From Bacteroidota bacterium (GTDB taxonomy: Bacteria > Bacteroidota > Ignavibacteria > Ignavibacteriales > Ignavibacteriaceae): 64,000 nucleotides of DNA. Numbering within the stretch: position 1 is the stretch's first letter; every line of letters starts with the position of its first letter. Below, in pieces: positions 1-64,000 of this stretch. Under the pieces are notes generated by a model. It made no database searches. It saw only the letters and a list, made by a program, of their open reading frames with translations, and was not told the origin of the DNA. The stretch is from NCBI GenBank assembly GCA_020161395.1, contig JAIUOE010000002.1, positions 434,001 to 498,000 on the forward strand, in the 5' to 3' direction. The position numbers and the translations under genes were made by a program.

Positions 1-285
1 CTCGAAATCGATTTTCTTTTCTTACGGCAGGAATGGCTGATAAAAATTACAGAGGTAATTCCCGGCAGGCTGATTACTGACCTGCAGGAAAAAGGTCCCT
101 TCAAATTTTGGGAACACAACCACAAATTTTCCGGTGATAACGGTGCCGTTGTAATGTCGGATGAAATTAGATTCCTTCCGCCGTTCGGAATATTTGGGTG
201 GCTTGCTCTTCCTTTTGTATATTTACAACTCTATTTAATGTTTTCTGACAGACATCGAAGAACCAAAAAATATTTTGAGAGGTAA
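1..285 (+). CDS. SRPBCC-family protein, C-terminal part (5' end outside window)
   Basis: The frame is open from the first base to a TAA at 283-285, giving 94 residues of a C-terminus. It reads like the end of an SRPBCC/START-type ligand-binding protein of the kind fused to or found beside YfcH-type epimerases: a 'KGPFKFWEHNHKF' stretch followed by 'MSDEIRFLPPFG' and a hydrophobic helix matches the 'GPyk.W.H.H.F...D.v.Y..P.G' pattern of that family. Ligand unknown. The next gene follows after 6 bases, so the two are probably co-transcribed. The start and upstream domains cannot be seen. Confidence 0.7.
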   Translation, partial: LEIDFLFLRQEWLIKITEVIPGRLITDLQEKGPFKFWEHNHKFSGDNGAVVMSDEIRFLPPFGIFGWLALPFVYLQLYLMFSDRHRRTKKYFER

Positions 286-291
286 CAGAAT

Positions 292-786
292 TTGGATTTT
301 TTCGCAGAGATTCATCCAAAAGCAGTTCACTACCCGGTCGCTTTGCTCAGCATCTATCCGCTGCTTTTAATTATTTACAACTTTTACAAAAATGAGGTTC
401 TTGCAAAATCATCACTTTTGATGCTTGCCGGTGGAATCGCCGGTGTGGTATTTGCCCTCTTCACAGGAAACAGTGCGTTTCAATCTTTTGTGCAGGCAAA
501 TTCGTCACACCCTCAAATAAAGATGATTACCGAACTCATAGAAGTTCATGAGGATTTTGCAACAGCACTTACTTTTGTCTTCTCTGCTGCCTTTGTTCTT
601 AATTTTCTCTTTTTCGTAAAAATGTACATCAAAAAGGAAACTGATTCGAAGTTTGTCGTAAATGCACCGCGGATTCTTCTTGCCTTATCGGCACTCGGAC
701 TCTATTTCCTTTATAAGACAGCCGAGATCGGCGGAAAACTTGTTTTCGATTATGGTGTCGGCACCAAAAATTTCCATGTGAATTAA
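292..786 (+). CDS. DUF2231 integral membrane protein
   Basis: A 164-residue protein with the DUF2231 signature near its N-terminus ('IHPKAVHYPVALL', residues 6-18) and four hydrophobic segments (about 15-30, 40-55, 88-110, 125-143), so it is a small inner-membrane protein. The family is often called a predicted membrane protein and no reaction is established. Start is TTG, with a purine-rich GAGAGG at 277-282 as possible ribosome site, inside the end of the preceding gene. Its stop overlaps the start of the next gene by one base, indicating an operon from the SRPBCC gene onward. Confidence 0.8.
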   Translation: MDFFAEIHPKAVHYPVALLSIYPLLLIIYNFYKNEVLAKSSLLMLAGGIAGVVFALFTGNSAFQSFVQANSSHPQIKMITELIEVHEDFATALTFVFSAAFVLNFLFFVKMYIKKETDSKFVVNAPRILLALSALGLYFLYKTAEIGGKLVFDYGVGTKNFHVN

Positions 787-1376
787 TGAAAAAACTTACC
801 TTTTTCCTTTTGTTACTTTTATCCTTTAATGCCTTTGCCGGTGATCCGGGTGAAAGCAGAGCGAAGGGCTATTTCTTTGCCCTTGGGGTTGGTCCCCGGG
901 TTCCTTTCGGCAATTTTAGCTCCAAAACCATAATGGGTTACGGATTCAACGCCGAGCTGTCGTATGTGGACAACAAAATAATGCCCTACTTCATCTTTGG
1001 AAGAATTGGTTTTGAACAGTTCCCGGGCAGTCAGGACTTCTATCAGGATACAGAATATTCCCATTACAGCATGCAATACCTCCCCCTCTCAGTGGGAGTC
1101 AGGCACTACTTCCCGCCGATTCTGAAGAATGTTTTCCTGCTTACCCCTATCGCCGAAGTTTCAGGGTCGATGGTTATCTTTCAGGAACTGCACGATTTTA
1201 AACAGGGAATTAATAAAAACGGTTACATCGAAGACGGTGTCCGGTTTGGGGGAAGTGCCGGATTTGGAGTCTCTGCGTTTGTGCTTGAGGCAATGGCATC
1301 CTATAACATTTATAACGACAGTCACTTCATTTCGTTTGATTTGAGGGTCAGACTTCCTTTGTTTGTTTCATTCTAA
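786..1376 (+). CDS. Putative outer-membrane beta-barrel protein
   Basis: 196 residues beginning with a clear Sec signal peptide (lysines, 13 hydrophobic residues, cleavage after 'AFA' near residue 18). The mature part is rich in aromatic residues and glycine with alternating hydrophobic strands ('YFFALGVGPRVPFG', 'YGFNAELSYV', 'LPLSVGVRHYF') and ends in a strand with terminal Phe ('LPLFVSF'), as in outer-membrane beta-barrels of about eight strands. I do not recognise a specific family. It overlaps the DUF2231 gene by one base (TAATG type), so the two are likely translated together. Confidence 0.7.
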   Translation: MKKLTFFLLLLLSFNAFAGDPGESRAKGYFFALGVGPRVPFGNFSSKTIMGYGFNAELSYVDNKIMPYFIFGRIGFEQFPGSQDFYQDTEYSHYSMQYLPLSVGVRHYFPPILKNVFLLTPIAEVSGSMVIFQELHDFKQGINKNGYIEDGVRFGGSAGFGVSAFVLEAMASYNIYNDSHFISFDLRVRLPLFVSF

Positions 1377-1390
1377 TCAGGAAATTTCAA

Positions 1391-2173
1391 ATGAATTACA
1401 ATTTTCTTCTGTTTTCTCTCGAAAACAATATCGCCACAATTACAATTAACAGGCCGGACAAACTAAACGCCCTCAACGGCGATTTGTTGACCGAATTGGA
1501 AAATCTCATCGATCTTGTAAAAGAAAACATTGAGGTCAAAGTGGTTATTATTACGGGTGCCGGTGAGAAGTCATTTGTCGCAGGTGCTGATATTTCCGAG
1601 CTGGCAAAACTCTCTGTTTCAGAGGCAAGAAAATTTGCTCTCAAGGGTCAGAGAATTTTTTCCAAAATTGAGACTCTCGGAAAACCCGTTATTGCAGCAG
1701 TAAATGGTTTTGCATTGGGTGGCGGCTGTGAACTTGCCCTTGCATGCCATATTCGCTTCGCCTCTGCTAATGCCTTTTTTGGTCAGCCGGAAGTGAACCT
1801 TGGCACTATTCCGGGATACGGCGGTACTCAACGGCTCGCCAGACTCGTGAACACCGGAAGAGCTCTTGAAATGATTCTCGGCGGCGACAGAGTCTCAGCT
1901 TCCGAAGCCTTTGAAATGGGGCTTGCGAATAAAGTATATGAAAAAGAAGAACTCCTCTACAAGACGATGGAATTCGCCCAAAAACTCGTTCAAAAGCCCG
2001 GTCATGCTCTGAATTACGCACTTGGTGCGGTTCTCGCCACTAACGAGCTAAATCTTGATGCCGGACTCGATTTTGAAGCATCCCTATTCGCCTTGAGTGC
2101 GGGAACGGGTGACTTTAAGGAAGGGACTTCTGCTTTTCTTGAAAAAAGGAAGCCAGAATTTAAGGGGAATTAA
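1391..2173 (+). CDS. Enoyl-CoA hydratase/isomerase family protein (crotonase)
   Basis: 260 residues, normal length for a bacterial enoyl-CoA hydratase. The crotonase oxyanion-hole motif 'SFVAGADISEL' is at about residues 58-68. Both catalytic glutamates of hydratases appear to be present: one in 'GGGCELALACH' and one in 'QPEVNLGTIPGYGGTQRL'. Together these favour a true 2-enoyl-CoA hydratase (or 3-hydroxybutyryl-CoA dehydratase) of beta-oxidation or butyrate-type metabolism in the cytoplasm. No other fatty-acid gene lies nearby, so the substrate is uncertain. ATG start 14 bases after the previous stop, preceded by AGGAAA. Confidence 0.9.
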   Translation: MNYNFLLFSLENNIATITINRPDKLNALNGDLLTELENLIDLVKENIEVKVVIITGAGEKSFVAGADISELAKLSVSEARKFALKGQRIFSKIETLGKPVIAAVNGFALGGGCELALACHIRFASANAFFGQPEVNLGTIPGYGGTQRLARLVNTGRALEMILGGDRVSASEAFEMGLANKVYEKEELLYKTMEFAQKLVQKPGHALNYALGAVLATNELNLDAGLDFEASLFALSAGTGDFKEGTSAFLEKRKPEFKGN

Positions 2174-2190
2174 TTGCCGGGTTCACACAG

Positions 2191-3210
2191 TTGATCAAAT
2201 TTAAACTCGTAATTATCGTTCTTTTGGTGGTTGCCAATATCTTTGTCTTTTTCAATTACAAAGAGGCAAAAACTGCAGAGAAAAAGGTGGTTGAAGAGGC
2301 TGTTCCGGTCAAAAAAAGACCACTCTCTCCCTTTATTGTCGATTCTGTTGTAAAGGCAACCCTGACCGAGTTCTCAATCCCCGATTCTTTTTATGTGAAA
2401 AGTAAAAAGAAAAAGAAAATCCACAAACTTTTTGTACCGGAAGATTTGCCTCTTCCGACAATTGAAAATATCATATACAACAAGCTGGGTGAATTCGAAG
2501 GAAAAGTTAAGGCGGGCTATAGTAAAAAGGAAAAAGGAACTCTCTTTTCGATCCCTTTTAGTGATACTCTGGACTATGCATTTTTGGTACAAAGGAAGAA
2601 GGGGTACACCAGACCTTCCCCGGTCATTTCAATTGTAATCAGCGGATACGAAAAATCTGCCGAAGAAACCAAAAAATATCTGAGAGACTACCCTGAGCCA
2701 TATGTCATTCTGCTGAAACCCACAAAAAGTGTCCAGGTTTTATCGAAAGACTTTGACGATCAGCAGCTCCCCTACGCCGTCCTCGTGGGAAGTGAAGATG
2801 CCGATCTCGAATTTCGAATATCAGAAGACCATCCTAAAAAAAGAATTGAAACAACAATATCCGGTCTCATTAACTCATTTCCGAATGCAGCATTCTTCTA
2901 TGTCGATCATTCCTCGGCTCTTGGCAATTCTGTAATTCTTCCCTTTGTCAAAGAAAAATTTGAATTGAAAAAGAAGCTGCTGATCAAATCGAATATTTTC
3001 ATTCCTGTAAGTGGAAACGATTCAACGGAGACTGTGAATGCTTTTAATGAAGAATATTCAAAAAACAGGAAGAAACACAATCTCGTATTTATCCTGAAAC
3101 CTGAGTCAATCATCTGGCTCGAGGGAGAGATAAAAAAACTCCGTAAAAAAGGGGTTAAAATATCAGGAACATTCGAGACAGGCGGACAAACAGCCCCTGC
3201 TACTCCCTGA
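2191..3210 (+). CDS. Divergent polysaccharide-deacetylase-like protein, membrane-anchored
   Basis: 339 residues with TTG start, an N-terminal membrane anchor (residues 5-22) and a basic, Pro-containing linker. From about residue 147 ('VISIVISGYEKSAEETKKYL') the order of elements resembles the divergent polysaccharide deacetylase family (pfam04748): a first strand, 'PEPYVILLKPT', 'PNAAFFYVDHSSALGNSV', 'LLIKSNIFIPV' and a final 'ESIIWLEGEIKKLRKKGVKI'. The metal-site D and H residues expected after the first strand and in the NNHMGS-like motif are not evident, so it is probably a non-catalytic relative. Its end overlaps the convergent M16 gene by 11 bases. Family assignment is by eye. Confidence 0.5.
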   Translation: MIKFKLVIIVLLVVANIFVFFNYKEAKTAEKKVVEEAVPVKKRPLSPFIVDSVVKATLTEFSIPDSFYVKSKKKKKIHKLFVPEDLPLPTIENIIYNKLGEFEGKVKAGYSKKEKGTLFSIPFSDTLDYAFLVQRKKGYTRPSPVISIVISGYEKSAEETKKYLRDYPEPYVILLKPTKSVQVLSKDFDDQQLPYAVLVGSEDADLEFRISEDHPKKRIETTISGLINSFPNAAFFYVDHSSALGNSVILPFVKEKFELKKKLLIKSNIFIPVSGNDSTETVNAFNEEYSKNRKKHNLVFILKPESIIWLEGEIKKLRKKGVKISGTFETGGQTAPATP

Positions 3211-4579
3211 TTACTACCATACCTTTGTCATTAACTTCTACCACTCCCCGCATTAACGGTTTGGGGATGGTCTTTACAATTTCCTCCATGTCACCGACAA
3301 GCACAATCTGCATGTTTTCGAGCAGCATATATTTGTTGGCGGCAGTAATTGCCTGATCGATGTTTATTTTACCATAGCCTTTTCTGCTGACACTGAAGTA
3401 ATCAAGAGGCAAATCCCGTTGTACGAGAGACCTTTGCAGCGCAGAGACCATGCCGTAGGTCTCAAACATGAATGTATCACTCCGGGTCGACTGGTTTTTA
3501 ACAAACTCGAGCTCTTCTTCGGTTATATTCTTTCTGATCAGATTCATTTCTTTCAGGATTTCAATAAGTGCCGCTCCGGTATTTTGTGTATCCACTGAAG
3601 TACTTATGATATACTGACCCGAATATTTCATCATGTACATAAATGAGTGAATCCCGTAGGTGAATCCCTTCTCTTCACGCAGGTTCTTAATGAGTCTGCT
3701 GTTGAAGTGTCCCCCGAAAATATTGTTTACCAGAGTGAATGCCAGATCATCAACTGAAAGCTTCAGTGGATCCAAAGGAAAACCACCAAGCATTTCTGTT
3801 TGTGGAGCATCTTTTCTGTCTAAAATGTAGATCCTGAGATCACGAAGTGAGTAGTCTGTGTCAACCTTTTCGCAATTGTGTACTCCCATTCTCCCTTTAA
3901 AGTTTCTCTTTATTGCGTCTTCCACGGTGGACCATTCAAGGTCTGTGACGACTGTAAATACCGGTTTAACGGGTTCAATTCTTTCTGCATGGAAAAAGGT
4001 GACATCCGAAAGCGTCATTTCCTCAATCGATTCTTCGGTTGCAGCCTGAGAAGTATAAGCATTAGGTCTCCCCTGCACGATTTTACCAAACAGTCTCCAT
4101 GCCATCGCCTGTGGCTGGTTTTTAGCCTGCTGGATTGCATTTCTGATCTTGTCTCTCTCCCGTTCAAAATCCTCAAGTTTGAAATGTGGATCGTAAACCA
4201 CCTCGGACACTATTTTCATCATCAAATCGAGGTCATCGGAGAGTCCGCTGATGCTCACCTCAAAATTGTCACTTCCTGCCATTATACTGAGTGACAGTCC
4301 CCTGCTTTCGAGAAGTGCATTAAGCTGCAGAGAATCCCACTCTCCGGCGCCTTCATCGAGAAGTGCCGCAGTAAGTTGTGCAAGCCCCTCTCCGCCAACG
4401 GGATCATACTTTGATCCGGCTTCCACAATGAAAGTCACCACGGTTATCGGCAGACCCTCTTTCCTCTGAAATATCACCCTTGAGCCATTCTCGAGGAAAT
4501 ATTCCGGGAATACAGGTGGAACATAGTCATTTTTTATCGCAGGAGCAGGCGCCTTTGATCTGTCCAATGTTTTTATCAT
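3200..4579 (-). CDS. M16 (pitrilysin/MPP-like) peptidase subunit, zinc site absent
   Basis: 459 residues with the M16 two-domain layout: N-terminal fold ('GSRVIFQRKEGLPITVVTFIVEAGSKYDP') and C-terminal fold with 'LRIYILDRKDAPQTEMLGGFP' and 'NIFGGHFNSRLIKNLREEKGFTYGIHS'. The HxxEH zinc motif is replaced: in 'EGLAQLTAALL' the positions are Gln68, Ala71 and Ala72. In paired M16 enzymes such a subunit provides substrate binding for an active partner. The active partner is the gene directly upstream, whose stop overlaps this start by 4 bases. No signal peptide is visible, so a cytoplasmic heterodimer is the simplest reading. It converges on the preceding + strand gene with an 11-base overlap. Confidence 0.88.
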   Translation of the reverse strand: MIKTLDRSKAPAPAIKNDYVPPVFPEYFLENGSRVIFQRKEGLPITVVTFIVEAGSKYDPVGGEGLAQLTAALLDEGAGEWDSLQLNALLESRGLSLSIMAGSDNFEVSISGLSDDLDLMMKIVSEVVYDPHFKLEDFERERDKIRNAIQQAKNQPQAMAWRLFGKIVQGRPNAYTSQAATEESIEEMTLSDVTFFHAERIEPVKPVFTVVTDLEWSTVEDAIKRNFKGRMGVHNCEKVDTDYSLRDLRIYILDRKDAPQTEMLGGFPLDPLKLSVDDLAFTLVNNIFGGHFNSRLIKNLREEKGFTYGIHSFMYMMKYSGQYIISTSVDTQNTGAALIEILKEMNLIRKNITEEELEFVKNQSTRSDTFMFETYGMVSALQRSLVQRDLPLDYFSVSRKGYGKINIDQAITAANKYMLLENMQIVLVGDMEEIVKTIPKPLMRGVVEVNDKGMVVIRE

Positions 4580-5841
4580 TTTCCACCTCCGGGTACAATC
4601 AACAATCTGGCATAATTTTCAGTTGTATATTTTAGTGCCACAGCTTTCAATTCATCTGCATCGATGGATTCAATCGTATTCAGGATATTCTCCATCTCAT
4701 TTGGATTACCTGTGTAAAAATTGTACTCGTTCATTCGCGAAGCAATTGCATTCACACTCTGCATATTATAGATCGCTTGAACTTTATAGTTATATTTAAT
4801 TCTTTGCATCTCTTCTGCTGAAATTTCGCTGTTCAGCGCTTTGTGCAACTCATCAATTATCTCCTTCTCCATCTCTTCCGGATCAATTCCGGGTTTCACA
4901 AGGGCGGTCAGAAGGTTCATACCGTGATATTTCCCGGTGTAGTTGGAAAACTCGATGTTTTGAAGAGACTCATCTGTAAAGACAAACTTTTTGTGCAGAC
5001 GGGAGTTTTTTGATGAAGTCAGGAAATCGCCTGTCAGAGCAAGAGCTATATCTTCGCGGGTAAATGCAGTTGTTGAAGGCCAGGCAAACATCAGTTTTGG
5101 AAGGTAAACTTTGTCGACAAATACTTCTTTTACGGTTTCCCGGAGTGAAAATTCTTCCACTTTTCCGGGTGCAGGTGGAGGGACAGTACCTTTTATTTCA
5201 CAAAAATATTTGTTTATGAGTTCTTTTGCGTGGTCAATTTCGATATCTCCGCCAACCACAAGAGTGGCATTGGAGGGAGAATAAAATGTGTTAAAAAATT
5301 CCCTTACATCATCCAAATCAATCGATAAAATATCGTTCATGTATCCTATTACGGGTCTCCGATAAGGGTGACCTTCAGGATACACAAGTTTCAACAACTT
5401 CTCGAAACCAAGACCGTAGGGTGCGTTATCGTACCGTTCCAGTCTTTCGTTTTTTACTACATCTATTTGATTTGAAAGTGTTTCCTGAACAAGTGCTGGC
5501 AGGAACCAGCCCATTCTGTCTGATTCGAGCCACAAACCGAGTTCGAGGTGTGTGGATGGTAGTTTGTCGAAATATACTGTCCTGTCGAATGTTGTGTTGG
5601 CATTCAGGTTACCGCCGGTCTCCTGAATATAGTGAAAATGTTTCCCTTTCGGAACATTTACAGACCCCTGAAACATCATGTGCTCGAAGAGATGCGCAAG
5701 TCCCGATTTACGGTTTCCTTCATTTGCACTGCCGGTTTTGTAAAGCAGGTTGATCGAAACAATCGGATTTTGATTGTCCCTTGAAAGAATTACTTCAAGA
5801 CCATTGTCCATGAAATATTTCTCATAATTAATGTTAATCAT
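4576..5841 (-). CDS. M16 zinc metallopeptidase, active subunit
   Basis: 421 residues. The inverted zinc motif HxxEH is intact (His50, Glu53, His54 in 'GLAHLFEHMMFQG'), followed about 75 residues later by 'VVKNERLERYDNAPYG', the conserved segment bearing the third zinc-ligand glutamate, and then 'YPEGHPYRRPVIG'. It should hydrolyse peptides or small unfolded proteins. The 4-base overlap with the catalytically silent M16 gene downstream points to an obligate pair like PqqF/YmxG or mitochondrial processing-peptidase subunits. It starts 10 bases downstream of the lepB stop, so a processing operon with signal peptidase is plausible. Confidence 0.93.
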   Translation of the reverse strand: MININYEKYFMDNGLEVILSRDNQNPIVSINLLYKTGSANEGNRKSGLAHLFEHMMFQGSVNVPKGKHFHYIQETGGNLNANTTFDRTVYFDKLPSTHLELGLWLESDRMGWFLPALVQETLSNQIDVVKNERLERYDNAPYGLGFEKLLKLVYPEGHPYRRPVIGYMNDILSIDLDDVREFFNTFYSPSNATLVVGGDIEIDHAKELINKYFCEIKGTVPPPAPGKVEEFSLRETVKEVFVDKVYLPKLMFAWPSTTAFTREDIALALTGDFLTSSKNSRLHKKFVFTDESLQNIEFSNYTGKYHGMNLLTALVKPGIDPEEMEKEIIDELHKALNSEISAEEMQRIKYNYKVQAIYNMQSVNAIASRMNEYNFYTGNPNEMENILNTIESIDADELKAVALKYTTENYARLLIVPGGGK

Positions 5842-5851
5842 TTTACCCTCA

Positions 5852-6703
5852 TTAGTTGAGTATTTTTAGAATCCTGTCTCCTCTTATTGATCCCAGCAAA
5901 CGGAAAAGATCGCTGAACGGGATCTTGTTATCCCAGGAGAACAGGACAAAAACCGCCTTGCCAACGATCATATTGCGTGCAACGGGACCCCAAAATCTTG
6001 AGTCAGAAGAGTCATCCCTGTTATCACCCATCATGAAATAGTAGTCTTCCTGGAACTCGTACTCATCAACTGCCTTGTCTTTTATAAACACCTGACCGTT
6101 GGTTATCTTTACCACTTCCTCACCAAATTCCCTGTTGATGAAGTGCTGCCATCCGATTGCGGACTGAGGCGTAAGTTTTACCTTGGCGCCTTTTTTAGGC
6201 ACAACAAAAGGACCAAAATTGTCAGGGTTCCAGTTCTCGTAACCCGGGAACATGTATGCAGCAATTCTTGGATCGTTCTGAGAAGCCCCGTACTGAATGT
6301 ATGGTGGAAGTGGTGCCGGTTTACCGTTTACAAATACTACCTTGCTACGAACGACAAGTGTGTCCCCGGGCAAGCCGATGCATCTTTTTACATACTGAAT
6401 ATTCTCAGGATTCGGTCTGAATTCCCCTTTTTCGCCGGGGAAATCGAAGACAACAATGTCACCTCTGTCAGGGTCTGTAAAGATATCCCAGCGGAAGTGA
6501 GGTATTTTAATCTCTGTGTAAGGAATGAATTTCGGTGAATTGATTCCGTAGATGAATTTGTTGACAACAACAAAATCACCCACTAAAATTGTGCTCTCCA
6601 TCGATGGAGTGGGAATTCGGGTGTTCTGAAAGAAAAATGATATAATAAAGAGTGCTGCAACAAAAGCTTGAAGCAATGACTTCAGCTCTTTTTTTACATT
6701 CAA
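5852..6703 (-). CDS. lepB: Signal peptidase I
   Basis: 283 residues with one N-terminal transmembrane helix (about residues 10-27). The Ser/Lys dyad is present: Ser34 in 'PTPSMESTILVGD' and Lys106 in 'YVKRCIGLPGDT'. The later box 'MGDNRDDSSDSRFWGPV' is also complete. It removes signal peptides from Sec-exported proteins at the outer face of the inner membrane. The long insert between the Lys box and the last box (roughly residues 115-215) is common in Bacteroidota enzymes. It leads a tight run with the two M16 genes. Confidence 0.96.
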   Translation of the reverse strand: MNVKKELKSLLQAFVAALFIISFFFQNTRIPTPSMESTILVGDFVVVNKFIYGINSPKFIPYTEIKIPHFRWDIFTDPDRGDIVVFDFPGEKGEFRPNPENIQYVKRCIGLPGDTLVVRSKVVFVNGKPAPLPPYIQYGASQNDPRIAAYMFPGYENWNPDNFGPFVVPKKGAKVKLTPQSAIGWQHFINREFGEEVVKITNGQVFIKDKAVDEYEFQEDYYFMMGDNRDDSSDSRFWGPVARNMIVGKAVFVLFSWDNKIPFSDLFRLLGSIRGDRILKILN

Positions 6704-6782
6704 GATTTTTTCTCCAAATTAAAATGTAAATTTACGAAAAGAGGAGTTATTAAGAGGTTGAAAGTTTTGTGACCTTCCGGTT

Positions 6783-8240
6783 TCAAGCCCGGTTTTTCAG
6801 ACTTTTAAGCAATATTTCGTTGACGACGGCAGGATTTGCCTTACCCTTGGTTTCCCTCATGATTTTACCCACAAAGAAACCTGCTACTTTTTCCTTACCG
6901 CTTAAATACTCCTGTACCTGTGCCGGATTTTCGTCGAGGAGTTTTTCAACCACCTGCTCAAGCTCAGCGGTATTCGATATCTGCATCAAACCCTCTCTCT
7001 CCACAATTGTCAGAGGATCCGTCGGTTCCTGCAGCATGAAGGCGAATACTTCCTTGGCAATCTTACCTGATATGACCCCCGAAGTGATGAGATTCACGAG
7101 TTCTGCCAGTCGTTTTGGTTCTATGGTGAACCCGGTAAGTAAAATCTTTTCCTCATTGGCAACCTTCAAAGCTTCAGTCATTATCCAGTTGCTAATCTCT
7201 TTGTAATTTTGGGTGTATTTTACACATTCTTCAAAGTAATGAGTATAGTCCGGTTGTTGAGTCAGAATTGAGGCATCATATGGAGGAAGATTGAAAACGG
7301 TTTCATAGCGAATCCTCTTTGCATCAGGAAGCTCCGGCAGTGATGTTTTTACCCTCTCAAACCAGTCATCGTCTATTTCGAGCGGCATCAAATCCGGGTC
7401 AGGGAAATATCTGTAGTCATGGGAATCCTCTTTCGATCTCATCGGGGTTACAATTCCTCTGTCGGCATTCCATAGCAGTGTCTGTTGCACTATTTTTCCG
7501 CCATCCTCGAGAATGTCTATCTGTCTTTCAATCTCAAAATTGATTGCCCTTTCAACATTCCGGAACGAGTTCATGTTTTTTACTTCTGTTTTGGTGCCCA
7601 GTTTTTGTTCACCGCGCAACCTTACTGAAATGTTGGCATCACATCTCAAAGATCCCTCTTCCATATTGCCATCGCAAATGCCGAGGAAAAGAAGTGTCTG
7701 TCGCAGCTTTTTAAGATATGCGGCGGCTTCGGCACCACTTCTCAGATCAGGTTCACTCACAATTTCAATGAGAGGAACTCCACACCTGTTGACATCTACA
7801 AGAGTGCTCTCTCCCCTGTCGTGGATTGATTTTCCCGCATCTTCCTCAAGATGAGCTCTTGTTACACCAATCTCCTTTATTGTGCCATCTTCCGACTCGA
7901 TTTTCACAACACCCCTGCCGACAACAGGAAGCGAGAACTGGGAAATCTGGTATCCTTTTGGCAGATCAGGATAGAAGTAATTTTTTCGGGCGAATATGGA
8001 ATGGCGGTTCACTTCAGCATCGAGTGCAATCCCGAGCCTGATGGCAAATTCGACAGCCTGCCTGTTTAATACCGGCAGAGTTCCGGGATGTCCGAGACAA
8101 ACCGGACAGAGATTACTGTTCGGGTTTTCTGAAAAAACCGCTGAACAGCCACAAAATATCTTTGTTTTTGTTTTGAGTTGTGCATGAACCTCCAATCCAA
8201 TTACAGGTTCATATTTTTCAAGCAGGGAGTGAAATGTCAT
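6783..8240 (-). CDS. gatB: Aspartyl/glutamyl-tRNA amidotransferase subunit B
   Basis: 485 residues, full length. It opens with 'YEPVIGLEVHAQLKTKTKIFCGC', has the zinc cysteines (CGC and 'CPVCLGHPG'), the cradle motif 'KNYFYPDLPKGYQISQ', and the helical/YqeY tail ('EVNLITSGVISGKIAKEVF' region and 'NPAVVNEILLKSL'). With GatA and GatC, not seen here, it converts Glu-tRNA(Gln) and/or Asp-tRNA(Asn) to the amidated forms. The start ATG is 3 bases after the stop of the upstream amylase fragment, so gatB may be translationally coupled to that small ORF. Confidence 0.97.
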   Translation of the reverse strand: MTFHSLLEKYEPVIGLEVHAQLKTKTKIFCGCSAVFSENPNSNLCPVCLGHPGTLPVLNRQAVEFAIRLGIALDAEVNRHSIFARKNYFYPDLPKGYQISQFSLPVVGRGVVKIESEDGTIKEIGVTRAHLEEDAGKSIHDRGESTLVDVNRCGVPLIEIVSEPDLRSGAEAAAYLKKLRQTLLFLGICDGNMEEGSLRCDANISVRLRGEQKLGTKTEVKNMNSFRNVERAINFEIERQIDILEDGGKIVQQTLLWNADRGIVTPMRSKEDSHDYRYFPDPDLMPLEIDDDWFERVKTSLPELPDAKRIRYETVFNLPPYDASILTQQPDYTHYFEECVKYTQNYKEISNWIMTEALKVANEEKILLTGFTIEPKRLAELVNLITSGVISGKIAKEVFAFMLQEPTDPLTIVEREGLMQISNTAELEQVVEKLLDENPAQVQEYLSGKEKVAGFFVGKIMRETKGKANPAVVNEILLKSLKNRA

Positions 8241-8243
8241 GCT

Positions 8244-8582
8244 CTATTTTTTTGAGTAAATGGCATTCCCGTAAGGCGAAAGGGTTAATTTTATCCTGTC
8301 CTCGAATTGTTCAGTCTCTCCGGAAAATGCCTCGGTGTAAACTCCCGAGTAATTACCCAACTGAAGTTCAATCGTTTTTTCTTCTCCGGATAAATTGAAA
8401 CAGGCAAGAACATAACTGTCGTCAGCTTCACGCATAAATGCGATTACCTTACCATCAAGATTCTCGTCGAGTCGAACCAGATCACCACCTTTAATCCCCT
8501 TGTATAAAGCAGGATTAACTTTTTTAAGTCGCGAAAGGGTCCTGTAGAGTTCTGTCATTTTATTTTTTCCGTTTTTATTCAT
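8244..8582 (-). CDS. Alpha-amylase C-terminal domain fragment
   Basis: 112 residues from the ATG at 8582 (a TTG one codon earlier is possible). The sequence 'LYRTLSRLKKVNPALYKG' is the end of the catalytic barrel of GH13 amylases ('YrkLirLRkenpAL.kG'), and the rest ('VIAFMREADDSYVLACFNLSGEE') is the C-terminal all-beta domain. The catalytic barrel itself is missing, and I find no amylase-like frame in the 318 bases upstream, so this is either a decayed gene or a domain retained as a small protein. It ends 3 bases before gatB. No strong ribosome site is visible. Confidence 0.6.
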   Translation of the reverse strand: MNKNGKNKMTELYRTLSRLKKVNPALYKGIKGGDLVRLDENLDGKVIAFMREADDSYVLACFNLSGEEKTIELQLGNYSGVYTEAFSGETEQFEDRIKLTLSPYGNAIYSKK

Positions 8583-8585
8583 CAA

Positions 8586-8903
8586 ATCAAATCTTCGTAT
8601 TTTTGCTGTTGGAATGTCTGAACTGATATAGCTGTAACATTCCGGCTGAACCTGCGAATCGTTTATTTTGAGCAGATCAGGAACTTAAGGTTTCAAGATA
8701 CTGTTGTATAATTTATATGGTTTATGCTCAAAAGTAACCTGCTAATTTAACGATATTGGCTAACATAAAAAACAGCTAAAATTAATATTTTTTTTAGTAG
8801 GGAATTAATAATTATACCAGAATTAGTAATAAATTTATATCTTTACATTTGAGAATCAGAAAATTTAATTCGCTCTTTATTAATAATAAAACCGTTTATT
8901 CAG
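8586..8903. other. AT-rich gene-free gap between divergent genes
   Basis: A 318-base gap between the amylase fragment (-) and the AAA ATPase (+). The right half is very AT-rich with long A and T runs. No amylase remnant, RNA gene or hairpin was recognised. A TAnnTTTG-like element sits at 8844-8851 before the ATPase. Confidence 0.6.
8844..8851 (+). promoter_or_regulatory. Possible -7 element (TACATTTG) of the AAA ATPase gene
   Basis: TACATTTG fits the Bacteroidota -7 consensus TAnnTTTG and is identical to the -7 element of the B12 operon in this window. It lies 52 bases before the ATPase ATG. No good TTG is seen at the -33 position (19-21 bases upstream), so support is weak. Confidence 0.3.
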
Positions 8904-10400
8904 ATGAAAATTTATTTCAGAGAAAACCAGTTAGCCTACTTAAACCAGATTGCTGCGAATACAGTGGGTCATTCCAACTTTACTCTCCTCGTTGGTAAAA
9001 GAAAAGTTGGAAAAACCACACTGATAAAACAGTTTCTGAGAGCAAATGCCGGTGCTTACTTTACTATAAGTAACAAATCGTCATTCCTGCAATTACAGGA
9101 TATTTCAGAGTATCTGAAATCTTATACATTTCCCGACAGTTTCATACCTAATTTCCAAAGTTGGGGTAACTTCTTCGAATTTCTGTTCTATATCGCTCGA
9201 AACAGACCTGTTAATATAGTTATTGATGAGTTTCATAACTTTGAATTGATCGAATCTGAAGCTTTTGACGAATTGAGAAGAGCCTGGGACACACACTCGA
9301 AAAATTCCATGCTCAACCTGATCGTTGTCACTTCAAATATCGATTTTATGAAAAGAAAATTTGAGGGTGAAGACAGCCCGTTGTTCCGGATTAACAATCA
9401 CTTTATCAAACTTACTCCTTTCCGCCTCTCCGATGTGATTGTTATTTTCAGAATGAACAATTCGAAATTGTCAACGAATCAAATTATCGACCTTTACACT
9501 ATTTTTGGCGGTCTCCCAAAGTATTACTTTCTTATAGAGAGGCACCACCTGTGGAACAAAGACCTTGAGACCATTTTGAAGGAACTGGTATTTGTCGATT
9601 TTGCACCTCTCGCCTACGAATTGAAGGAATTGCTTATCAATGACTTCACAAGAGGCAACAAAATATATCTCTCAATCCTGCAGGCAATTGCCGCCGGCTT
9701 CACAAAGATGTCTGATATTGCAAAAACCGTAAACATTCCGGTTACCAATCTGACAAAATATCTTTATGAACTCGAAAAGAAAAAGAGACTTATCGAGAGA
9801 CAGCTCCCCGTGAACACGAGTGATGATGCAAAATCTAAATTCGGAAGATATTTTATCAGAAATTATTTTGAAAATTTCTGGTTCAGATTTATCCAGCCCG
9901 ACATTATCAATTTTGAAATGGGCGAATACGACAAGATGCTTGTTACCATCAGTGACAAACTGGGTGAATATGTAAACAGCAGACTCGGAATATTCGTGAG
10001 AGAAATCTTTCACGACTATCAGAAAAGCCCTTACATACAGTATCTCTTCCCGTTCGAAATCACGAGCGTTGGTTCTGTTTGGAACAGAAGAGACACAATT
10101 GAAATTGTGGTGGTAAGCGAATCTGCCCGTGCCGTACTTTACGCAAACCTGGTTCTTCAGGATGAACCGTTGAACAAGTATGATGTAAATCTCGCTTCAA
10201 CGCAGTTCTTCAAATTCAAAAACCTCTATTCCAACTATTCGAAAAGGTATCTTTTGATTACGAAGAATGGTCTGGATGAGGGTGCTGAAGCATTCTGTAA
10301 ACAGAAAAACATTTCAACAATCGACATAAATGTATTCTTTGATGCTCTCGTCAGCGACACAGTTGATGCAGATGCACAGATAATCGAAATTGTCCTTTGA
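8904..10400 (+). CDS. AAA-family ATPase with DUF234-like C-terminus
   Basis: 498 residues. Walker A is 'GKRKVGKTTL' (about residues 32-41), Walker B is 'VNIVIDEFHNF', followed by a sensor-1 stretch 'LNLIVVTSN'. After a winged-helix segment ('MSDIAKTVNIPVTNLTKYLYELEKKKRL') comes 'GEYVNSRLGIFVREIFHDY', typical of the DUF234 nuclease-like tail in the archaeal-type ATPase_2 group. Substrate unknown; related proteins are often suspected of DNA-related or mobile functions. It is a single-gene unit with its own terminator, flanked by an AT-rich gap, opposite in direction to both neighbours, which would fit horizontal acquisition. Confidence 0.85.
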   Translation: MKIYFRENQLAYLNQIAANTVGHSNFTLLVGKRKVGKTTLIKQFLRANAGAYFTISNKSSFLQLQDISEYLKSYTFPDSFIPNFQSWGNFFEFLFYIARNRPVNIVIDEFHNFELIESEAFDELRRAWDTHSKNSMLNLIVVTSNIDFMKRKFEGEDSPLFRINNHFIKLTPFRLSDVIVIFRMNNSKLSTNQIIDLYTIFGGLPKYYFLIERHHLWNKDLETILKELVFVDFAPLAYELKELLINDFTRGNKIYLSILQAIAAGFTKMSDIAKTVNIPVTNLTKYLYELEKKKRLIERQLPVNTSDDAKSKFGRYFIRNYFENFWFRFIQPDIINFEMGEYDKMLVTISDKLGEYVNSRLGIFVREIFHDYQKSPYIQYLFPFEITSVGSVWNRRDTIEIVVVSESARAVLYANLVLQDEPLNKYDVNLASTQFFKFKNLYSNYSKRYLLITKNGLDEGAEAFCKQKNISTIDINVFFDALVSDTVDADAQIIEIVL

Positions 10401-10423
10401 TTAACTGATTCCCCCGTATTTTG

Positions 10424-10453
10424 AAGCTGCCCTGACCCGGCAGCTTTTTTTTT
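10424..10453 (+). terminator. Rho-independent terminator of the AAA ATPase gene
   Basis: An 8-bp stem AAGCTGCC / GGCAGCTT with a 7-base loop is followed by a T run on the + strand. It lies 24 bases after the ATPase stop. The T run touches the convergent stop codon of the glycerate kinase gene; the opposite strand lacks a T run, so it acts only on the + strand. Confidence 0.85.
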
Positions 10454-11747
10454 ATTCCAACTCTCCGTATATCAGAATGTCTGTCAGATTCACCCCTGTA
10501 TGTCCCGTCCTGACTGCAGATCCTGTCCTTGCAATCCACTCACCGGAATTGCTGGAATTAAGATAACGGTCAAAATCAAGACCTTCTTTCAAACTCTCCG
10601 GAAAAGTGTCGCCATCGATAACAGCTCCGGCAAAAGAGGTCGTGCCATCTTTACCATCTGTACCAGCGGCAAGAAGCACCGCTTCCCTTCCGGCTATGAG
10701 TCTTGAAAACCTCATGGCGAACTCGCATGCCCTTCCCCCGGTTCCCTCTCCTTTTACTGTCACACCCGGTTCAGCTCCGGCTATGATCAGAAAAGGCAAT
10801 CCTGAGATTCTCCGCCTCTCTTTTGTTATCCTGCACTTTTCAAAGAAAGCAGTAGCCGCCTCTTCAACATTGCCTGTTAGAGGATCGTCGCAGACCACAA
10901 ATTCCATCTTCGATTCTGATGCAAAATCTGCCAGAGTATGAAGAAATTTTCTGTTCGAATCGATGATCCTTGTTTCAGGGATGAATTTTGATTTTTGGAT
11001 GGATGCATCTGTTTTTTGAAGAGTTTTTAATATCCGGTCGATAAATCCGGCATCGGTATCATCCGAAAACCTTTGCAGAATATCTCTTGTCTTTCCGGTA
11101 TCTGCCTCGGAAGGAACCAGCATCCCCGACCCGATAACCCTCACATCATCGGACAATACATCCGAAATAATGAGATTAAGAATATGTTCTGTATTAATAA
11201 AATTGAGCAATCCCCCGCCCTTTATTTTTGAAACAGAAGTCCTGACCTCGTTCAAGTTTTCAATTTCGATCCCCCCGTTCATCAAAATCGCTGTGAGCCG
11301 GCGTTTATCTTCAAGAGTTATACCATCCACCGGTGCAACGGCCATTGCTGAGGTGCCACCCGACAGAAGGTAGATTAAGAGGGAATCAGGCGGGACGGTT
11401 CTACAAAACCCGATCAGTCTTTCACCGGCAAAAAGACTTCTTTCATCAGGAAGAGGATGTGATGAAACCAGAATTTCGAAGGGGGGAATTTCCTGCGGTT
11501 CGTCTGAATTGGTGATTATCAGTCCTCGTGAAACTCTGTCACCAAAAAATCTGAGGGCACCTTTGGCCATGTCAACAGCAGATTTTCCCGTCGCGACTAT
11601 TTCAACACTCTTGTAATCCTTAAGCTTCGAATGGTGTTCCCTAAGAGCATTATAAACGATTACAGAAGGATTGTGAGAGACTAACGCCTCCCGGAATATT
11701 CTTTCGACCTCCTGCTTCAAAGCAGCCGTTTTACTATACGCGCTCAA
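10452..11747 (-). CDS. Glycerate 2-kinase (MOFRL family)
   Basis: 431 residues with the two parts of class-II glycerate kinases: an N-terminal DUF4147 domain ('VEIVATGKSAVDMAKGAL', 'ILVSSHPLPDERSLFAGERLIGF', 'LLIYLLSGGTSAMAV') and a C-terminal MOFRL domain ('ISGLPFLIIAGAEPGVTVKGEGTGGR', 'LLAAGTDGKDGTTSFAGAVIDG'). It phosphorylates D-glycerate to 2-phosphoglycerate, linking serine or glyoxylate degradation to glycolysis. No other pathway gene is adjacent. Its start overlaps the end of the receiver-Hpt gene upstream by 14 bases, so the two share a transcript. Confidence 0.93.
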   Translation of the reverse strand: MSAYSKTAALKQEVERIFREALVSHNPSVIVYNALREHHSKLKDYKSVEIVATGKSAVDMAKGALRFFGDRVSRGLIITNSDEPQEIPPFEILVSSHPLPDERSLFAGERLIGFCRTVPPDSLLIYLLSGGTSAMAVAPVDGITLEDKRRLTAILMNGGIEIENLNEVRTSVSKIKGGGLLNFINTEHILNLIISDVLSDDVRVIGSGMLVPSEADTGKTRDILQRFSDDTDAGFIDRILKTLQKTDASIQKSKFIPETRIIDSNRKFLHTLADFASESKMEFVVCDDPLTGNVEEAATAFFEKCRITKERRRISGLPFLIIAGAEPGVTVKGEGTGGRACEFAMRFSRLIAGREAVLLAAGTDGKDGTTSFAGAVIDGDTFPESLKEGLDFDRYLNSSNSGEWIARTGSAVRTGHTGVNLTDILIYGELE

Positions 11748-12852
11748 GCATTTTCTTTCGAATATTCTCCAGAGTTCCTGTTGCCTCGGTCGTCATTTTA
11801 ATTATCTTCTCAAGAATCAATGACTGACCGTGCTTGTTAATATCAGGCTTTTGAAGATTCAGATGAAATTTCTCCATCAGCGGAATAATCTTTTTTAATC
11901 CCATGTATGAAAGAACGGGTTGAAACTTGTGGCACAATTCTCTGGCCCTTTTAATGTCATCATTCCCAAGGGAAGATTCCAACTCACGAAGTAAAGGTCC
12001 GGAATTTTCGAGAAAACTCTTGACAATATCTGAAGCAAAAAGAATGTCATTATTAGATACTTCCTTCAGGTATGTAAGATCGACAAGCTCATCAACAATA
12101 AAGATATCATCATCTGATCCGTTGTTAATGAATTCAAAACGGGGTTCTTCAAACAGAAAGGATTGGACAGCAGCAATCAGTTCCTTTGAAACAATCGGCT
12201 TTCCTATGTAACCATTCATGCCTGATTCAGCCACCCTTGCTTCACTTTCAGACCTCAACGCTGCCGTCAATGCTATTACCGGAGTGCGACTTTTCGGTTC
12301 CGGAAACATGTCCCTGATTCTTCTGGTGGCTTCGTAACCATCCATAACCGGCATCGATATGTCCATTAAAATCAAATCATAATCGTTTGCAGCTACTTTT
12401 TCTATCGCCTCCTCACCATTCCAGGCATGATCGAGAAGCAGATCGAGGTTTGACAGAATGCTTTCCACCACTTTCTTGTTAATTTCATTATCCTCCACAA
12501 GAAGTACCTTTTTCCTTCCCTTCGATTCCTCTGACAGGTTTCCTTTTTCCCGGTCAGAATCTGAGTTTTTCAGATTTTTCGAACCCGAAACCGCCTCCTT
12601 CGTAATTGAAACCTGAATCACTCCCCTGTAGAGGTCTTCATCGATCGACAGAATAAAAAACTCAAATCCTGTACCGTCAATTTCTTTGTAAAAACGCAGC
12701 GAGCCGGCTCTTAGTGATGATTTTATCCAGTCACAAAAATAACCTGTGAAACTGTCTGTTTCACCATCGGGAAATTGAATATCATCATCGAAAATGAATT
12801 TGTGAATGGAAGGAAAGTAGCTGAATCTTGCTGTTGAAATGACTTGTTGCAT
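11734..12852 (-). CDS. Receiver domain - Hpt protein with unknown N-terminal domain
   Basis: 372 residues. Residues about 1-90 are an unrecognised domain with no membrane segment. A receiver domain follows ('KKVLLVEDNEINKKVVESIL', phosphoacceptor Asp in 'DLILMDISMPVMDGYEATRRIR', then 'TPVIALTAA' and 'GYIGKPI'). The C-terminal helices, with 'RARELCHKFQPVLSYMGLKKI', resemble a histidine phosphotransfer domain whose phospho-His would be in 'LCHKFQ'. There is no kinase core, so it probably relays phosphate from a separate hybrid kinase. No DNA-binding output domain is present. Confidence 0.8.
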   Translation of the reverse strand: MQQVISTARFSYFPSIHKFIFDDDIQFPDGETDSFTGYFCDWIKSSLRAGSLRFYKEIDGTGFEFFILSIDEDLYRGVIQVSITKEAVSGSKNLKNSDSDREKGNLSEESKGRKKVLLVEDNEINKKVVESILSNLDLLLDHAWNGEEAIEKVAANDYDLILMDISMPVMDGYEATRRIRDMFPEPKSRTPVIALTAALRSESEARVAESGMNGYIGKPIVSKELIAAVQSFLFEEPRFEFINNGSDDDIFIVDELVDLTYLKEVSNNDILFASDIVKSFLENSGPLLRELESSLGNDDIKRARELCHKFQPVLSYMGLKKIIPLMEKFHLNLQKPDINKHGQSLILEKIIKMTTEATGTLENIRKKMLERV

Positions 12853-12900
12853 TCTGCTTCTCTATCTTTGGAGCAAATAATAATCTTGAGGGTAAAGATA

Positions 12901-12930
12901 AAAAAAAGGCTGCTAAAAAGCAGCCTTTTG
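12901..12930 (-). terminator. Rho-independent terminator downstream of the ZnuD-like receptor gene
   Basis: A perfect 11-bp inverted repeat (AAAAGGCTGCT / AGCAGCCTTTT, loop AAAA) is followed by a T run on the - strand. It lies about 140 bases downstream of the receptor stop, beyond the 21-bp repeats, and insulates the receptor operon from the receiver-Hpt gene. Confidence 0.85.
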
Positions 12931-13020
12931 GGGGGAGTTTCGTATGTTAAACACTAGCAGGGAATCATGTTTAACTACGATGTAAACTTAAGGGTCAATG
13001 GGCATTTAATCAATCAAGTT

Positions 13021-13070
13021 TCGATAAACAGCCCTTTTTACTCGACAAACACCCTTTTTTACTCGATAAG
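13021..13070. repeat. Two-and-a-half copies of a 21-bp tandem repeat
   Basis: Two full units (13021-13041 and 13042-13062) of the form TCGAYAAACA-SCCTTTTTTAC and a partial third (13063-13070) lie immediately next to the receptor stop codon. The two units differ at only a few positions. Function unknown; they would sit in the 3' untranslated part of the receptor mRNA. Confidence 0.75.
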
Positions 13071-13071
13071 A

Positions 13072-15291
13072 TTAGAAAAAATAGTATTTCAAGGTTGTCC
13101 TTAAATTCCTCCCGGTCTCAGGCATTATACTTTTTACCCTCGAAAGGTGATTTCTGTACTCCGCATCGAAAATATTATCGATGCCGATAGATAAAAGTCC
13201 GGTAAATCTTCCAATGGAAAATGACCTGTGGAAGTTGGTGTTTACAGAGATGTAACCGGCAGTTGGTGTCTCAAATGTATCTGTCTCCTCCTGTGCAGCA
13301 GCAATTTCAGCAGAGAGCTCAAGCGTTGTGGCTTCAAACATTTTATAACTCGCCTCAAGGTAAAGTTTTGCGGGGGGAATCTGTGGCAGTTTCCCGCCAT
13401 CAGCCATCTCTCCCCGGGTAAAACTTGCTTTCACTAAAAAAGTAAAGGAAGGGGAATATTTTAATTCAGACTGAAACTCCACACCTGAGATTTTAGCAGA
13501 AACACCCTGGGTGGTATACACGGGAAGAAATGTCTGGTAGTTTATTCTCCCTGTGTTCCTTGGAATTATGAAGTCAGCAAGGTTGTAGTAATAAATATTT
13601 ACGAGTGTGTAAAAATTATCGAGCTTATAATAGGAGAAGAGTTCTATCCCCGCCCCTGCTTCAGAGGCAAGATCAGGGTTGCCGGTTTCATATGAATAAG
13701 CTGCCAGATGTGGTCCTTCGGAAAACAACTCTTCGATAGTGGGAACCCGGGATGACCTGCTAAGGTTAACACCAGCAAACAATTCGTCCGTTATTCCGTA
13801 AATCCCCGACAATGCAAGCGAATATGTAACGAAATCCCTCTCCCTGATGTCACCGATGTCGGCTTTTTTAGCCTTTTCCGGTGAGATAATGTCATAGTTA
13901 ACCCTCCCTCCAAATTCAATGCTAAGCCCGTTATAATTGAAAGGCTGCCAAAAATAGAACGAAAGGTTCTTCGATTGTGATTTTGGAGTAAAGACAAATC
14001 CGCCGGTTTCAAAGTCCCGGTACTGCCCAGAGGCACCTATCACTCCGTCCTCATTGAACCCAAAAAGGTGATGCTCAAAATTCATGAACCCGGTGTAGTC
14101 TGTTATACTGAATTCAGCGCCAATCAGGTCGTTCCTTTCATATTCCTTGTGCCTGTAAAACGATCTGTTCACATGAAAGGTGGCATTGTGAATCAGTGAT
14201 GAATTTACATTGAAGGAGGCTTTTGCCGAGTAAACATTTCTGAAAATTGATATCCGAACCCCGTTCGGATGAGCACCAACAAAACCTCCGGGTATGCCGT
14301 AATCCATTTCCATGCTCCGGTATGAGTAACCCGCATATCCAAAATCACCAAGATATGATGCTCCCAGAGACATTCCGGTGGCATCGGAAAATGAGTTTTT
14401 AAGGTTTCCGGCAGGTGTTCTCAAGTCACCTGACTTTCTTGAAGTGATGCTCCCTTTAACTACCATGCTCCCGAATCCGTACTCGGCATTCCCCCCAAAC
14501 AAAAGTCCGTTGTTGGCACTTTCGTAATACGACCCTGCAGTGCCGGAGAATCCATCTGACTTTTCCACCGGAATGTCATGCCTGATAACATTCACCACAC
14601 CACCGATCGTGACGGGAGAAAAAATAATTGTTCTCGGTCCCCTTATGATGTCTGCTCTTGTTATGGAGAAAGGTTCAATTGTAAGGGCATGATCGGGTGA
14701 AGTGGCACTCAAGTCCGTGGTTTTTACCCCGTCTTCTGCAAAAAGTATTCTGTCACCACCAAGACCCCTTATCACGGGACGGGCAGGTGCAGGTCCCATT
14801 GAACGAATTGCCAATCCTGCTTCATTTTTCAGGGTAGCAGCGAGTGTAAGTCCCAGATTTTTCTGCAAATCAACCCCCTCAACAGAACCTTTCAGGTTGT
14901 CAATCTCTTCAAATTTTGAATGAGAATGATTGCCCGTGACAAGCACGGTTCCAAGCTCGAGATTCTTCGGGATCAGATATACCAGCAGATTGAAAGGTAT
15001 ACCATTGTCGGGGGTGGTATGAAATGTATATGTAGAATAACTGATGTGAGTAATGTGAATCACAGACTTTCTATTTTCCGGGAGCATGATCTCAAAAAAA
15101 CCGTCTTCATCAGATATCACGCCTGACTTCATTCCTTCTACACTCACAGAAGCGGCGGATACCGGCTCCTTGTTGTATGAGTCCAGTATTTTTCCCGTCA
15201 CCGTTATCATTTTCATCGATTGTCCCGAAACCTGACTGACATAACCCGCAGTAAAAAGGAGAACTAAAAAAATAATGCTGTTAATTTTCAT
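13072..15291 (-). CDS. TonB-dependent receptor, ZnuD-like (probable zinc/metal uptake)
   Basis: 739 residues from the ATG that opens a signal peptide (cleavage near residue 24); an in-frame start 8 codons earlier lacks this feature. An N-terminal carboxypeptidase-regulatory-like domain (about 30-115) precedes a plug with 'PVIRGLGGDRILFAEDGV', 'SPDHALTIEP' (about 198-207) and 'DIIRGPRTIIF...TIGGVVNV'. The SPDHA element matches the plug of ZnuD zinc receptors. The barrel ends 'GIDNIFDAEYRNHLSRVKS... LKYYFF'. It should move a ligand across the outer membrane with TonB energy. The upstream histidine-rich lipoprotein and membrane protein support a metal substrate; zinc itself is inference. Confidence 0.9.
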   Translation of the reverse strand: MKINSIIFLVLLFTAGYVSQVSGQSMKMITVTGKILDSYNKEPVSAASVSVEGMKSGVISDEDGFFEIMLPENRKSVIHITHISYSTYTFHTTPDNGIPFNLLVYLIPKNLELGTVLVTGNHSHSKFEEIDNLKGSVEGVDLQKNLGLTLAATLKNEAGLAIRSMGPAPARPVIRGLGGDRILFAEDGVKTTDLSATSPDHALTIEPFSITRADIIRGPRTIIFSPVTIGGVVNVIRHDIPVEKSDGFSGTAGSYYESANNGLLFGGNAEYGFGSMVVKGSITSRKSGDLRTPAGNLKNSFSDATGMSLGASYLGDFGYAGYSYRSMEMDYGIPGGFVGAHPNGVRISIFRNVYSAKASFNVNSSLIHNATFHVNRSFYRHKEYERNDLIGAEFSITDYTGFMNFEHHLFGFNEDGVIGASGQYRDFETGGFVFTPKSQSKNLSFYFWQPFNYNGLSIEFGGRVNYDIISPEKAKKADIGDIRERDFVTYSLALSGIYGITDELFAGVNLSRSSRVPTIEELFSEGPHLAAYSYETGNPDLASEAGAGIELFSYYKLDNFYTLVNIYYYNLADFIIPRNTGRINYQTFLPVYTTQGVSAKISGVEFQSELKYSPSFTFLVKASFTRGEMADGGKLPQIPPAKLYLEASYKMFEATTLELSAEIAAAQEETDTFETPTAGYISVNTNFHRSFSIGRFTGLLSIGIDNIFDAEYRNHLSRVKSIMPETGRNLRTTLKYYFF

Positions 15292-15386
15292 GTTAAATCT
15301 AAGAGAGTCTATCAAAATTTTATATTAAAGTGTTGAATTAATTAAACCTGATAAACTCCCTTTTTAGTAATGTTGTTAAATCAGTT

Positions 15387-15842
15387 CTATTGAACAATCA
15401 CTTTAATATTTCCTGAGCGAAAATCGTTGTGTCCTTCATGCGTAAGATAAAACTCAACGGTAGTCATTCCTGCCTTTTTTCCGCGGAAATGAATCTCATA
15501 TTTTGCATCCGGTTCATCCTGATGCTGCCATATTTCCACTAATGAGGTGTCTGCAAAACTCCAGTTCAGTTTCTTCGCAGCATCTGCCGGTGGATTGATT
15601 ATGTTTTTATTCGCATCAAAGAATCTTACATTCATGTGATCTGTGGAGTTACCGAGAGGTACTTTTATCGTATCGGTGGAAACACCTCTGAAAATGGATG
15701 CCACCGGAATACCTGAGGTGGAAAAATATACTCCCTCCGCTGCAAAATGCTCTTCCTGCGGTACAAGTACATTGTCTTCTTTTTTACATCCGGAATAAAG
15801 ACCAAGCATGGCAATAACAGCCGTAAAAAGTAATTTTTTCAT
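15387..15842 (-). CDS. Histidine-containing lipoprotein, possible metal-binding partner of the receptor
   Basis: 151 residues with a lipoprotein signal ('LGLYSGCKKED', lipid Cys19). The mature part is beta-rich and has 'EEHFAAEGVYF' at its start, then scattered His/Asp/Glu groups ('DHMNVRF', 'WQHQDEPDA', 'IHFRGKKAG', 'THEGHNDFRSGNIKV'). Proteins with this E-H-x-x-A-x-G opening and a closing H-x-D-F element occur beside metal-type TonB receptors in Bacteroidota as far as I recall; no named family is assigned. It lies 95 bases upstream of the ZnuD-like gene on the same strand. A periplasmic or surface metal-binding role is inference. Confidence 0.7.
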   Translation of the reverse strand: MKKLLFTAVIAMLGLYSGCKKEDNVLVPQEEHFAAEGVYFSTSGIPVASIFRGVSTDTIKVPLGNSTDHMNVRFFDANKNIINPPADAAKKLNWSFADTSLVEIWQHQDEPDAKYEIHFRGKKAGMTTVEFYLTHEGHNDFRSGNIKVIVQ

Positions 15843-15961
15843 TTAATTTCTCTTTAGTTATGTTAATAATACAATCACACAATGTCCCGGCATCCATTAT
15901 GTTTGAAAATGGCAGGACAGAACAAGACTGTGATTGGTGTTCAAAATAGCTTAGGGGAAAA

Positions 15962-16291
15962 CTAAAGAGCCGGAGGTCCTCTGAGAGGCGAGATGTTAAA
16001 TTTTTGACCGCATACTTCATCCTGCTGCCCGGTCTTTACAGGAAGCGACAGCTTTTGGAAATGATCAGTCGAGAATTTACTTTCTGTAAGTGCCGGATTT
16101 CCTGCAAACAGCAGGAGCAGACATTCGGAAGCAATTACTGATGAGTGATGTGTAATTCCATTGTGGTGATTTTCAATGAAGACAGGATGGGAAAACCAGT
16201 TCTCCTCCATCCCGTGTCTGTGAAACACGGATGTCAGCATCACTGCCAGGTAAAGCAGGAGGACGAGACTGTTTTTCTTTCTGTCAGGCAT
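15962..16291 (-). CDS. Small His-rich membrane protein
   Basis: 109 residues from the ATG at 16291; a TTG at 16330 would add 13 residues inside the end of the rhodanese gene. It has one transmembrane segment (about residues 7-24), then 'FHRHGMEENWFSHP', 'ENHHNGITHHSSVIASECLLLLF' and a Cys near the end ('EVCGQKF'). The His clusters around a Cys suggest metal binding outside the membrane. Small proteins of this build are known near metal transport genes in Bacteroidota; specific function unknown. Lies between the lipoprotein and rhodanese genes, same strand. Confidence 0.6.
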   Translation of the reverse strand: MPDRKKNSLVLLLYLAVMLTSVFHRHGMEENWFSHPVFIENHHNGITHHSSVIASECLLLLFAGNPALTESKFSTDHFQKLSLPVKTGQQDEVCGQKFNISPLRGPPAL

Positions 16292-16310
16292 TTTCTTCAA
16301 TCCGTCCGGA

Positions 16311-16631
16311 TTATCCTTTTTCTGTTTCAAAACGCCAGCCTAAGATACCACTGTCAAGGTTATAGACTTTAGTAAATCCGTTTTGACCCATGAACAGACC
16401 TGCATGAAAACTTCGGCTGCCACTTCTGCAGTAGAGGTAATAGCTCTTTTCCCTGTCGAGTTCAAGAATCTCCTGCTGAAATGAGGGAGAATAGATATCA
16501 ATATTTAAGGAATTCGGGATTCTCTTTTCACTGTTTTCTTCCGGGGTCCTGACATCAATCAATACTGCATCAGGATCGTTTTTGTAACCGTCCAGAAATT
16601 CGGACGGAGAAAGATTTTTTACTACTAACAT
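16311..16631 (-). CDS. Rhodanese-like sulfurtransferase domain protein
   Basis: 106 residues, a single rhodanese domain: 'AVLIDVRTPEENSEKRIPNSLNIDI' (residues 22-46), active-site Cys68 in 'YLYCRSGSRS', then 'GFTKVYNLDSGILGW'. The CRSGSR loop has the size of a sulfur-handling rhodanese rather than a Cdc25-type phosphatase. It carries persulfide sulfur to an unknown acceptor. No signal peptide is seen, so cytoplasmic. It is the first gene of the metal-receptor run, or separately transcribed; 45 bases separate it from the TRAP gene upstream. Confidence 0.9.
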   Translation of the reverse strand: MLVVKNLSPSEFLDGYKNDPDAVLIDVRTPEENSEKRIPNSLNIDIYSPSFQQEILELDREKSYYLYCRSGSRSFHAGLFMGQNGFTKVYNLDSGILGWRFETEKG

Positions 16632-16676
16632 TTATCTCTTCACATGGTTTATATCAGATAACAAATTAACCGTTAC

Positions 16677-17774
16677 TTATACTTTATAGTTCCTTTCGGT
16701 CAACTCATAAAGTGTAGAGGTTAGATTCTGATATTTCCGATAAGATTCATAGATTTTTTTACTTGCAGGTTCTGCCTCTGTCATTTCAGAAATCACTTCT
16801 GCTGTCTTCTCTTTCAGTTTCTGTAATACTTCATCCGGGAATTGTACCAGTTTCACTTCGGGATCATTTTTGATAAGCTGAAGACTTTCTGCATTTTTGG
16901 CAACCATTTCAGCCGTGATCATGGTATCTATATACCCTGCTGCACCCTTCAAAATCGCCTTCAGATCATCAGCGAGGGAATCGAATGCCTTTTTGTTTAT
17001 CATAAATTCGGTTGCTCCCGCGGGCTCCTGCCATCCGGGATAATAGTAGTATTTCGCAATTCTCTGAAATCCCATTTTATAATCGTGAAAAGGACCCACC
17101 CATTCGAGTGCGTCGAGTACTCCCCTTTCAAGATTTGTGTAAAGCTCTCCTCCCGGGAACAGCAGTGCACTTGCTCCCATCTTCGCCATTACCTTACCAC
17201 CAATTCCCGGTATCCTCATCTTTAGGCCGTTAAAATCATCAACACTTTTTATCTCTTTCCGGAACCAGCCACCCATCTGACCGCTCGTGTTACCTCCGGG
17301 CATCGGGATGATCCCGTGCTTCGCATACAATTCTTCCCAAAGTTGCATGCCACCACCAAAATGGAGCCATGCAGAAAACTGCGGAGCATTCATTCCGTAT
17401 GGCAGTCCTGTAAAGAAAATTGCCGAGGGCTCTTTCCCTGCCCAGTAGTAGGAGGCACTGTGAACCATCTCCACATTTCCCTGCTTCACAGCATCAAAAC
17501 TCTCCATTGCAGGAACGAGCTCACCACCACCGTACACCTTAATCTTGAGCCTTCCCCCTGACATCTGATCGACAAGCTGTGAAAAGAGCGTCATCATCTC
17601 ACCGTAAACGGGGAAATTGGGGGGCCATGTGGTAGCCATTTTCCACTTGATACTTTTTCCGGAAAAACCGTCGGCTTTGTTGTTTTTTCTCATACAGGAG
17701 GAGAAAAAGGCAGGAAATGCAGCGGCAGTACCGACAAGTGCCGCCTTCTTAATGAAATCTCTTCTTTTGCTCAT
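16677..17774 (-). CDS. TRAP transporter substrate-binding protein (DctP family), Tat lipoprotein
   Basis: 365 residues. The N-terminus has a twin-arginine motif ('SKRRDFIKKAA') followed by a hydrophobic stretch and 'FFSSCMRK', a lipobox, so it appears to be a folded-exported lipoprotein. The body has DctP-family features ('KWKMATTWPPNFPVYGEMM', 'PYGMNAPQFSAWL', 'KMRIPGIGGKVMAKMGASALLFPGGELYTNLERGVLDALEWVGP'), like the TakP/alpha-keto-acid clade. No DctQ or DctM membrane gene is nearby, so its transporter must be elsewhere. It starts 4 bases after the phosphatase gene stop, in one operon. Confidence 0.92.
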   Translation of the reverse strand: MSKRRDFIKKAALVGTAAAFPAFFSSCMRKNNKADGFSGKSIKWKMATTWPPNFPVYGEMMTLFSQLVDQMSGGRLKIKVYGGGELVPAMESFDAVKQGNVEMVHSASYYWAGKEPSAIFFTGLPYGMNAPQFSAWLHFGGGMQLWEELYAKHGIIPMPGGNTSGQMGGWFRKEIKSVDDFNGLKMRIPGIGGKVMAKMGASALLFPGGELYTNLERGVLDALEWVGPFHDYKMGFQRIAKYYYYPGWQEPAGATEFMINKKAFDSLADDLKAILKGAAGYIDTMITAEMVAKNAESLQLIKNDPEVKLVQFPDEVLQKLKEKTAEVISEMTEAEPASKKIYESYRKYQNLTSTLYELTERNYKV

Positions 17775-17778
17775 ATTT

Positions 17779-18981
17779 TTATGCAGTTTTTGTTTTTTTA
17801 ATGATCATCAAAGTTGCATCATCGTCCCACTTCACCCCGCCACCAAATTTATCGGCTTCGTCGAATATTATCTCAATAATTTCTGCAGCAGGTTTCCCGG
17901 CGTGCTTCTTCACAAGTTTTATAACTTCCTTAATAGTAAAAAATTCCTCATTCGCATTCTGTCGTTCAATGATCCCGTCACTGTAAAGAAGGAGGATATC
18001 TCCCTCATCCATGTGTGCAAATGAGCGTTTTATACTTATATCAGGAAATGCTCCGAAAATCAACCCTGTTGGATGGAGTTCTTCAATTCCATCTTTCTTA
18101 AATATCAACGGCGAGGGATGTCCCCCGTTTGCATAAAAAAGATTTCCGTTGTTTTCGAACTCGGCAAAGAAGAGGGAAATGAAACTTGTTGAGTATGACC
18201 CTCTGTAGATAACTTCATTCAATTTTTTTAATGTGTAAACCATCTTCATGTGTTTCTCCACACCCATTCGCAATCCCGTCACCACATCCCTTACCATCAA
18301 AGCAGCGGGAAGTCCGTGTCCGCTCGCATCCCCGAAACAAATACCAAATTCATTGGCATCAAATCTGAAATAATCATAAAGGTCACCCCCCACAAGTTCT
18401 GCCGGTTTAGATCTTGCTGCAATCTCCCATCCCGGAATTGCAGGAGGCACCGATGCCAGAAGCGATTGCTGAATCCTCGCTGCCTGCTCCATCTCACCGA
18501 TTACAGCCTCTGAAAAGAGTCGGTAATTGACTGCCCTCCTTACAGCGTTTAGACAAAATTCTATCTCTTCCCTTACCCACCCGCTGCGAAGTTCGAAAAC
18601 AAAAATATATTTCCGTTCGGGACTGTTTACAACCACCACCGCGGGAACAGAATATCCCTCCTGGTCTGCCGGTTTAAATATCGTAATGGTCGCGGGATCA
18701 TCAAAAATATAGAGTCTGGTCTTCAAAACCAGTGCCACTTCGGAAAGATCCACAGCCACTTTGTGAGCATAACTGTTCTCATCAAGACCGTCGGGATAAA
18801 TCAATTCGAAGTTCCCCGTAACCTCTTCGTAAATCCGCCCGTTCCCTATTTGTAAATCATTTCCAAAAACCGTCTGAAGTCTGGTTACTATGTTCACTAA
18901 AAAATCCTGACCGGTCTTTTCTTTTCCAATGCCGGCAAGCAGTGCGTCTAATTTTCTGTAAAAGTATTTTGGTTCTAACAT
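17779..18981 (-). CDS. PP2C-type (SpoIIE) serine phosphatase with GAF-like N-terminus
   Basis: 400 residues. Residues about 1-165 look like a GAF-type sensor domain without membrane helices. A short helix ('EQAARIQQSLLASVPPAIPGW') leads to the SpoIIE domain with metal-binding Asp residues in 'ELVGGDLYDYFRF', 'CFGDASGHGLPAALMV', 'LLLYSDGIIE' and 'WDDDATLMII'. Such RsbU-like enzymes dephosphorylate anti-sigma-factor antagonists in stress signalling; no partner genes are adjacent here. It is the first gene of a two-gene unit with the TRAP binding protein, which could mean the phosphatase controls or senses that uptake route (inference). Confidence 0.9.
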   Translation of the reverse strand: MLEPKYFYRKLDALLAGIGKEKTGQDFLVNIVTRLQTVFGNDLQIGNGRIYEEVTGNFELIYPDGLDENSYAHKVAVDLSEVALVLKTRLYIFDDPATITIFKPADQEGYSVPAVVVVNSPERKYIFVFELRSGWVREEIEFCLNAVRRAVNYRLFSEAVIGEMEQAARIQQSLLASVPPAIPGWEIAARSKPAELVGGDLYDYFRFDANEFGICFGDASGHGLPAALMVRDVVTGLRMGVEKHMKMVYTLKKLNEVIYRGSYSTSFISLFFAEFENNGNLFYANGGHPSPLIFKKDGIEELHPTGLIFGAFPDISIKRSFAHMDEGDILLLYSDGIIERQNANEEFFTIKEVIKLVKKHAGKPAAEIIEIIFDEADKFGGGVKWDDDATLMIIKKTKTA

Positions 18982-19141
18982 TTTAATTCATCTTTTTTGG
19001 TAAAAGGGGAAATTTGCCCCTTATAAATATAGGTAATTGTCCTTTATTTTTGAGAATTCAGTCACATAAAATTCAATCTTTAGCGAAAAAATTGTTAAAT
19101 TGTAAATTGATTTTGTCATATTTTCACTATCCGGAACAATT

Positions 19142-19924
19142 TTGGCACGCGAATCCACATTCGAACAACTACGGAAATTTTTCGACATTATTGGAGCTCT
19201 GTCCCTTTTTACACACAGATTCTTCATGAATGTCCTTAAACCACCTTATGAATTCGCCGAAATTGCCAAGCATATGTACGAACTCGGAGTGAAGACATTC
19301 CCGATAGTAAGCGTGACGGGTGTAATCATCGGCGTGGTGCTGACTTTGCAGTCTCTCCCGATTATGATTAAATTCGGAGCCGAGGCTTTTCTGCCCTACA
19401 TGGTAACCCTTTCTGTCATCAGAGAATTGGGACCGGTGCTTACCGCTTTGATTTTTGCAGGGAGGGTTTCAAGTGGAATTGGTGCCGAGCTCGGGTCAAT
19501 GAGAGTAACAGAACAGATTGATGCCATGGAAGTCTCCGCCATCGATCCCTTCCGTTTTCTTGTCGTAACCAGAGTGATTGCTACAACACTTATCCTACCA
19601 ATACTTACTGTTTATGTCGATTTTCTGGCAATTGGAGGCGGTTTTTTTGCTTCCTTTATTTCGATGAATACAACTTATGACCTGTACATGTCACAGGTAA
19701 TCGAAGTTGTAAAGTTTGGTGACATTATTCCCGGCATCGGGAAGACTGTTGTTTTCGGTTTCATCGTTGGCATTACAGGCTCATTCCTTGGATATACTGC
19801 CGATAAAGGGACGGAAGGGGTAGGCAAGGCATCGACAACCTCGGTGGTTTATTCGTCGTTGCTGATACTTGTTTTTGATATGATTCTCGTTCAAATAGCG
19901 TTGTGGTTATGGCCCGTAAATTAG
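19142..19924 (+). CDS. mlaE: MlaE-type ABC permease (lipid transport)
   Basis: 260 residues with five or six membrane segments and the MlaE core 'IRELGPVLTALIFAGRVSSGIGAELGSMRVTEQIDAMEV' split over about residues 98-136. It forms the inner-membrane channel of the Mla phospholipid-trafficking system. The start is TTG; no ATG is available upstream in frame. It overlaps the ATPase gene, and the MCE gene follows, completing the operon. The 160 bases before it are the divergent control region shared with the phosphatase gene and contain a TATTTTTG (19045-19052) that could be a -7 element. Confidence 0.93.
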   Translation: MARESTFEQLRKFFDIIGALSLFTHRFFMNVLKPPYEFAEIAKHMYELGVKTFPIVSVTGVIIGVVLTLQSLPIMIKFGAEAFLPYMVTLSVIRELGPVLTALIFAGRVSSGIGAELGSMRVTEQIDAMEVSAIDPFRFLVVTRVIATTLILPILTVYVDFLAIGGGFFASFISMNTTYDLYMSQVIEVVKFGDIIPGIGKTVVFGFIVGITGSFLGYTADKGTEGVGKASTTSVVYSSLLILVFDMILVQIALWLWPVN

Positions 19925-20664
19925 TGGAAATTCACGACCTCCATAAAAGTTTTGGGGAACAAACTGTGCTCGGTGGCGTCTCTTTGGATGTAACAGAGAC
20001 CCAAAATCTTGTTATATTTGGTAAATCAGGCACCGGAAAAAGTGTATTGCTCAAATGCATGGTTGGTTTGTTAATCCCCGACAGCGGAAAAATTACGATC
20101 AACGGAATCGATGTGCTCAATATCCCGTTGAAGCAGATGAATGAACTAAGGAAAAATATCGGTTTTCTCTTTCAAAGTGCAGCTCTGTATGATTCAATGT
20201 CTGTAAGGGAAAATCTGGCTTTCCCGCTTATAAGAAATTTTAATTTCACGCAAAAGGAAGTAACTTACAAAGTCGAACGGGCATTGGATATGGTGTCGCT
20301 TTCCTATGCAATCGATAAAATGCCCAGCGAACTTTCCGGAGGAATGAGAAAAAGAGTGGGGCTCGCACGCTCCATAATTACCGAACCGATGCTCATGCTT
20401 TATGATGAACCAACTACAGGTCTCGACCCCATTACAACAAAGGAAATCAGTAAACTGATCCGCGATCTCCAAAAGGAACTCAAAATGACCTCGATTGCCG
20501 TTACTCACGACTTGATATGCGCCCAGATCATCGCTGATCGCGCAATCGTGCTAAACGATGGTATCATATTGTTTGAAGGAGATCTGGCGACACTGACCAC
20601 GCTCGAAGATCCCTTCCTGAAAAACTTTTTTAGCCCCGAATATTTAGAGGAAAATTATGGCTGA
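19909..20664 (+). CDS. mlaF: MlaF-type ABC ATPase
   Basis: 251 residues from the ATG at 19909 (a GTG two codons earlier is possible). All ABC motifs are intact: Walker A 'GKSGTGKSVLL', Q-loop 'FLFQSAALYDSMSVRENL', signature 'LSGGMRKRVGLARS', Walker B 'LMLYDEPTTGLDP' and H-switch 'AVTHD'. The 'SGGMRKR' form is typical of MlaF. It drives lipid movement through MlaE. It overlaps mlaE by 16 bases and the MCE gene by 8, so translation is likely coupled. It is the only complete MlaF in this window and contrasts with the degenerate one at 37694. Confidence 0.95.
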   Translation: MARKLVEIHDLHKSFGEQTVLGGVSLDVTETQNLVIFGKSGTGKSVLLKCMVGLLIPDSGKITINGIDVLNIPLKQMNELRKNIGFLFQSAALYDSMSVRENLAFPLIRNFNFTQKEVTYKVERALDMVSLSYAIDKMPSELSGGMRKRVGLARSIITEPMLMLYDEPTTGLDPITTKEISKLIRDLQKELKMTSIAVTHDLICAQIIADRAIVLNDGIILFEGDLATLTTLEDPFLKNFFSPEYLEENYG

Positions 20665-21721
20665 GCCACATAAATTTTTACGACTCGGTATTTTTGTATC
20701 TATCGGAATGATTCTGCTCTTGATAGGAATTTTTTATGTCGGCAGTAAACAATCACTTTTTACTCCCACATTTAAGGTAAAAGCCTATTTTACCAACATT
20801 GAAGGACTCAGAAAAGGCGCACCAGTCAGGATGTCAGGCATCAATGTCGGGGCTGTGGCAGATATCTTTTTAGCACCAGACACCTCAGGGAAAGTGCTCG
20901 TGATACTCGACCTCGAAAAAGATGTTCAAAGGTTCATTCGCACAAATACACAGGCTTTTGTGGAAACAGAGGGTCTCGTCGGAAATAAGGTTGTTAATCT
21001 TCAAAAAGGAACTGCCGACCAGCCCGCCGTCGAGGATGGTGGTACTATCGTCGGAATGAATCCCCTCGGTCTCGGAGCCATTCTTAGCGAAATCACCGAA
21101 ATTCTCGGTTCCACTAAATCGATGAGCGCCGATCTCGCCGGAATTGTAGCCAAAGTAAATTCAGGAGAAGGAACCTTCGGTAAACTTATTAATGACGACC
21201 GCCTCTACGAGAATACCAACAGAATCCTCCTTACTGCAAACCGCGGACTCGAGGAAGCCGTCTCAAAATATGACACACTTGCCTCAATCGTAAGTGAACT
21301 GGGTAAAAACATAAACTCTGTGGTCAAAAATGCAGACCGCGTGATGTTCACAATGGATACATTGATGGCACATGTCGACGGTGTGATCAAGGATGTTAGA
21401 GCAGGAAAAGGAATAGTCGGTAAACTCGTTACAGATGGCAGCGATGTGGATGTATCGGTAAAAACCATGCTTTCTGAGCTCGTTGGTATCACAAAAGAAG
21501 TAAGAGTGGGTGCAGGAAGATTCGCCGAAAACATGGAAGCCCTCAAACGCAACTGGTTATTCTCATCATACTTCGAAGAGAGAGGCTACTACGACAAATC
21601 AGGCTACGAAGTAAAACTCGAAGACTACATCGAGCAGATAAACAAAAAAATCAAAGATCTCGACGACAGAATCAAAACCCTCAAAGACCTGGAAAAGAAA
21701 ACCACTTCAGCAAAGAAATAA
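20657..21721 (+). CDS. mlaD: MlaD-type MCE domain protein
   Basis: 354 residues: N-terminal membrane anchor (about 10-30), one MCE domain ('FKVKAYFTNIEGLRKGAPVRMSGINVGAV', 'VNLQKGTADQPAVEDGGTIVG'), then a long helical region with 'GEGTFGKLINDDRLYENTN' and a charged C-terminal coiled coil (about 315-350, Lys/Asp/Glu-rich). MCE rings bind phospholipids in the periplasm and form the passage between the membranes. Last gene of the mla operon, followed by short repeats and a two-way terminator. Confidence 0.93.
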   Translation: MAEPHKFLRLGIFVSIGMILLLIGIFYVGSKQSLFTPTFKVKAYFTNIEGLRKGAPVRMSGINVGAVADIFLAPDTSGKVLVILDLEKDVQRFIRTNTQAFVETEGLVGNKVVNLQKGTADQPAVEDGGTIVGMNPLGLGAILSEITEILGSTKSMSADLAGIVAKVNSGEGTFGKLINDDRLYENTNRILLTANRGLEEAVSKYDTLASIVSELGKNINSVVKNADRVMFTMDTLMAHVDGVIKDVRAGKGIVGKLVTDGSDVDVSVKTMLSELVGITKEVRVGAGRFAENMEALKRNWLFSSYFEERGYYDKSGYEVKLEDYIEQINKKIKDLDDRIKTLKDLEKKTTSAKK

Positions 21722-21770
21722 AAACTGAAAAGCTGAATTAATGAATGACTGAATCACTGAATAGCTATAT

Positions 21771-21805
21771 TATTGGATTATTGGATTATTGGATTATTGG
21801 ATTAT
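21771..21805. repeat. Tandem 8-bp repeat TATTGGAT (4 copies)
   Basis: Four perfect copies of TATTGGAT plus TAT lie in the 3' region between mlaD and the terminator. Just before it is a looser run (GAATTAATGAATGACTGAAT). Nothing suggests a gene here. Likely replication-slippage sequence. Confidence 0.8.
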
Positions 21806-21823
21806 CTGCATTATTGCATTAAA

Positions 21824-21860
21824 AAAAAGGCTGCCCCTGAACAACAGAGACAGCCTTTTT
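21824..21860. terminator. Bidirectional Rho-independent terminator
   Basis: A 10-bp stem AAAAAGGCTG / CAGCCTTTTT with a 17-base loop has a T run after the hairpin on both strands. It lies between the convergent mlaD (+) and DUF6580 (-) genes and can end both operons. The GGCTG/CAGCC stem core is shared with the terminator at 12901. Confidence 0.85.
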
Positions 21861-21880
21861 TATTTAATTCCTGTGTGGTT

Positions 21881-22402
21881 TTATGCTTCAGAGAAGGCAG
21901 GAACCTTTGCTTTTGCGAGTTCGAAAGCGCCGAACATCACGCCGGTGTAGAAAAGATCACCAATTACGCTGTACTGGAAGAATGGTATCGCTGCTGTGTA
22001 GCACTGAACCAGACCTGCCATGTCCATCGAATAGAAACCGCCTGCAAGCCATACTGCAAAGTTGGTAACCACGAAGAAAATTATGCTGGAGGCAAGCGCT
22101 GCTCCCGCGGTTTTTACAACCGAGTTTTTGTCACGGAGCAGGAAACCAATTCCGACTATAGCTGCAAAGCTTAAATATACCGCCCACATTGTGCTGTGAA
22201 ATCCCAGTACCAGATCGGAAAGTATCATGGCAAGAAACGGTACTGCAAATGAGAGCTTTTTATCACTGAAATACGCTCCACCGAACAACGCCATGGCTGC
22301 AATCGGGGTAAAGTTTGGGAAGTGTGGAACCAGACGCATTCCGGCTGCTATCACCACCATCACAATGGTTAATATCAATGTGTTTTTGTTTTCAATTTTC
22401 AT
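21881..22402 (-). CDS. DUF6580-type membrane protein, probable inner-membrane part of B12 uptake
   Basis: 173 residues with about five hydrophobic helices. The opening 'RLVPHFPNFTPIAAMALFGGAYFSDKKLSFAVPFLAMILSD' is the recognisable signature of DUF6580, a family proposed to be a transport component and resembling small S-components of ECF transporters. It is the last gene downstream of a cobalamin riboswitch, after the receptor and lipoprotein; 84 bases separate it from the lipoprotein gene, so a separate promoter is possible. A role in moving cobalamin or a precursor across the inner membrane is inference from context. Confidence 0.8.
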   Translation of the reverse strand: MKIENKNTLILTIVMVVIAAGMRLVPHFPNFTPIAAMALFGGAYFSDKKLSFAVPFLAMILSDLVLGFHSTMWAVYLSFAAIVGIGFLLRDKNSVVKTAGAALASSIIFFVVTNFAVWLAGGFYSMDMAGLVQCYTAAIPFFQYSVIGDLFYTGVMFGAFELAKAKVPAFSEA

Positions 22403-22486
22403 TTTATCTCCGCTATCTCAATAAATTCTTTTATCGTAAAGATGTAATTTAAACTAATTTATTCTAAAAATAAAACTAAATTCAAA

Positions 22487-23554
22487 TTATCTGTAATTTA
22501 TTATGGCTATGCTTCCGGGATTTAGTCCTGTATCAAATCTTCTGATTTCATTTCCCTGCAGATCAAAAACCGCCACCTCACCATTTTGTGTAAAATCCTT
22601 CGGATTACCGAGATACAACAACCTGTCAATCGGGTCGAAACTCATTGAATAAATAAAGCCGTAAATGGTGTTAACCTGCATGCCCTGAATTACCAATGTA
22701 GAACCGGCAGATAAATTATTCAAATCAACTTTTAAAACTCCAAGATTATTGGTCAGATACATTACATTTTCAGGTGTAACAACCGCATCTTCGGGGTTCT
22801 GTGTAATTACGAGTGAATCCATCACTTCGAAACCTGAAGGATCGATTTTGTAAAGTGCCCCGCCAATATTGCTGGAATCATACCTCCCCTTGCAAACGGT
22901 ATAAATAAAATTGTTGTTGTCCTTCACAAGGTTTATCGGATTTGTTCCTACTTTAATCGTCTTCACGACTGCATCGGTTGCCATATCGATCACGGAAACA
23001 GAATTCCCGCCTCCAAGTCCTGAATTGGCAACAAGAAGTTTTCCATTATGTTCGAGGATTCCTTCCGGAAAACTGCCGACAGTTATCTCCTTCTCAATCG
23101 AAAGAGATTGTGTGTTTATTTTATAAACTTTTCCTGAAAAACCTGTTATGTAGGCTGTAACAGAGTCTTTTGCATAAATTCTACGCGGACCCGAAAACGC
23201 TCCAAGATCGATACTTCCCTTCGACTTAAAGGTATTAACATCGATAATCTCAACTTTGTTCGAAACATTTACGGTTATAAATCCCGTCTTTCCGCTTATA
23301 ATGATCTCGTTTCCGGTATCACCAAGTGGTTTCCCGGTATTCGCCGTCTGGAATACATTCTGAAAAACCTTTTTCGATGTAAGTTCGTAAAATGAGAGCG
23401 ACGAGTTGTTCTGACTGTAGAGCCCTTCATTCAGAACATAAACTCCTTTATTCACCTGTTCAACCGGCACAACTGGATTTGTCGAAGTGTCGCTGCAACC
23501 GGTTATGGTCAAAATCGCCACGATTAAAAATGGTATAAAAATTATTTTCCTCAT
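22487..23554 (-). CDS. Beta-propeller surface lipoprotein, BtuG-like (YncE/DUF5074 type)
   Basis: 355 residues. A lipoprotein signal is clear ('ILTITGCSDTS', lipid Cys20). The rest is a string of YVTN/YncE-like beta-propeller blades, e.g. 'SVSVIDMATDAVVKTIKVGTNPINLV' and 'VAVFDLQGNEIRRFDTGLNPGSIAI'. In Bacteroides, BtuG is a surface beta-propeller lipoprotein that captures B12 and caps BtuB. The same fold, the same lipid anchor and a position directly after a riboswitch-controlled BtuB-like gene (1 base gap) make that role likely here, though sequence similarity to BtuG was not tested. Confidence 0.85.
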   Translation of the reverse strand: MRKIIFIPFLIVAILTITGCSDTSTNPVVPVEQVNKGVYVLNEGLYSQNNSSLSFYELTSKKVFQNVFQTANTGKPLGDTGNEIIISGKTGFITVNVSNKVEIIDVNTFKSKGSIDLGAFSGPRRIYAKDSVTAYITGFSGKVYKINTQSLSIEKEITVGSFPEGILEHNGKLLVANSGLGGGNSVSVIDMATDAVVKTIKVGTNPINLVKDNNNFIYTVCKGRYDSSNIGGALYKIDPSGFEVMDSLVITQNPEDAVVTPENVMYLTNNLGVLKVDLNNLSAGSTLVIQGMQVNTIYGFIYSMSFDPIDRLLYLGNPKDFTQNGEVAVFDLQGNEIRRFDTGLNPGSIAIINYR

Positions 23555-23555
23555 G

Positions 23556-25706
23556 TTAGTCCTGTATTTTTGTAGTGAATGAAAAAACGATTGATCTTAG
23601 CGGCATCGGATACGACTGAATAATCTTGTAATTCTCGTTAAACAGATTGTAGAATGAGACACTTATTGCCTGCCGTGCATTTAATAAATTAAAAAATGTT
23701 GTGATGTGGAGGTCGAATACACTGTGGTTTTGAATAACGAAGTAAGGGTCGTTGTCAGAGGTAAAATATGAACTCCCGATAAACCTGTGATCCAGCACCA
23801 CTTTAAAAATGTCCGAATTATAAGACAAGGAACTGATCATCCTCTCCCTCGGCGTATAAACAAGCTGTTTACCGTCGCTCCTGTCACCACTTCCAAAATT
23901 CGAGATATTACGGGCAGAAAGCCACGAAAAAGCAAAATCAGCCCTTAATGCATTATCAAAAAAGGTGAGGGAGAGAGCCAGGTCGATCCCCTCCGACTTG
24001 ACTTTCGAGATATTCCTCGGTATCTGAAGAGCAATTATCGAGGGCACCCAGATTATCTTGTCAGCAGTCTCAAGACTGTACCATATTGCTGAAACACTCC
24101 TCACAAATGGAAGAAGATTACTAAATTCAATACCTGTCTCAAGTCCGGTTGTCTTTTCAGGATTCAGGCTCCCTGTCGAAAGCAGTGAGGAGTAGTAATA
24201 TTCGTTGTAGGAAGGTATCCTGTCTGTCGAAAAGAAATTAAATTTCACTCTCAGACGGTCAAAACCTGCTGGAACTAATGTCAGTCCCCCGTTCCAGTTG
24301 ATGCCGTTTTCATTTCTCTCGCCAATCCCCTCCTGACTGAAAAACTCCCCGTTTACACCTCCCGTGATGAAGAGACCGGCTAAAACTTCGGGCAGGATTG
24401 CAGGCTCCCAGTCAACTTTTGCAAGCAGCCTGTTTACCCTTCTCTTTACAAATGATTCTTTTCTGTAGTTGGAAAGCACTGTTTTGATGTCAGCGAGCTC
24501 ACCCCCCTCAAACCCGTAACCACCGCTCAGTGTTACACTTCCGAGTTTTAGCCAGCTTTTGGCATTGAAAGAGAGGTTGTTCAGGGTGGAATTGTCGGCA
24601 CCATTCACCTTGTAGTAAGCCCTGTTAGGGTCGTCGAAATTCAGGCGTTGATGGCTGAAACCGAGTGAAGATTCCAGTCCCGAATTTTCAGCGATCGCGG
24701 TGGAAAATCTTAAAATTGTGAGTGTCCCTTCTGTGGTGTTCGTTGCCCCTGATGAGGAAGTATTGTTCGAAACCACAAATCCCGGTACTCCCGCCTGATA
24801 AAATCCATAGTTGGAATAAAGATCGATCGCGGTGCTGCTCCCTGTGTAACCTGCCGATAGAGAGATAAAAGATCTGTTGAAATGAGCGTTTTCCCGTGTC
24901 AGTTTCGTTCCGTTAAACTCATATTCAAATCTGTTTGCCGACCAAACCCTTTCCGCTGAAACCCCTGCATAAAACCTGCCGAAAGAGATATTTCCACTCC
25001 CGGAAAAGGAAACCATCCCGGCATCATCAATTTTTTCTGTCGATATGAAGGAATAATCCCTCTTGCCCCGTGTCTCAAGGTTAAGCACACCTCCGGCTGA
25101 AATTTCGCCTTCACCCGATGCAGAAGTGGAAAACTCGGCAGCCCTCAATTCATCAGTAAATACACCCGAAAGATCAAATCCACCTGTCCTTATATCGTTC
25201 ACCCTTACTCCGTTAAATAAAACCAGACTGTTTTCTGCACTCATTCCTCTGAATGAAATCTGCTTCAACGAACCCGATCCTCCGTAATCTTTTATCGACA
25301 ATCCGAAATCCCTGCTGATTATGTCAGCCAGAGTTCTGTATCCCTCACCTTCCTTTGTTTCCAGATCGACTTTCTTTGTGAAACTACCCCCCTTTTCGCC
25401 GGAACCCGTTATCACAACTTCATCCATAACAGAAGAGGCAGCAACAAGTTTTACCAGATGCAGTTTTTCACCGGGGATTATTTTGAATACAGATTTGAGC
25501 CACGAAACATGAGTTACTGTCACTTCCAAAGAGGGATCGAAAGATGAAATGTCTGCAATCCCCTCTTCACCCGTCACAACAATTTTCACACCATTGCTTA
25601 CAACAGCACCGGAAACGGGAGCACCACTGACGGAATCAACCACCAGTACAGAGGTCTGGGCAAATAAAATATTCGCACATATAAAAAAGAAAATCAGATA
25701 TTTCAT
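23556..25706 (-). CDS. btuB: TonB-dependent receptor, BtuB-like, under cobalamin riboswitch
   Basis: 716 residues from the ATG that opens a signal peptide ('MKYLIFFFICANILFAQ'); the longer frame to 25787 would add 27 unlikely residues. A short carboxypeptidase-regulatory-like domain (about 20-95) is followed by a plug ('VMDEVVITGSGEKGG', 'LKQISFRGMSAENSLVLFNGVRVND', 'GEISAGGVLNLETRGKRD') and a 22-strand-type barrel ending 'NLFNENYKIIQSYPMPLRSIVFSFTTKIQ'. It should import cobalamin across the outer membrane. Substrate assignment rests mainly on the riboswitch 114 bases upstream and on the beta-propeller lipoprotein downstream. Confidence 0.93.
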   Translation of the reverse strand: MKYLIFFFICANILFAQTSVLVVDSVSGAPVSGAVVSNGVKIVVTGEEGIADISSFDPSLEVTVTHVSWLKSVFKIIPGEKLHLVKLVAASSVMDEVVITGSGEKGGSFTKKVDLETKEGEGYRTLADIISRDFGLSIKDYGGSGSLKQISFRGMSAENSLVLFNGVRVNDIRTGGFDLSGVFTDELRAAEFSTSASGEGEISAGGVLNLETRGKRDYSFISTEKIDDAGMVSFSGSGNISFGRFYAGVSAERVWSANRFEYEFNGTKLTRENAHFNRSFISLSAGYTGSSTAIDLYSNYGFYQAGVPGFVVSNNTSSSGATNTTEGTLTILRFSTAIAENSGLESSLGFSHQRLNFDDPNRAYYKVNGADNSTLNNLSFNAKSWLKLGSVTLSGGYGFEGGELADIKTVLSNYRKESFVKRRVNRLLAKVDWEPAILPEVLAGLFITGGVNGEFFSQEGIGERNENGINWNGGLTLVPAGFDRLRVKFNFFSTDRIPSYNEYYYSSLLSTGSLNPEKTTGLETGIEFSNLLPFVRSVSAIWYSLETADKIIWVPSIIALQIPRNISKVKSEGIDLALSLTFFDNALRADFAFSWLSARNISNFGSGDRSDGKQLVYTPRERMISSLSYNSDIFKVVLDHRFIGSSYFTSDNDPYFVIQNHSVFDLHITTFFNLLNARQAISVSFYNLFNENYKIIQSYPMPLRSIVFSFTTKIQD

Positions 25707-25763
25707 GTTTTGTGAGGTGGAACGGGGAGTATAAAGAAGTGTAAATAAGCAGGAGCCGTAACT

Positions 25764-25813
25764 GTATACAAGCATACAGCGAACCAATAACGACCTTTTA
25801 CGCGAAGGTTGTT
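25764..25813 (-). promoter_or_regulatory. Leader hairpins between cobalamin riboswitch and btuB
   Basis: Two hairpins lie between aptamer and gene. One pairs AACAACCTT with AAGGTCGTT (25789-25813, one mismatch); the other pairs CTGTAT with ATACAG (25764-25781). Neither is followed by a T run, so control of translation or a Rho-type mechanism is more likely than an intrinsic terminator. They are candidates for the expression platform. Confidence 0.45.
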
Positions 25814-25820
25814 ACCTGTT

Positions 25821-25989
25821 TATTTACGGCAGGTCTCCTGGCTCGAGGTAAATTGCCAAGCCTTCCCAATATATCATGGTGGCTTAAATGGCAAACTGGA
25901 AATGCTATATCCTCACACAGTTGCGCGACAGCGCCGGATTCTCACCGGCTTCCCTATTCTTTCTGCTCCCTGCAGAACACCGTAAATTG
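25821..25989 (-). promoter_or_regulatory. Cobalamin (B12) riboswitch aptamer
   Basis: Read on the - strand, the B12-box core 'GAAGCCGGTGAGAATCCGGC' lies at 25931-25953 followed by GCTGTC and GCAACTGT, and the 3' conserved segment 'GAGCCAGGAGACCTGCCGT' lies at 25825-25843. A P1 helix closes the element (TTTACGG near 25987 with CCGTAAA near 25823). All expected conserved parts of a class-I cobalamin aptamer are present in order. It lies just after the promoter at 26005-26034 and before btuB; B12 binding should reduce expression of btuB and the genes behind it. Confidence 0.95.
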
Positions 25990-26004
25990 TTTTTAAGAAC
26001 TCCA

Positions 26005-26034
26005 CAAATGTACAACCTTTTTGGGAGAAAACAA
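26005..26034 (-). promoter_or_regulatory. Bacteroidota-type promoter (TTG-N19-TACATTTG) of the B12 operon
   Basis: On the - strand, TTG (26034-26032) is followed by exactly 19 bases and then TACATTTG (26012-26005), matching the Bacteroidota consensus TTTG/TTG-N19-TAnnTTTG. Transcription would start near 25998, about 10 bases before the first paired base of the riboswitch. Confidence 0.75.
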
Positions 26035-26036
26035 TA

Positions 26037-26167
26037 AGTACTTGAGTACTTGAGTGACTTGAGTGACTTGAGTGACTTGAGCACTTGAGTAACTCGAGTA
26101 ACTTGAGTAACTCGAGTAACTTGAGTAACTCTGGTCTCTCAAGTCTCTCTGGTTTCTCAAGTTTCTC
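26037..26167. repeat. ACTTGAGT-based direct repeat array 1
   Basis: About 130 bases made of degenerate 9- to 10-base units: ACTTGAGT, then ACTTGAGTGA three times, then alternating AACTCGAGTA / AACTTGAGTA, and finally CTCTGGTCTCTCAAG-type units. It lies upstream of the B12 promoter and downstream of the 26261 gene terminator. A 70-residue open frame across it is repeat-derived (SYSSYSS, TQVTQV) and not a gene. Related arrays occur at 32461-32550 and 63325-63378. Confidence 0.85.
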
Positions 26168-26201
26168 AAAAAAAAACCCGCCACTCTTTCGAATGACGGG
26201 T
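26168..26201 (-). terminator. Rho-independent terminator of the surface-protein operon
   Basis: On the - strand, ACCCG and CGGGT arms with further pairs inside (one mismatch) form a hairpin followed by a run of nine T. It is about 60 bases downstream of the 64-residue ORF that ends at 26261. Confidence 0.8.
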
Positions 26202-26260
26202 CCAACTGGTTAGGTTTTTTCTTTTAGAGTAAATCTGAGATTTACTTTGTCACTGTATTT

Positions 26261-26455
26261 CTATTTACCTGCGGCATATGCAAGCACTTTGAAGAACACC
26301 TGATATGTCAGGAATGCAGCTCCTAACCAAAGGAGGGTTCTCACGATCTTGTCCTTTTTCTTTCCTTTGTGGTAGAGCTTGTCGTAGTCACCGTTTTGAC
26401 GGTGGTAGTCACCGTTCTTGATTGACCAGTTATATAAATGTTCGTTATTGATCAT
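26261..26455 (-). CDS. Small single-pass membrane protein (64 aa)
   Basis: 64 residues: a Tyr/Asn/Asp-rich, Lys-rich N-terminal half ('NGDYHRQNGDYDKLYHKGKKKDK') then one transmembrane helix (about residues 39-60) and a short tail. I do not recognise it. It begins 16 bases after the stop of the 1771-residue surface protein and is followed by a terminator, so it is the last gene of that operon. The NGDYxxxNGDY duplication is unusual. Partner of the surface protein by position only. Confidence 0.65.
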   Translation of the reverse strand: MINNEHLYNWSIKNGDYHRQNGDYDKLYHKGKKKDKIVRTLLWLGAAFLTYQVFFKVLAYAAGK

Positions 26456-26471
26456 TTTGTTCTCCTGCTTT

Positions 26472-29400
26472 TTACTTAATTAATGAAAGTTTTTTGGTTG
26501 AAACGAAACTCTTGCCGAGTGCATCAGTAGCTATCATTCTGTAGATATAGATTCCCGATGCCATATTGTGGGTATATGAATCTATCATCATCGAATAGTA
26601 GCCTGCTTCCAGTTCCTGACTAAGAAGTGTCGCCACTCTTTCTCCGGTAATGCTGTATAGCTCTATCGTAACCTTTGCATCCATTGCCAACTGATAGTCA
26701 ACCTTCGTGGACGGGTTGAACGGATTCGGATAGTTCTGGCTTAGTGCAAACTCTGTCGGTACATCAATAGTAACTTCCACTTCATTACTGTATGAAGTTG
26801 TGCCATCGTTGTCGATCTGTTTCAGTCTGTAGTTATGTTTTCCGGATGAAAGTTTCTTATCCTCATAAGTATAATACTTCGGTGAGTTTGATGAACCAAA
26901 TCCCTCAACAAAACCGATCTTCTTCCAGTCGCCGTTTTTGTCTTTTCTCTCAACTTCGAAACCGGAGTTGTCTGTTTCAGTTTTGGTTTCCCATGTGAGA
27001 TTCACATTGCGGCTCTTCGCTTTTGCAGAGAAGTTTACGAGTTCAACAGGAAGAGGGACACTAGCCTCATCAGCACCCATATAAGGAAATGTAGCGCTTC
27101 TCGACTCATTATCTATATCCTTATCTGAGATGGATAAGATTGGTGTTCCAATCAGGTTCAAATCACCAACAGAAGCTCCACCCAAATGAAGGTCTGTAGG
27201 GCTCAGAAACTGCGTTGCTCTGGTCACTGAATTATTATCCCCGGCGGATGAATTTTTCCACTCAGAAAAATCCTTTAAAACCGATACCCACTCTCCAATA
27301 GAAGCGGAATTGGAGGAATATAAATTGTTATAATTACTGGAAGTGGCAGTCCAGCCAGTTGCAGATGAAACACCAATTGCAAAATGGTAATTACCGGTGC
27401 CTCCAGTTCTGGTATTTACTAAAATATTATTTCTAAGATTATCCGTAGATGGAGTTACTGTTACCGGTCGACTGAATGAATAACTGTTGTTCGTTCCCGA
27501 GCCTGAATGAGATCCACTAATAACTACTGTGTTATAGTAGAAACCATTTGTGCCTGAAGCTGAGGTATCTGCGATACCACTTATTCGTGCATCATTGGAA
27601 ACTGTTTCACCAACTGTAACCATATTGTTGATGTAATTGGCAGTACCGGCCAATATCAACATACCCCAAACTCTTGATGAATTCAGGCCAACACCAGTTG
27701 CAACTGTAGTTATAGTATGCACTCTATTTCTTTGAACAATTGCATCGGTCGCAGCGGTTGGAATTGAGATTACAAATCCAGCAATTGTGTAAGCCCCAGA
27801 TGTATTGTTGGTGTGCTGAATGTTATAGACTCGATTTGAATCCAAGATATTGCCTGTGGTGGCTGTAGGTGCAAAAACAATTCCGGCAGGGAAAAAGGAG
27901 GTAACCCCCGAGGCTGTACCTGTCGAGTTCGATTTTATGTCCCGAACAACATTATTCTTAACAATCCCAGTACCGGATGATACAATAATTCCGAATGCCC
28001 TGTCACCACCTGCATCCCAATAATTGATGTTCCCGATCTCATTATTCTCAATTCTGCAAACACCTGTCCCCGAATAACTAATCATCTCTGAGTCGTAGCC
28101 CAACCTTATCGTGTCTGGGCTGGAAGCATTTCCTCCTATAATATTACCGGCGGAAGATCCAATTTCCACATTCCCGGCAGAAACACGAATCATTCTGGCT
28201 ACACCTGTAGAATTATCACAAAAGATATTCGATAAAGTATTACCATTGACCTTTGAAGCAGTTACGGCTCCGACACTTAGTTGGATCCCAACAAAAATAC
28301 CTGTGGTGCTTAATGGCGAGCCACTTCTATCAATTGCCGCACCACCTATACTATTCCTGTTAACAGTGTGGTTGTTCCCGGTTCCAATATTTATGCAAGT
28401 TAACGCAGTTGTTTTTGAGCTAACTTGAAATATGTAGTTTGAATCAACATTCCAATTATCACCTGCTGATGATAAATTGACACCAGAGCCGGTAAAATTA
28501 TAGAACTGATTATTTCTGATGATACCAGATGAATTTAATGTTGAGGATGAATAGATTAGATTAACAGGTAGAGCAGTTAAATCTGACCGGTCTCTGACCT
28601 TGTTATTTCTGATCTCATTGAAAGAATTACCAACGGTCCCTGCTCCAAACATCACAACACCATTCGTTGTAGTGGTATTTCCACCCTCAACAGTACAATA
28701 CTTGATAGTGTTATAGGTTGCATCAGAAGCAAAATTGATGACAGGGGCTGTATTTAGTGAATTCCTAATTAGAAATGAAGAAGGAGACTCAGACCCGTCT
28801 ATAGTCACATAGTCAGCACCGTTAAGATTGAAGATAGCTGTCGAATTGCTTCCGGTGATGGTAACATTTGTACCTGTTTGCGGTTTAATCGTTACAGTAT
28901 TTGTTGCAGAACTACCGGAAAATTGATTAATGGTCAGTGGGAAAGTCTCGGATGTAGAATAGCTGGCATCGGTTAAGATAAACCTCACAGAACTAGAGAC
29001 ACCTACTGCGTTTAACCGGTTAATGGCAGTTGACAGTTTATCGAATGGGGCGGTTTGTCCGGTTCCGACAAGGTAATCTCCTGAGAGAGGACCTGCAACT
29101 GAAAAAGTTGTGGTTAATGTGTCATTAGTTGGAAATTCATCTCCACTAAGTTCTGAAATAACTTGTAAAGTATATGCTCCTGCTGCAAGACCATCAGTTC
29201 CTGAAGAATTAAAGTCAACCGATAGAGATGCACCAGCTGTCAAACTCGATACAGTAATTACTTCATTATACACTTCACTGACGGCCGGTAATGGACCTTT
29301 GATGATCATTCTGACATCAAAGCCGGATTGATCAATTAATCCATAATTCTTAAAAGTTGCTCGTGGGGTAAAAAGTTGACCTTCAATTTGAGTACCGCCG

Positions 29401-31787
29401 GCGGAAGGCGTAACGAAGGCAAGTGAACCTATGTCATTATTATAAATCGGTGTAAAGTTACCCTCGTAGGCACCGATATCAGGATTGGTAGCGTTCCTTG
29501 TTGTGTTGTTAAAATCTAATGTTATAGAGACTGGAGTACCCCCGTTGGCAATAAAAGTGGGTACACCCAATTGAATATTCAAATCATATGTACCACTCGT
29601 ACTGACAAATGGAACATCCTCTGTTTTTGCATTTGTTTCTCGTGGTGACACTAACCATGCTCGATAAGTCGTCAATGTTTGATACCCGGTGGTAGCATCA
29701 TATGCGAGTAAATTTTTTGAACTTGCTGTTCCAGCAAACAACAAATTGTTGTTAGATGTAGTGGCAATCTGTGTTCCGATTGTTGCTGTCGTTTTATAGA
29801 ATGCTACCGCTCTGGTTGCCGTACCCGTAGGTGCTGTGGTACTTTTATTAACAAAAATGTTGTTCCTGGAATCAAGAATTGTCGATGTACTGGAAGCCAT
29901 GTATAAACACGCTGTCTGAAAAGATGTTGTAGTCAATGTTGAGGTTGCATCAAGATATACAGTGTTATAGTATAAATTAACCGTAACTGCTGAATTAAGC
30001 TCTATACCTCGAATTCCGGGAGCCCCGGTGCACGCAGGATTATTCAACTGATATATGAGATTGTTATTGCAATTTATAACCCCGGATGCAGATGAAGCGA
30101 GCAGCATTCCACGAGTCGATCCAGAACCTGTAGAAGCACCTGTTATCTTAAAAATACGGTTCCTCGATATGTTAAAAGGTCCCACCCCAGCTGCTCCATT
30201 AGTCCATAACCCATAAACAACTTGAGTACCAGTAGAGGATGAAGTAAAATCGTGAAGTATGTTTTCACTGATAGTGGTTGTTAAGTTTGTAAAAGTACTG
30301 TTAATGACTATTCCTGCCAAATCATTAGTGGATGAAGTGCTTGTGTTAACGAGATTTCGAATTTCACACTTTTCCACTTTGACATTATCCTGACCCAGTA
30401 ACTCAACACCCCTTAGCCCGGAACTCTGACTTACTGTTGCATTTCCAATGTCATTATAACCTGTTGCTGCACCACTAATAGGTGAGATGTACGAAGGATC
30501 GGCAGTAATAGTGTTATATCTGTCACGATTTGTTGAACTACCTCCTGACAACAGGATTCCTCGATATGCATTTTGAGACGACACATTTTTAACTGTGTTA
30601 TAGCTGTTGTTTCCGTTCGTATCTGTTGGTGCTGTCCAAGCATGAATTCTAAACGCAATGGACGCGGTGTTTGAAGAGGATGCGGTATTTTTCAAGTTGA
30701 CGTTGCAGTTTATCACATTATTGAATCTTGCACCGTTTGTTGAGGTTGCATTGACCATGTTCAGACCAAATTCGACAGTTGTTGATGTACTCCTCGTTAT
30801 AAAGTCAAGACCGTTTATCGTTACGAAATCTGATCCGAATAACATAAAAAGTGCATCCCCTGCTGTACCTGATGCCCCTGAACCTTCATTAGTAATTACC
30901 GGATTAGCACCCACTCCTGATTTTTGAAAGGTAATTGTACTCAATGATGTTCCGGTTGCCTTTAGAGTATCTACATAATTATCAAATGTTTGCCCCGCAG
31001 CAATGTTGAAAGTCACAGAACTGGAAATTCCATGCGCATTGAGAGCGGAAACAGCTTCACTCAGACTTTGAAAGTTAGAGGAAGATGTCGATGAGGTATT
31101 GTCAACGGTATATGAACCCGCAAGCGGAGTTACTGCCTTGGAAAGCAAAGTTATATTATCTACCGCTCCGGCCGGACTAGAGCCACTGGTTGCGTCATTT
31201 TTCCAAGAAAATACCAACCTTTGAGTGGTTCCTGCAGCTGAAGCAGGTATAACAAAAGAGTAGGTAGTATAACCTGTTTGTAGATTAATATATTGATTTC
31301 CAAGTCTTACTTGAGTGGCCGAAGCAGTCAATTGTGTCCCGGCGACCGGAGTTACAGTTGTGGGGATTAAAAACACCTGAACAAAATCAAAAGTGCTTTC
31401 ACCAACCCCTTTATAATCAAATGTCAAAGTAATTGCTGTTTCGCCAACCGGGAAAGTCACATCTCTATAAAAATGATTTGTTGAGGCACTTGTTAAAGTA
31501 TAGTTATTATTGACCCCTAAATCATTGGATATATAAGCACCATTCGTTCCACTTTTTTTTGTGGCGGTACCAACATACCATGGATTCGCAACGCCATTTA
31601 TTTCAGTCCACCCATTTGCAGCGAATGATGCACCGCTTTCAAAGCCACCATCTCCTGAGGGATTTATCAATACTGTTTGAGAGAATAGATTTGGACTTAA
31701 AGATCCCATTAAAACTGTCACCCAAAACAAAAGGGAGCGACAATTAATTTTGTTACAATAAATGAATGTGTGTAACCTTTTTTTCAT
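26472..31787 (-). CDS. Giant beta-helix surface protein with type IX secretion sorting domain
   Basis: 1771 residues. A signal peptide (ending near 'NLFSQT', about 37) is followed by a beta-sandwich domain (about 40-215), then two copies of one module: a 'GSYTVDN..F.SLSEAVSALNAHGISSSVTF' unit at about 225 and 'GDYLVGTGQ..FDKLSTAINRLNAVGVSSSVRF' at about 900, each leading into a long Ser/Thr/Asn-rich right-handed beta-helix. An FN3-like domain ('VELVNFSAKAKSRNVNLTWETK', about 1580) and a type A sorting domain ('LSQNYPNPFNPSTKV' to 'STKKLSLIK', about 1680-1771) end it. It is exported and attached or released by T9SS. Substrate (polysaccharide binding or cleavage) cannot be told. Confidence 0.92.
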   Translation of the reverse strand: MKKRLHTFIYCNKINCRSLLFWVTVLMGSLSPNLFSQTVLINPSGDGGFESGASFAANGWTEINGVANPWYVGTATKKSGTNGAYISNDLGVNNNYTLTSASTNHFYRDVTFPVGETAITLTFDYKGVGESTFDFVQVFLIPTTVTPVAGTQLTASATQVRLGNQYINLQTGYTTYSFVIPASAAGTTQRLVFSWKNDATSGSSPAGAVDNITLLSKAVTPLAGSYTVDNTSSTSSSNFQSLSEAVSALNAHGISSSVTFNIAAGQTFDNYVDTLKATGTSLSTITFQKSGVGANPVITNEGSGASGTAGDALFMLFGSDFVTINGLDFITRSTSTTVEFGLNMVNATSTNGARFNNVINCNVNLKNTASSSNTASIAFRIHAWTAPTDTNGNNSYNTVKNVSSQNAYRGILLSGGSSTNRDRYNTITADPSYISPISGAATGYNDIGNATVSQSSGLRGVELLGQDNVKVEKCEIRNLVNTSTSSTNDLAGIVINSTFTNLTTTISENILHDFTSSSTGTQVVYGLWTNGAAGVGPFNISRNRIFKITGASTGSGSTRGMLLASSASGVINCNNNLIYQLNNPACTGAPGIRGIELNSAVTVNLYYNTVYLDATSTLTTTSFQTACLYMASSTSTILDSRNNIFVNKSTTAPTGTATRAVAFYKTTATIGTQIATTSNNNLLFAGTASSKNLLAYDATTGYQTLTTYRAWLVSPRETNAKTEDVPFVSTSGTYDLNIQLGVPTFIANGGTPVSITLDFNNTTRNATNPDIGAYEGNFTPIYNNDIGSLAFVTPSAGGTQIEGQLFTPRATFKNYGLIDQSGFDVRMIIKGPLPAVSEVYNEVITVSSLTAGASLSVDFNSSGTDGLAAGAYTLQVISELSGDEFPTNDTLTTTFSVAGPLSGDYLVGTGQTAPFDKLSTAINRLNAVGVSSSVRFILTDASYSTSETFPLTINQFSGSSATNTVTIKPQTGTNVTITGSNSTAIFNLNGADYVTIDGSESPSSFLIRNSLNTAPVINFASDATYNTIKYCTVEGGNTTTTNGVVMFGAGTVGNSFNEIRNNKVRDRSDLTALPVNLIYSSSTLNSSGIIRNNQFYNFTGSGVNLSSAGDNWNVDSNYIFQVSSKTTALTCINIGTGNNHTVNRNSIGGAAIDRSGSPLSTTGIFVGIQLSVGAVTASKVNGNTLSNIFCDNSTGVARMIRVSAGNVEIGSSAGNIIGGNASSPDTIRLGYDSEMISYSGTGVCRIENNEIGNINYWDAGGDRAFGIIVSSGTGIVKNNVVRDIKSNSTGTASGVTSFFPAGIVFAPTATTGNILDSNRVYNIQHTNNTSGAYTIAGFVISIPTAATDAIVQRNRVHTITTVATGVGLNSSRVWGMLILAGTANYINNMVTVGETVSNDARISGIADTSASGTNGFYYNTVVISGSHSGSGTNNSYSFSRPVTVTPSTDNLRNNILVNTRTGGTGNYHFAIGVSSATGWTATSSNYNNLYSSNSASIGEWVSVLKDFSEWKNSSAGDNNSVTRATQFLSPTDLHLGGASVGDLNLIGTPILSISDKDIDNESRSATFPYMGADEASVPLPVELVNFSAKAKSRNVNLTWETKTETDNSGFEVERKDKNGDWKKIGFVEGFGSSNSPKYYTYEDKKLSSGKHNYRLKQIDNDGTTSYSNEVEVTIDVPTEFALSQNYPNPFNPSTKVDYQLAMDAKVTIELYSITGERVATLLSQELEAGYYSMMIDSYTHNMASGIYIYRMIATDALGKSFVSTKKLSLIK

Positions 31788-31806
31788 AAGATAACCTAAC
31801 CTGTTA

Positions 31807-32001
31807 TTATTGATGAGAAAACTTTTCTATAGTCAGCTGAACCACTTTGATGGGGCTGTAGAGAAGCAAAACGAAACCGATCGTGACAAGGACCGGTATG
31901 AGAACTACAGTAGCGAGCCAGCTCCTCTTCCCTGCTTTAGCCTTCGCAGGGACAAGGGGTCTGTCGTAAACTTCGTCAATCGAGTATTTGTATGTAAGCA
32001 T
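31807..32001 (-). CDS. Small single-pass membrane protein (64 aa)
   Basis: 64 residues: 'MLTYKYSIDEVYDRP' at the N-terminus, a Lys/Ala linker, one strong transmembrane helix (about residues 30-49) and a 15-residue tail. No family recognised. It is the first gene of the operon with the 1771-residue T9SS cargo, whose start is 19 bases after this stop. It has exactly the same length as the small membrane protein at the other end of the operon, but no evident sequence similarity. Confidence 0.6.
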   Translation of the reverse strand: MLTYKYSIDEVYDRPLVPAKAKAGKRSWLATVVLIPVLVTIGFVLLLYSPIKVVQLTIEKFSHQ

Positions 32002-32223
32002 TTATATATACTTTTTGTTATTAAACATAATTCTTCGCTTCAACCGGGGGAACCGGATTACACATAAGTATACAGTTATTGAGAAATTATTAAGCAGAAA
32101 TCCGGGGCATAAAACACCGGTTAAAGCATAACAATTGGCAAATCAAATTTTGACTGAGAGTTGGATTTGTAGAATGTCTCTTTGTAGATCAGGTTACGAT
32201 TACGGGGATTTGAATATTAAAAA

Positions 32224-32314
32224 GGAAAGCGAACCACGCCCCGAAAGGCGATTTAGAAGCTTTGGTGCGATTTTTCCCTCACGACACTAAACTTGACTCG
32301 TAAGATCGCTTTCC
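32224..32314. ncRNA. Possible structured RNA or hairpin element (91 nt)
   Basis: A perfect 9-bp closing stem (GGAAAGCGA / TCGCTTTCC) encloses a hairpin CGCC-CCGAAA-GGCG framed by ACCA / TGGT (about 32234-32265) and a second hairpin ACGA / TCGT (about 32281-32301). This multi-branch layout is beyond what nearby sequence shows. It matches no riboswitch or RNA class I can name. It could be transcribed with the surface-protein operon (-) or with ppk (+), or be a DNA-level mobile hairpin. Strand undecided. Confidence 0.35.
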
Positions 32315-32460
32315 AAATTAAAATAAACAGGTGACATTTTTATCTAAAAGAATCGGACTCCTTTGTTGGTGATTGTATCCAGTTAACTAAACCTCACATA
32401 ACCTGAATGCAAGTTACCAAAAATTTATTTTAAAGTCAATAGGTCTGGAAAATATTTTTT

Positions 32461-32550
32461 TGAGAAACTTGAGAGACTTGAGTACTTGAGAAGCTTGAGT
32501 ACTTGAGTCTCTCCGGTCTCTCCGGTCTCTCCGGTCTCTCCGGTCTCTCC
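32461..32550. repeat. ACTTGAGT / TCTCTCCGG direct repeat array 2
   Basis: The first half has ACTTGAG units (GAGACTTGAGTACTTGAGAA type); the second half is about five copies of the 9-base unit TCTCTCCGG. The same two-part structure (ACTTGAGT units followed by GGTCTCTC units) is seen in array 1 at 26037. It lies 54 bases before the ppk start. Confidence 0.85.
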
Positions 32551-32603
32551 TTCCCTTTCTCCCTTTTTCTTCGTATATTTAGGGTTAAAATTTAAAAAAG
32601 CCC

Positions 32604-34718
32604 ATGAAAAGAAAAGACCGTCTGAAAGATCAGATAAAAAAGTATCTTGTACCGGAAAACTTTATAAACAGAGACCTTAGCTGGATTGAATTCAACAAAA
32701 GGGTTCTCGAGGAAGCTTTGCATCCGGGACTCCCGCTTTTGGAGAGAATAAAGTTCATTTCGATCTTTTGTTCCAATCTCGACGAATTTTACATGATCCG
32801 TGTTTCGGGTATAAAAGAGCAGATTGCTGCGAACATTGCCGAGATTACAATTGACGGTCTGACACCTCAAAAAGCACTTTATGAGATCGACAAAGAAGTG
32901 CGTCCCCTGGTGGATGATCTGCTTGAATACTGGAATCATACCATTGTTCCGGAGCTCGAGTCGAACGGTGTGGAAATTACCTCGACCAGTAAATTAACCG
33001 GACAGGAAAAAACAAAGCTGAACTCGTATTTTGAGAATCAGATTTTTCCCGTGCTCACTCCCCTTGCACTCGATCCGGGGAGACCTTTCCCCTACATATC
33101 AAACCTTTCCCTCAGTCTTGCTGTTACAATCAAAGACACCGACGGTGAACTGCAGTTTGCGAGAGTGAAAGTGCCGGCGATACTTCCCCGGTTGCTGAGG
33201 ATCGACACAATTCTGGCAGGCCCCGAAGGTAACGGAAGTGCGGGCGAGATCCGGTTTATCTGGCTCGAAGACCTGATAAAGGCGAACATCGGACGACTTT
33301 TCCCTAAAATGAAAATTCTGGATTCCTGCTGTTTCAGGATTACCCGTGATACTGATATCGAAATTCAGGAGGATGAAGCCGATGACCTGCTCGAATTAAT
33401 CGAGGAGAACATCAAACAAAGAATGTTCGGAAATGTGGTCAGACTCGAAGTGGAAAAGGATATGCCGGCATATATCCTCGAGACCCTTGTGTCAAATCTT
33501 GAGATTAAAAACTCCGATGTCCATCCTCTGCAACCGCCTCTCGGTTTGAGCGATGTCATGAATTTATACGGGCTTCCACTTCACCAGTTGAAGGAGAAAC
33601 CATTCATTCCCAGAGTTCCGAAGGTTTTTGAGGAAGAAAAAAACATCTTCTCAGTGATTAAACAGCGGGATGTACTGACGCACCACCCCTTTGATTCATT
33701 TAAACCCGTTATTGATTTTATTAAACAGGCTTCGCAGGATCCTGATGTTCTTGCGATAAAACAGACGCTTTACAGGGTTGGGAAAAATTCGCCCGTGATC
33801 GATGCCCTCATTGAAGCAGCGGAGAACAGAAAGCAGGTTGCGGTTCTTGTTGAACTGAAAGCCCGCTTCGACGAAGAAAACAATATATACTGGGCGAAAC
33901 AGCTCGAGAGTGTCGGTGTACATGTGGTCTACGGTCTTGTAGGACTTAAGACACACGCCAAGATGACACTTGTTGTTCGAAGAGAACAAAACCAGCTTAG
34001 CCGGTATGTGCATGTTGCAACCGGAAATTATAACGCCAGCACGGCGAAATTGTATACAGATATCGGCCTGTTTACCTGCAACGAGGGAATTTGCAACGAT
34101 ATCAGCGACATATTCAATATCCTCACCGGTTACAGTGCTCAAAAGGATTTCAGGGATGTTAGTGTTGCCCCGATAAACCTGAGACAAAATATAGAAGGAC
34201 TGATTTGTCGCGAAATTGCCAACGCAAGGGAAGGTAAAAAGGGACGGATAATCATTAAAGTCAATTCCCTCGTCGATCCCGACATCATTGGCTACCTTTA
34301 CGAAGCTTCGCAGGCAGGTGTGGAAATCGATCTGATTGTAAGGGGGATATGCTGCCTCGTCCCGGGAATTCCCGGCATTTCCGAGAATATCAGGGTTAGA
34401 AGTGTGGTCGGCAAGTTCCTCGAGCATTCAAGAATTTTCTTTTTCCACAACAATGGCGATGAAGAAATATTCATCACCAGTGCCGACATAATGCAAAGAA
34501 ACCTCGACAGAAGAGTCGAACTAATGACACCAATTTACGACAAGTCGATCAAAAATTATTTAAGAAATACAATTCTTGAAGTGTATCTGCACGACAATGT
34601 GAAGGCAAGGATACTCTCAAGCGATAAAAAATATTCGTATGCCCCTCAACAAAGTATTGAGGAGCTTTGTGCACAGGAATGGCTGATGAACCAGCAATTC
34701 GAATACTCAAATTACTAA
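32604..34718 (+). CDS. ppk1: Polyphosphate kinase 1
   Basis: 704 residues, normal length. N-terminal domain 'FINRDLSWIEFNKRVLEEA' (about 17-35), middle head domain, and two PLD-like C-domains. The autophosphorylated histidine is in 'RYVHVATGNYN' and the second conserved histidine is in 'LEHSRIFFFHNNGDEEIFITSADIMQRNLDRRVEL'. It makes polyphosphate from ATP, reversibly, at the membrane periphery. ATG start; it ends 9 bases before mrp. A repeat array and a possible RNA element lie upstream. Confidence 0.96.
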   Translation: MKRKDRLKDQIKKYLVPENFINRDLSWIEFNKRVLEEALHPGLPLLERIKFISIFCSNLDEFYMIRVSGIKEQIAANIAEITIDGLTPQKALYEIDKEVRPLVDDLLEYWNHTIVPELESNGVEITSTSKLTGQEKTKLNSYFENQIFPVLTPLALDPGRPFPYISNLSLSLAVTIKDTDGELQFARVKVPAILPRLLRIDTILAGPEGNGSAGEIRFIWLEDLIKANIGRLFPKMKILDSCCFRITRDTDIEIQEDEADDLLELIEENIKQRMFGNVVRLEVEKDMPAYILETLVSNLEIKNSDVHPLQPPLGLSDVMNLYGLPLHQLKEKPFIPRVPKVFEEEKNIFSVIKQRDVLTHHPFDSFKPVIDFIKQASQDPDVLAIKQTLYRVGKNSPVIDALIEAAENRKQVAVLVELKARFDEENNIYWAKQLESVGVHVVYGLVGLKTHAKMTLVVRREQNQLSRYVHVATGNYNASTAKLYTDIGLFTCNEGICNDISDIFNILTGYSAQKDFRDVSVAPINLRQNIEGLICREIANAREGKKGRIIIKVNSLVDPDIIGYLYEASQAGVEIDLIVRGICCLVPGIPGISENIRVRSVVGKFLEHSRIFFFHNNGDEEIFITSADIMQRNLDRRVELMTPIYDKSIKNYLRNTILEVYLHDNVKARILSSDKKYSYAPQQSIEELCAQEWLMNQQFEYSNY

Positions 34719-34727
34719 AGGACAAAC

Positions 34728-35837
34728 ATGGCTGTAAATAAAGAACAGATTCTTAAAGCTCTAGGAACTGTAAATGATCCCGATCTGAAAAAAGATCTTG
34801 TAACCCTAAATATGATTGAGAAACTCACCGTTGAGGGGAATAATGTCTCTTTTGATGTTGTTCTTACCACTCCAGCGTGTCCCCTGAAAGAAAAAATAAA
34901 AAATGACTGTATCTCTGCCATTAAAAGCAGTGTACCTGAAGTCGGTGAACTGAATATTAACATGACATCGAATGTGACTTCGTTTGCTTTCAAAAAGAAT
35001 AATAACGGTTTCCTTTCGAATGTTAAAAACACCATTGCTGTAGCAAGTGGCAAAGGGGGTGTTGGAAAAAGCACAGTGGCAGTAAATCTGGCTGTTTCAC
35101 TCGCTCTCGACGGTGCAAAAGTGGGACTGATAGATGCTGATATCTACGGACCTTCAATTCCTCTAATGCTCGGAATTAACGAAAAACCTCTCGTAAGACA
35201 GGTTGACGGCAAAGTGAGAATCCTCCCGTTGCAGAAATTTGGTATCCAGTTGATGTCAATCGGTTTCCTTGTGGAAGACAATGCCCCTGTTATTTGGCGC
35301 GGACCGATGGCTTCGGGAGCTGTAAGACAGTTTATGACCGATGTTGACTGGGATGAGCTCGATTATCTCTTTTTCGACATGCCTCCGGGAACAGGTGACA
35401 TACAACTTACACTCTGCCAGACAATCCCACTGACGGGTGCCGTGATTGTCACCACACCTCAGGAAGTTTCCCTCGCTGATGCAAGAAAAGCCGCTTCGAT
35501 GTTCGAGAGAGTAAATGTCCCCATCCTCGGCATCGTGGAAAATATGAGTTATTTTATTGCCCCTGATACAAACATAAAATATGATATCTTTGGAAGTGGC
35601 GGTGGTGAAAAACTTGCTGCAGAATGTAATTCGGAATTTCTCGGATCCATCCCAATCGATCCAAGGATCAGAGTGGGTGGCGACAAAGGAATCCCTGTGG
35701 TGTACGACATCCCCGACTCCTCCGAGGCGAACATCGTTACCGGCATTTCAAGAAATCTTGCAGCACAGATTTCGATCGCCAACTCTAACTCAGCAACACA
35801 GAAACTCGAAATAATTTTAAGTGACGATGACCAATAA
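34728..35837 (+). CDS. mrp: Mrp/ApbC iron-sulfur cluster carrier ATPase
   Basis: 369 residues. An N-terminal MIP18/DUF59 domain (residues about 1-90, 'VNDPDLKKDLVTLNMIEKLTV' and 'TTPACPLKEKI') is joined to a P-loop ATPase: deviant Walker A 'ASGKGGVGKSTVAVN' (about 105-119), switch regions 'LIDADIYGPSIPLML' and 'FFDMPPGTGDIQLTL'. The C-x-x-C commonly used to bridge a cluster is not evident near the C-terminus. It inserts or carries Fe-S clusters in the cytoplasm. Its end overlaps the NifU-like gene, a functional pairing that makes sense for cluster transfer. Confidence 0.94.
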   Translation: MAVNKEQILKALGTVNDPDLKKDLVTLNMIEKLTVEGNNVSFDVVLTTPACPLKEKIKNDCISAIKSSVPEVGELNINMTSNVTSFAFKKNNNGFLSNVKNTIAVASGKGGVGKSTVAVNLAVSLALDGAKVGLIDADIYGPSIPLMLGINEKPLVRQVDGKVRILPLQKFGIQLMSIGFLVEDNAPVIWRGPMASGAVRQFMTDVDWDELDYLFFDMPPGTGDIQLTLCQTIPLTGAVIVTTPQEVSLADARKAASMFERVNVPILGIVENMSYFIAPDTNIKYDIFGSGGGEKLAAECNSEFLGSIPIDPRIRVGGDKGIPVVYDIPDSSEANIVTGISRNLAAQISIANSNSATQKLEIILSDDDQ

Positions 35838-36063
35838 CCTGAATCAGAGAATCCTCGACGCACTCGAAAAGATCAGACCTTACCTCAAGGCTGACGGCGG
35901 CGATATCGAACTGGTAAATGTTACTCCCGACGGAATTGTAGAAGTGAGACTGACAGGGGCGTGCAGCTCCTGTCCCATGTCTCAGATGACACTTCGCGCC
36001 GGTGTGGAAAGAGCTATCATTAGAGAAGTACCGGGAATAAGACGAGTTGAGGCTGTCGCATAG
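35827..36063 (+). CDS. NifU C-terminal domain (Nfu-type) Fe-S scaffold
   Basis: 78 residues from ATG at 35827 (GTG at 35821 is possible). It is a single Nfu domain: 'LEKIRPYLKADGGDIELVNVT' and the cluster-binding C-x-x-C in 'TGACSSCPMSQMTLRAGVE'. Two such subunits hold one [4Fe-4S] cluster for transfer. It overlaps mrp by 11 bases, so the two are co-translated; together they form a compact Fe-S delivery unit. Confidence 0.94.
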   Translation: MTNNLNQRILDALEKIRPYLKADGGDIELVNVTPDGIVEVRLTGACSSCPMSQMTLRAGVERAIIREVPGIRRVEAVA

Positions 36064-36123
36064 TTTTGTGGAACTGATTTGATCTTTTTATGGTTACTAC
36101 ATTAAATCAACTATTGTGGTAAA

Positions 36124-36759
36124 ATGATCAAAGATGTACACTATTGGGATTACTTCAATTCCCTCACCCAAGGTAACAAACACCGGTGCAGAGAAATTGT
36201 AGTATCCCTCGCTGAAGAAAAAACTGATATCAAAGATATCTACATTAACCTCCTGCAGAAATCCCTCTACAAAATCGGGAAAATGTGGGAAGAAGGCAAA
36301 ATATCCATTGCCGAAGAGCATGTAGCCACCAAAATAACCGAGTATCTGGTGGATATTTCCTGCGAACTCTACGCTAAATCACCTTCGAACGGCAGAACCA
36401 TTCTTCTTACCGGTGTGGACAAAGATTTCCACGACATAGGTGCCAGAATGGTAGCGAACATCTTCGAACTTCAGGGATGGACTGCGGTCTTTCTCGGAGG
36501 AAACACCCCCAAAAGGGAAGTTCTCAACATGATCGAATCCACAAAACCTGAAATTGTCGGCATCACATACAGTCTCTATATAAACTTTTTAAGATTCATC
36601 GAACTTCTTGATGCCATCAGCACACAGTTTCCAAACCAGAAAATCCTCATCGGCGGCCAGGGTCTCTCATCCGACACCAACAACACCCTCGCCAAATACC
36701 CGAATGCCGAATACATCTGCTCCCTCACCGAGCTGGAGAAAAAACTGGTTAAGTATTAG
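36124..36759 (+). CDS. Stand-alone B12-binding protein with CarH-like W-x9-EH motif
   Basis: 211 residues. Residues about 10-80 form the helical cap of B12-binding proteins with Trp55, then Glu65-His66 in 'MWEEGKISIAEEHVATKI', which fits W-x9-EH of CarH/LitR photoreceptors. The Rossmann domain has D-x-H-x-x-G (Asp101, His103, Gly106 in 'DKDFHDIGARM') and 'FLGGNTPKREV'. In CarH the residue after Trp is His; here it is Glu56. No MerR DNA-binding domain is present. It may be a corrinoid sensor or adaptor. It follows nfu by 60 bases on the same strand. Confidence 0.9.
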   Translation: MIKDVHYWDYFNSLTQGNKHRCREIVVSLAEEKTDIKDIYINLLQKSLYKIGKMWEEGKISIAEEHVATKITEYLVDISCELYAKSPSNGRTILLTGVDKDFHDIGARMVANIFELQGWTAVFLGGNTPKREVLNMIESTKPEIVGITYSLYINFLRFIELLDAISTQFPNQKILIGGQGLSSDTNNTLAKYPNAEYICSLTELEKKLVKY

Positions 36760-36858
36760 TTATGATTTATGAATTATGAATTGATGGTAAATCAAGGCGG
36801 GCGGTTTCCATTTTGATTTACACGCACTAATAACTCATAAGTCATAATTCATAACTAA
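36756..36858. repeat. Nested inverted repeat / long hairpin after the B12-binding gene
   Basis: Outer arms of about 24 bases (36756-36779 and 36835-36858, TTAGTTATGA...) pair with a few mismatches; a second, perfect pair GTAAATCAA / TTGATTTAC (36787-36795 and 36813-36821) is nested inside. The left arm begins inside the stop codon of the preceding gene. After the right arm comes ATATCGG and a six-T run, so it could also end transcription. It looks like a small MITE-like or simple palindromic element. Confidence 0.7.
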
Positions 36859-36939
36859 TATCGGTTTTTTCTCTCCCGAATTATTCTTAAATTGGGTTTT
36901 CAATAATTGATCATATTGTAAAAATACCGAGTCAATTAA

Positions 36940-37701
36940 ATGATACCCGGACTTCAAAGCCAGTCATTTTTTAATTTCATGGTGACAGTAGTGAGTGAGT
37001 TTATTTCCAAGAGAGAAATAAAGCACATCACTTATGCTGTCGTTTACCGGCAGATACTGTTTACCGGATTTGAAGCTTTGTCTATCATCACTCTTGCGGC
37101 TGTTGCTGTGGGTGCTGTGATCATCATTCAGGGTAACTCGGTTCTCTCCAATTTCTCACAAAGTCCGATGTATTACACCATTCTCGTGGCGATTATACCG
37201 CGGGAATTAAGTACTCTTCTTACAGCTCTTATTGTGATTGCCCGTTCAGGTACTGCCATTTCGACAGAGCTCGGGAACATGAACATCAACAATGAAACGC
37301 TGGCGATCTACTCATTTGGCATTTCACCGGTAGCCTATCTCGCTGTTCCCCGTGTAATCGGGATGGTAATTTCTGTAGTATGCCTTACAATTTATTTTAA
37401 TGTTGCTGCTTTCGCAACGAGCGGATTTGTGAGTTTTCTTTCGGCTGCCGTGATTCCGACACAGTTCCTTTATGATCTTTTTACCGCGCTTAGTGTTACC
37501 GATCTTCTAATCAGTGTGGTTAAATCGGCTTTCTTCGGATTTTTTATCGGAGTTATTGCGTGCTATAACGGCTTCAAGGTGCAAAAGGCGATTACAGAAG
37601 TGCCGCAGAGAACAATAAAAACAGTAGTTAACTCGGTGGCAACACTCGTAATTCTGGATATTACCGTAACTGCTTTATTCTATCTTTTTCTCTATGATTA
37701 G
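36940..37701 (+). CDS. Second MlaE-type ABC permease
   Basis: 253 residues with MlaE-type membrane topology. The core 'IPRELSTLLTALIVIARSGTAISTELGNM' (about residues 85-113) and 'YSFGISPVAYLAVPRVIGMVIS' correspond to the MlaE signature, but several conserved residues differ from the copy at 19142 (RELGPVLTAL is RELSTLLTAL; AGRVSSGIGAELGSM is IARSGTAISTELGNM). It heads a four-gene unit with a degenerate ATPase, an MCE protein and a TPR lipoprotein. The start of the ATPase gene overlaps its end by 8 bases. Confidence 0.87.
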   Translation: MIPGLQSQSFFNFMVTVVSEFISKREIKHITYAVVYRQILFTGFEALSIITLAAVAVGAVIIIQGNSVLSNFSQSPMYYTILVAIIPRELSTLLTALIVIARSGTAISTELGNMNINNETLAIYSFGISPVAYLAVPRVIGMVISVVCLTIYFNVAAFATSGFVSFLSAAVIPTQFLYDLFTALSVTDLLISVVKSAFFGFFIGVIACYNGFKVQKAITEVPQRTIKTVVNSVATLVILDITVTALFYLFLYD

Positions 37702-38431
37702 TCTTAAGCTCGAAAATGTGACATGTACCCGTGAGGGACAAACTGTAGTAAGCTCATTTTCTGCCGACCTGACGGAATCAAAACTTACTGCCATTCTGTC
37801 GGATTCCGAGGAGTCTGCCGTCGCATTTCTTCGTCTTGTTGCAGGTCTGCAAAAGCCTCCAGCCGGTACCCTGATATATAACGGAGAAAATTTCTACGAT
37901 AAAAGCCCGGAAGATCAATCTAAAATTTTACGACACAACAGCTACATTTTCGACTCAGGGGGAGTTGTTTCAAACCTGTCAGTTTCCGAGAATATTCTTC
38001 TTCCATTCGATTTCATAAATTATTCGGTGCCGGAAAAGGAAAAATTCGCAAAGATTGATGAATTATTAAAATTTTTCGAACTCGATTCAGAACTTCTTCA
38101 GAAACGGCCCTCGATGCTTACCAAGGGAGAGATAAAACTGATCAACTATATCAGGGCGTATCTTATCAGTCCTGAGATGGTTTTTATCGAATCACCTTTT
38201 GCAAGGATGATGAAACAAACAGCCGGTTTAATCGAAAAAATAATTGTGGAGACAGCTTATGAAAAGGGTATTCCCCATTTCTTCTCGAAAAACAACAATT
38301 CAAGTCTTGTTGAGAAAGCTGACACAATAATTTTAATAAAAAAAGGTGAAGCAACACTTCACAAAAGAGGTGTCGACTTCACCGACAAGTTTGACTACCC
38401 GAAATTTTACGATCAAAAAGAGATCAAATAA
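37694..38431 (+). CDS. Catalytically degenerate ABC ATPase-like protein of the second Mla operon
   Basis: 245 residues in register with MlaF-type ABC ATPases over the full length, but all nucleotide motifs are lost. Walker A is 'LSDSEESAVAFLRLVAGL' (residues 35-52), with Ala42 where Lys is expected; the signature is 'LTKGEIKLI' instead of LSGGQ; Walker B and the catalytic Glu are 'FIESPF' instead of LDEP; the H-switch region is 'FFSKNNN'. The frame is intact with no stop and normal codon use, so it is a maintained protein rather than a pseudogene. It probably acts as a structural subunit, perhaps with MlaF from 19909 (inference). Confidence 0.85.
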   Translation: MISLKLENVTCTREGQTVVSSFSADLTESKLTAILSDSEESAVAFLRLVAGLQKPPAGTLIYNGENFYDKSPEDQSKILRHNSYIFDSGGVVSNLSVSENILLPFDFINYSVPEKEKFAKIDELLKFFELDSELLQKRPSMLTKGEIKLINYIRAYLISPEMVFIESPFARMMKQTAGLIEKIIVETAYEKGIPHFFSKNNNSSLVEKADTIILIKKGEATLHKRGVDFTDKFDYPKFYDQKEIK

Positions 38432-38432
38432 T

Positions 38433-39494
38433 ATGTCAAAATTACGATATACAAAGATCCTTGTGATCTCATTCATTGCACTCGCTGTTTTTGCCGTGGC
38501 AAGTCTCACTCTTTCCATCCTGATCAGTGAGAAGGTTTTTTCCACCAAACTTAACTTTCGGGCAAAATTTTCTGATGCTACCGGTTTGAAAGGGAATGTC
38601 CCTGTTATCTTTAAAGGTTTTAAGATTGGCTACCTCAATAATCTTACTCTTGGAGCTGATAACAATATTTATGCCGATCTGAACATCTATGAGGACTACA
38701 GAAATCTCATCAGAGACAACTGCATTCTCTATAAAAATGTGAATTTCATTACTTCAGTTACAAATATCCTCCTTCTCACAGGTACGGGAAAAAGCAGACT
38801 CCTCGAGCAGGGTTCCATGATTCCGGGTTTTGATACACGGGAGGGTAAAGCCATGCAAAGGCTTCACAATGTGGAATATCAGGGAGAGGTGATAAATGCC
38901 TTCATGTTCAAGATAGAAGCATTTTTGGATGAAGTAAATCCACAGATTTCCCCCGGTGCCGGGGAGGCAAATTCCGGTATAATGAATGCACTTAAATCGA
39001 TTGATTCAACCTTCGGGAAGATTAACTCGATTATCACCAATGTTGACAAAACTGTTGCTATGGTGAAAGACGGTCTTGCCGGAAGCAAGTCAGGTGTTTT
39101 TGGCGGTATGGCACAACTCGACAACCTTATGAGCGAACTTGTTGCCACCACAAAGAATGCCCGCGGTCTGATGGGGAGGCTCGATGCCACATTGGTCAAT
39201 TATCAGAGACCTGACAGCCTTGCAATCAAAATGATTGACCCTACCGGAGAAACTTTCCTGAAGCCCGTGAAGACCTCTCTCAACTCAATAAACGAGCTTC
39301 TTCCTGAAATCAATAAACTCCTTGTGTATTCAAATGACCAGACTACTAATTTATCCCTGATTCAGGAAAAAATAAAAAAAGTGCTCGATGATCTTCAGGT
39401 CACACTTCAGATTATTAATAAGAACCCGATTATAAATTTTGGCACAAACATCAACAACAAAAAAGTTGAGCAGGGAAAGAAGAGGCCAAGATGA
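38433..39494 (+). CDS. MCE (MlaD-type) protein of the second Mla operon
   Basis: 353 residues from the ATG at 38433, 1 base after the ATPase-like stop; the frame extends upstream but that part only repeats the preceding gene. An N-terminal membrane anchor (about 8-33) precedes one MCE domain ('LNFRAKFSDATGLKGNVPVIFKGFKIGYLN', 'NFITSVTNILLLTGTGKSRLLEQGSMIPG'). A long helical region with 'AMVKDGLAGSKSGVFGGMAQLDNLMSELV' follows. It is the periplasmic lipid-binding part of this transport system. The last four bases overlap the lipoprotein gene. Confidence 0.88.
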   Translation: MSKLRYTKILVISFIALAVFAVASLTLSILISEKVFSTKLNFRAKFSDATGLKGNVPVIFKGFKIGYLNNLTLGADNNIYADLNIYEDYRNLIRDNCILYKNVNFITSVTNILLLTGTGKSRLLEQGSMIPGFDTREGKAMQRLHNVEYQGEVINAFMFKIEAFLDEVNPQISPGAGEANSGIMNALKSIDSTFGKINSIITNVDKTVAMVKDGLAGSKSGVFGGMAQLDNLMSELVATTKNARGLMGRLDATLVNYQRPDSLAIKMIDPTGETFLKPVKTSLNSINELLPEINKLLVYSNDQTTNLSLIQEKIKKVLDDLQVTLQIINKNPIINFGTNINNKKVEQGKKRPR

Positions 39495-40453
39495 AAAAAA
39501 TTCTTCTCTTTTTAGCTCTGGTTTCTCCCCTCTTTCTGTCGGGTTGCTTCTCTTCAACAGTGATTGATGAACAGAAGACAGCATCGCAAAGTGACGGGGA
39601 CGATTTCTTCAACCTCGCAAACGACCTGATAAACCGGAACAAAACGGGTCCGGCTCTTATTTCCCTTGATGAGGCTTTCAACAGCTATTCACTTCTCGAT
39701 GATGTTTCCGGGAAAACAAAAGTTCTTCTAAAAAAGGCAAACATCTACGCTTCGATGGGTGATTACAAAAAGGGAGACAGCATCCTCTCAGCGGAGTTTC
39801 TTTTATTGCCCGGCAGAAGTGATTCGATAAATTACCTTAATTCCCTCTCGGAATACTACTACACTTCGCAAAGATATGACAGTGTTATAGCCCTTTCGAA
39901 GAAATTCAAGGAACAGTATTTTTCCTCTTCACTCGCTCTTATTTCAACAGCTTATCTTGCGCTTTCAAAATTTGCAGTTAAAGCTGATTACGGGATCGAA
40001 CTGACGAATCTCAACAGTGCTTTTGTTGCTTTCGACCGTGATTCCCGATACCCGGGTGACCAGCTGGCCTTTTCATACTACACACGGGCGTTTATTGCTT
40101 TGGCGGAAGGTAAAACCGAAGAGGCTTCGTTCTGGGGTGGAAAGGCGTATGATCAGGACTTGAATAATGAAGACTATCTCGCCATAGCTTATGATTTGGA
40201 ATTCCTCGGAAAGGTAGCTGAGAAGAAGGGTAATCCCGATAAGGCATCCGGTTATTTCAAACGGGCATCTGATTCTTACTTTGCACTCGGTATTGAGGAG
40301 CCAGCAATCGTCTGCGAGGTGAAAAGCCTCATTCACCGGTTAAATACAAAAGGCGATAATCCATTTCTGAAAAATCGCCTCAAATTTCTTAAGGACAGAA
40401 TAAAAGATCCAAACCTGCTGGGTGAGATCGAAAAAATCGTCCCTAAACAGTAA
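39491..40453 (+). CDS. TPR-like lipoprotein of the second Mla operon
   Basis: 320 residues. A lipoprotein signal ('PLFLSGCFSST', lipid Cys near 19) is followed by helical repeats of TPR type ('KVLLKKANIYASMGDYKKGDSIL', 'AFIALAEGKTEEASFWGGKAYDQD', 'GKVAEKKGNPDKASGYFKRASDSYF'). It overlaps the MCE gene by 4 bases, so it is likely an outer- or inner-membrane-anchored periplasmic partner of that MCE complex. No catalytic motif is visible. Its end overlaps the convergent gltX end by 11 bases. Confidence 0.8.
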   Translation: MKKILLFLALVSPLFLSGCFSSTVIDEQKTASQSDGDDFFNLANDLINRNKTGPALISLDEAFNSYSLLDDVSGKTKVLLKKANIYASMGDYKKGDSILSAEFLLLPGRSDSINYLNSLSEYYYTSQRYDSVIALSKKFKEQYFSSSLALISTAYLALSKFAVKADYGIELTNLNSAFVAFDRDSRYPGDQLAFSYYTRAFIALAEGKTEEASFWGGKAYDQDLNNEDYLAIAYDLEFLGKVAEKKGNPDKASGYFKRASDSYFALGIEEPAIVCEVKSLIHRLNTKGDNPFLKNRLKFLKDRIKDPNLLGEIEKIVPKQ

Positions 40454-41903
40454 GTTTTTTACTTCCCGTTTCAATTCGGAAAAGCACTTCATCTTTTCCA
40501 AGAGCATCGAGTATCTCGAACAGTCCTGGACCCGATGACACTCCGGATACCAGAAGCCTTACGGGGTGTATCAGCTTTCCTGCTCCGACACCGTTTTCCT
40601 CTGCTGCGCTTCTGAGAGCTGTTTCCCAGTCTTCCTTGGAAGGTGCATCCATTGCATTTATTTTTGCAGAATAAGCCTCCATCAATTTTGGAGTATCTTC
40701 CTTCCAACCCTTTTGAACACCCTTTTCTTCATACGAATCGGGACGGGAGAAGAAATATGGTGCATTTACGGGAATCTCTTTTATGAACTTCACTCTTTCC
40801 TTCATACATGAAACGACCTTGGTCAGATAATCTTCAGTAATTTTTTCTGTCAAAGTCATCTCCTGAGCTATCAGTTCTTCGCGGAGCAGACGGGCAAGTT
40901 CGTTATCAGTCTTCGATCTCAAATGTTCCGCATTCAGCCAGTCGAGTTTCTCGAGATTAAAAACGGCACCCGATTTGTTTATTCTCTCGAGCGAAAATGA
41001 AGCGATCAGTTCATCCATATTATAGAATTCCCTGTCGTCACCGGCATTCCAGCCCAAAAGGGAGATAAAATTGATCAATGCCTCTTTCAGATATCCTTTG
41101 GCACGGTAGTCTTCAACCGCCACATCACCCTGTCTCTTGCTCAGCTTTGAACGATCGGGATTCAGAAGAAGCGGCAGATGTGCAAATACAGGCACTTCCC
41201 AACCGAATGCTTCATAGAGGAGCACATGCTTAGGAGTCGAGGGCAACCATTCTTCACCGCGAATGGTGTGTGTAATCTTCATCAGGTGGTCATCAACCAC
41301 ATTAGCGAGGTGATATGTCGGAAATCCGTCACTTTTTATCAGAACCTGATCGTCTATAATTGAAGTATCAAAATCGATATTTCCTCTTATAATATCCTTT
41401 ACGAGTACTTTGCTGCCGTGTCTGACATTCATACGAACAACATAGGGGATACCCGAAGCAAGTTTTTCTGTCACTTCCTCTTTGGAAAGCTTCAGGCAGT
41501 GTTTGTCGTAAACAGTCTGTTCGTTCCGGGCTTTTTGAGCCTCTCTCAGAGTGTCGAGTCTCTCTTTGGAGCAGAAACAGTAGTAGGCATGTCCCGACTC
41601 GAGAAGTTTGTCCGTGTGTTCTTTGTAGATGTGCGGCCGTTCCGACTGTGTGTAGGGCCCGTACTCACCCTCGATTCCCGGACCTTCATCATAATGCAGG
41701 CCCGACCACTCGAGAGTTGAAATAAGATTTTCCACGGCTCCGGGAACATACCGCGTGCGATCGGTGTCCTCAATTCTGAGGATAAACTTTCCACCCGATT
41801 GTCTGGCGAAAAGGTAGTTGTAAAGTGCGGTTCTTAGTCCCCCGATGTGTAAATAACCGGTAGGGCTGGGGGCAAACCTTACCCTTGGGTATTCTGATAT
41901 CAT
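40443..41903 (-). CDS. gltX: Glutamyl-tRNA synthetase
   Basis: 486 residues, full length. The class-I HIGH motif is 'APSPTGYLHIGGLRTALYNYLFAR' split around residues 11-34; the KMSKS motif is 'KLSKRQGDVAV'. The C-terminal anticodon-binding helices are complete. It charges tRNA(Glu), and tRNA(Gln) in organisms that use the GatB route found elsewhere in this window. The zinc-binding cysteines common in some GltX ('YCFCSKERL') are partly present. It converges with the TPR lipoprotein gene with an 11-base overlap. Confidence 0.96.
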   Translation of the reverse strand: MISEYPRVRFAPSPTGYLHIGGLRTALYNYLFARQSGGKFILRIEDTDRTRYVPGAVENLISTLEWSGLHYDEGPGIEGEYGPYTQSERPHIYKEHTDKLLESGHAYYCFCSKERLDTLREAQKARNEQTVYDKHCLKLSKEEVTEKLASGIPYVVRMNVRHGSKVLVKDIIRGNIDFDTSIIDDQVLIKSDGFPTYHLANVVDDHLMKITHTIRGEEWLPSTPKHVLLYEAFGWEVPVFAHLPLLLNPDRSKLSKRQGDVAVEDYRAKGYLKEALINFISLLGWNAGDDREFYNMDELIASFSLERINKSGAVFNLEKLDWLNAEHLRSKTDNELARLLREELIAQEMTLTEKITEDYLTKVVSCMKERVKFIKEIPVNAPYFFSRPDSYEEKGVQKGWKEDTPKLMEAYSAKINAMDAPSKEDWETALRSAAEENGVGAGKLIHPVRLLVSGVSSGPGLFEILDALGKDEVLFRIETGSKKLTV

Positions 41904-41933
41904 TTAACGCTTTATTCCTGTAGAATTCACCGG

Positions 41934-44306
41934 TTAAGCCGGATTGTTTGTATATTTCTTTACTTTTTCAATAAACTCAACGCTGTCGATCGGTTTTGGG
42001 ATATAATCTGTTGCACCGGCGTCAATACATTTTTCGCGGTCACCTTTCATTGCGAATGCAGTAAGAGCGATTATCGGAGTATCTTTATACTCGGGCATCT
42101 GTCTAACCCGTTCGGTCGCTTCAAAACCGTTCATGACCGGCATCTGCATATCCATCAGGATGATGTCATATTTCATCTTTTTAGCCTGTTCCACAGCCTC
42201 GGCGCCATTTTCACAAACCGTTACATTATTGAAACCGTTCTTTCTGAGAAGACGGGTAACAATAATCTGAGAGTGTTTGTAATCTTCCACAAGAAGAATT
42301 ACGGGACCTGTTGGCTCGGGAGCTGCTGCTGCCTGACCTGTGCCACCTGAAGCGGCACCACCGGTATTCGAAACAGGTTCGGTTCTGTTAACCATTCTGC
42401 TTATTGTATCAGCGAGGTCTTCAATTTTCGTACTTTTTTTGTCGAGAAGCTCTGTGAAAAGTCCGTTAATCTTTGCGAGGTCTTCCTCATAATTCTCTTT
42501 GCCGGTGTAAATAATGATCGGCAGACTTGCAAAACGGGAGTTTGATTTAATCTCTTTTATCAGCTCAAAACCGTTCATCTGAGGCATGTCGAGATCGACT
42601 ATCGCCAGATCGAGGTCCATGTTGGCAATCTTTGCAGGTACTTCGTATGAGAAGTTTTCAGCGACAGGATTGAAACCTGCCGACTGTATCGCCTCTTTTA
42701 CAAGATTTAGAGTGTTCAGGTCATCATCCACGCAGAGGACATTGGCATCGCGCCTCAATTTGTAGCTCGTCAGCACTTCAACAAGGTCTTTATAGCTGAT
42801 CGGTTTTACAAAATACTCTACCGATCCCATCAAAAACGCCTTTTGCTGCTCGGCTTCGACTGAACAGACAATCACAGGCGTATGTCTGTGAAGCTTGTTT
42901 TCCCTGATTTTCCGGAGGAGTTCGAGCCCGTTTATATCGGGAAGTGTAACATTAGTAATGATCGAAAGGAAACTTTCATTCTCAAGAATCTGCAATGCCT
43001 TCAAGCCGGCATTTACGATTGTGGGTTCATATCCCCATTTGTTGAGATAATTGCTGAGAAGTTTCGAAGTGGCGTAATCATCTTCAATGACAAGAACACG
43101 GTTGTTCTGGCTTGCGGGTTTGGGAAGTGATTCCATCTGGCTTGCAAACATCGAACTGCCGGTAAGCAGAAGATTTATGGAAATACTGACTCCCTGTCCA
43201 CTCTCCTTGCCAATTATGAGTTCACCTTTAAGGCTCTCAATGTATCTTTTGGCAAGATTGAGCGAGAGAGCTGAAACGCTGGTCAGTTTTCCTCTGCCGT
43301 CATGAATCTGGCTGATCCGGAATGCATCCTTCAGTTTCTCAGGAGGCATCATTAGTCCCGAATGATATACCTTGATTGTCAGAATCCCACTCAAGGATTC
43401 GGTAGCTGTTACTTCGATTCTGCCGTAAGGATTTTCATTCAACAAAAATGCAAGGATGGATGAGATTGCAGTTTTAAGTTTCTGTTGATCAGATTCAATT
43501 TCCTTAGGCACTGCTTCACCTATTGCAAACTGGAGTGAGGTAACATTGGCATCTGTTTTTTCTTTGAAACTTTTCTCGATTTCATCCAAAAGTCCCTTCA
43601 GTTCGAAAGGAGCATTCTGGACAACCGCACTTCCCGCGGCAACCTTTGAAATATCGATCAAATCATTAAGCAGACTGGATATCTTCTGAGCGTTATCCTT
43701 TATCAGCTTGACATACTCTGTCTGAACAGAACTCAATTTGTCATCATAAAGAAGCGATGCAAAGCCAAGAATGCTGTTTGCAGGAGTCCGAAGATCATTC
43801 GAAACATCGAGCAACAGTTTATTTATTGATGAATCGGAAGTGTAGGTGACGAATTTCGCGGAGCTCAACACTATCAGCAAAAATTTCCCGAGAACTTCTA
43901 TATTATCAATGTCACTTTGACTGAAAGGCGACTTCCGGGTCAGTTTCAAAACGAACTGTTCCTCTGAATTCCCCTTCATTTTCAGGCATCCCTCGTACAC
44001 CAGGAAATCGGTTGACTGAATCTGACATTTTTTGTCAATATCAAAAGAAGAAACACCCGATGAAGTGTCGTGAAGCTTGCAGACACCACAGACTGATTCA
44101 CTTCCGATGACAAGGCTCTTTTTTACATTGTCAGACTTGCCAATTAGCACCAGTTTATCGTTTACAGGTTTGAAAAGGGCGGCGGAGTAAAACTCAAATT
44201 CAGCAGAGATGAAGTTGCATAACTGATTCAGGAGGTTTTCCCCCGTGCTGTCAGACTGAAACAACTGATTTATTGATTTAAACAAGGATATGATATTCGA
44301 TTGCAT
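41934..44306 (-). CDS. Hybrid pseudo-histidine kinase with three receiver domains
   Basis: 790 residues, soluble. A GAF-like N-terminus (about 1-150) leads to a HisKA/HATPase-like core in which the phospho-His is replaced by Asn170 ('DVSNDLRTPANSILGF'), and the ATP-binding lid has lost its usual N- and G-boxes ('SSILAFLLNEN', 'VYHSGLMMPPEKL'). Receiver 1 has Asn452 where Asp is expected ('IITNVTLPDING'). Receiver 2 (Asp571, 'VDLDMPQMNG') and receiver 3 (Asp719, 'MDMQMPVMNG') keep the acceptor Asp and the CheY-like Lys region. An Ala/Gly/Pro linker (about 650-665) separates them. It likely gates phosphate received from another kinase. Confidence 0.9.
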   Translation of the reverse strand: MQSNIISLFKSINQLFQSDSTGENLLNQLCNFISAEFEFYSAALFKPVNDKLVLIGKSDNVKKSLVIGSESVCGVCKLHDTSSGVSSFDIDKKCQIQSTDFLVYEGCLKMKGNSEEQFVLKLTRKSPFSQSDIDNIEVLGKFLLIVLSSAKFVTYTSDSSINKLLLDVSNDLRTPANSILGFASLLYDDKLSSVQTEYVKLIKDNAQKISSLLNDLIDISKVAAGSAVVQNAPFELKGLLDEIEKSFKEKTDANVTSLQFAIGEAVPKEIESDQQKLKTAISSILAFLLNENPYGRIEVTATESLSGILTIKVYHSGLMMPPEKLKDAFRISQIHDGRGKLTSVSALSLNLAKRYIESLKGELIIGKESGQGVSISINLLLTGSSMFASQMESLPKPASQNNRVLVIEDDYATSKLLSNYLNKWGYEPTIVNAGLKALQILENESFLSIITNVTLPDINGLELLRKIRENKLHRHTPVIVCSVEAEQQKAFLMGSVEYFVKPISYKDLVEVLTSYKLRRDANVLCVDDDLNTLNLVKEAIQSAGFNPVAENFSYEVPAKIANMDLDLAIVDLDMPQMNGFELIKEIKSNSRFASLPIIIYTGKENYEEDLAKINGLFTELLDKKSTKIEDLADTISRMVNRTEPVSNTGGAASGGTGQAAAAPEPTGPVILLVEDYKHSQIIVTRLLRKNGFNNVTVCENGAEAVEQAKKMKYDIILMDMQMPVMNGFEATERVRQMPEYKDTPIIALTAFAMKGDREKCIDAGATDYIPKPIDSVEFIEKVKKYTNNPA

Positions 44307-44389
44307 CAGGCATACCGGGGTTCATTAATGAATTACATCAAGAACACAAATTAAACAGAAATTTAGAGAAAAAAAAGTACACTATGAAT

Positions 44390-45367
44390 TTAAACTGTTT
44401 CAATCAGTTTTTTTACAATATCCACCGAGGTTATACCCTCCGCTTCCGCACTGAAATTAGGGATAATCCTGTGCCGCAGTATCGGATTGAGTACCGACTT
44501 TACATCATCTTTGTTGGGGGTAAACCTTCCATACAACACAGCTCTGGTTTTTGCTGCAAGTATAAGATATTGTGAGGCTCTCGGGCCCGCTCCCCATCTT
44601 ACCCATTCCTTGATGAACTGAGGTGAATCGGGAGTTCCCGGTCTGGTACTGTGAACTATTTTTGCTGCGTACTCGATAATGTTATCAGCTACCGGTACCG
44701 AACGAATCAGCGACTGATAAGAGAGTAATTCGGAAGCAGAAATAACAGGACTGACCACCGGCATAAATGCACTTGTGGTCGATTTGATTATCTCAACCTC
44801 TTCATCGTAAGAAGGATAATCGAGCCACAAATTAAACATAAACCTGTCGAGTTGTGCTTCAGGAAGAGGATATGTCCCCTCCTGTTCAATAGGGTTTTGT
44901 GTGGCAAGAACAAAAAAAGGTGTTTCAAGAGAATAAGTCTTCCCGGCAACCGTCACTTTATATTCCTGCATTGCTTCGAGAAGTGCCGCCTGGGTTTTTG
45001 GCGGAGTTCTGTTTATCTCATCGGCAAGAATCACATTCGAAAAGACCGGTCCGGGAATGAAACGGAATTCACGCCGTCTGGTAATCGGATCTTCCTCAAT
45101 GATGTCGGTACCTGTAATATCAGAGGGCATCAAATCAGGTGTGAACTGAATCCTGCCAAATTTCAGGTCTGTGGCTTCAGCCACCGTTTTGATAAGAAGA
45201 GTTTTTGCGAGACCGGGAACCCCAACCAGCAGACAGTGACCGCGGGAAAGGAGTGAAATTAGAAGCTGTTCGACGATGTCTGTCTGACCGACAATTACCT
45301 TGCCGATTTCAGCTTTAACTGTGTTAAACTTCTCGTTAATCTCCCGTACGAGTGTTACTTCGTCCAA
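44390..45367 (-). CDS. MoxR-family AAA+ ATPase
   Basis: 325 residues. Walker A 'LLVGVPGLAKTLLIKT' (about 35-50), 'GRIQFTPDLMPSDITG', Walker B 'NVILADEINRTPPKTQAALLEAMQE', then 'LATQNPIEQEGTYPLPEAQLDRFMF', all typical of MoxR. These ATPases act as chaperones or activators, usually with a VWA-domain partner, which is not adjacent here. It lies 10 bases downstream of a parvulin gene, so it may act with those folding factors. Confidence 0.94.
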   Translation of the reverse strand: MDEVTLVREINEKFNTVKAEIGKVIVGQTDIVEQLLISLLSRGHCLLVGVPGLAKTLLIKTVAEATDLKFGRIQFTPDLMPSDITGTDIIEEDPITRRREFRFIPGPVFSNVILADEINRTPPKTQAALLEAMQEYKVTVAGKTYSLETPFFVLATQNPIEQEGTYPLPEAQLDRFMFNLWLDYPSYDEEVEIIKSTTSAFMPVVSPVISASELLSYQSLIRSVPVADNIIEYAAKIVHSTRPGTPDSPQFIKEWVRWGAGPRASQYLILAAKTRAVLYGRFTPNKDDVKSVLNPILRHRIIPNFSAEAEGITSVDIVKKLIETV

Positions 45368-45377
45368 TTCAACCCCT

Positions 45378-46652
45378 TTATTTGATCTCCCAAAAGATTT
45401 TTGTTTTCAAATCATTCAACCATTCCTGCTCAAGTCTCTTCTGCTTGTACATGACTGCCAATTCCTTAATCTCATCATAATCTATTTCAAGGTTTGGCTC
45501 GTGTCTCGGAATTCTTGAATCAAGCTTTACTATGTGATAGCCATATTCATCCTGTCCGTAATCGATTCTTTTAGGGAAACTTATTTCGCCCTCTTTGATT
45601 CTGGCTACCGTTTCCTTTAAAGCAGCATCCAGTTTATCAATAAAGAATGTGCCGAGTACACCACCCGATTTGGAGGTTCTCTGATCCTGGCTGTATTTTT
45701 TGGCGTAAAACTTAAAATCACCTTTGTCTCTGACCAGGGTATCACGAAGATCGGTGAGGAAATTGATCAGTTCATAATCTGTCTGTTCATCAGGTTTTAC
45801 TCTCACAAGGATGTGACGAGTCTTAATCTGCTCACCTCTCCGGTCGAGTAACTGTATGATGTGGTATCCGGCAGGAGATTCAATCACACCTGACATTTCA
45901 CCAACTCTCAGTCTGAATGCCACCGACTCATATTCGGGGAAGAGCATACCTCTTGCCGTAAATCCGATATCACCACCATTGACGGCACTTCCCGGATCAT
46001 CTGAATATCTCTTTGCAAGTTCTCCAAAATCAGCACCGTTTTTCAACGAATCGAGGAGTTTGTTGGCAAAATCAACAGCAATTTTCATGATCCGTTCCGA
46101 CTTGGAGGGGGAACGGAAGATATGTGAGATTTTTACCTTTTCAGGGGTTGTGCCGAGACTGTCGCGATACTTCGCAAAAAACTCTTCCACTTCCCTTCTG
46201 CTTACTTCGATTGTGCCAAACTTTTTATCCTGAGCTTTTTTCATCAGCAGATTCTTCTCGATCTCGGGCTCAAGTTCTTTTTTGATCTGTGCCATCGACT
46301 TGTTGTATGTTTTCTCGACCGCTTCCTCGGAACCGAACTGCTTTATAAGCTGAGAAACCTGATAAGTCATATACTGATCAATTTCGGGTTTGGTTACGAT
46401 TATCGAATCGAGAATCGCATAAGCATAGAGAAGTTTTTCCTCTATCATACTGTTAAGCACTGCAGCAAGAAAAGCAGGATTGTCAGGATTTTCACCTGTC
46501 CTCTTTGCTTCAATGGCAGCACGGAGCGAAACTTCACTCTGGAGAATAACATCATTGTCAACAATTGCTGCAATTTTTTCTGCAACCTCTTGTGAAAAAA
46601 GTGTTCCCCCTCCGAAAAGGAGAAGGAACACCAGTAAAGCTTTTTTAAGCAT
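45378..46652 (-). CDS. SurA-like periplasmic peptidyl-prolyl isomerase
   Basis: 424 residues. Signal peptide (cleavage near 'GTLFSQE', about 20), an N-terminal SurA-type helical chaperone domain, then two parvulin domains: 'KISHIFRSPSKSERIM...GDIGFTARGMLFPEYESVAF' (about 175-275) and 'IKTRHILVRV...GGVLGTFFIDKLDAAL' (about 278-385). It helps fold outer-membrane proteins, which suits the beta-barrel receptors and cargo in this window. Same strand as the larger parvulin upstream, 25 bases away, and MoxR downstream, forming a folding/chaperone cluster. Confidence 0.92.
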   Translation of the reverse strand: MLKKALLVFLLLFGGGTLFSQEVAEKIAAIVDNDVILQSEVSLRAAIEAKRTGENPDNPAFLAAVLNSMIEEKLLYAYAILDSIIVTKPEIDQYMTYQVSQLIKQFGSEEAVEKTYNKSMAQIKKELEPEIEKNLLMKKAQDKKFGTIEVSRREVEEFFAKYRDSLGTTPEKVKISHIFRSPSKSERIMKIAVDFANKLLDSLKNGADFGELAKRYSDDPGSAVNGGDIGFTARGMLFPEYESVAFRLRVGEMSGVIESPAGYHIIQLLDRRGEQIKTRHILVRVKPDEQTDYELINFLTDLRDTLVRDKGDFKFYAKKYSQDQRTSKSGGVLGTFFIDKLDAALKETVARIKEGEISFPKRIDYGQDEYGYHIVKLDSRIPRHEPNLEIDYDEIKELAVMYKQKRLEQEWLNDLKTKIFWEIK

Positions 46653-46677
46653 TAATAGTCTCTGTATAAAATAATTG

Positions 46678-48669
46678 TTAGTTCTTGAAGGCTTCTTTCA
46701 ATGCATCATAGAAATAGACCGGTTTATATTTCGCTTTGAGCGAATTGATATAAACATTCTCAAGATTTTTCTGTTCCTGCTCATTGTAACCGCTTAATAC
46801 TTCCGGTTTTGCTTCCTCGTAAGTCTTAGTGCGGCTTTTGTCTTTTTTGTAAACTTTGATGATCGAGAAACCACCGTCAATGCTGAATGGAGCGGTAATA
46901 AATCCCTCAGGGTGTTTATTAGCTTCCTGATAGAGGTTGTTGAAGTTAACATCCTGAAGTGGATGTTTCCCCATTTTGCCTCTCATGTTGCTTCTTTCGG
47001 TGTATTTGCCGGCGAGTGACTCGAAGTCAGCTCCGGAAATTGCTTCTTTGTAGATTGATTTCGCAAGTGAATCGGTTTTAACAAAAATTTCACCAAATTC
47101 AACTCTGTCGGGCCAGTTGTATCCTGCTTTGTGAGCATCGTAGTACTGAACGAGGTATGTGCTGTCGCTTTTTATTTTGTTCCAAACCTCCAGTTCCTGA
47201 AGTTTGAAAATATAGATACCGTTTCTGTAGTCTTCCATCAGTCTGGCGAAATCTTCATTTCTTTTCGGCAGATATTTTGCATCTATTTCGAGAACCTTGT
47301 CGTTCGCCATCTTCACAGCACCTTCACTCAGCATGCTAAAAGTGAAAGGTTTACTTATGAATTCGAATCTTTTGTTCATGTTGGCTACAAGCGAATCGAG
47401 CGGGTATGTCACATTTTCAATAGTGAAGGCAACGGAATCTTTGTAGTCGTTTCTCCACTCTGCATTAAAATAACCTTTGGTAATGTCGACTGTGTCACCG
47501 ATCGATTCGAGAAGGGCAAACAACTGTTCGTTTTCAGTGAAATTGTATCTGTCTCTGGTTTTCTTCAGGAGTTCGGCATATTCGTTGTTATACCTGATCT
47601 GGCGGTACATTTTCTTCAGGTTTTCTTTGTCTTCGTCAAAGGAAGGATAAGGTTTGATCTCGGTGACCATGATCAGATGAAGACCGTAACCTGTTTTTAC
47701 TACAGGGGAAAGCTGACCAAGTTTCAGGTTGAATGCCGCTTCATCAAACTCGGGTACCATCATTCTTCTCTCAAAAAACCCGAGGTCACCTCCGGATGAT
47801 TTTGATCCAGGATCATCTGAATAAACTCTTGCCAGATCGCTGAAATTCTCACCGTTTTTCAATCTCTGAACAACTGTATCCATTCTTGCTGTAGCATATG
47901 CAGTATCCTGATTACCGTTCGGATCAAGATAATTGATGAGTATGTGACTTGCCCTGATCTGCGGAACTCTGTCTCTGATCTCGGTTACTTTAATCAGATG
48001 GTAGCCAAACCTTGTAGTCACCACTCCAGGATACACCTGACCGGGTGCGAGTGTATAGGCTGCATCTTCAAATTCAGGAACGATCATTCCCGAAGTGATA
48101 TAATAAATATCTCCGCCATTTTTGGCACTGTATTCGTCTTTTGAAAATTCGGCAGCCAGTTTCTCAAAACTTTCACCTGCATTTATTCTTTTTAAGAGTC
48201 CCTCAAGCAACAACTTGGGTTCCTCTGAATCCAATGAATCAGGTCTGGTCATAATATGACTTACTCTGAGTTCTTTTTTTCTTCTTTCCCACATCTGTTT
48301 AACTGCGGGCTCTATCAATTCTTTCTCAACAATGTAGGTCTGACCAACCTGTTTGAGGTAATCATCAAGTTCCTGATTCATTGCCTGATCTTTATCGAAT
48401 CCCCTTTCGACACCATCCAGAAGTTTCATTTTGAAATTGGTATAAACCTCAAGGAAATTTTTCAGTTTTTCCTGATCATCTTTCCTTGCGTTTTCAACCC
48501 CGCCAACTGTCTTGGCATATGCTCTTTCAAATTCAGAAAGTGTAACTTTATTGTTTTGTTTGTTCGCTCCGGTGAATTCAGCCACTGCGGTCTGTCCACC
48601 ACCTGAACATGCTGAAAGGAAAAATCCGGCAAGTAATGTCAAGCTAATAAACAATGTTTTTTTCAACAT
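46678..48669 (-). CDS. Large lipoprotein peptidyl-prolyl isomerase (PpiC/SurA type)
   Basis: 663 residues. A lipoprotein signal ('LLAGFFLSACSGGG', lipid Cys21) is followed by a SurA-like N-domain and two clear parvulin domains ('LRVSHIMTRPDS...GGDIYYITSGMIVPEFEDAAY', about 135-235; 'IRASHILINYL...GGDLGFFERRMMVPEFDEAAF', about 240-340). A degenerate third ('RVEFGEIFVKTDSLAK...GKMGKHPLQDVNF', about 545-640) is near the C-terminus. It should be a membrane-anchored folding factor acting with the smaller parvulin directly downstream. A 5' leader hairpin precedes the start. Confidence 0.9.
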   Translation of the reverse strand: MLKKTLFISLTLLAGFFLSACSGGGQTAVAEFTGANKQNNKVTLSEFERAYAKTVGGVENARKDDQEKLKNFLEVYTNFKMKLLDGVERGFDKDQAMNQELDDYLKQVGQTYIVEKELIEPAVKQMWERRKKELRVSHIMTRPDSLDSEEPKLLLEGLLKRINAGESFEKLAAEFSKDEYSAKNGGDIYYITSGMIVPEFEDAAYTLAPGQVYPGVVTTRFGYHLIKVTEIRDRVPQIRASHILINYLDPNGNQDTAYATARMDTVVQRLKNGENFSDLARVYSDDPGSKSSGGDLGFFERRMMVPEFDEAAFNLKLGQLSPVVKTGYGLHLIMVTEIKPYPSFDEDKENLKKMYRQIRYNNEYAELLKKTRDRYNFTENEQLFALLESIGDTVDITKGYFNAEWRNDYKDSVAFTIENVTYPLDSLVANMNKRFEFISKPFTFSMLSEGAVKMANDKVLEIDAKYLPKRNEDFARLMEDYRNGIYIFKLQELEVWNKIKSDSTYLVQYYDAHKAGYNWPDRVEFGEIFVKTDSLAKSIYKEAISGADFESLAGKYTERSNMRGKMGKHPLQDVNFNNLYQEANKHPEGFITAPFSIDGGFSIIKVYKKDKSRTKTYEEAKPEVLSGYNEQEQKNLENVYINSLKAKYKPVYFYDALKEAFKN

Positions 48670-48686
48670 TAACGGCTCCCGATTAT

Positions 48687-48718
48687 TTACAGATTACCCG
48701 GAACTCTCTCCGGGTCTG
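48687..48718 (-). promoter_or_regulatory. Hairpin in the leader of the large parvulin gene
   Basis: On the - strand a perfect 7-bp stem ACCCGGA / TCCGGGT with a 6-base loop, extended by ACAG / CTGT arms with a bulge, lies about 20 bases before the ATG, after the subtilase stop. No T run follows, so it is more likely an mRNA leader structure or a factor-type stop than an intrinsic terminator. Confidence 0.4.
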
Positions 48719-48820
48719 TTCTATTTATGGTTTATAAATGATTGTTTTATTTAATAATTATAAAAAATCGTGACAACAATGTTACCGAATTGCAGGCTCA
48801 AAATCAAGGTTAATAAAAAG

Positions 48821-50572
48821 TTACTTTGAAAGAACAATCTTTACAACTTTTGAGCTTTTCGAGGTTTTTAATTTTACAAAATAGACTCCCGAATTCAATC
48901 CACCAGCTTCAACATCAATTGTGTGTCTGCCGGGTTCGAAAAATCCTCTCCCGAGTCTTTTTACTTTCTCGCCCGTCGCATTATAAAGATCTATCGTCAG
49001 TTCGGATATCGATGACAATTCAAAATCAATTTTCGTTGAGGGGTTGAAAGGATTCGGGTAATTTCCGTAAACTCTTATGTCTGAAGGCGTTTGAGCCGCA
49101 TCATCGATGTTCATGGCAGGAATTGAGTTCAATGCTGCAAGTCCGTTTATGATCCCCCAGCCATACTCTCTGTTTGGATTCGAAGCGTTGTCTGCTGTCG
49201 AGCAAAGCGAGTTCGCAAGTTCCACAGGAGAGATGTTTGGTCTTTGGGAAAGGATGAGTGCCCCCACACCGGCAGCCAAAGGACATGAGAACGAGGTACC
49301 TGAAGATTGTGAATATCCATTCAGTGTATAAGAACTCGCAACCCTGACTCCCTGACCCATCGCCATTATATCCGGTTTTATGCGACCGTCAACTGTCAAA
49401 CCGACGCTTGAGAAATATGCCCGTGCACGGGATGCATCGACAGCACCAACTGAGATAACACTGTCACCATCTGCTGGTGCACCAAGAGTATTGTGAGTTG
49501 CATCCATTCCTTCATTACCGGCAGAAACAAAAACAGCTATCCCTTTTGAAACAGCGAGGTCAGCAGCTCTTGTGATTCTTGCCGTGTTTCCATCCATATC
49601 CTGCCATGTGTAACTCTGAAACGGAGGGTCATACTCAAGGTATCCAAGCGATGATGTTGCCAAATCGGCACCGAGGCTGTCTGCCCACTCGATACCTGCT
49701 ATCCAGTTGTCCTCTTCTATTGGAGTTTCACTGTCGGTATTTTCAGTCTTGGCAAGGAGATAAGAGGCACCATATGCAGGACCGATCAGTTTCCCCGGTT
49801 TGTATCCGCCAATTGCCGAGAGTACATTCGTTCCGTGACTGCCGCTTCCCATATCAAGACTGTCACCAACACCACCGTCGTTGTTCACAAAATCCCATTT
49901 GTCCAAAATTGTCATTTGCGAAAACGATTCATGCTGCAAATTGTTAAAACCGGCATCCAGAACACAAATAGTTACACCCGCACCTGTGACACCGAGGTTG
50001 TGCATCGCCGGCACCGACATCATCTGATTTTGTGTCAGGCTCTGACCGTAATCAAGATCAAATTTATCTTTATTGTCAAGGATCATTTTTGTCTGATCAA
50101 CAGAAGGAGCCTCGATAAGGTCACTAGAATACTTCTTGGAAAACCGCACAACAAGATCAATATGACTCACAAAAGGAAGTTTTTCAATCTTCAGTACTTC
50201 CGACTTTGCAACATACATGCTGACACTGTTCAGCCATTTTGACTTTCCTTTTACCTGCAACCCCATCTTCTGAAACTCGTCGATGTATCCGGAATAAACC
50301 GGCAGGTCGGTTTCGTCAATTAAATTTTGCTCGCTCTTGAATTTTCGTCTTCTTTCAATCGATTTTTGTGTAACCACAAGTGAAGGGTTTTTAAGGTACT
50401 TTTCGGTGGAAGGACCCTTGTCCTTGAAAAAGACCCAGCAGAGAACGGAGTCTGTGTCAGACATCCTTCCAACGACCGTCTCCATCGATCTGGACAGTTT
50501 TGAAGTGGAATAATTTCCCTGAAATGCAATCAGAACAAGGAAAAGGAAAGGGATGAGAGAAAGTTTTTTCAT
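48821..50572 (-). CDS. S8 subtilisin-like peptidase with T9SS sorting domain (copy 1)
   Basis: 583 residues: signal peptide, a pro-region, then a subtilase domain with catalytic Asp near 202 ('CVLDAGFNN'), His near 245 ('SGSHGTNVLSA') and Ser near 427 ('GTSFSCPLAAG'). It ends in a type A sorting domain ('YGNYPNPFNPSTKIDFELS', 'LNSGVYFVKLKTSKSSKVVKIVLSK'). It is an exported endopeptidase. A close paralogue lies directly upstream (one shared base between its stop and this start), indicating tandem duplication and joint expression. Confidence 0.94.
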   Translation of the reverse strand: MKKLSLIPFLFLVLIAFQGNYSTSKLSRSMETVVGRMSDTDSVLCWVFFKDKGPSTEKYLKNPSLVVTQKSIERRRKFKSEQNLIDETDLPVYSGYIDEFQKMGLQVKGKSKWLNSVSMYVAKSEVLKIEKLPFVSHIDLVVRFSKKYSSDLIEAPSVDQTKMILDNKDKFDLDYGQSLTQNQMMSVPAMHNLGVTGAGVTICVLDAGFNNLQHESFSQMTILDKWDFVNNDGGVGDSLDMGSGSHGTNVLSAIGGYKPGKLIGPAYGASYLLAKTENTDSETPIEEDNWIAGIEWADSLGADLATSSLGYLEYDPPFQSYTWQDMDGNTARITRAADLAVSKGIAVFVSAGNEGMDATHNTLGAPADGDSVISVGAVDASRARAYFSSVGLTVDGRIKPDIMAMGQGVRVASSYTLNGYSQSSGTSFSCPLAAGVGALILSQRPNISPVELANSLCSTADNASNPNREYGWGIINGLAALNSIPAMNIDDAAQTPSDIRVYGNYPNPFNPSTKIDFELSSISELTIDLYNATGEKVKRLGRGFFEPGRHTIDVEAGGLNSGVYFVKLKTSKSSKVVKIVLSK

Positions 50573-52296
50573 TATTTCAGTAAACTTAATTTTTGTGTGT
50601 AAATTCTATTGCCGTCATTCAATAAAAGAAAATAATTTCCTGAAGAAAGTCCGGAAGCGTCCAACTGTATTTTACCCGTTCCGGCTGAATATGTTCCTTC
50701 TGTTACCATTTTAACCAGTTCTCCGGATGAATTATAAAGCTTTAGCGAAATAAATTTTTCAACCGGAAGTGTAAACTGAATGGTAGTTACCGGGTTAAAG
50801 GGATTTGGATAATTTCCGAGAAGTATGATGTCTGAGGGGACAGCACTTTTGCCGTCCTCAAGACCTGATGGGACATTATCAATCGCTGCAACAGCATTCA
50901 TTATTCCCCAGCCCATCAACCTGTCGGGTGAGTTTGGCTGAGAAGCAGTATTCCGTAAAATCTGTCTGATCTGGATTGGATCCAGATTCGGGTTCTTTTG
51001 AAGCATGAGAGCAGCTATTCCTGCTGCAATCGGACATGCAAGCGAAGTTCCTGAAGTGTAGGTGTATGAGGTTCTACCCCCTGGTGCAGCAGCATAAACC
51101 GAAGATCCAACCGCCATCATGTCAGGTTTTATTCTTCCGTCAAAAGTCAATCCAACGCTGCTGAAACCTGATCTGGCTCCCTGTGCTGTTATGGAACCGA
51201 TCGAAATTACAGAATCACCGTCTGCTGGTGCTGCGAGAGTATTCTGCGTCGCGTGAAAACCGTTGTTCCCGGCACTGTTGAATACAACAATTCCTTTTGA
51301 CACCGCGAGATCGGCTCCCTTTGTAATGCGGGCAGTATTTCCATCCATATCCTGCCAGGTATAACTGGTAAACGGAGGGTCAAAATCGAGATAAACAAGT
51401 GAAGTGGAAGTGACATCTACACCAATTGAATCAGCCCACTCGGCAGCGGCAATCCAGAAATCCTCTTCTGCAGGTGTTTCTGAATCGGTATTCTCGGTTT
51501 TCGCAAGAAGGTAATTTGCCCTGTAAGCAGTTCCGATCAGCTTGCCCGGCTTGTAACCACCAATTACAGAAAGTGTGGAAGTGCCATGAGAACCGTTTCC
51601 CATACCACCATCGCCAACATCGGGGTCGTTGTTTACGAAATCCCATGTGGAAACTATCCTGAGTGAATCATACACCTCGTGAGCAAGATTGTTAAATCCC
51701 GCATCCATCAGACAAATAAAAATACCTGATCCGTCATATCCCATATTATGTGCGGCAGGGATCTGCTGAGGAGCAAGCTGGGCAAGTGATTCACCATAAT
51801 CAAGCGCACTGGTAGTCTGATTAAAGAAATTTCCGTTAAAAAATGAATTATCAGTTTCTTTGCTAACCTTGGAAGCGGTTCGTCCCTTGGCAACAGGACT
51901 GATTTTCTTCACAAAATTCTTTTCTGCAAGTTGAATCAGCATATTTCTGTCAGCATTTACAGTGACCGAATTAAACCATTTTGATTTGCTTGTTATTCTG
52001 ATTCCCGATGCTTCCAAATCCTGCAAGTATCCCATCCACAGCGGAAGATCGGTCTCATTTATGGCATTACCTCTGAGAGCCCGTCTTTCAATCGATCTTT
52101 TGCTCAGAAATGATTCCGGGTTCGAAAGCATGTTCAGGTTTTCACCTTTGTCGACAAGATCCACCCATACCTTTACCGATCCGGTATTCCCATGGTTTGC
52201 CAGCCAGCCATTCAGTTCGGGGGAGAACTTTCCGGCGATGCTGCCTTGAGAGTAAGCCAGTACAGGAAAAATAACGATCAGAAAAAACTTTTTCAT
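50572..52296 (-). CDS. S8 subtilisin-like peptidase with T9SS sorting domain (copy 2)
   Basis: 574 residues, same build as its downstream neighbour: signal peptide, pro-region with 'LSKRSIERRALRGNAINETDLP', subtilase triad Asp near 197 ('CLMDAGFNN'), His near 237 ('GNGSHGTSTLS') and Ser near 416 ('GTSLACPIAAG'). The sorting domain is 'LGNYPNPFNPVTTIQFTLP' to 'KLSLLK'. The two are similar along the whole length (for example both have 'YKPGKLIG' and 'YLLAKTENTDSETP'), so they are paralogues that have begun to diverge. Upstream neighbour is metG, 8 bases away. Confidence 0.94.
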   Translation of the reverse strand: MKKFFLIVIFPVLAYSQGSIAGKFSPELNGWLANHGNTGSVKVWVDLVDKGENLNMLSNPESFLSKRSIERRALRGNAINETDLPLWMGYLQDLEASGIRITSKSKWFNSVTVNADRNMLIQLAEKNFVKKISPVAKGRTASKVSKETDNSFFNGNFFNQTTSALDYGESLAQLAPQQIPAAHNMGYDGSGIFICLMDAGFNNLAHEVYDSLRIVSTWDFVNNDPDVGDGGMGNGSHGTSTLSVIGGYKPGKLIGTAYRANYLLAKTENTDSETPAEEDFWIAAAEWADSIGVDVTSTSLVYLDFDPPFTSYTWQDMDGNTARITKGADLAVSKGIVVFNSAGNNGFHATQNTLAAPADGDSVISIGSITAQGARSGFSSVGLTFDGRIKPDMMAVGSSVYAAAPGGRTSYTYTSGTSLACPIAAGIAALMLQKNPNLDPIQIRQILRNTASQPNSPDRLMGWGIMNAVAAIDNVPSGLEDGKSAVPSDIILLGNYPNPFNPVTTIQFTLPVEKFISLKLYNSSGELVKMVTEGTYSAGTGKIQLDASGLSSGNYFLLLNDGNRIYTQKLSLLK

Positions 52297-52304
52297 CTTG
52301 CTTT

Positions 52305-54362
52305 TTACTTTACTTTAGTGCTGTTTTTGATTGTACCCGCCACTTCTACAACATTCAAACCACCATCAGGAGTTTCAACTGCAAGGATCATACCTTGTGA
52401 TTCGAGACCCATCAGCTTTGCCGGCTTAAGATTGGCAACCACAATCACTTTTTTGCCGATTAAATCTTCAGGATTGTAAGCCTTTCCGATCCCGGCTATC
52501 ACCTGTCGCTTCTCTTTGCCGAAAGAGACCTGTACCTTTATCAGTTTCTCACTTTTCTTCACTCTCTCTGCCTCAACTATTTCGGCAACACGAAGATCAG
52601 TTTTGAAAAAGTCGTCGATGGAAATTGATTCAATTTTTTCAAAATCCTCTTCTTCAACAGGTTCAGGAGCAGTTTTTTGCTTTATCTCTTCAATTTCACT
52701 GTCTTCGATCTTCTTAAACAAAATCTCGGGGGTTCCGAGCACTTCGCCTTCAACAAGATTCAGCTTTCCGGCATTCAGCCATTCAACAGATCTTTTATTG
52801 AGCATCTTAAGAATTTTTGCCGATGTGTTCGGGATGACCGGCATAAAAAGTTCTGCCAGGGTGTATATCGTCTGAACACAGAGATGAAGTGTTGTTGAAC
52901 ACCTTTCCCTGTCACTTTTCAGAGTTTTCCAGGGCTCGGAATCGTTGAAATATTTGTTTCCGGCTCTCGCAAGATTCATCACTTCAAGGGTTGCATCCTT
53001 GAATCTGTATTGCTCCATCAGTTCAGCTATTTTAGACGGATGATCCTCAAGCATGTTCAGAAGCTCGTTATCCCTCTCGTCAAGCGTATACAGAGGCGGC
53101 ACTTTACCTTCAAAGTTTTTATGGATGAAGGTTAATGTCCTGTTTACAAAATTTCCGAGTATATCGGCAAGTTCATTATTGTGTTTTGCCTGAAAATCTT
53201 TCCACGAAAAATCGGTATCACGGTACTCGGGTGCATTCATCGTAAGCGTATAACGCAAAGAATCAGCCTCAAATTTTGCGAGAAAGTCGATAACATCAAT
53301 GCCCCATTTCCTGCTTTTGGAGAATTTTTTCCCTTCAAAGTTCAGGAACTCATTTGCAGGCACATTCTGTGGGAGAACGAATTTTTCAGAATGTCTGTCG
53401 TTCCATGCCATTAGAAGGGCAGGAAAAATTATTGTGTGAAAAACGATGTTGTCTTTCCCGATAAATGCCACATATTTAGTGTCGGAGTCCTGCCAGTAAT
53501 CACGCCAGCCATCTTCTTCACCGCGATGTTTAAACAACTCTTTTGTAGCGGAAATATAGCCAAGAACTGCTTCAAACCAGACATACAAGACTTTATTGTC
53601 CACACCTGCTATCGGAAGCTTCACTCCCCAGTCAAGATCACGGGTGATGGCTCTGTCCTGCAAACCGGCAGTAAACCACCCTTTGCAGTATTGAAGAACA
53701 TTCTCCTTCCAGCCGTATGTCACATCCATCTCGTTCACATACTTTTCAAGCCTCTCCTGAAACTTTCCGAACGGGAAAAACCAGTGGGAGGTCTCCCTCA
53801 GCTCAGGTCTTTCTCCTGTTATTTTGCTGACGGGATTGATAAGTTCCGAGGGATCATAAAGAGAACCACAGTTTTCACATTCGTCACTTCTTGCACTCTC
53901 ATTTCCACATTTCGGACAGGTACCTTCAACATATCTGTCAGGGAGGAACATCTTTCGGGAATTGTCATAAAACTGCATCGACTTCTTTTCAACGAGAAGT
54001 CCGCTGTTATAATATTCGAGAAAAAATTCAGTTGCCGTTTTGTGATGCTCAGGAATGCTTGTCCGGCTGTAGATGTCGAAACTCATCCCGAATTTATCGA
54101 AAGACTCTTTGTTTATTGTATGAAAACGGTCAATAATTACATTAGGTGAAACCTTTTCATTATCTGCGGTTATGGTTATCGGTACTCCATGTTCATCAGA
54201 TCCGCAGACAAATATAATGTCTCTTCCTCTAAGACGCTGATATCTTACATATGTGTCTGCAGGAAGATATGCTCCTGCGAGGTGCCCAAGATGTATTGGC
54301 CCGTTTGCGTAGGGAAGTGCGGCGGTTACCAATATCTTTTCGTGACTCAAATTCTTATCCAT
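52305..54362 (-). CDS. metG: Methionyl-tRNA synthetase with C-terminal tRNA-binding domain
   Basis: 685 residues. HIGH motif in 'AALPYANGPIHLGHLAGAYLPADTY' split around residues 13-37; zinc knuckle 'CPKCGNESARSDECENCGS'; KMSKS as 'KFSKSRKWGIDV'. The last ~110 residues ('DDFFKTDLRVAEIVEAERVKKSEKL' to 'NLKPAKLMGLESQGMILA') are an EMAP/Trbp111-type tRNA-binding domain. It charges initiator and elongator tRNA(Met). The acidic linker before the last domain (about 555-575) joins the two parts. Confidence 0.97.
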   Translation of the reverse strand: MDKNLSHEKILVTAALPYANGPIHLGHLAGAYLPADTYVRYQRLRGRDIIFVCGSDEHGVPITITADNEKVSPNVIIDRFHTINKESFDKFGMSFDIYSRTSIPEHHKTATEFFLEYYNSGLLVEKKSMQFYDNSRKMFLPDRYVEGTCPKCGNESARSDECENCGSLYDPSELINPVSKITGERPELRETSHWFFPFGKFQERLEKYVNEMDVTYGWKENVLQYCKGWFTAGLQDRAITRDLDWGVKLPIAGVDNKVLYVWFEAVLGYISATKELFKHRGEEDGWRDYWQDSDTKYVAFIGKDNIVFHTIIFPALLMAWNDRHSEKFVLPQNVPANEFLNFEGKKFSKSRKWGIDVIDFLAKFEADSLRYTLTMNAPEYRDTDFSWKDFQAKHNNELADILGNFVNRTLTFIHKNFEGKVPPLYTLDERDNELLNMLEDHPSKIAELMEQYRFKDATLEVMNLARAGNKYFNDSEPWKTLKSDRERCSTTLHLCVQTIYTLAELFMPVIPNTSAKILKMLNKRSVEWLNAGKLNLVEGEVLGTPEILFKKIEDSEIEEIKQKTAPEPVEEEDFEKIESISIDDFFKTDLRVAEIVEAERVKKSEKLIKVQVSFGKEKRQVIAGIGKAYNPEDLIGKKVIVVANLKPAKLMGLESQGMILAVETPDGGLNVVEVAGTIKNSTKVK

Positions 54363-54498
54363 AAATTTGTTTTTAAAAACATTAAATATAGTGAATTTTT
54401 GTGCAAATCCGTTGGGTCAGTCTCTTCCGGGAACAATTCCCTCTTTGAGATTTTCCCGTCCTGTGTCGTTCAATTTCAAATATTACTCTAATTATACC

Positions 54499-54506
54499 TA
54501 TTTTTG
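54499..54506 (+). promoter_or_regulatory. Possible -7 element (TATTTTTG) before the DUF1207-like gene
   Basis: TATTTTTG fits TAnnTTTG and lies 38 bases before the ATG at 54545 in the 182-base gap divergent from metG. A weak TTTC is 21 bases upstream. Support is modest. Confidence 0.3.
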
Positions 54507-54544
54507 ACACCGAAAATAATTTTAACACCGAAACAATTTACAGA

Positions 54545-55414
54545 ATGCCCAGACTCGTTTTTTTCATATTCCTTTTGTCCGTTTTGTCATGCGCAAAAAT
54601 ATTCCCTCAAACCGTTGAATTCCTGCCGGGGAAGAGGCTCTTTAACATGCTCAAAGCAGCTGATACCGAGCCGAAATTTGGACTCACATTCTTTCCCGAT
54701 GACAGATCGATGAAGGTGGATGTGGGGAACGCATTCGATGCCATTTCATTCAAAATTGATTCCACCTCTACGATTAATGCAGGCACCGAGTTCTTCGCTT
54801 ACGCCAAAGTTATCGAGTACAGGGATTATCGTTTGCAGGTTGCGGCGATTGACGGATATTTTGGAGGAAACATCTCCTGGCTCAAACAGATATCCGGTAC
54901 ACCCCACTTCATAAATGCCCGCTTACGGTTCATCCACCGCAGTGCCCATTTGGTTGATGGTGCGTGGGATCCATCAAATAATTCATGGAAGGATGCCGCA
55001 GGTCCCGTACCTTTCGCCGATGACTTTTTTGAATTAAATCCGGGTATCCAGTTTAAGTTTTCCGGTGCTGATCTAAGAGTTTACGGAGGAATAACCTATT
55101 CCATTCTGATTAGACCAGTCGACCAGAAAAGAACAAGTTTTTCCGTCGGTAGTGAATTATTTATTAACGATGTGTTGTTTACCCTTTTGAACAGACCCGC
55201 AAGACTCTATGCAGCTTATGACTTTAAAATGCGGGGACGACCCGAATACACCCCTTCGCATTCATTGATGACAGGGTTGAAGCTCGGTGAAAAAGCAGGA
55301 ACAGGACTATCCATTTACGCTTTTTATTACTCGGGATACGACTGGTTCAGTTCTTACTATAAAAACCGTCTGACAAAATTTGGACTTGGTTTTTTTATTG
55401 ATTTTAACCCCTAA
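54545..55414 (+). CDS. DUF1207-like exported protein
   Basis: 289 residues with a signal peptide (through 'SCAKIFPQ', about 21; the Cys could be a lipid site but the context 'LSCAK' is short). The start of the mature part, 'VEFLPGKRLFNMLKAADTEPKFG', and later 'NARLRFIHRSAHLVDGAW' and 'RVYGGITYSILIRP' resemble DUF1207, a family of probable outer-membrane beta-barrels. It leads the block with the ABC exporter, which starts 12 bases after its stop. Function unknown. Assignment by eye. Confidence 0.55.
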   Translation: MPRLVFFIFLLSVLSCAKIFPQTVEFLPGKRLFNMLKAADTEPKFGLTFFPDDRSMKVDVGNAFDAISFKIDSTSTINAGTEFFAYAKVIEYRDYRLQVAAIDGYFGGNISWLKQISGTPHFINARLRFIHRSAHLVDGAWDPSNNSWKDAAGPVPFADDFFELNPGIQFKFSGADLRVYGGITYSILIRPVDQKRTSFSVGSELFINDVLFTLLNRPARLYAAYDFKMRGRPEYTPSHSLMTGLKLGEKAGTGLSIYAFYYSGYDWFSSYYKNRLTKFGLGFFIDFNP

Positions 55415-55425
55415 CAGGAGTTGTT

Positions 55426-56340
55426 ACGGAAAAAATAATTGAAATAAACGGCCTCCACAAAAAATACAAGGATGTTTATGCCGTTAACGGTCTCGACATC
55501 ACCGTGTATGAAGGAGATGTCTTTGGCTTTCTTGGTCCCAACGGAGCCGGCAAAAGCACCACGATAAGAATGCTGATGACCCTTATCTTCCCTACTGCAG
55601 GTGACATCAAACTGTTCGGAAGGGACATCTACAAAGAAAGAAAATATATTCTTGGCAGAGTTGGCGCCATTGTTGAGAAACCCGATTTTTATGGTTACCT
55701 CACAGCCTACAAAAATCTTGAGATTCTTGCCCGCACTTCAGGATATCCTGTTACAAAAAAGAGAATAATGGAAATTCTTGAAATGGTGGGACTTGAGAAA
55801 CGCTACTCGTCGAAAGTAAAAACTTTCTCCCATGGTATGAAACAGCGCCTCGGAATTGCACAAGCCCTGATTCACGACCCGAAACTCATAATACTCGATG
55901 AACCGACAACAGGACTCGACCCTCAAGGGATGAAGGAGATTCGCGAACTCGTGGTCTCTCTGAGCAAAGATCATCAAAAAACAATCTTTCTCTCCTCCCA
56001 TATTCTTTATGAAGTGGAACTGATCGCCAACAGGATGGTTATCATCGATAAGGGAAAAGCCGTCATTGAAGGATATGTAGAGGATCTGCTGAATGCCGCT
56101 GAGACCAGAGTAAATATCGAAGTAAGCAACCCTGAAAAGTCGGTGCAAATCATCAATGAGAGCGATTTTAAAGGAAGAATTGATGATGTTTCGAATTCAA
56201 CGATTATTATGTTCATGAAAAAAGATGAAATTGCCCCGCTCAACAGAAAACTGGTGGAAAATGGAATAGAGGTAAGCTCATTAATCCCTACAAGATCACT
56301 TGAGGAGTACTTCTTAAACCTGACAGGAAAGGGAGAATAA
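55426..56340 (+). CDS. ABC transporter ATPase, apparent ACG start codon
   Basis: 304 residues counted from the ACG at 55426. The frame from there reads '(M)EKIIEINGLHKKYKDVYAVNGLDI', the normal first strands of an ABC domain with the A-loop Tyr, then Walker A 'GPNGAGKSTT', signature 'FSHGMKQRLGIAQ', Walker B 'LIILDEPTTGLDP' and H-switch 'SSHIL'. No ATG, GTG or TTG exists between the in-frame stop at 55405 and the GTG at 55504, and that GTG would delete the A-loop. AGGAG at 55416-55420 sits 5 bases before the ACG. A changed ATG or a base-call error are alternatives. Partner: permease at 56340. Confidence 0.9.
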   Translation, partial: TEKIIEINGLHKKYKDVYAVNGLDITVYEGDVFGFLGPNGAGKSTTIRMLMTLIFPTAGDIKLFGRDIYKERKYILGRVGAIVEKPDFYGYLTAYKNLEILARTSGYPVTKKRIMEILEMVGLEKRYSSKVKTFSHGMKQRLGIAQALIHDPKLIILDEPTTGLDPQGMKEIRELVVSLSKDHQKTIFLSSHILYEVELIANRMVIIDKGKAVIEGYVEDLLNAAETRVNIEVSNPEKSVQIINESDFKGRIDDVSNSTIIMFMKKDEIAPLNRKLVENGIEVSSLIPTRSLEEYFLNLTGKGE

Positions 56341-57176
56341 TGATCGATCTCGTAAGAATTGAGCTTTATAAAATTTTCAGGAAGTGGAGAACTTACATCG
56401 GCTTCATAACCATTGCTATAATTGTCTCAATTATCGAAATAGCAATGCTAGTTGAGGGTGAAAGCTACCTTAAGTTTCTGACCCAGAATCTGCAGAACAT
56501 TTTTGTTTTCGAAGGAAATTTCCTGAATGGTTACCTGATGTCGTTCCTTGTGCTTGGAGCACTTGCCATTCATATCCCGTTCCTGATAACTCTTGTAGCC
56601 GGTGACCTCCTCGCTGGTGAAGCAACTTCGGGAACATACAGAATGCTGATAACGCGACCTATCACGCGAAACCAGCTCCTTACAGCGAAGCTTATCGCAG
56701 CCACCATCTATACAAATCTGATGGTACTCTTTCTTGGCGTTATGTCGCTGGGTCTCGGAGTCATTCTCTTCGGAACAGGCGAGTTGATTGTCATCAAGGA
56801 CATACTGATTATCTTCGCGAAGGATGACATTCTGTGGAGGTTTGCAATTGCATATGGAATTGCAGCTTTAAGCATGATGGTGGTTACATCGATGGCGTTT
56901 TTCTTCTCCTCAATGGTTGAAAATGCAATAGGACCGATCGTCAGCACAATGGCGGTTATTATAGTATTCTACATTCTATCAGCCATCAACATTGAAGTGC
57001 TGCAGGACTTAAAGCCATATATGTTTACCACTTATATGCAATCGTGGAACATTATATTTACAACTCCCGTAGAAATGGATGAGCTCTATCAGGCAATGGG
57101 AATCCTCTCGTTTCACATAGCTTTGTTCCTCGGCTTGACTTATTATTATTTCAACAAAAAAGACATCACTTCCTAA
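56340..57176 (+). CDS. ABC transporter permease (ABC-2 type)
   Basis: 278 residues with six membrane helices, first at about 18-37. The 'GDLLAGEATSGTYRMLITRPITRNQLLTAKLI' segment (about 85-116) is typical of ABC-2 permeases of the NosY/CcmB-like type. It forms the exporter with the preceding ATPase; the two overlap by one base (TAATG). The LolA-like gene follows after 11 bases. Substrate unknown; lipid or lipoprotein-related export is possible from the neighbour (inference). Confidence 0.92.
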   Translation: MIDLVRIELYKIFRKWRTYIGFITIAIIVSIIEIAMLVEGESYLKFLTQNLQNIFVFEGNFLNGYLMSFLVLGALAIHIPFLITLVAGDLLAGEATSGTYRMLITRPITRNQLLTAKLIAATIYTNLMVLFLGVMSLGLGVILFGTGELIVIKDILIIFAKDDILWRFAIAYGIAALSMMVVTSMAFFFSSMVENAIGPIVSTMAVIIVFYILSAINIEVLQDLKPYMFTTYMQSWNIIFTTPVEMDELYQAMGILSFHIALFLGLTYYYFNKKDITS

Positions 57177-57187
57177 GAAGGTTTACA

Positions 57188-57862
57188 ATGACAAATAAAA
57201 TTCTGTTATTATTTACTCTTTTGCTTTTTACTGCATTCCCGCAGACGGAAGCGGAAAAGATACTCAACTCTGTAAAGAAAAAATTTGATGCTGTTAAGGA
57301 TTATCAGGTTGATGTCAGGATAAAAATAGATGTGGAATTTCTGAAAGTCCCTGACAACGATGCAAAAATATTTTTCAAGGCTCCTGATAAAATTAAACTT
57401 CAAACAGGCGATGATTTTGCTTTAATTCCTAAAGAAGGACTCAACTTTAATCCTGCCAATTTATTGAACGGGAAATATACAGCCGTTTATGAAGGAGAAA
57501 CCAAAGTAAATGGAGCTGCTCATTACATAGTAAAAGTGATTCCAACCGGAGGTACCGGAGATGTGGTTCTCTCTACATTATGGATTAATAAATCGACTTT
57601 CTTCATCTCAAAAGTTGAAAGCACCACCAAAAACAACGGTACCTTCCAGATAGATATGGTTTACCCAAAGGAGAGTAAATACCCGCTTCCTTCCAATATG
57701 ACTTTCAGTTTTGAGGTAGGTAAATTTAATCTTCCCAAAGGTTTTGGGGGCAAGAAGAAAAGAGAGACTACTGATTTGAGGGCTCCCGGTAAAGTTTACA
57801 TTACATACAAAAATTATATTGTGAACAAGGGGGTTCCAGACAGCGTGTTTAAAAAGAAATAA
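57188..57862 (+). CDS. LolA-like outer-membrane lipoprotein carrier family protein
   Basis: 224 residues with a signal peptide ('LLFTAFPQTEAEK', cleavage near 19). The mature protein starts with 'AEKILNSVKKKFDAVKDYQVDVRIKID', the opening of the LolA/LolB-like beta-barrel fold, and has 'DAKIFFKAPDKIKLQTGDDFALIPKEG' and 'FFISKVESTTKNNGTFQIDM' as expected. It binds lipid chains in the periplasm in related proteins. Lys-rich C-terminus. Being adjacent to an ABC-2 exporter it may carry that exporter's lipid-linked cargo. Confidence 0.75.
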   Translation: MTNKILLLFTLLLFTAFPQTEAEKILNSVKKKFDAVKDYQVDVRIKIDVEFLKVPDNDAKIFFKAPDKIKLQTGDDFALIPKEGLNFNPANLLNGKYTAVYEGETKVNGAAHYIVKVIPTGGTGDVVLSTLWINKSTFFISKVESTTKNNGTFQIDMVYPKESKYPLPSNMTFSFEVGKFNLPKGFGGKKKRETTDLRAPGKVYITYKNYIVNKGVPDSVFKKK

Positions 57863-57943
57863 CGGTTCTTATGCGGCCGGTTGCTCCCTTGCACCGGTCT
57901 GATAAAATTCATAAATTGCCGTGTCCAAATCGGAATTACTGCG

Positions 57944-60900
57944 ATGCATAAATATTTGACCCTCATCTCTCTTTGTTTTCTCTTGTCTTCAGCGAAGCTT
58001 GTTGCTCAGAATGACTCATTAAAAGCCGTGGAAACTTTTGCAAAAGGTGTGGAAGCATACGATGCCCAAAAGTTTGATACTGTCATTGTTCTCATGAATG
58101 AAACACTGAATCTGATGAAGGGTTACAGTTTCTCTTCAGATGAGGGGCTGGTAAGATATTTCATAGCAGAAAGTTATAAATCCATTGGTGAATATGATCT
58201 CGCAAAGTCATATCTCGAATCGGCTCTGAAAATTTTTCAATCGTGGGAAAATGAAGCCGGGTTCGGATATATTTACAAGTGCTACGGCGATATCGAAACC
58301 CTCCTCGGTAATTATTCTCAAGCAGTCGACTACTATTACACTTCTCTTCAACACCTCATTGTAGTCGAAGATCCCTACACAAAAGGGTATGTCTACACTT
58401 CGCTTGCCAATCTAATACTCAACCGTGGCGACAATGAGGAAGCTGCCGGACTGTTCGCAAACGGAGAAAAATTGTATAAGGCAGCCGGTTATGAACCGGG
58501 CCTCGGTGACATCTATTACGGCTATGGCTTGATTGCAACCAATACAGGCAAAAATGTCGCAGCCGATTCCCTGTTCGATATCTCACTCAAAATTTTCTCC
58601 AAATACAATATCCCCCTCGGTGTAGCGAACGCTTACTATGGCAAGGGTATTGTAACGATGAACCTTGGGAAAAACAGCGAAAGTATCGGTTACAGTTCGA
58701 AGGCACTCGAGCTTTATCTCTCCTCAAATTATCCCCTCGGCATCGGCAACTGTTTCACAAACATTGGAATGGTGAATATAAACATCGGTAAATATGAAGT
58801 GGCGGACAGCAATCTTCGAGCCGCTGTTCCATGGCTCACCAAAATCAATCATCAGATCGGACTTGGAAATGTACATTACGGTCTCGCTGTAATTGCTCTG
58901 AATCTTGGCAATAACAAGGAGTCGTACGACAACTACTCACAGGCACTGAAATATTATGAATTCACCGGCTACTCTCTTGGACTTGGCAGAATCTATCATG
59001 GGCTCAGCACTCTCGCTCTGAATACAGGCGACAACAAAACTGCCGAAGAAAATGCAAAGAAAGCCGTTGAGTACTACGGTAAAGCAGGTTTTCCTGTAGG
59101 AATCGGGCAGGTCTACGAAAACCTTGGTAATATCTTCATGAACGCCGGGAACATGCCAAAATCAGAGGAAAATTTCCAAAAGGCTCTGGAATACTATGAA
59201 AAAGCCAATTATCCCATCGGAATGGGAACCATTTGGTTCAGCCTCTCACAAATCAATTTTATGAAGGGCGATTTTGTTGAGACCCGAAAAAATGCCGGAC
59301 TTGCAATTAAATACTTCGAACTTGCGGAATATCCGCTCGGACTCGGAAACGCAAATTTCATTCTTTCACAAATTGCCCAGCAACAGGGAAACTATACTGA
59401 GGGAATAGACTATGATTTGAAAGCCCTCGACTTTTATGACAAAGTGAATTATCCACTTGGTATTGGAAGAGTCTGTTACTCAATTGGAACCGCCGCATAT
59501 CTCCTTGGAGAGTATGAGGAAGCAGAAAAACAATACAAAAATGCTCTTGCAGTTTTTGAAGAATCGGAGTACAATTTCTTTAATGTCATTGTCTCCTTCG
59601 CATTGGCTGATCTCTATCTCGGGTGGGATGCCAGAGAGGGACTTACCCTCCCCTACCTGGAAAAAGCAATGAGCTATTTGGAAAACTTCAGGGCAAATCT
59701 TGTTAGGGAAGAAGACAGGACAAATCTCTTCGAAAAATTTTCAGTGTATCTCGATTTTGCTGTCCGGGCTGCCATTTCCATTAACAACAATGAAGCTGCT
59801 TTCAGATATCTGGAAAATGTCAAGGGACGGTCGCTGGCTGATATTCTTTCTGAAAGAAAAGTTGACCTCTCTGCGAAAATTGACCAGAGCCTGCTGCAAA
59901 AAAGAAATATCCTTGAAAAACAGATTTCTGCTATTAAAACAGCACTGAATACTAATGCTGCCTCTGATGCTGCGACTCTTAAAGAGGAACTGAAAAAACT
60001 AAATGATCAACTCGATGAATTAATTTTCAAGATCAAGTCAGGCAGCCCCGAGCTCGCTGCTCTCGAATACCCCAAACCTGCTGAAACAAAGGAAATACAA
60101 TCCAAACTTCATAAAAATGAAGTGCTCCTGCAATACTTCAATGCAGAGTCGGGTTGCTGGGTTTTTGTGATCACCCCGAATGATTTCCAGCTTGTGAAGC
60201 TGGACTCTTCGGATGCTGCCGTAAGAGAAAATGCTCTCGCTCTTCTTGACGGACTTAAAAGGGATAAATTTAACGCAAAAAAATCGAAGTCAGAAATGGA
60301 TGCAGAAGAGGAACTTTCACTTGAAGCATCTCATAAACTCTACGATCTGCTGATTAAACCGGTAGAAAGTTTTCTGACATCTGAATCAGACCTGACTATT
60401 GTTCCCGACGGAATTTTGAATCTGATTCCTTTTGAAACCTTAACCAGGGATACCACATATCTTATCGAAAAGCACCCCGTCAAATATTATCAGTCAGGTA
60501 CTCTTCTTAGCCTTATGAGAGGAGCTCTCAAAAAAGAAAGAAAAAGTTCAGGTTTTGCCGGTTTTGGAGACCCTGTTTATGACATCGAGAATTTTGAAAA
60601 AGGGATGGAGGAAAGAGGTGTAAAACCGGGTGATGCCGGAAGAGGTGCCGGTGATCCTGAAGCAAACAACGATTTAAGCAGAGCGGGTCTATCTCTTTTC
60701 AGGCTCAGAGGTACAGGAGAGGAAATTACTGCAATTTCAGAACTGTTTGCCAATGCCGGACAACCTGTAGATATTAAGCTAAGAACAAGTGCCACTGAAG
60801 AAAACGCAAAGGACACAAATTTGAAAAATTTCAGATACATCTCTTTTGCCTGCCACGGCATCGTCTATCCCGGATTTCAAAGTCTGGCGCTTTGCACAGT

Positions 60901-61261
60901 AAAAGATTCAACAAAAAGCTCACAGGATGGATTTCTCACCTTTGAGGAAATTCTTGCTTTAAATTGGGATGCAAAAATGGTGGTACTTTCAGCCTGTGAA
61001 ACCGGAACAGGTGACATGAAAAAGACGGAGGGAATTATCGGTCTTACCCGTGCGGTGATGTATGCCGGTTCTGATGCAGTCCTTGTCAGCCTCTGGACCG
61101 TTTCCGATAAAGGCACCAGGGATCTAATGATCAACTTTTTTGGAAATATAGTATCGGAATCCATTCCAACGGATCAGTGCCTCCGACTCGCAAAGCTTGA
61201 GCTCATAAAAAAAGGTGCCACACCTTATGTATGGTCACCTTTCATAATGTTCGGGGAGTGA
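57944..61261 (+). CDS. Exported TPR-CHAT caspase-like protein
   Basis: 1105 residues from the ATG opening a signal peptide ('HKYLTLISLCFLLSSAKLVAQ'); a TTG 21 codons earlier adds no feature. Residues about 30-600 are some 13 TPR-like units of about 40 residues with a repeated Y/F-P-L-G-I/L-G signature ('GYPLGLGN'-type). A coiled coil ('LLQKRNILEKQISAIKTALN', about 640-690) precedes a CHAT domain with catalytic His971 ('FACHGIVYP') and Cys1018 ('LSACETGTGD') both intact. CHAT proteins are caspase-like peptidases; the signal peptide places this one outside the cytoplasm. Target unknown. 81 bases separate it from the LolA-like gene. Confidence 0.92.
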   Translation: MHKYLTLISLCFLLSSAKLVAQNDSLKAVETFAKGVEAYDAQKFDTVIVLMNETLNLMKGYSFSSDEGLVRYFIAESYKSIGEYDLAKSYLESALKIFQSWENEAGFGYIYKCYGDIETLLGNYSQAVDYYYTSLQHLIVVEDPYTKGYVYTSLANLILNRGDNEEAAGLFANGEKLYKAAGYEPGLGDIYYGYGLIATNTGKNVAADSLFDISLKIFSKYNIPLGVANAYYGKGIVTMNLGKNSESIGYSSKALELYLSSNYPLGIGNCFTNIGMVNINIGKYEVADSNLRAAVPWLTKINHQIGLGNVHYGLAVIALNLGNNKESYDNYSQALKYYEFTGYSLGLGRIYHGLSTLALNTGDNKTAEENAKKAVEYYGKAGFPVGIGQVYENLGNIFMNAGNMPKSEENFQKALEYYEKANYPIGMGTIWFSLSQINFMKGDFVETRKNAGLAIKYFELAEYPLGLGNANFILSQIAQQQGNYTEGIDYDLKALDFYDKVNYPLGIGRVCYSIGTAAYLLGEYEEAEKQYKNALAVFEESEYNFFNVIVSFALADLYLGWDAREGLTLPYLEKAMSYLENFRANLVREEDRTNLFEKFSVYLDFAVRAAISINNNEAAFRYLENVKGRSLADILSERKVDLSAKIDQSLLQKRNILEKQISAIKTALNTNAASDAATLKEELKKLNDQLDELIFKIKSGSPELAALEYPKPAETKEIQSKLHKNEVLLQYFNAESGCWVFVITPNDFQLVKLDSSDAAVRENALALLDGLKRDKFNAKKSKSEMDAEEELSLEASHKLYDLLIKPVESFLTSESDLTIVPDGILNLIPFETLTRDTTYLIEKHPVKYYQSGTLLSLMRGALKKERKSSGFAGFGDPVYDIENFEKGMEERGVKPGDAGRGAGDPEANNDLSRAGLSLFRLRGTGEEITAISELFANAGQPVDIKLRTSATEENAKDTNLKNFRYISFACHGIVYPGFQSLALCTVKDSTKSSQDGFLTFEEILALNWDAKMVVLSACETGTGDMKKTEGIIGLTRAVMYAGSDAVLVSLWTVSDKGTRDLMINFFGNIVSESIPTDQCLRLAKLELIKKGATPYVWSPFIMFGE

Positions 61262-61279
61262 AGACTCCCTATTCAGCCA

Positions 61280-62707
61280 CTAACAATCGTAATACATGTC
61301 GTATTCATAAGGATGGGGTCTGAGCGCCATCGGCTTCACTTCCCTGTCCATCTTGTAGTTGATCCATGTCTCAATAACATCTGAAGTGAAGACATCGCCT
61401 CTTGTGAGGTAATCATGATCCTCGGCAAGAGCCTGAAGTGCTGCCTCAAGTGACGGAGGTGTTGATGGTACATCCTTCAACTCCTCGGGTGACATGTCAT
61501 AGATATCTTTGTCAAGCGGATCACCCGGATCGATACGGTTCATAATTCCATCGAGTCCTGCCATCAAAATTGCTGCAAATCCCAAATACGGGTTGCCCGA
61601 AGGATCGGGACATCTGAACTCAACTCTTTTGGCTTTCGGTGACATATTGTACATCGGAATTCTGATTGATGCACTTCGATTTCTCTGTGAGTAAGCAAGA
61701 TTAACAGGAGCTTCGAATCCGGGTACCAGTCTCTTGTAGCTGTTGGTTGTAGGATTTGTAAATGCAAGAAGTGAAGGAGCGTGTTTCAGCAGTCCGCCAA
61801 TAAAGTAGAGAGCCATCTCACTCAAACCGGCATATCCGTTACCTGCAAAAAGAGGTTCGTTGTTCTTCCAGAGACTTACATGTACATGCATACCACTTCC
61901 ATTGTCACCATAGATTGGTTTTGGCATGTAGGTTACAGTTTTATTGTTTTTTGTTGCGGTGTTTTTTACCACATATTTGAAGAGCAACAACTGATCAGCC
62001 GCTTTCAACAGGGGCTTGAATTTCATGTCAATTTCGCACTGACCACCGCTCGCCACTTCATGATGCTGTGCCTCAACTTCAATACCTACATTGATAAGAT
62101 TCTGCACCATTTCATTGCGAAGATCCATCAACATGTCAGTTGGAGGAACCGGAAAATATCCTTCTTTATATCTTGTCTTGTATCCGAGATTTGGATTTTC
62201 CTGTCTTCCTGAATTCCATCTTCCTTCTATCGAATCAACTTCAAAATAGCTAAAATTGTTGCCAACTTCGAATCTCACATCATCAAAAACAAAAAACTCC
62301 GCTTCAGGTCCATAGTAGGCGGTATCAGCAATTCCGGTCGATTTCAAAAAGTCAACTGCCTTGTTCGCAATATATCTCGGGCAACGGGAATATTTTTCTC
62401 TCGTGGCTGGTTCATAAACATCACAAATCAGGCTTATTGTTGGCGCTTTGACAAAAGGGTCGACAAACATTGTTGCGGGATCAGGTAAAATAAGCATGTC
62501 CGATTCGTTGATCCTCTTCCACCCTCTCAAAGAAGAACCGTCAAATCCGAAACCGTTATCAAATGACTTTGAGTCAAACTCCTGTATCGGTATGGTGACA
62601 TGCTGCCACTGCCCGGGGAAATCCATAAATTTAAGATCCACAAACTCAATGTGGTTATCCTTCGCAAACGAAAGGATATTTTCGATCTGAGATGATCTGT
62701 CGCTCAT
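61280..62707 (-). CDS. glnA: Glutamine synthetase type I
   Basis: 475 residues, usual length. N-terminal beta-grasp ('[18 protein letters not shown]', '[20 protein letters not shown]'), then catalytic signatures '[12 protein letters not shown]', '[16 protein letters not shown]' and '[11 protein letters not shown]'. The Tyr in '[14 protein letters not shown]' corresponds to the adenylylation site loop, so regulation by GlnE-type modification is possible. It makes glutamine from glutamate, ammonia and ATP. The Lrp-type gene 36 bases upstream is on the same strand and may control it. Confidence 0.96.
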
Positions 62708-62743
62708 ATTAAATGTACCTTATTAATTGGGAAAAATGAATGA

Positions 62744-63190
62744 TTACAAGTTTATTTTTGTGGTTTCTTTTAGAGTCGATAAAACAAAGGAAGTGCGGGT
62801 TGAGAGCACCCCGGGCCACTGCTGAATTTCCGCCAGCAGTTTTTCCAGTGATTCGGAATTTTTTACAACAGCTTTCAGGATATGGCTCCCCTCTCCAAGT
62901 ATCGAATGACATTCGAGTATGTTATTATGCTTGGATGCATTCTCGATCAAGTGACTGTACTGGGAGGATGATTCCGATATTACCGTAATGAATACCATTA
63001 TGTCATAACCGAATTTTTTTCGGTCTATCTTTGTGTAGTATCCCTGAATTATCCCTTTATCCTCAAGTTTGTGCAGGCGGTCACTTATTGAAGGAATGGA
63101 CATCCCAAAAACCTCGGCAAGCTGGCTACGGCTCGTCTTTGCATTGTCCTGTAGAATGTTCAGAGCCTTAATATCTATTTCGTCAAGCAT
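62744..63190 (-). CDS. Lrp/AsnC-family transcriptional regulator
   Basis: 148 residues: N-terminal winged helix ('IDIKALNILQDNAKTSRSQLAEVFGMSIPSISDRLHKLEDKGII', about 4-47) and C-terminal RAM effector domain ('MVFITVISE', 'VLECHSILGEGSHILKAVV' region, 'WPGVLSTRTSFVLSTLKE'). It should bind an amino acid and control nearby genes. Located directly upstream of glnA, it is a candidate regulator of nitrogen assimilation and of itself. The 130 bases upstream are AT-rich with repeat array 3 beyond. Confidence 0.94.
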   Translation of the reverse strand: MLDEIDIKALNILQDNAKTSRSQLAEVFGMSIPSISDRLHKLEDKGIIQGYYTKIDRKKFGYDIMVFITVISESSSQYSHLIENASKHNNILECHSILGEGSHILKAVVKNSESLEKLLAEIQQWPGVLSTRTSFVLSTLKETTKINL

Positions 63191-63324
63191 GTTCTATTAT
63201 CATTTAGTAAAATAAATTTTCTTATCCTTAAATATAAAGGATTATCCAGATATTTACCAAATAATATTAGGTAGAAAGCGAAAATTATTTAAATAATTTT
63301 AACAAAATTGAAGCGCAACAAAAA

Positions 63325-63378
63325 ATACTCAGGTACTCAAGTACTCAGGTTCTCAGATACTCAAGTACTCAGGTTCTT
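63325..63378. repeat. ACTTGAGT-based direct repeat array 3
   Basis: On the + strand, ATACTCAGGTACTCAAGTACTCAGGTTCTCAG-type units recur about every 8 to 10 bases. On the - strand the units read CTTGAGTA / CCTGAGTA, the same motif as arrays 1 and 2. The array reaches into the last codons and stop of the glycosyltransferase gene (63369). Confidence 0.75.
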
Positions 63379-64000
63379 GTAATCCCAAAAGGTGTGAAAG
63401 CATTCCTTTCTCTTTTTACCTGATCAAAAAGATCGAGGTTTTCCTGCGGGCGGGGTTGGAGTTTGTGATTGAGGTGGTATTGTACAGCGATATGATTTAA
63501 TGATTTGACTTTTATCCCCAGAAGTTCGAGCCGGTATTGTATGTCAGAGTCTTCACCCACAGATGCAGCTTCGTAGCGTTCATCAAATCCATTCACTCGA
63601 AGGAGGTCTTCGCGGTAGAGGCCAAAGTTACAGCCGACAATTCCCCTTTTCTTCCTGTTAAAGAATTTAAGAATCTGCCGGTTTTCAGAATAAAAACCTT
63701 TTTCGACATCGAATGAGTCTCCGAAAAGTCCATCCAAAACAACTTGAGTAAAATTTTTCTCAAGCCATCCAGCTTTTACATTTTCAGGTGTCAGTTGCCG
63801 TGTAATCTTGTCAGAGAGGTTAACTCTTCTCCCCGTCAGAGCGACACCATATGATCTGTGGTTCAGATATCCAGACACAAATTTTGCATGTGGAATACAA
63901 TCGCCATCCACAAAGATTATATAATCTGATCGGGCTGCCGTAATCGATTTATTGAGGATTTTGTTTTTTCGGAATCCTTTATCGGGATGCCACAGGTGGA
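63369..64000 (-). CDS. Family 2 glycosyltransferase, C-terminal part (5' end outside window)
   Basis: The frame is open to the window edge (first full codon at 63998), 209 residues seen. It includes 'LWHPDKGFRKNKILNKSI', a DXD-like 'IIFVDGDCIPH', and the GT7C-like region 'GIVGCNFGLYREDLLRVNGFDERYEAASVGEDSDIQYRLELLGIKV' spread over about residues 125-170. Such GT-A enzymes transfer sugars to glycans or lipids in the cytoplasm. Acceptor unknown. Its stop lies inside repeat array 3, so the last residues may derive from the repeat. Confidence 0.9.
   Translation of the reverse strand, partial: HLWHPDKGFRKNKILNKSITAARSDYIIFVDGDCIPHAKFVSGYLNHRSYGVALTGRRVNLSDKITRQLTPENVKAGWLEKNFTQVVLDGLFGDSFDVEKGFYSENRQILKFFNRKKRGIVGCNFGLYREDLLRVNGFDERYEAASVGEDSDIQYRLELLGIKVKSLNHIAVQYHLNHKLQPRPQENLDLFDQVKRERNAFTPFGITRT

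Follow-up and report, generated by a model that had tools for sequence, protein, structure and literature searches.

DivL of Caulobacter carries PAS domains, has a Tyr at the position of the phospho-His and possesses no receivers of its own, and RetS of Pseudomonas combines a periplasmic sensor with two receivers. The motifs of the kinase core are described here by their usual names and consensus, namely the N-box Asn, G1 (DxGxG) and G2 (GLGL). DivL has been reported to keep a HisKA/HATPase fold without a phospho-His, to take a response-regulator-type domain as its partner, and to be without kinase and phosphatase activity (PMC4211667), and RetS is described as a hybrid kinase that controls another kinase, GacS (PMC5992135). 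These represent two routes for acting without or beside catalysis of one's own, by reading a response regulator or by controlling a kinase (PMC4211667, PMC5992135). Also described are ShkA of Caulobacter, whose kinase is reported to be stimulated by c-di-GMP bound to its pseudo-receiver (PMC7010744), and AirS and NreB of Staphylococcus, kinases with four Cys in the N-terminal sensor region (PMC4601167), spaced C-x7-C-x-C-x17-C in AirS, where they are reported with a [2Fe-2S] cluster (PMC4601167). A published survey reports that 722 of 76,471 HisKA domains (0.9%) are without the His (PMC12632262). Pseudo-histidine kinases are already known; what is new here is a lineage-wide variant, in which loss of the His spans one orthologous family in most genomes of an order, intermediates included. 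A literature search by titles and the beginnings of abstracts of open-licence PMC papers returned no mention of this family.

The window, by which we mean the whole 64,000-nucleotide stretch analysed, contains a minus-strand open reading frame with an ATG start and zero internal stops that encodes the protein we call P0001. Its features, with the gene that follows it, are:

41934..44306, minus strand: whole P0001 gene, 790 aa plus stop, with the order GAF-like sensor, pseudo-HisKA, pseudo-HATPase, REC1, REC2, REC3
43857..44306, minus strand: GAF-fold sensor, residues 1-150, with conserved Cys30, Cys73, Cys76, Cys94 and Cys107
43635..43823, minus strand: HisKA (DHp), residues 162-224, with Asn170 at the phospho-His position
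43164..43490, minus strand: HATPase_c (CA), residues 273-381, with N, G1 and G2 boxes degraded
42759..43100, minus strand: REC1, residues 403-516, with Asn452 at the phospho-Asp position (Asn in 10 of 132 orthologues, the window copy counted)
42396..42746, minus strand: REC2, residues 521-637, with Asp571 kept (132 of 132)
41949..42305, minus strand: REC3, residues 668-786, with Asp719 kept (131 of 132), the best-conserved domain of the protein
40443..41903, minus strand: gltX (glutamate--tRNA ligase), 30 bp downstream of P0001, a pairing found in 109 of 131 other loci

An earlier note on this DNA, made from the letters of the window, had called Asn170, Asn452, Asp571, Asp719 and degraded N and G boxes, and all of these calls were correct on re-reading. 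Asn170 lies in the context SNDLRTP, and Phe287 stands where the N-box has its catalytic Asn. G1 reads HSGLM (315-319), keeping Gly317 with replacements at His315 and Met319, and G2 reads ALSL (346-349), with replacements at Ala346 and Ser348. The architecture is nonetheless recognisable in the profile search that the note had proposed: in Pfam, HisKA scores 48.2 bits (cut-off 26.9), HATPase_c scores 28.2 bits, barely above its cut-off of 26.4, and the three receivers are also matched. The AlphaFold2 model of the whole chain has a pTM of 0.43 and does not give the domain arrangement. Foldseek placed the core closest to ShkA (top match, 6qrj), GacS, RetS (6dk7, 6dk8 and 7n0e, TMt 0.77-0.84) and DivL (4q20, TMt 0.63-0.70), and also matched HK853 and CpxA; because GacS, HK853 and CpxA are active kinases, the fold is not proof of inactivity. 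P0001 differs from each of the better described systems. DivL is reported to lack enzymatic activity, whereas inactivity of the P0001 core is predicted from sequence; the Cys4 sensor of P0001 is GAF-like, its His column varies freely (Asn170 in the window) and it has three receivers. Unlike RetS, it has a GAF fold from its first residues and three receivers. It resembles ShkA in that REC1 of the window protein, like the pseudo-receiver of that hybrid kinase, is without its Asp, but ShkA is catalytically intact, whereas P0001 has lost the His, the N-box and most G-box residues.

A clear match to P0001 occurs in 147 of 164 Ignavibacteriales genomes and in 103 of the 109 of good quality. At E <= 1e-40 the number of genomes with a match is 155 of 164, eight of them weak (best E 1e-42 to 1e-60), and these eight may be fragments or paralogues. 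The 11 close relatives (L001-L011), 40-64% identical in the best segment, are all from MAGs named as Ignavibacteria, Ignavibacteriales, Ignavibacteriaceae, Ignavibacterium, Melioribacteraceae or Bacteroidetes/Bacteroidota, and several are protein-identical to other loci in the orthologue set. That set comprises 132 distinct full-length orthologues from 145 loci, the window's own copy (L081) included, after exclusion of four short sequences (L008, L011, L109, L214) and 9 duplicates; fragmentary orthologues lie mostly outside it, and some of the MAG sequences may contain errors. One further sequence set comprised the window protein and 85 of 105 other retained sequences.

Over the 132 orthologues the phospho-His column reads His in 28, Asn in 32, Gln in 30, Ser in 10 and other residues in the rest. 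The N-box Asn is present in 24 and the G1 Asp in 84. His alone is kept by 25, the N-box Asn alone by 21, both by three (L094, L139 and L167) and neither by 83; none of the 132 combines H, N and D with the two glycines of G1 and the first of G2. Retention of His is uneven, at 23 of 59 in f1 (the window's family), 2 of 59 in f2, 0 of 5 in f3 and 3 of 9 rows among named records. A substitute phospho-His was sought across residues 150-400 of the 132 orthologues, and no conserved His column was found there; only columns 170, 294 and 308 carry His in at least 10 sequences, and 294 and 308 are mostly Lys or Arg. P0001 thus combines a recognisable histidine kinase architecture with an absent His, no conserved substitute for it, and lost nucleotide-binding motifs, and the residues bear out the proposal of a pseudo-kinase core. 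By the same reading, the great majority of orthologues have lost at least part of the phospho-His and nucleotide-binding residues while their DHp/CA fold stays recognisable. Since 28 of the 132 keep the His, and three keep it together with the N-box Asn, some members may be active.

The genome of the window itself offers a yardstick. It has 72 HisKA matches including P0001, and we read 70 of the 71 others, leaving out the weakest. The His is present in 69 of these 70, which suggests that its loss from P0001 is more than chance, and the N-box Asn is present in 68 (lost in L282, unreadable in L270). The one other domain without His is in L290 (G000:C2:47868-51999), a 985-aa frame with Leu at the phospho-His position (GLEIRDP) and the N-box Asn kept, and so a second candidate pseudokinase in the same genome. 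L282 (G000:C3:176946-181128), a 1136-aa frame, keeps the His (FHEILTP) while its N-box region reads LILKVIS, and is possibly a phospho-acceptor without ATPase.

Repeated loss of catalytic motifs is what one would see in a decaying pseudogene without function; moreover, the gene has an in-frame stop in G106 and G268, among the genomes listed, and in good genomes it is unmatched twice (G263, G311) and only weakly matched four times (G200, G237, G254, G323). However, whole-gene dN/dS is 0.055 (28 pairs), the receivers hold invariant residues, and the pairing with gltX is kept. We reject the pseudogene reading as exceedingly improbable, contradicted by this ratio and by the clear matches in nearly all good genomes. 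By domain, dN/dS is 0.071 for HisKA, 0.104 for the linker plus HATPase and 0.017-0.033 for the receivers, from the 26-31 of 43 pairs per domain that were unsaturated, saturated-dS pairs being omitted; these ratios are rough because many remaining dS values exceed 1. Uncorrected pN/pS between pairs that both lack the His (n=32) is 0.14 for HisKA, 0.23 for HATPase and 0.04-0.07 for the receivers, and between pairs that both keep it (n=9) 0.09 for HisKA and 0.19 for HATPase. By these measures the core is still under purifying selection despite its lost catalytic residues.

That constraint, and the Pfam scores of HisKA and HATPase_c above their cut-offs, would also suit a core, or His-keeping members, with weak kinase or, likelier, phosphatase activity on their own receivers. 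The conserved His is reported not to be required for phosphatase activity (PMC12632262), and the residue directly after the His column is Glu171 in 106 of 132 orthologues, the window having Asp. Nevertheless, the N-box Asn has become Phe and the G1 Asp has become His in the window, and at least 41 changes of letter at the His column on our tree indicate that no replacement chemistry became fixed. Such residual enzymatic activity seems to us distinctly improbable.

The tree was a quick one, built from the receivers and rooted on a sister clade, and changes were counted by equal-weight parsimony. The minimum is 8 changes for the His and 10 for the N-box Asn, rising to 17 and 19 losses if regain is excluded. 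The root states of the His, the N-box Asn and the G1 Asp are ambiguous under equal weights, so the loss counts lean on the assumption of no regain, and regain of any of the three is conceivable. For an association of His loss with the state of the N-box, D-box or Cys4, the tree provides 5 independent pairs, which is few.

The sister clade, f13 (L291-L295, five genomes of the same class), holds the closest relatives that we found beyond the order, at 28-30% identity. Its members share the HisKA/HATPase/REC1-REC2-REC3 order with P0001, but all five have kept the H, N, D and G residues of the core, which makes loss from an active ancestor the likelier direction. The two members scanned with Pfam, L291 and L294, have a PAS domain and a C-terminal Hpt-like domain, the latter above the cut-off in L291 and below it in L294, and the ancestor may also have carried an Hpt. 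When pairs are compared at matched REC3 identity (67-88%; for the sister, 10 pairs drawn from 5 proteins, and for the order family 7797 non-independent pairs), HisKA is 85% and HATPase 69% identical in the sister, whereas the order family has 44% and 31%. The receivers of the order family are, by contrast, somewhat more alike than those of the sister (REC1 69 v 64%, REC2 68 v 54%, REC3 81 v 76%). Order-family pairs that both keep the His are intermediate and somewhat more constrained, at 65% in HisKA and 46% in HATPase.

The receivers behave quite differently from the core to which they are attached. REC2 presents D527-D529, D571, T601 and K623, REC3 presents E674-D675, D719, T749 and K771, and Thr601, Lys623, Thr749 and Lys771 are each found in 132 of 132 orthologues. 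The phospho-Asp is retained in 122 orthologues in REC1, 132 in REC2 and 131 in REC3, and an 80-sequence alignment shows no variation at REC3 columns 671 and 674-687. The view of REC1 as dead therefore holds for the window protein, where Asn452 takes the place of the Asp, but it is not typical of the family; retention of the phosphorylation residues in REC2 and REC3 holds for nearly all of it. We infer that REC2 and REC3 are phosphorylated by another protein, a proposal strengthened by both being near invariant while the attached core decays, although the conservation of the receivers could instead reflect binding. The sole orthologue without the REC3 Asp is L102 (G191:C3:726544-728868), which has Val there and comes from a genome, G191, without an Hpt match. 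Two other Hpt-less genomes, G195 and G299, keep the REC3 Asp, so a link between Hpt and this residue is at most a hinted one.

The neighbourhood of the gene is stable on one side. In the other loci that show the pairing, gltX (TIGR00464, 565 bits) follows directly on the P0001 strand and is 58-97% identical to the window gltX; the remainder of the 131 comprise 3 loci without a downstream ORF and 19 with a different gene or frame. The gap to gltX is 8 to 560 bp outside the window, and a search of the 300 bp downstream of P0001 found no tRNA. The pairing might, as a guess, reflect co-expression with translation capacity. Upstream, the most frequent cluster of shared genes occurs in 25 of 131 loci, and the MoxR and SurA genes that neighbour P0001 in the window are present in 3 of 131. 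Elsewhere in the window, the minus strand has an open frame of 1771 aa at positions 26472-31787.

The lack of a conserved neighbouring kinase, with no upstream cluster in more than 25 of 131 loci, weighs against a modulator like RetS or ChrS, in which the dead core would heterodimerise through its DHp helices with an active kinase and inhibit or redirect it while the receivers drain its phosphate. Heterodimers of the pseudokinase ChrS with HrrS are a reported precedent for such an arrangement (PMC9491836). The HisKA part is less variable than the ATPase part (mean entropy 1.73 against 2.30 bits), which fits a dimer interface, and the best fold matches include RetS, both by itself and bound to GacS (7n0e). 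Nonetheless, a mean pair identity of 44% makes HisKA variable, unlike what one fixed heterodimer partner would lead us to expect. We consider such a modulator unlikely, and it overlaps and is compatible with the reading of P0001 as a receptor phosphorylated in trans.

Pfam gave 0 families at E <= 0.1 for the N-terminal domain of the window protein, and GAF was absent from the best 25 of 27 families for 86 members of the domain. AlphaFold2 modelled the N-terminal domain with a mean pLDDT of 89.8, and Foldseek matched this model to GAF-named entries from E 9.7e-6 (TMq about 0.5-0.66), including the ptsP GAF, the NLH2 GAF and fRMsr. The proposed GAF-like sensor is in this way supported by predicted fold, though without a match to the Pfam GAF profile. 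Cys30, 73, 76, 94 and 107 are retained in 115, 117, 119, 126 and 116 of 132 orthologues respectively. The set of four (Cys73, 76, 94 and 107) is complete in 112, lacks at least one member in 20 and all four in 6. Its spacing is C-x2-C-x15-18-C-x11-12-C in the 89 complete rows measured (x2, x17 and x12 in the window). In four sensor cysteines the family resembles AirS and NreB, but its spacing differs from that of AirS. By this analogy, the Cys4 may bind a metal or an Fe-S cluster or act as a thiol switch. A profile of the sensor run against 296 genomes of the phylum (E <= 0.001) gave a single match in each of 28 genomes of the order and, outside the order, one 45-residue match with two stops; it found no match at E <= 1 among solved structures and none at E <= 0.01 among plasmids.

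The earlier note had named as one candidate partner a receiver-Hpt protein encoded at 11734-12852 of the window, the first ~115 residues of which have no Pfam match. Some match to it at E <= 1e-15 exists in 76 of 77 order genomes, but full-length matches, among those listed, are limited to 2 of 77 (the window genome G000 and its congener G149). In a second congener, G261, a single 446-aa frame carries two partial matches, and beyond these three genomes the best E per genome is 1e-38 or weaker. Matches listed from elsewhere fall in the receivers or receiver-Hpt ends of different proteins, and in many cases this is REC3 of the dead-core protein. Receiver-Hpt matches were also obtained at 131 of 131 orthologue loci, and we set these aside as receiver cross-matches to the orthologue itself. 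A protein restricted to close relatives is a poor partner for an order-wide P0001, and this part of the proposal is not supported, although the pseudo-kinase core, the GAF sensor and the intact REC2 and REC3 did; the note had also overlooked the gltX pairing, the four-Cys motif and the sister family. Hpt domains are found (E <= 0.01) in 108 of 113 order genomes and not in the other 5. At that threshold none was found in G191, G195 or G299, each with a full-length orthologue, which suggests that an Hpt step is not general. G311, one of the two good genomes without a P0001 match named above, is likewise without an Hpt match.

Taken together, these observations lead us to regard the P0001 family, with moderate confidence, as a lineage-wide pseudo-histidine-kinase receptor whose REC2 and REC3 would be phosphorylated in trans. 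The core would act as the scaffold of a dimer and link the receivers to the Cys4 GAF-like sensor, and REC1 would be a receiver whose own Asp was lost in the window's lineage. Donors of phosphate for REC2 and REC3 would most simply be one or more of the ~70 other HisKA kinases, and a donor kinase might dock on the invariant face of REC3, formed by its first helix and the loop after its fourth strand. Because there is no DNA-binding or enzymatic output domain, output would be by protein-protein binding or by removal of phosphate from a partner pathway, possibly with the cysteines as the gate, according to their redox or metal state. The decay of the core while the first helix of REC3 stayed invariant favours trans phosphorylation and output by binding.

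More tentatively, and with rather less than even confidence, we suggest a redox or metal receptor that is found across the order and has a private Cys4 GAF-type domain as its base; a full phosphorelay kinase would here have become a phosphate-receiving adaptor. The core would have been switched off independently many times while REC2 and REC3 were frozen; on this account, that combination implies that kinase activity became dispensable early in the order and that a conserved partner has fed the receivers in trans ever since. The P0001 family offers a natural series in which to ask what is left for a hybrid kinase to do after it has dropped catalysis. The strong conservation of its receivers predicts a trans kinase that can be searched for, and the Cys4 domain offers a testable signal.
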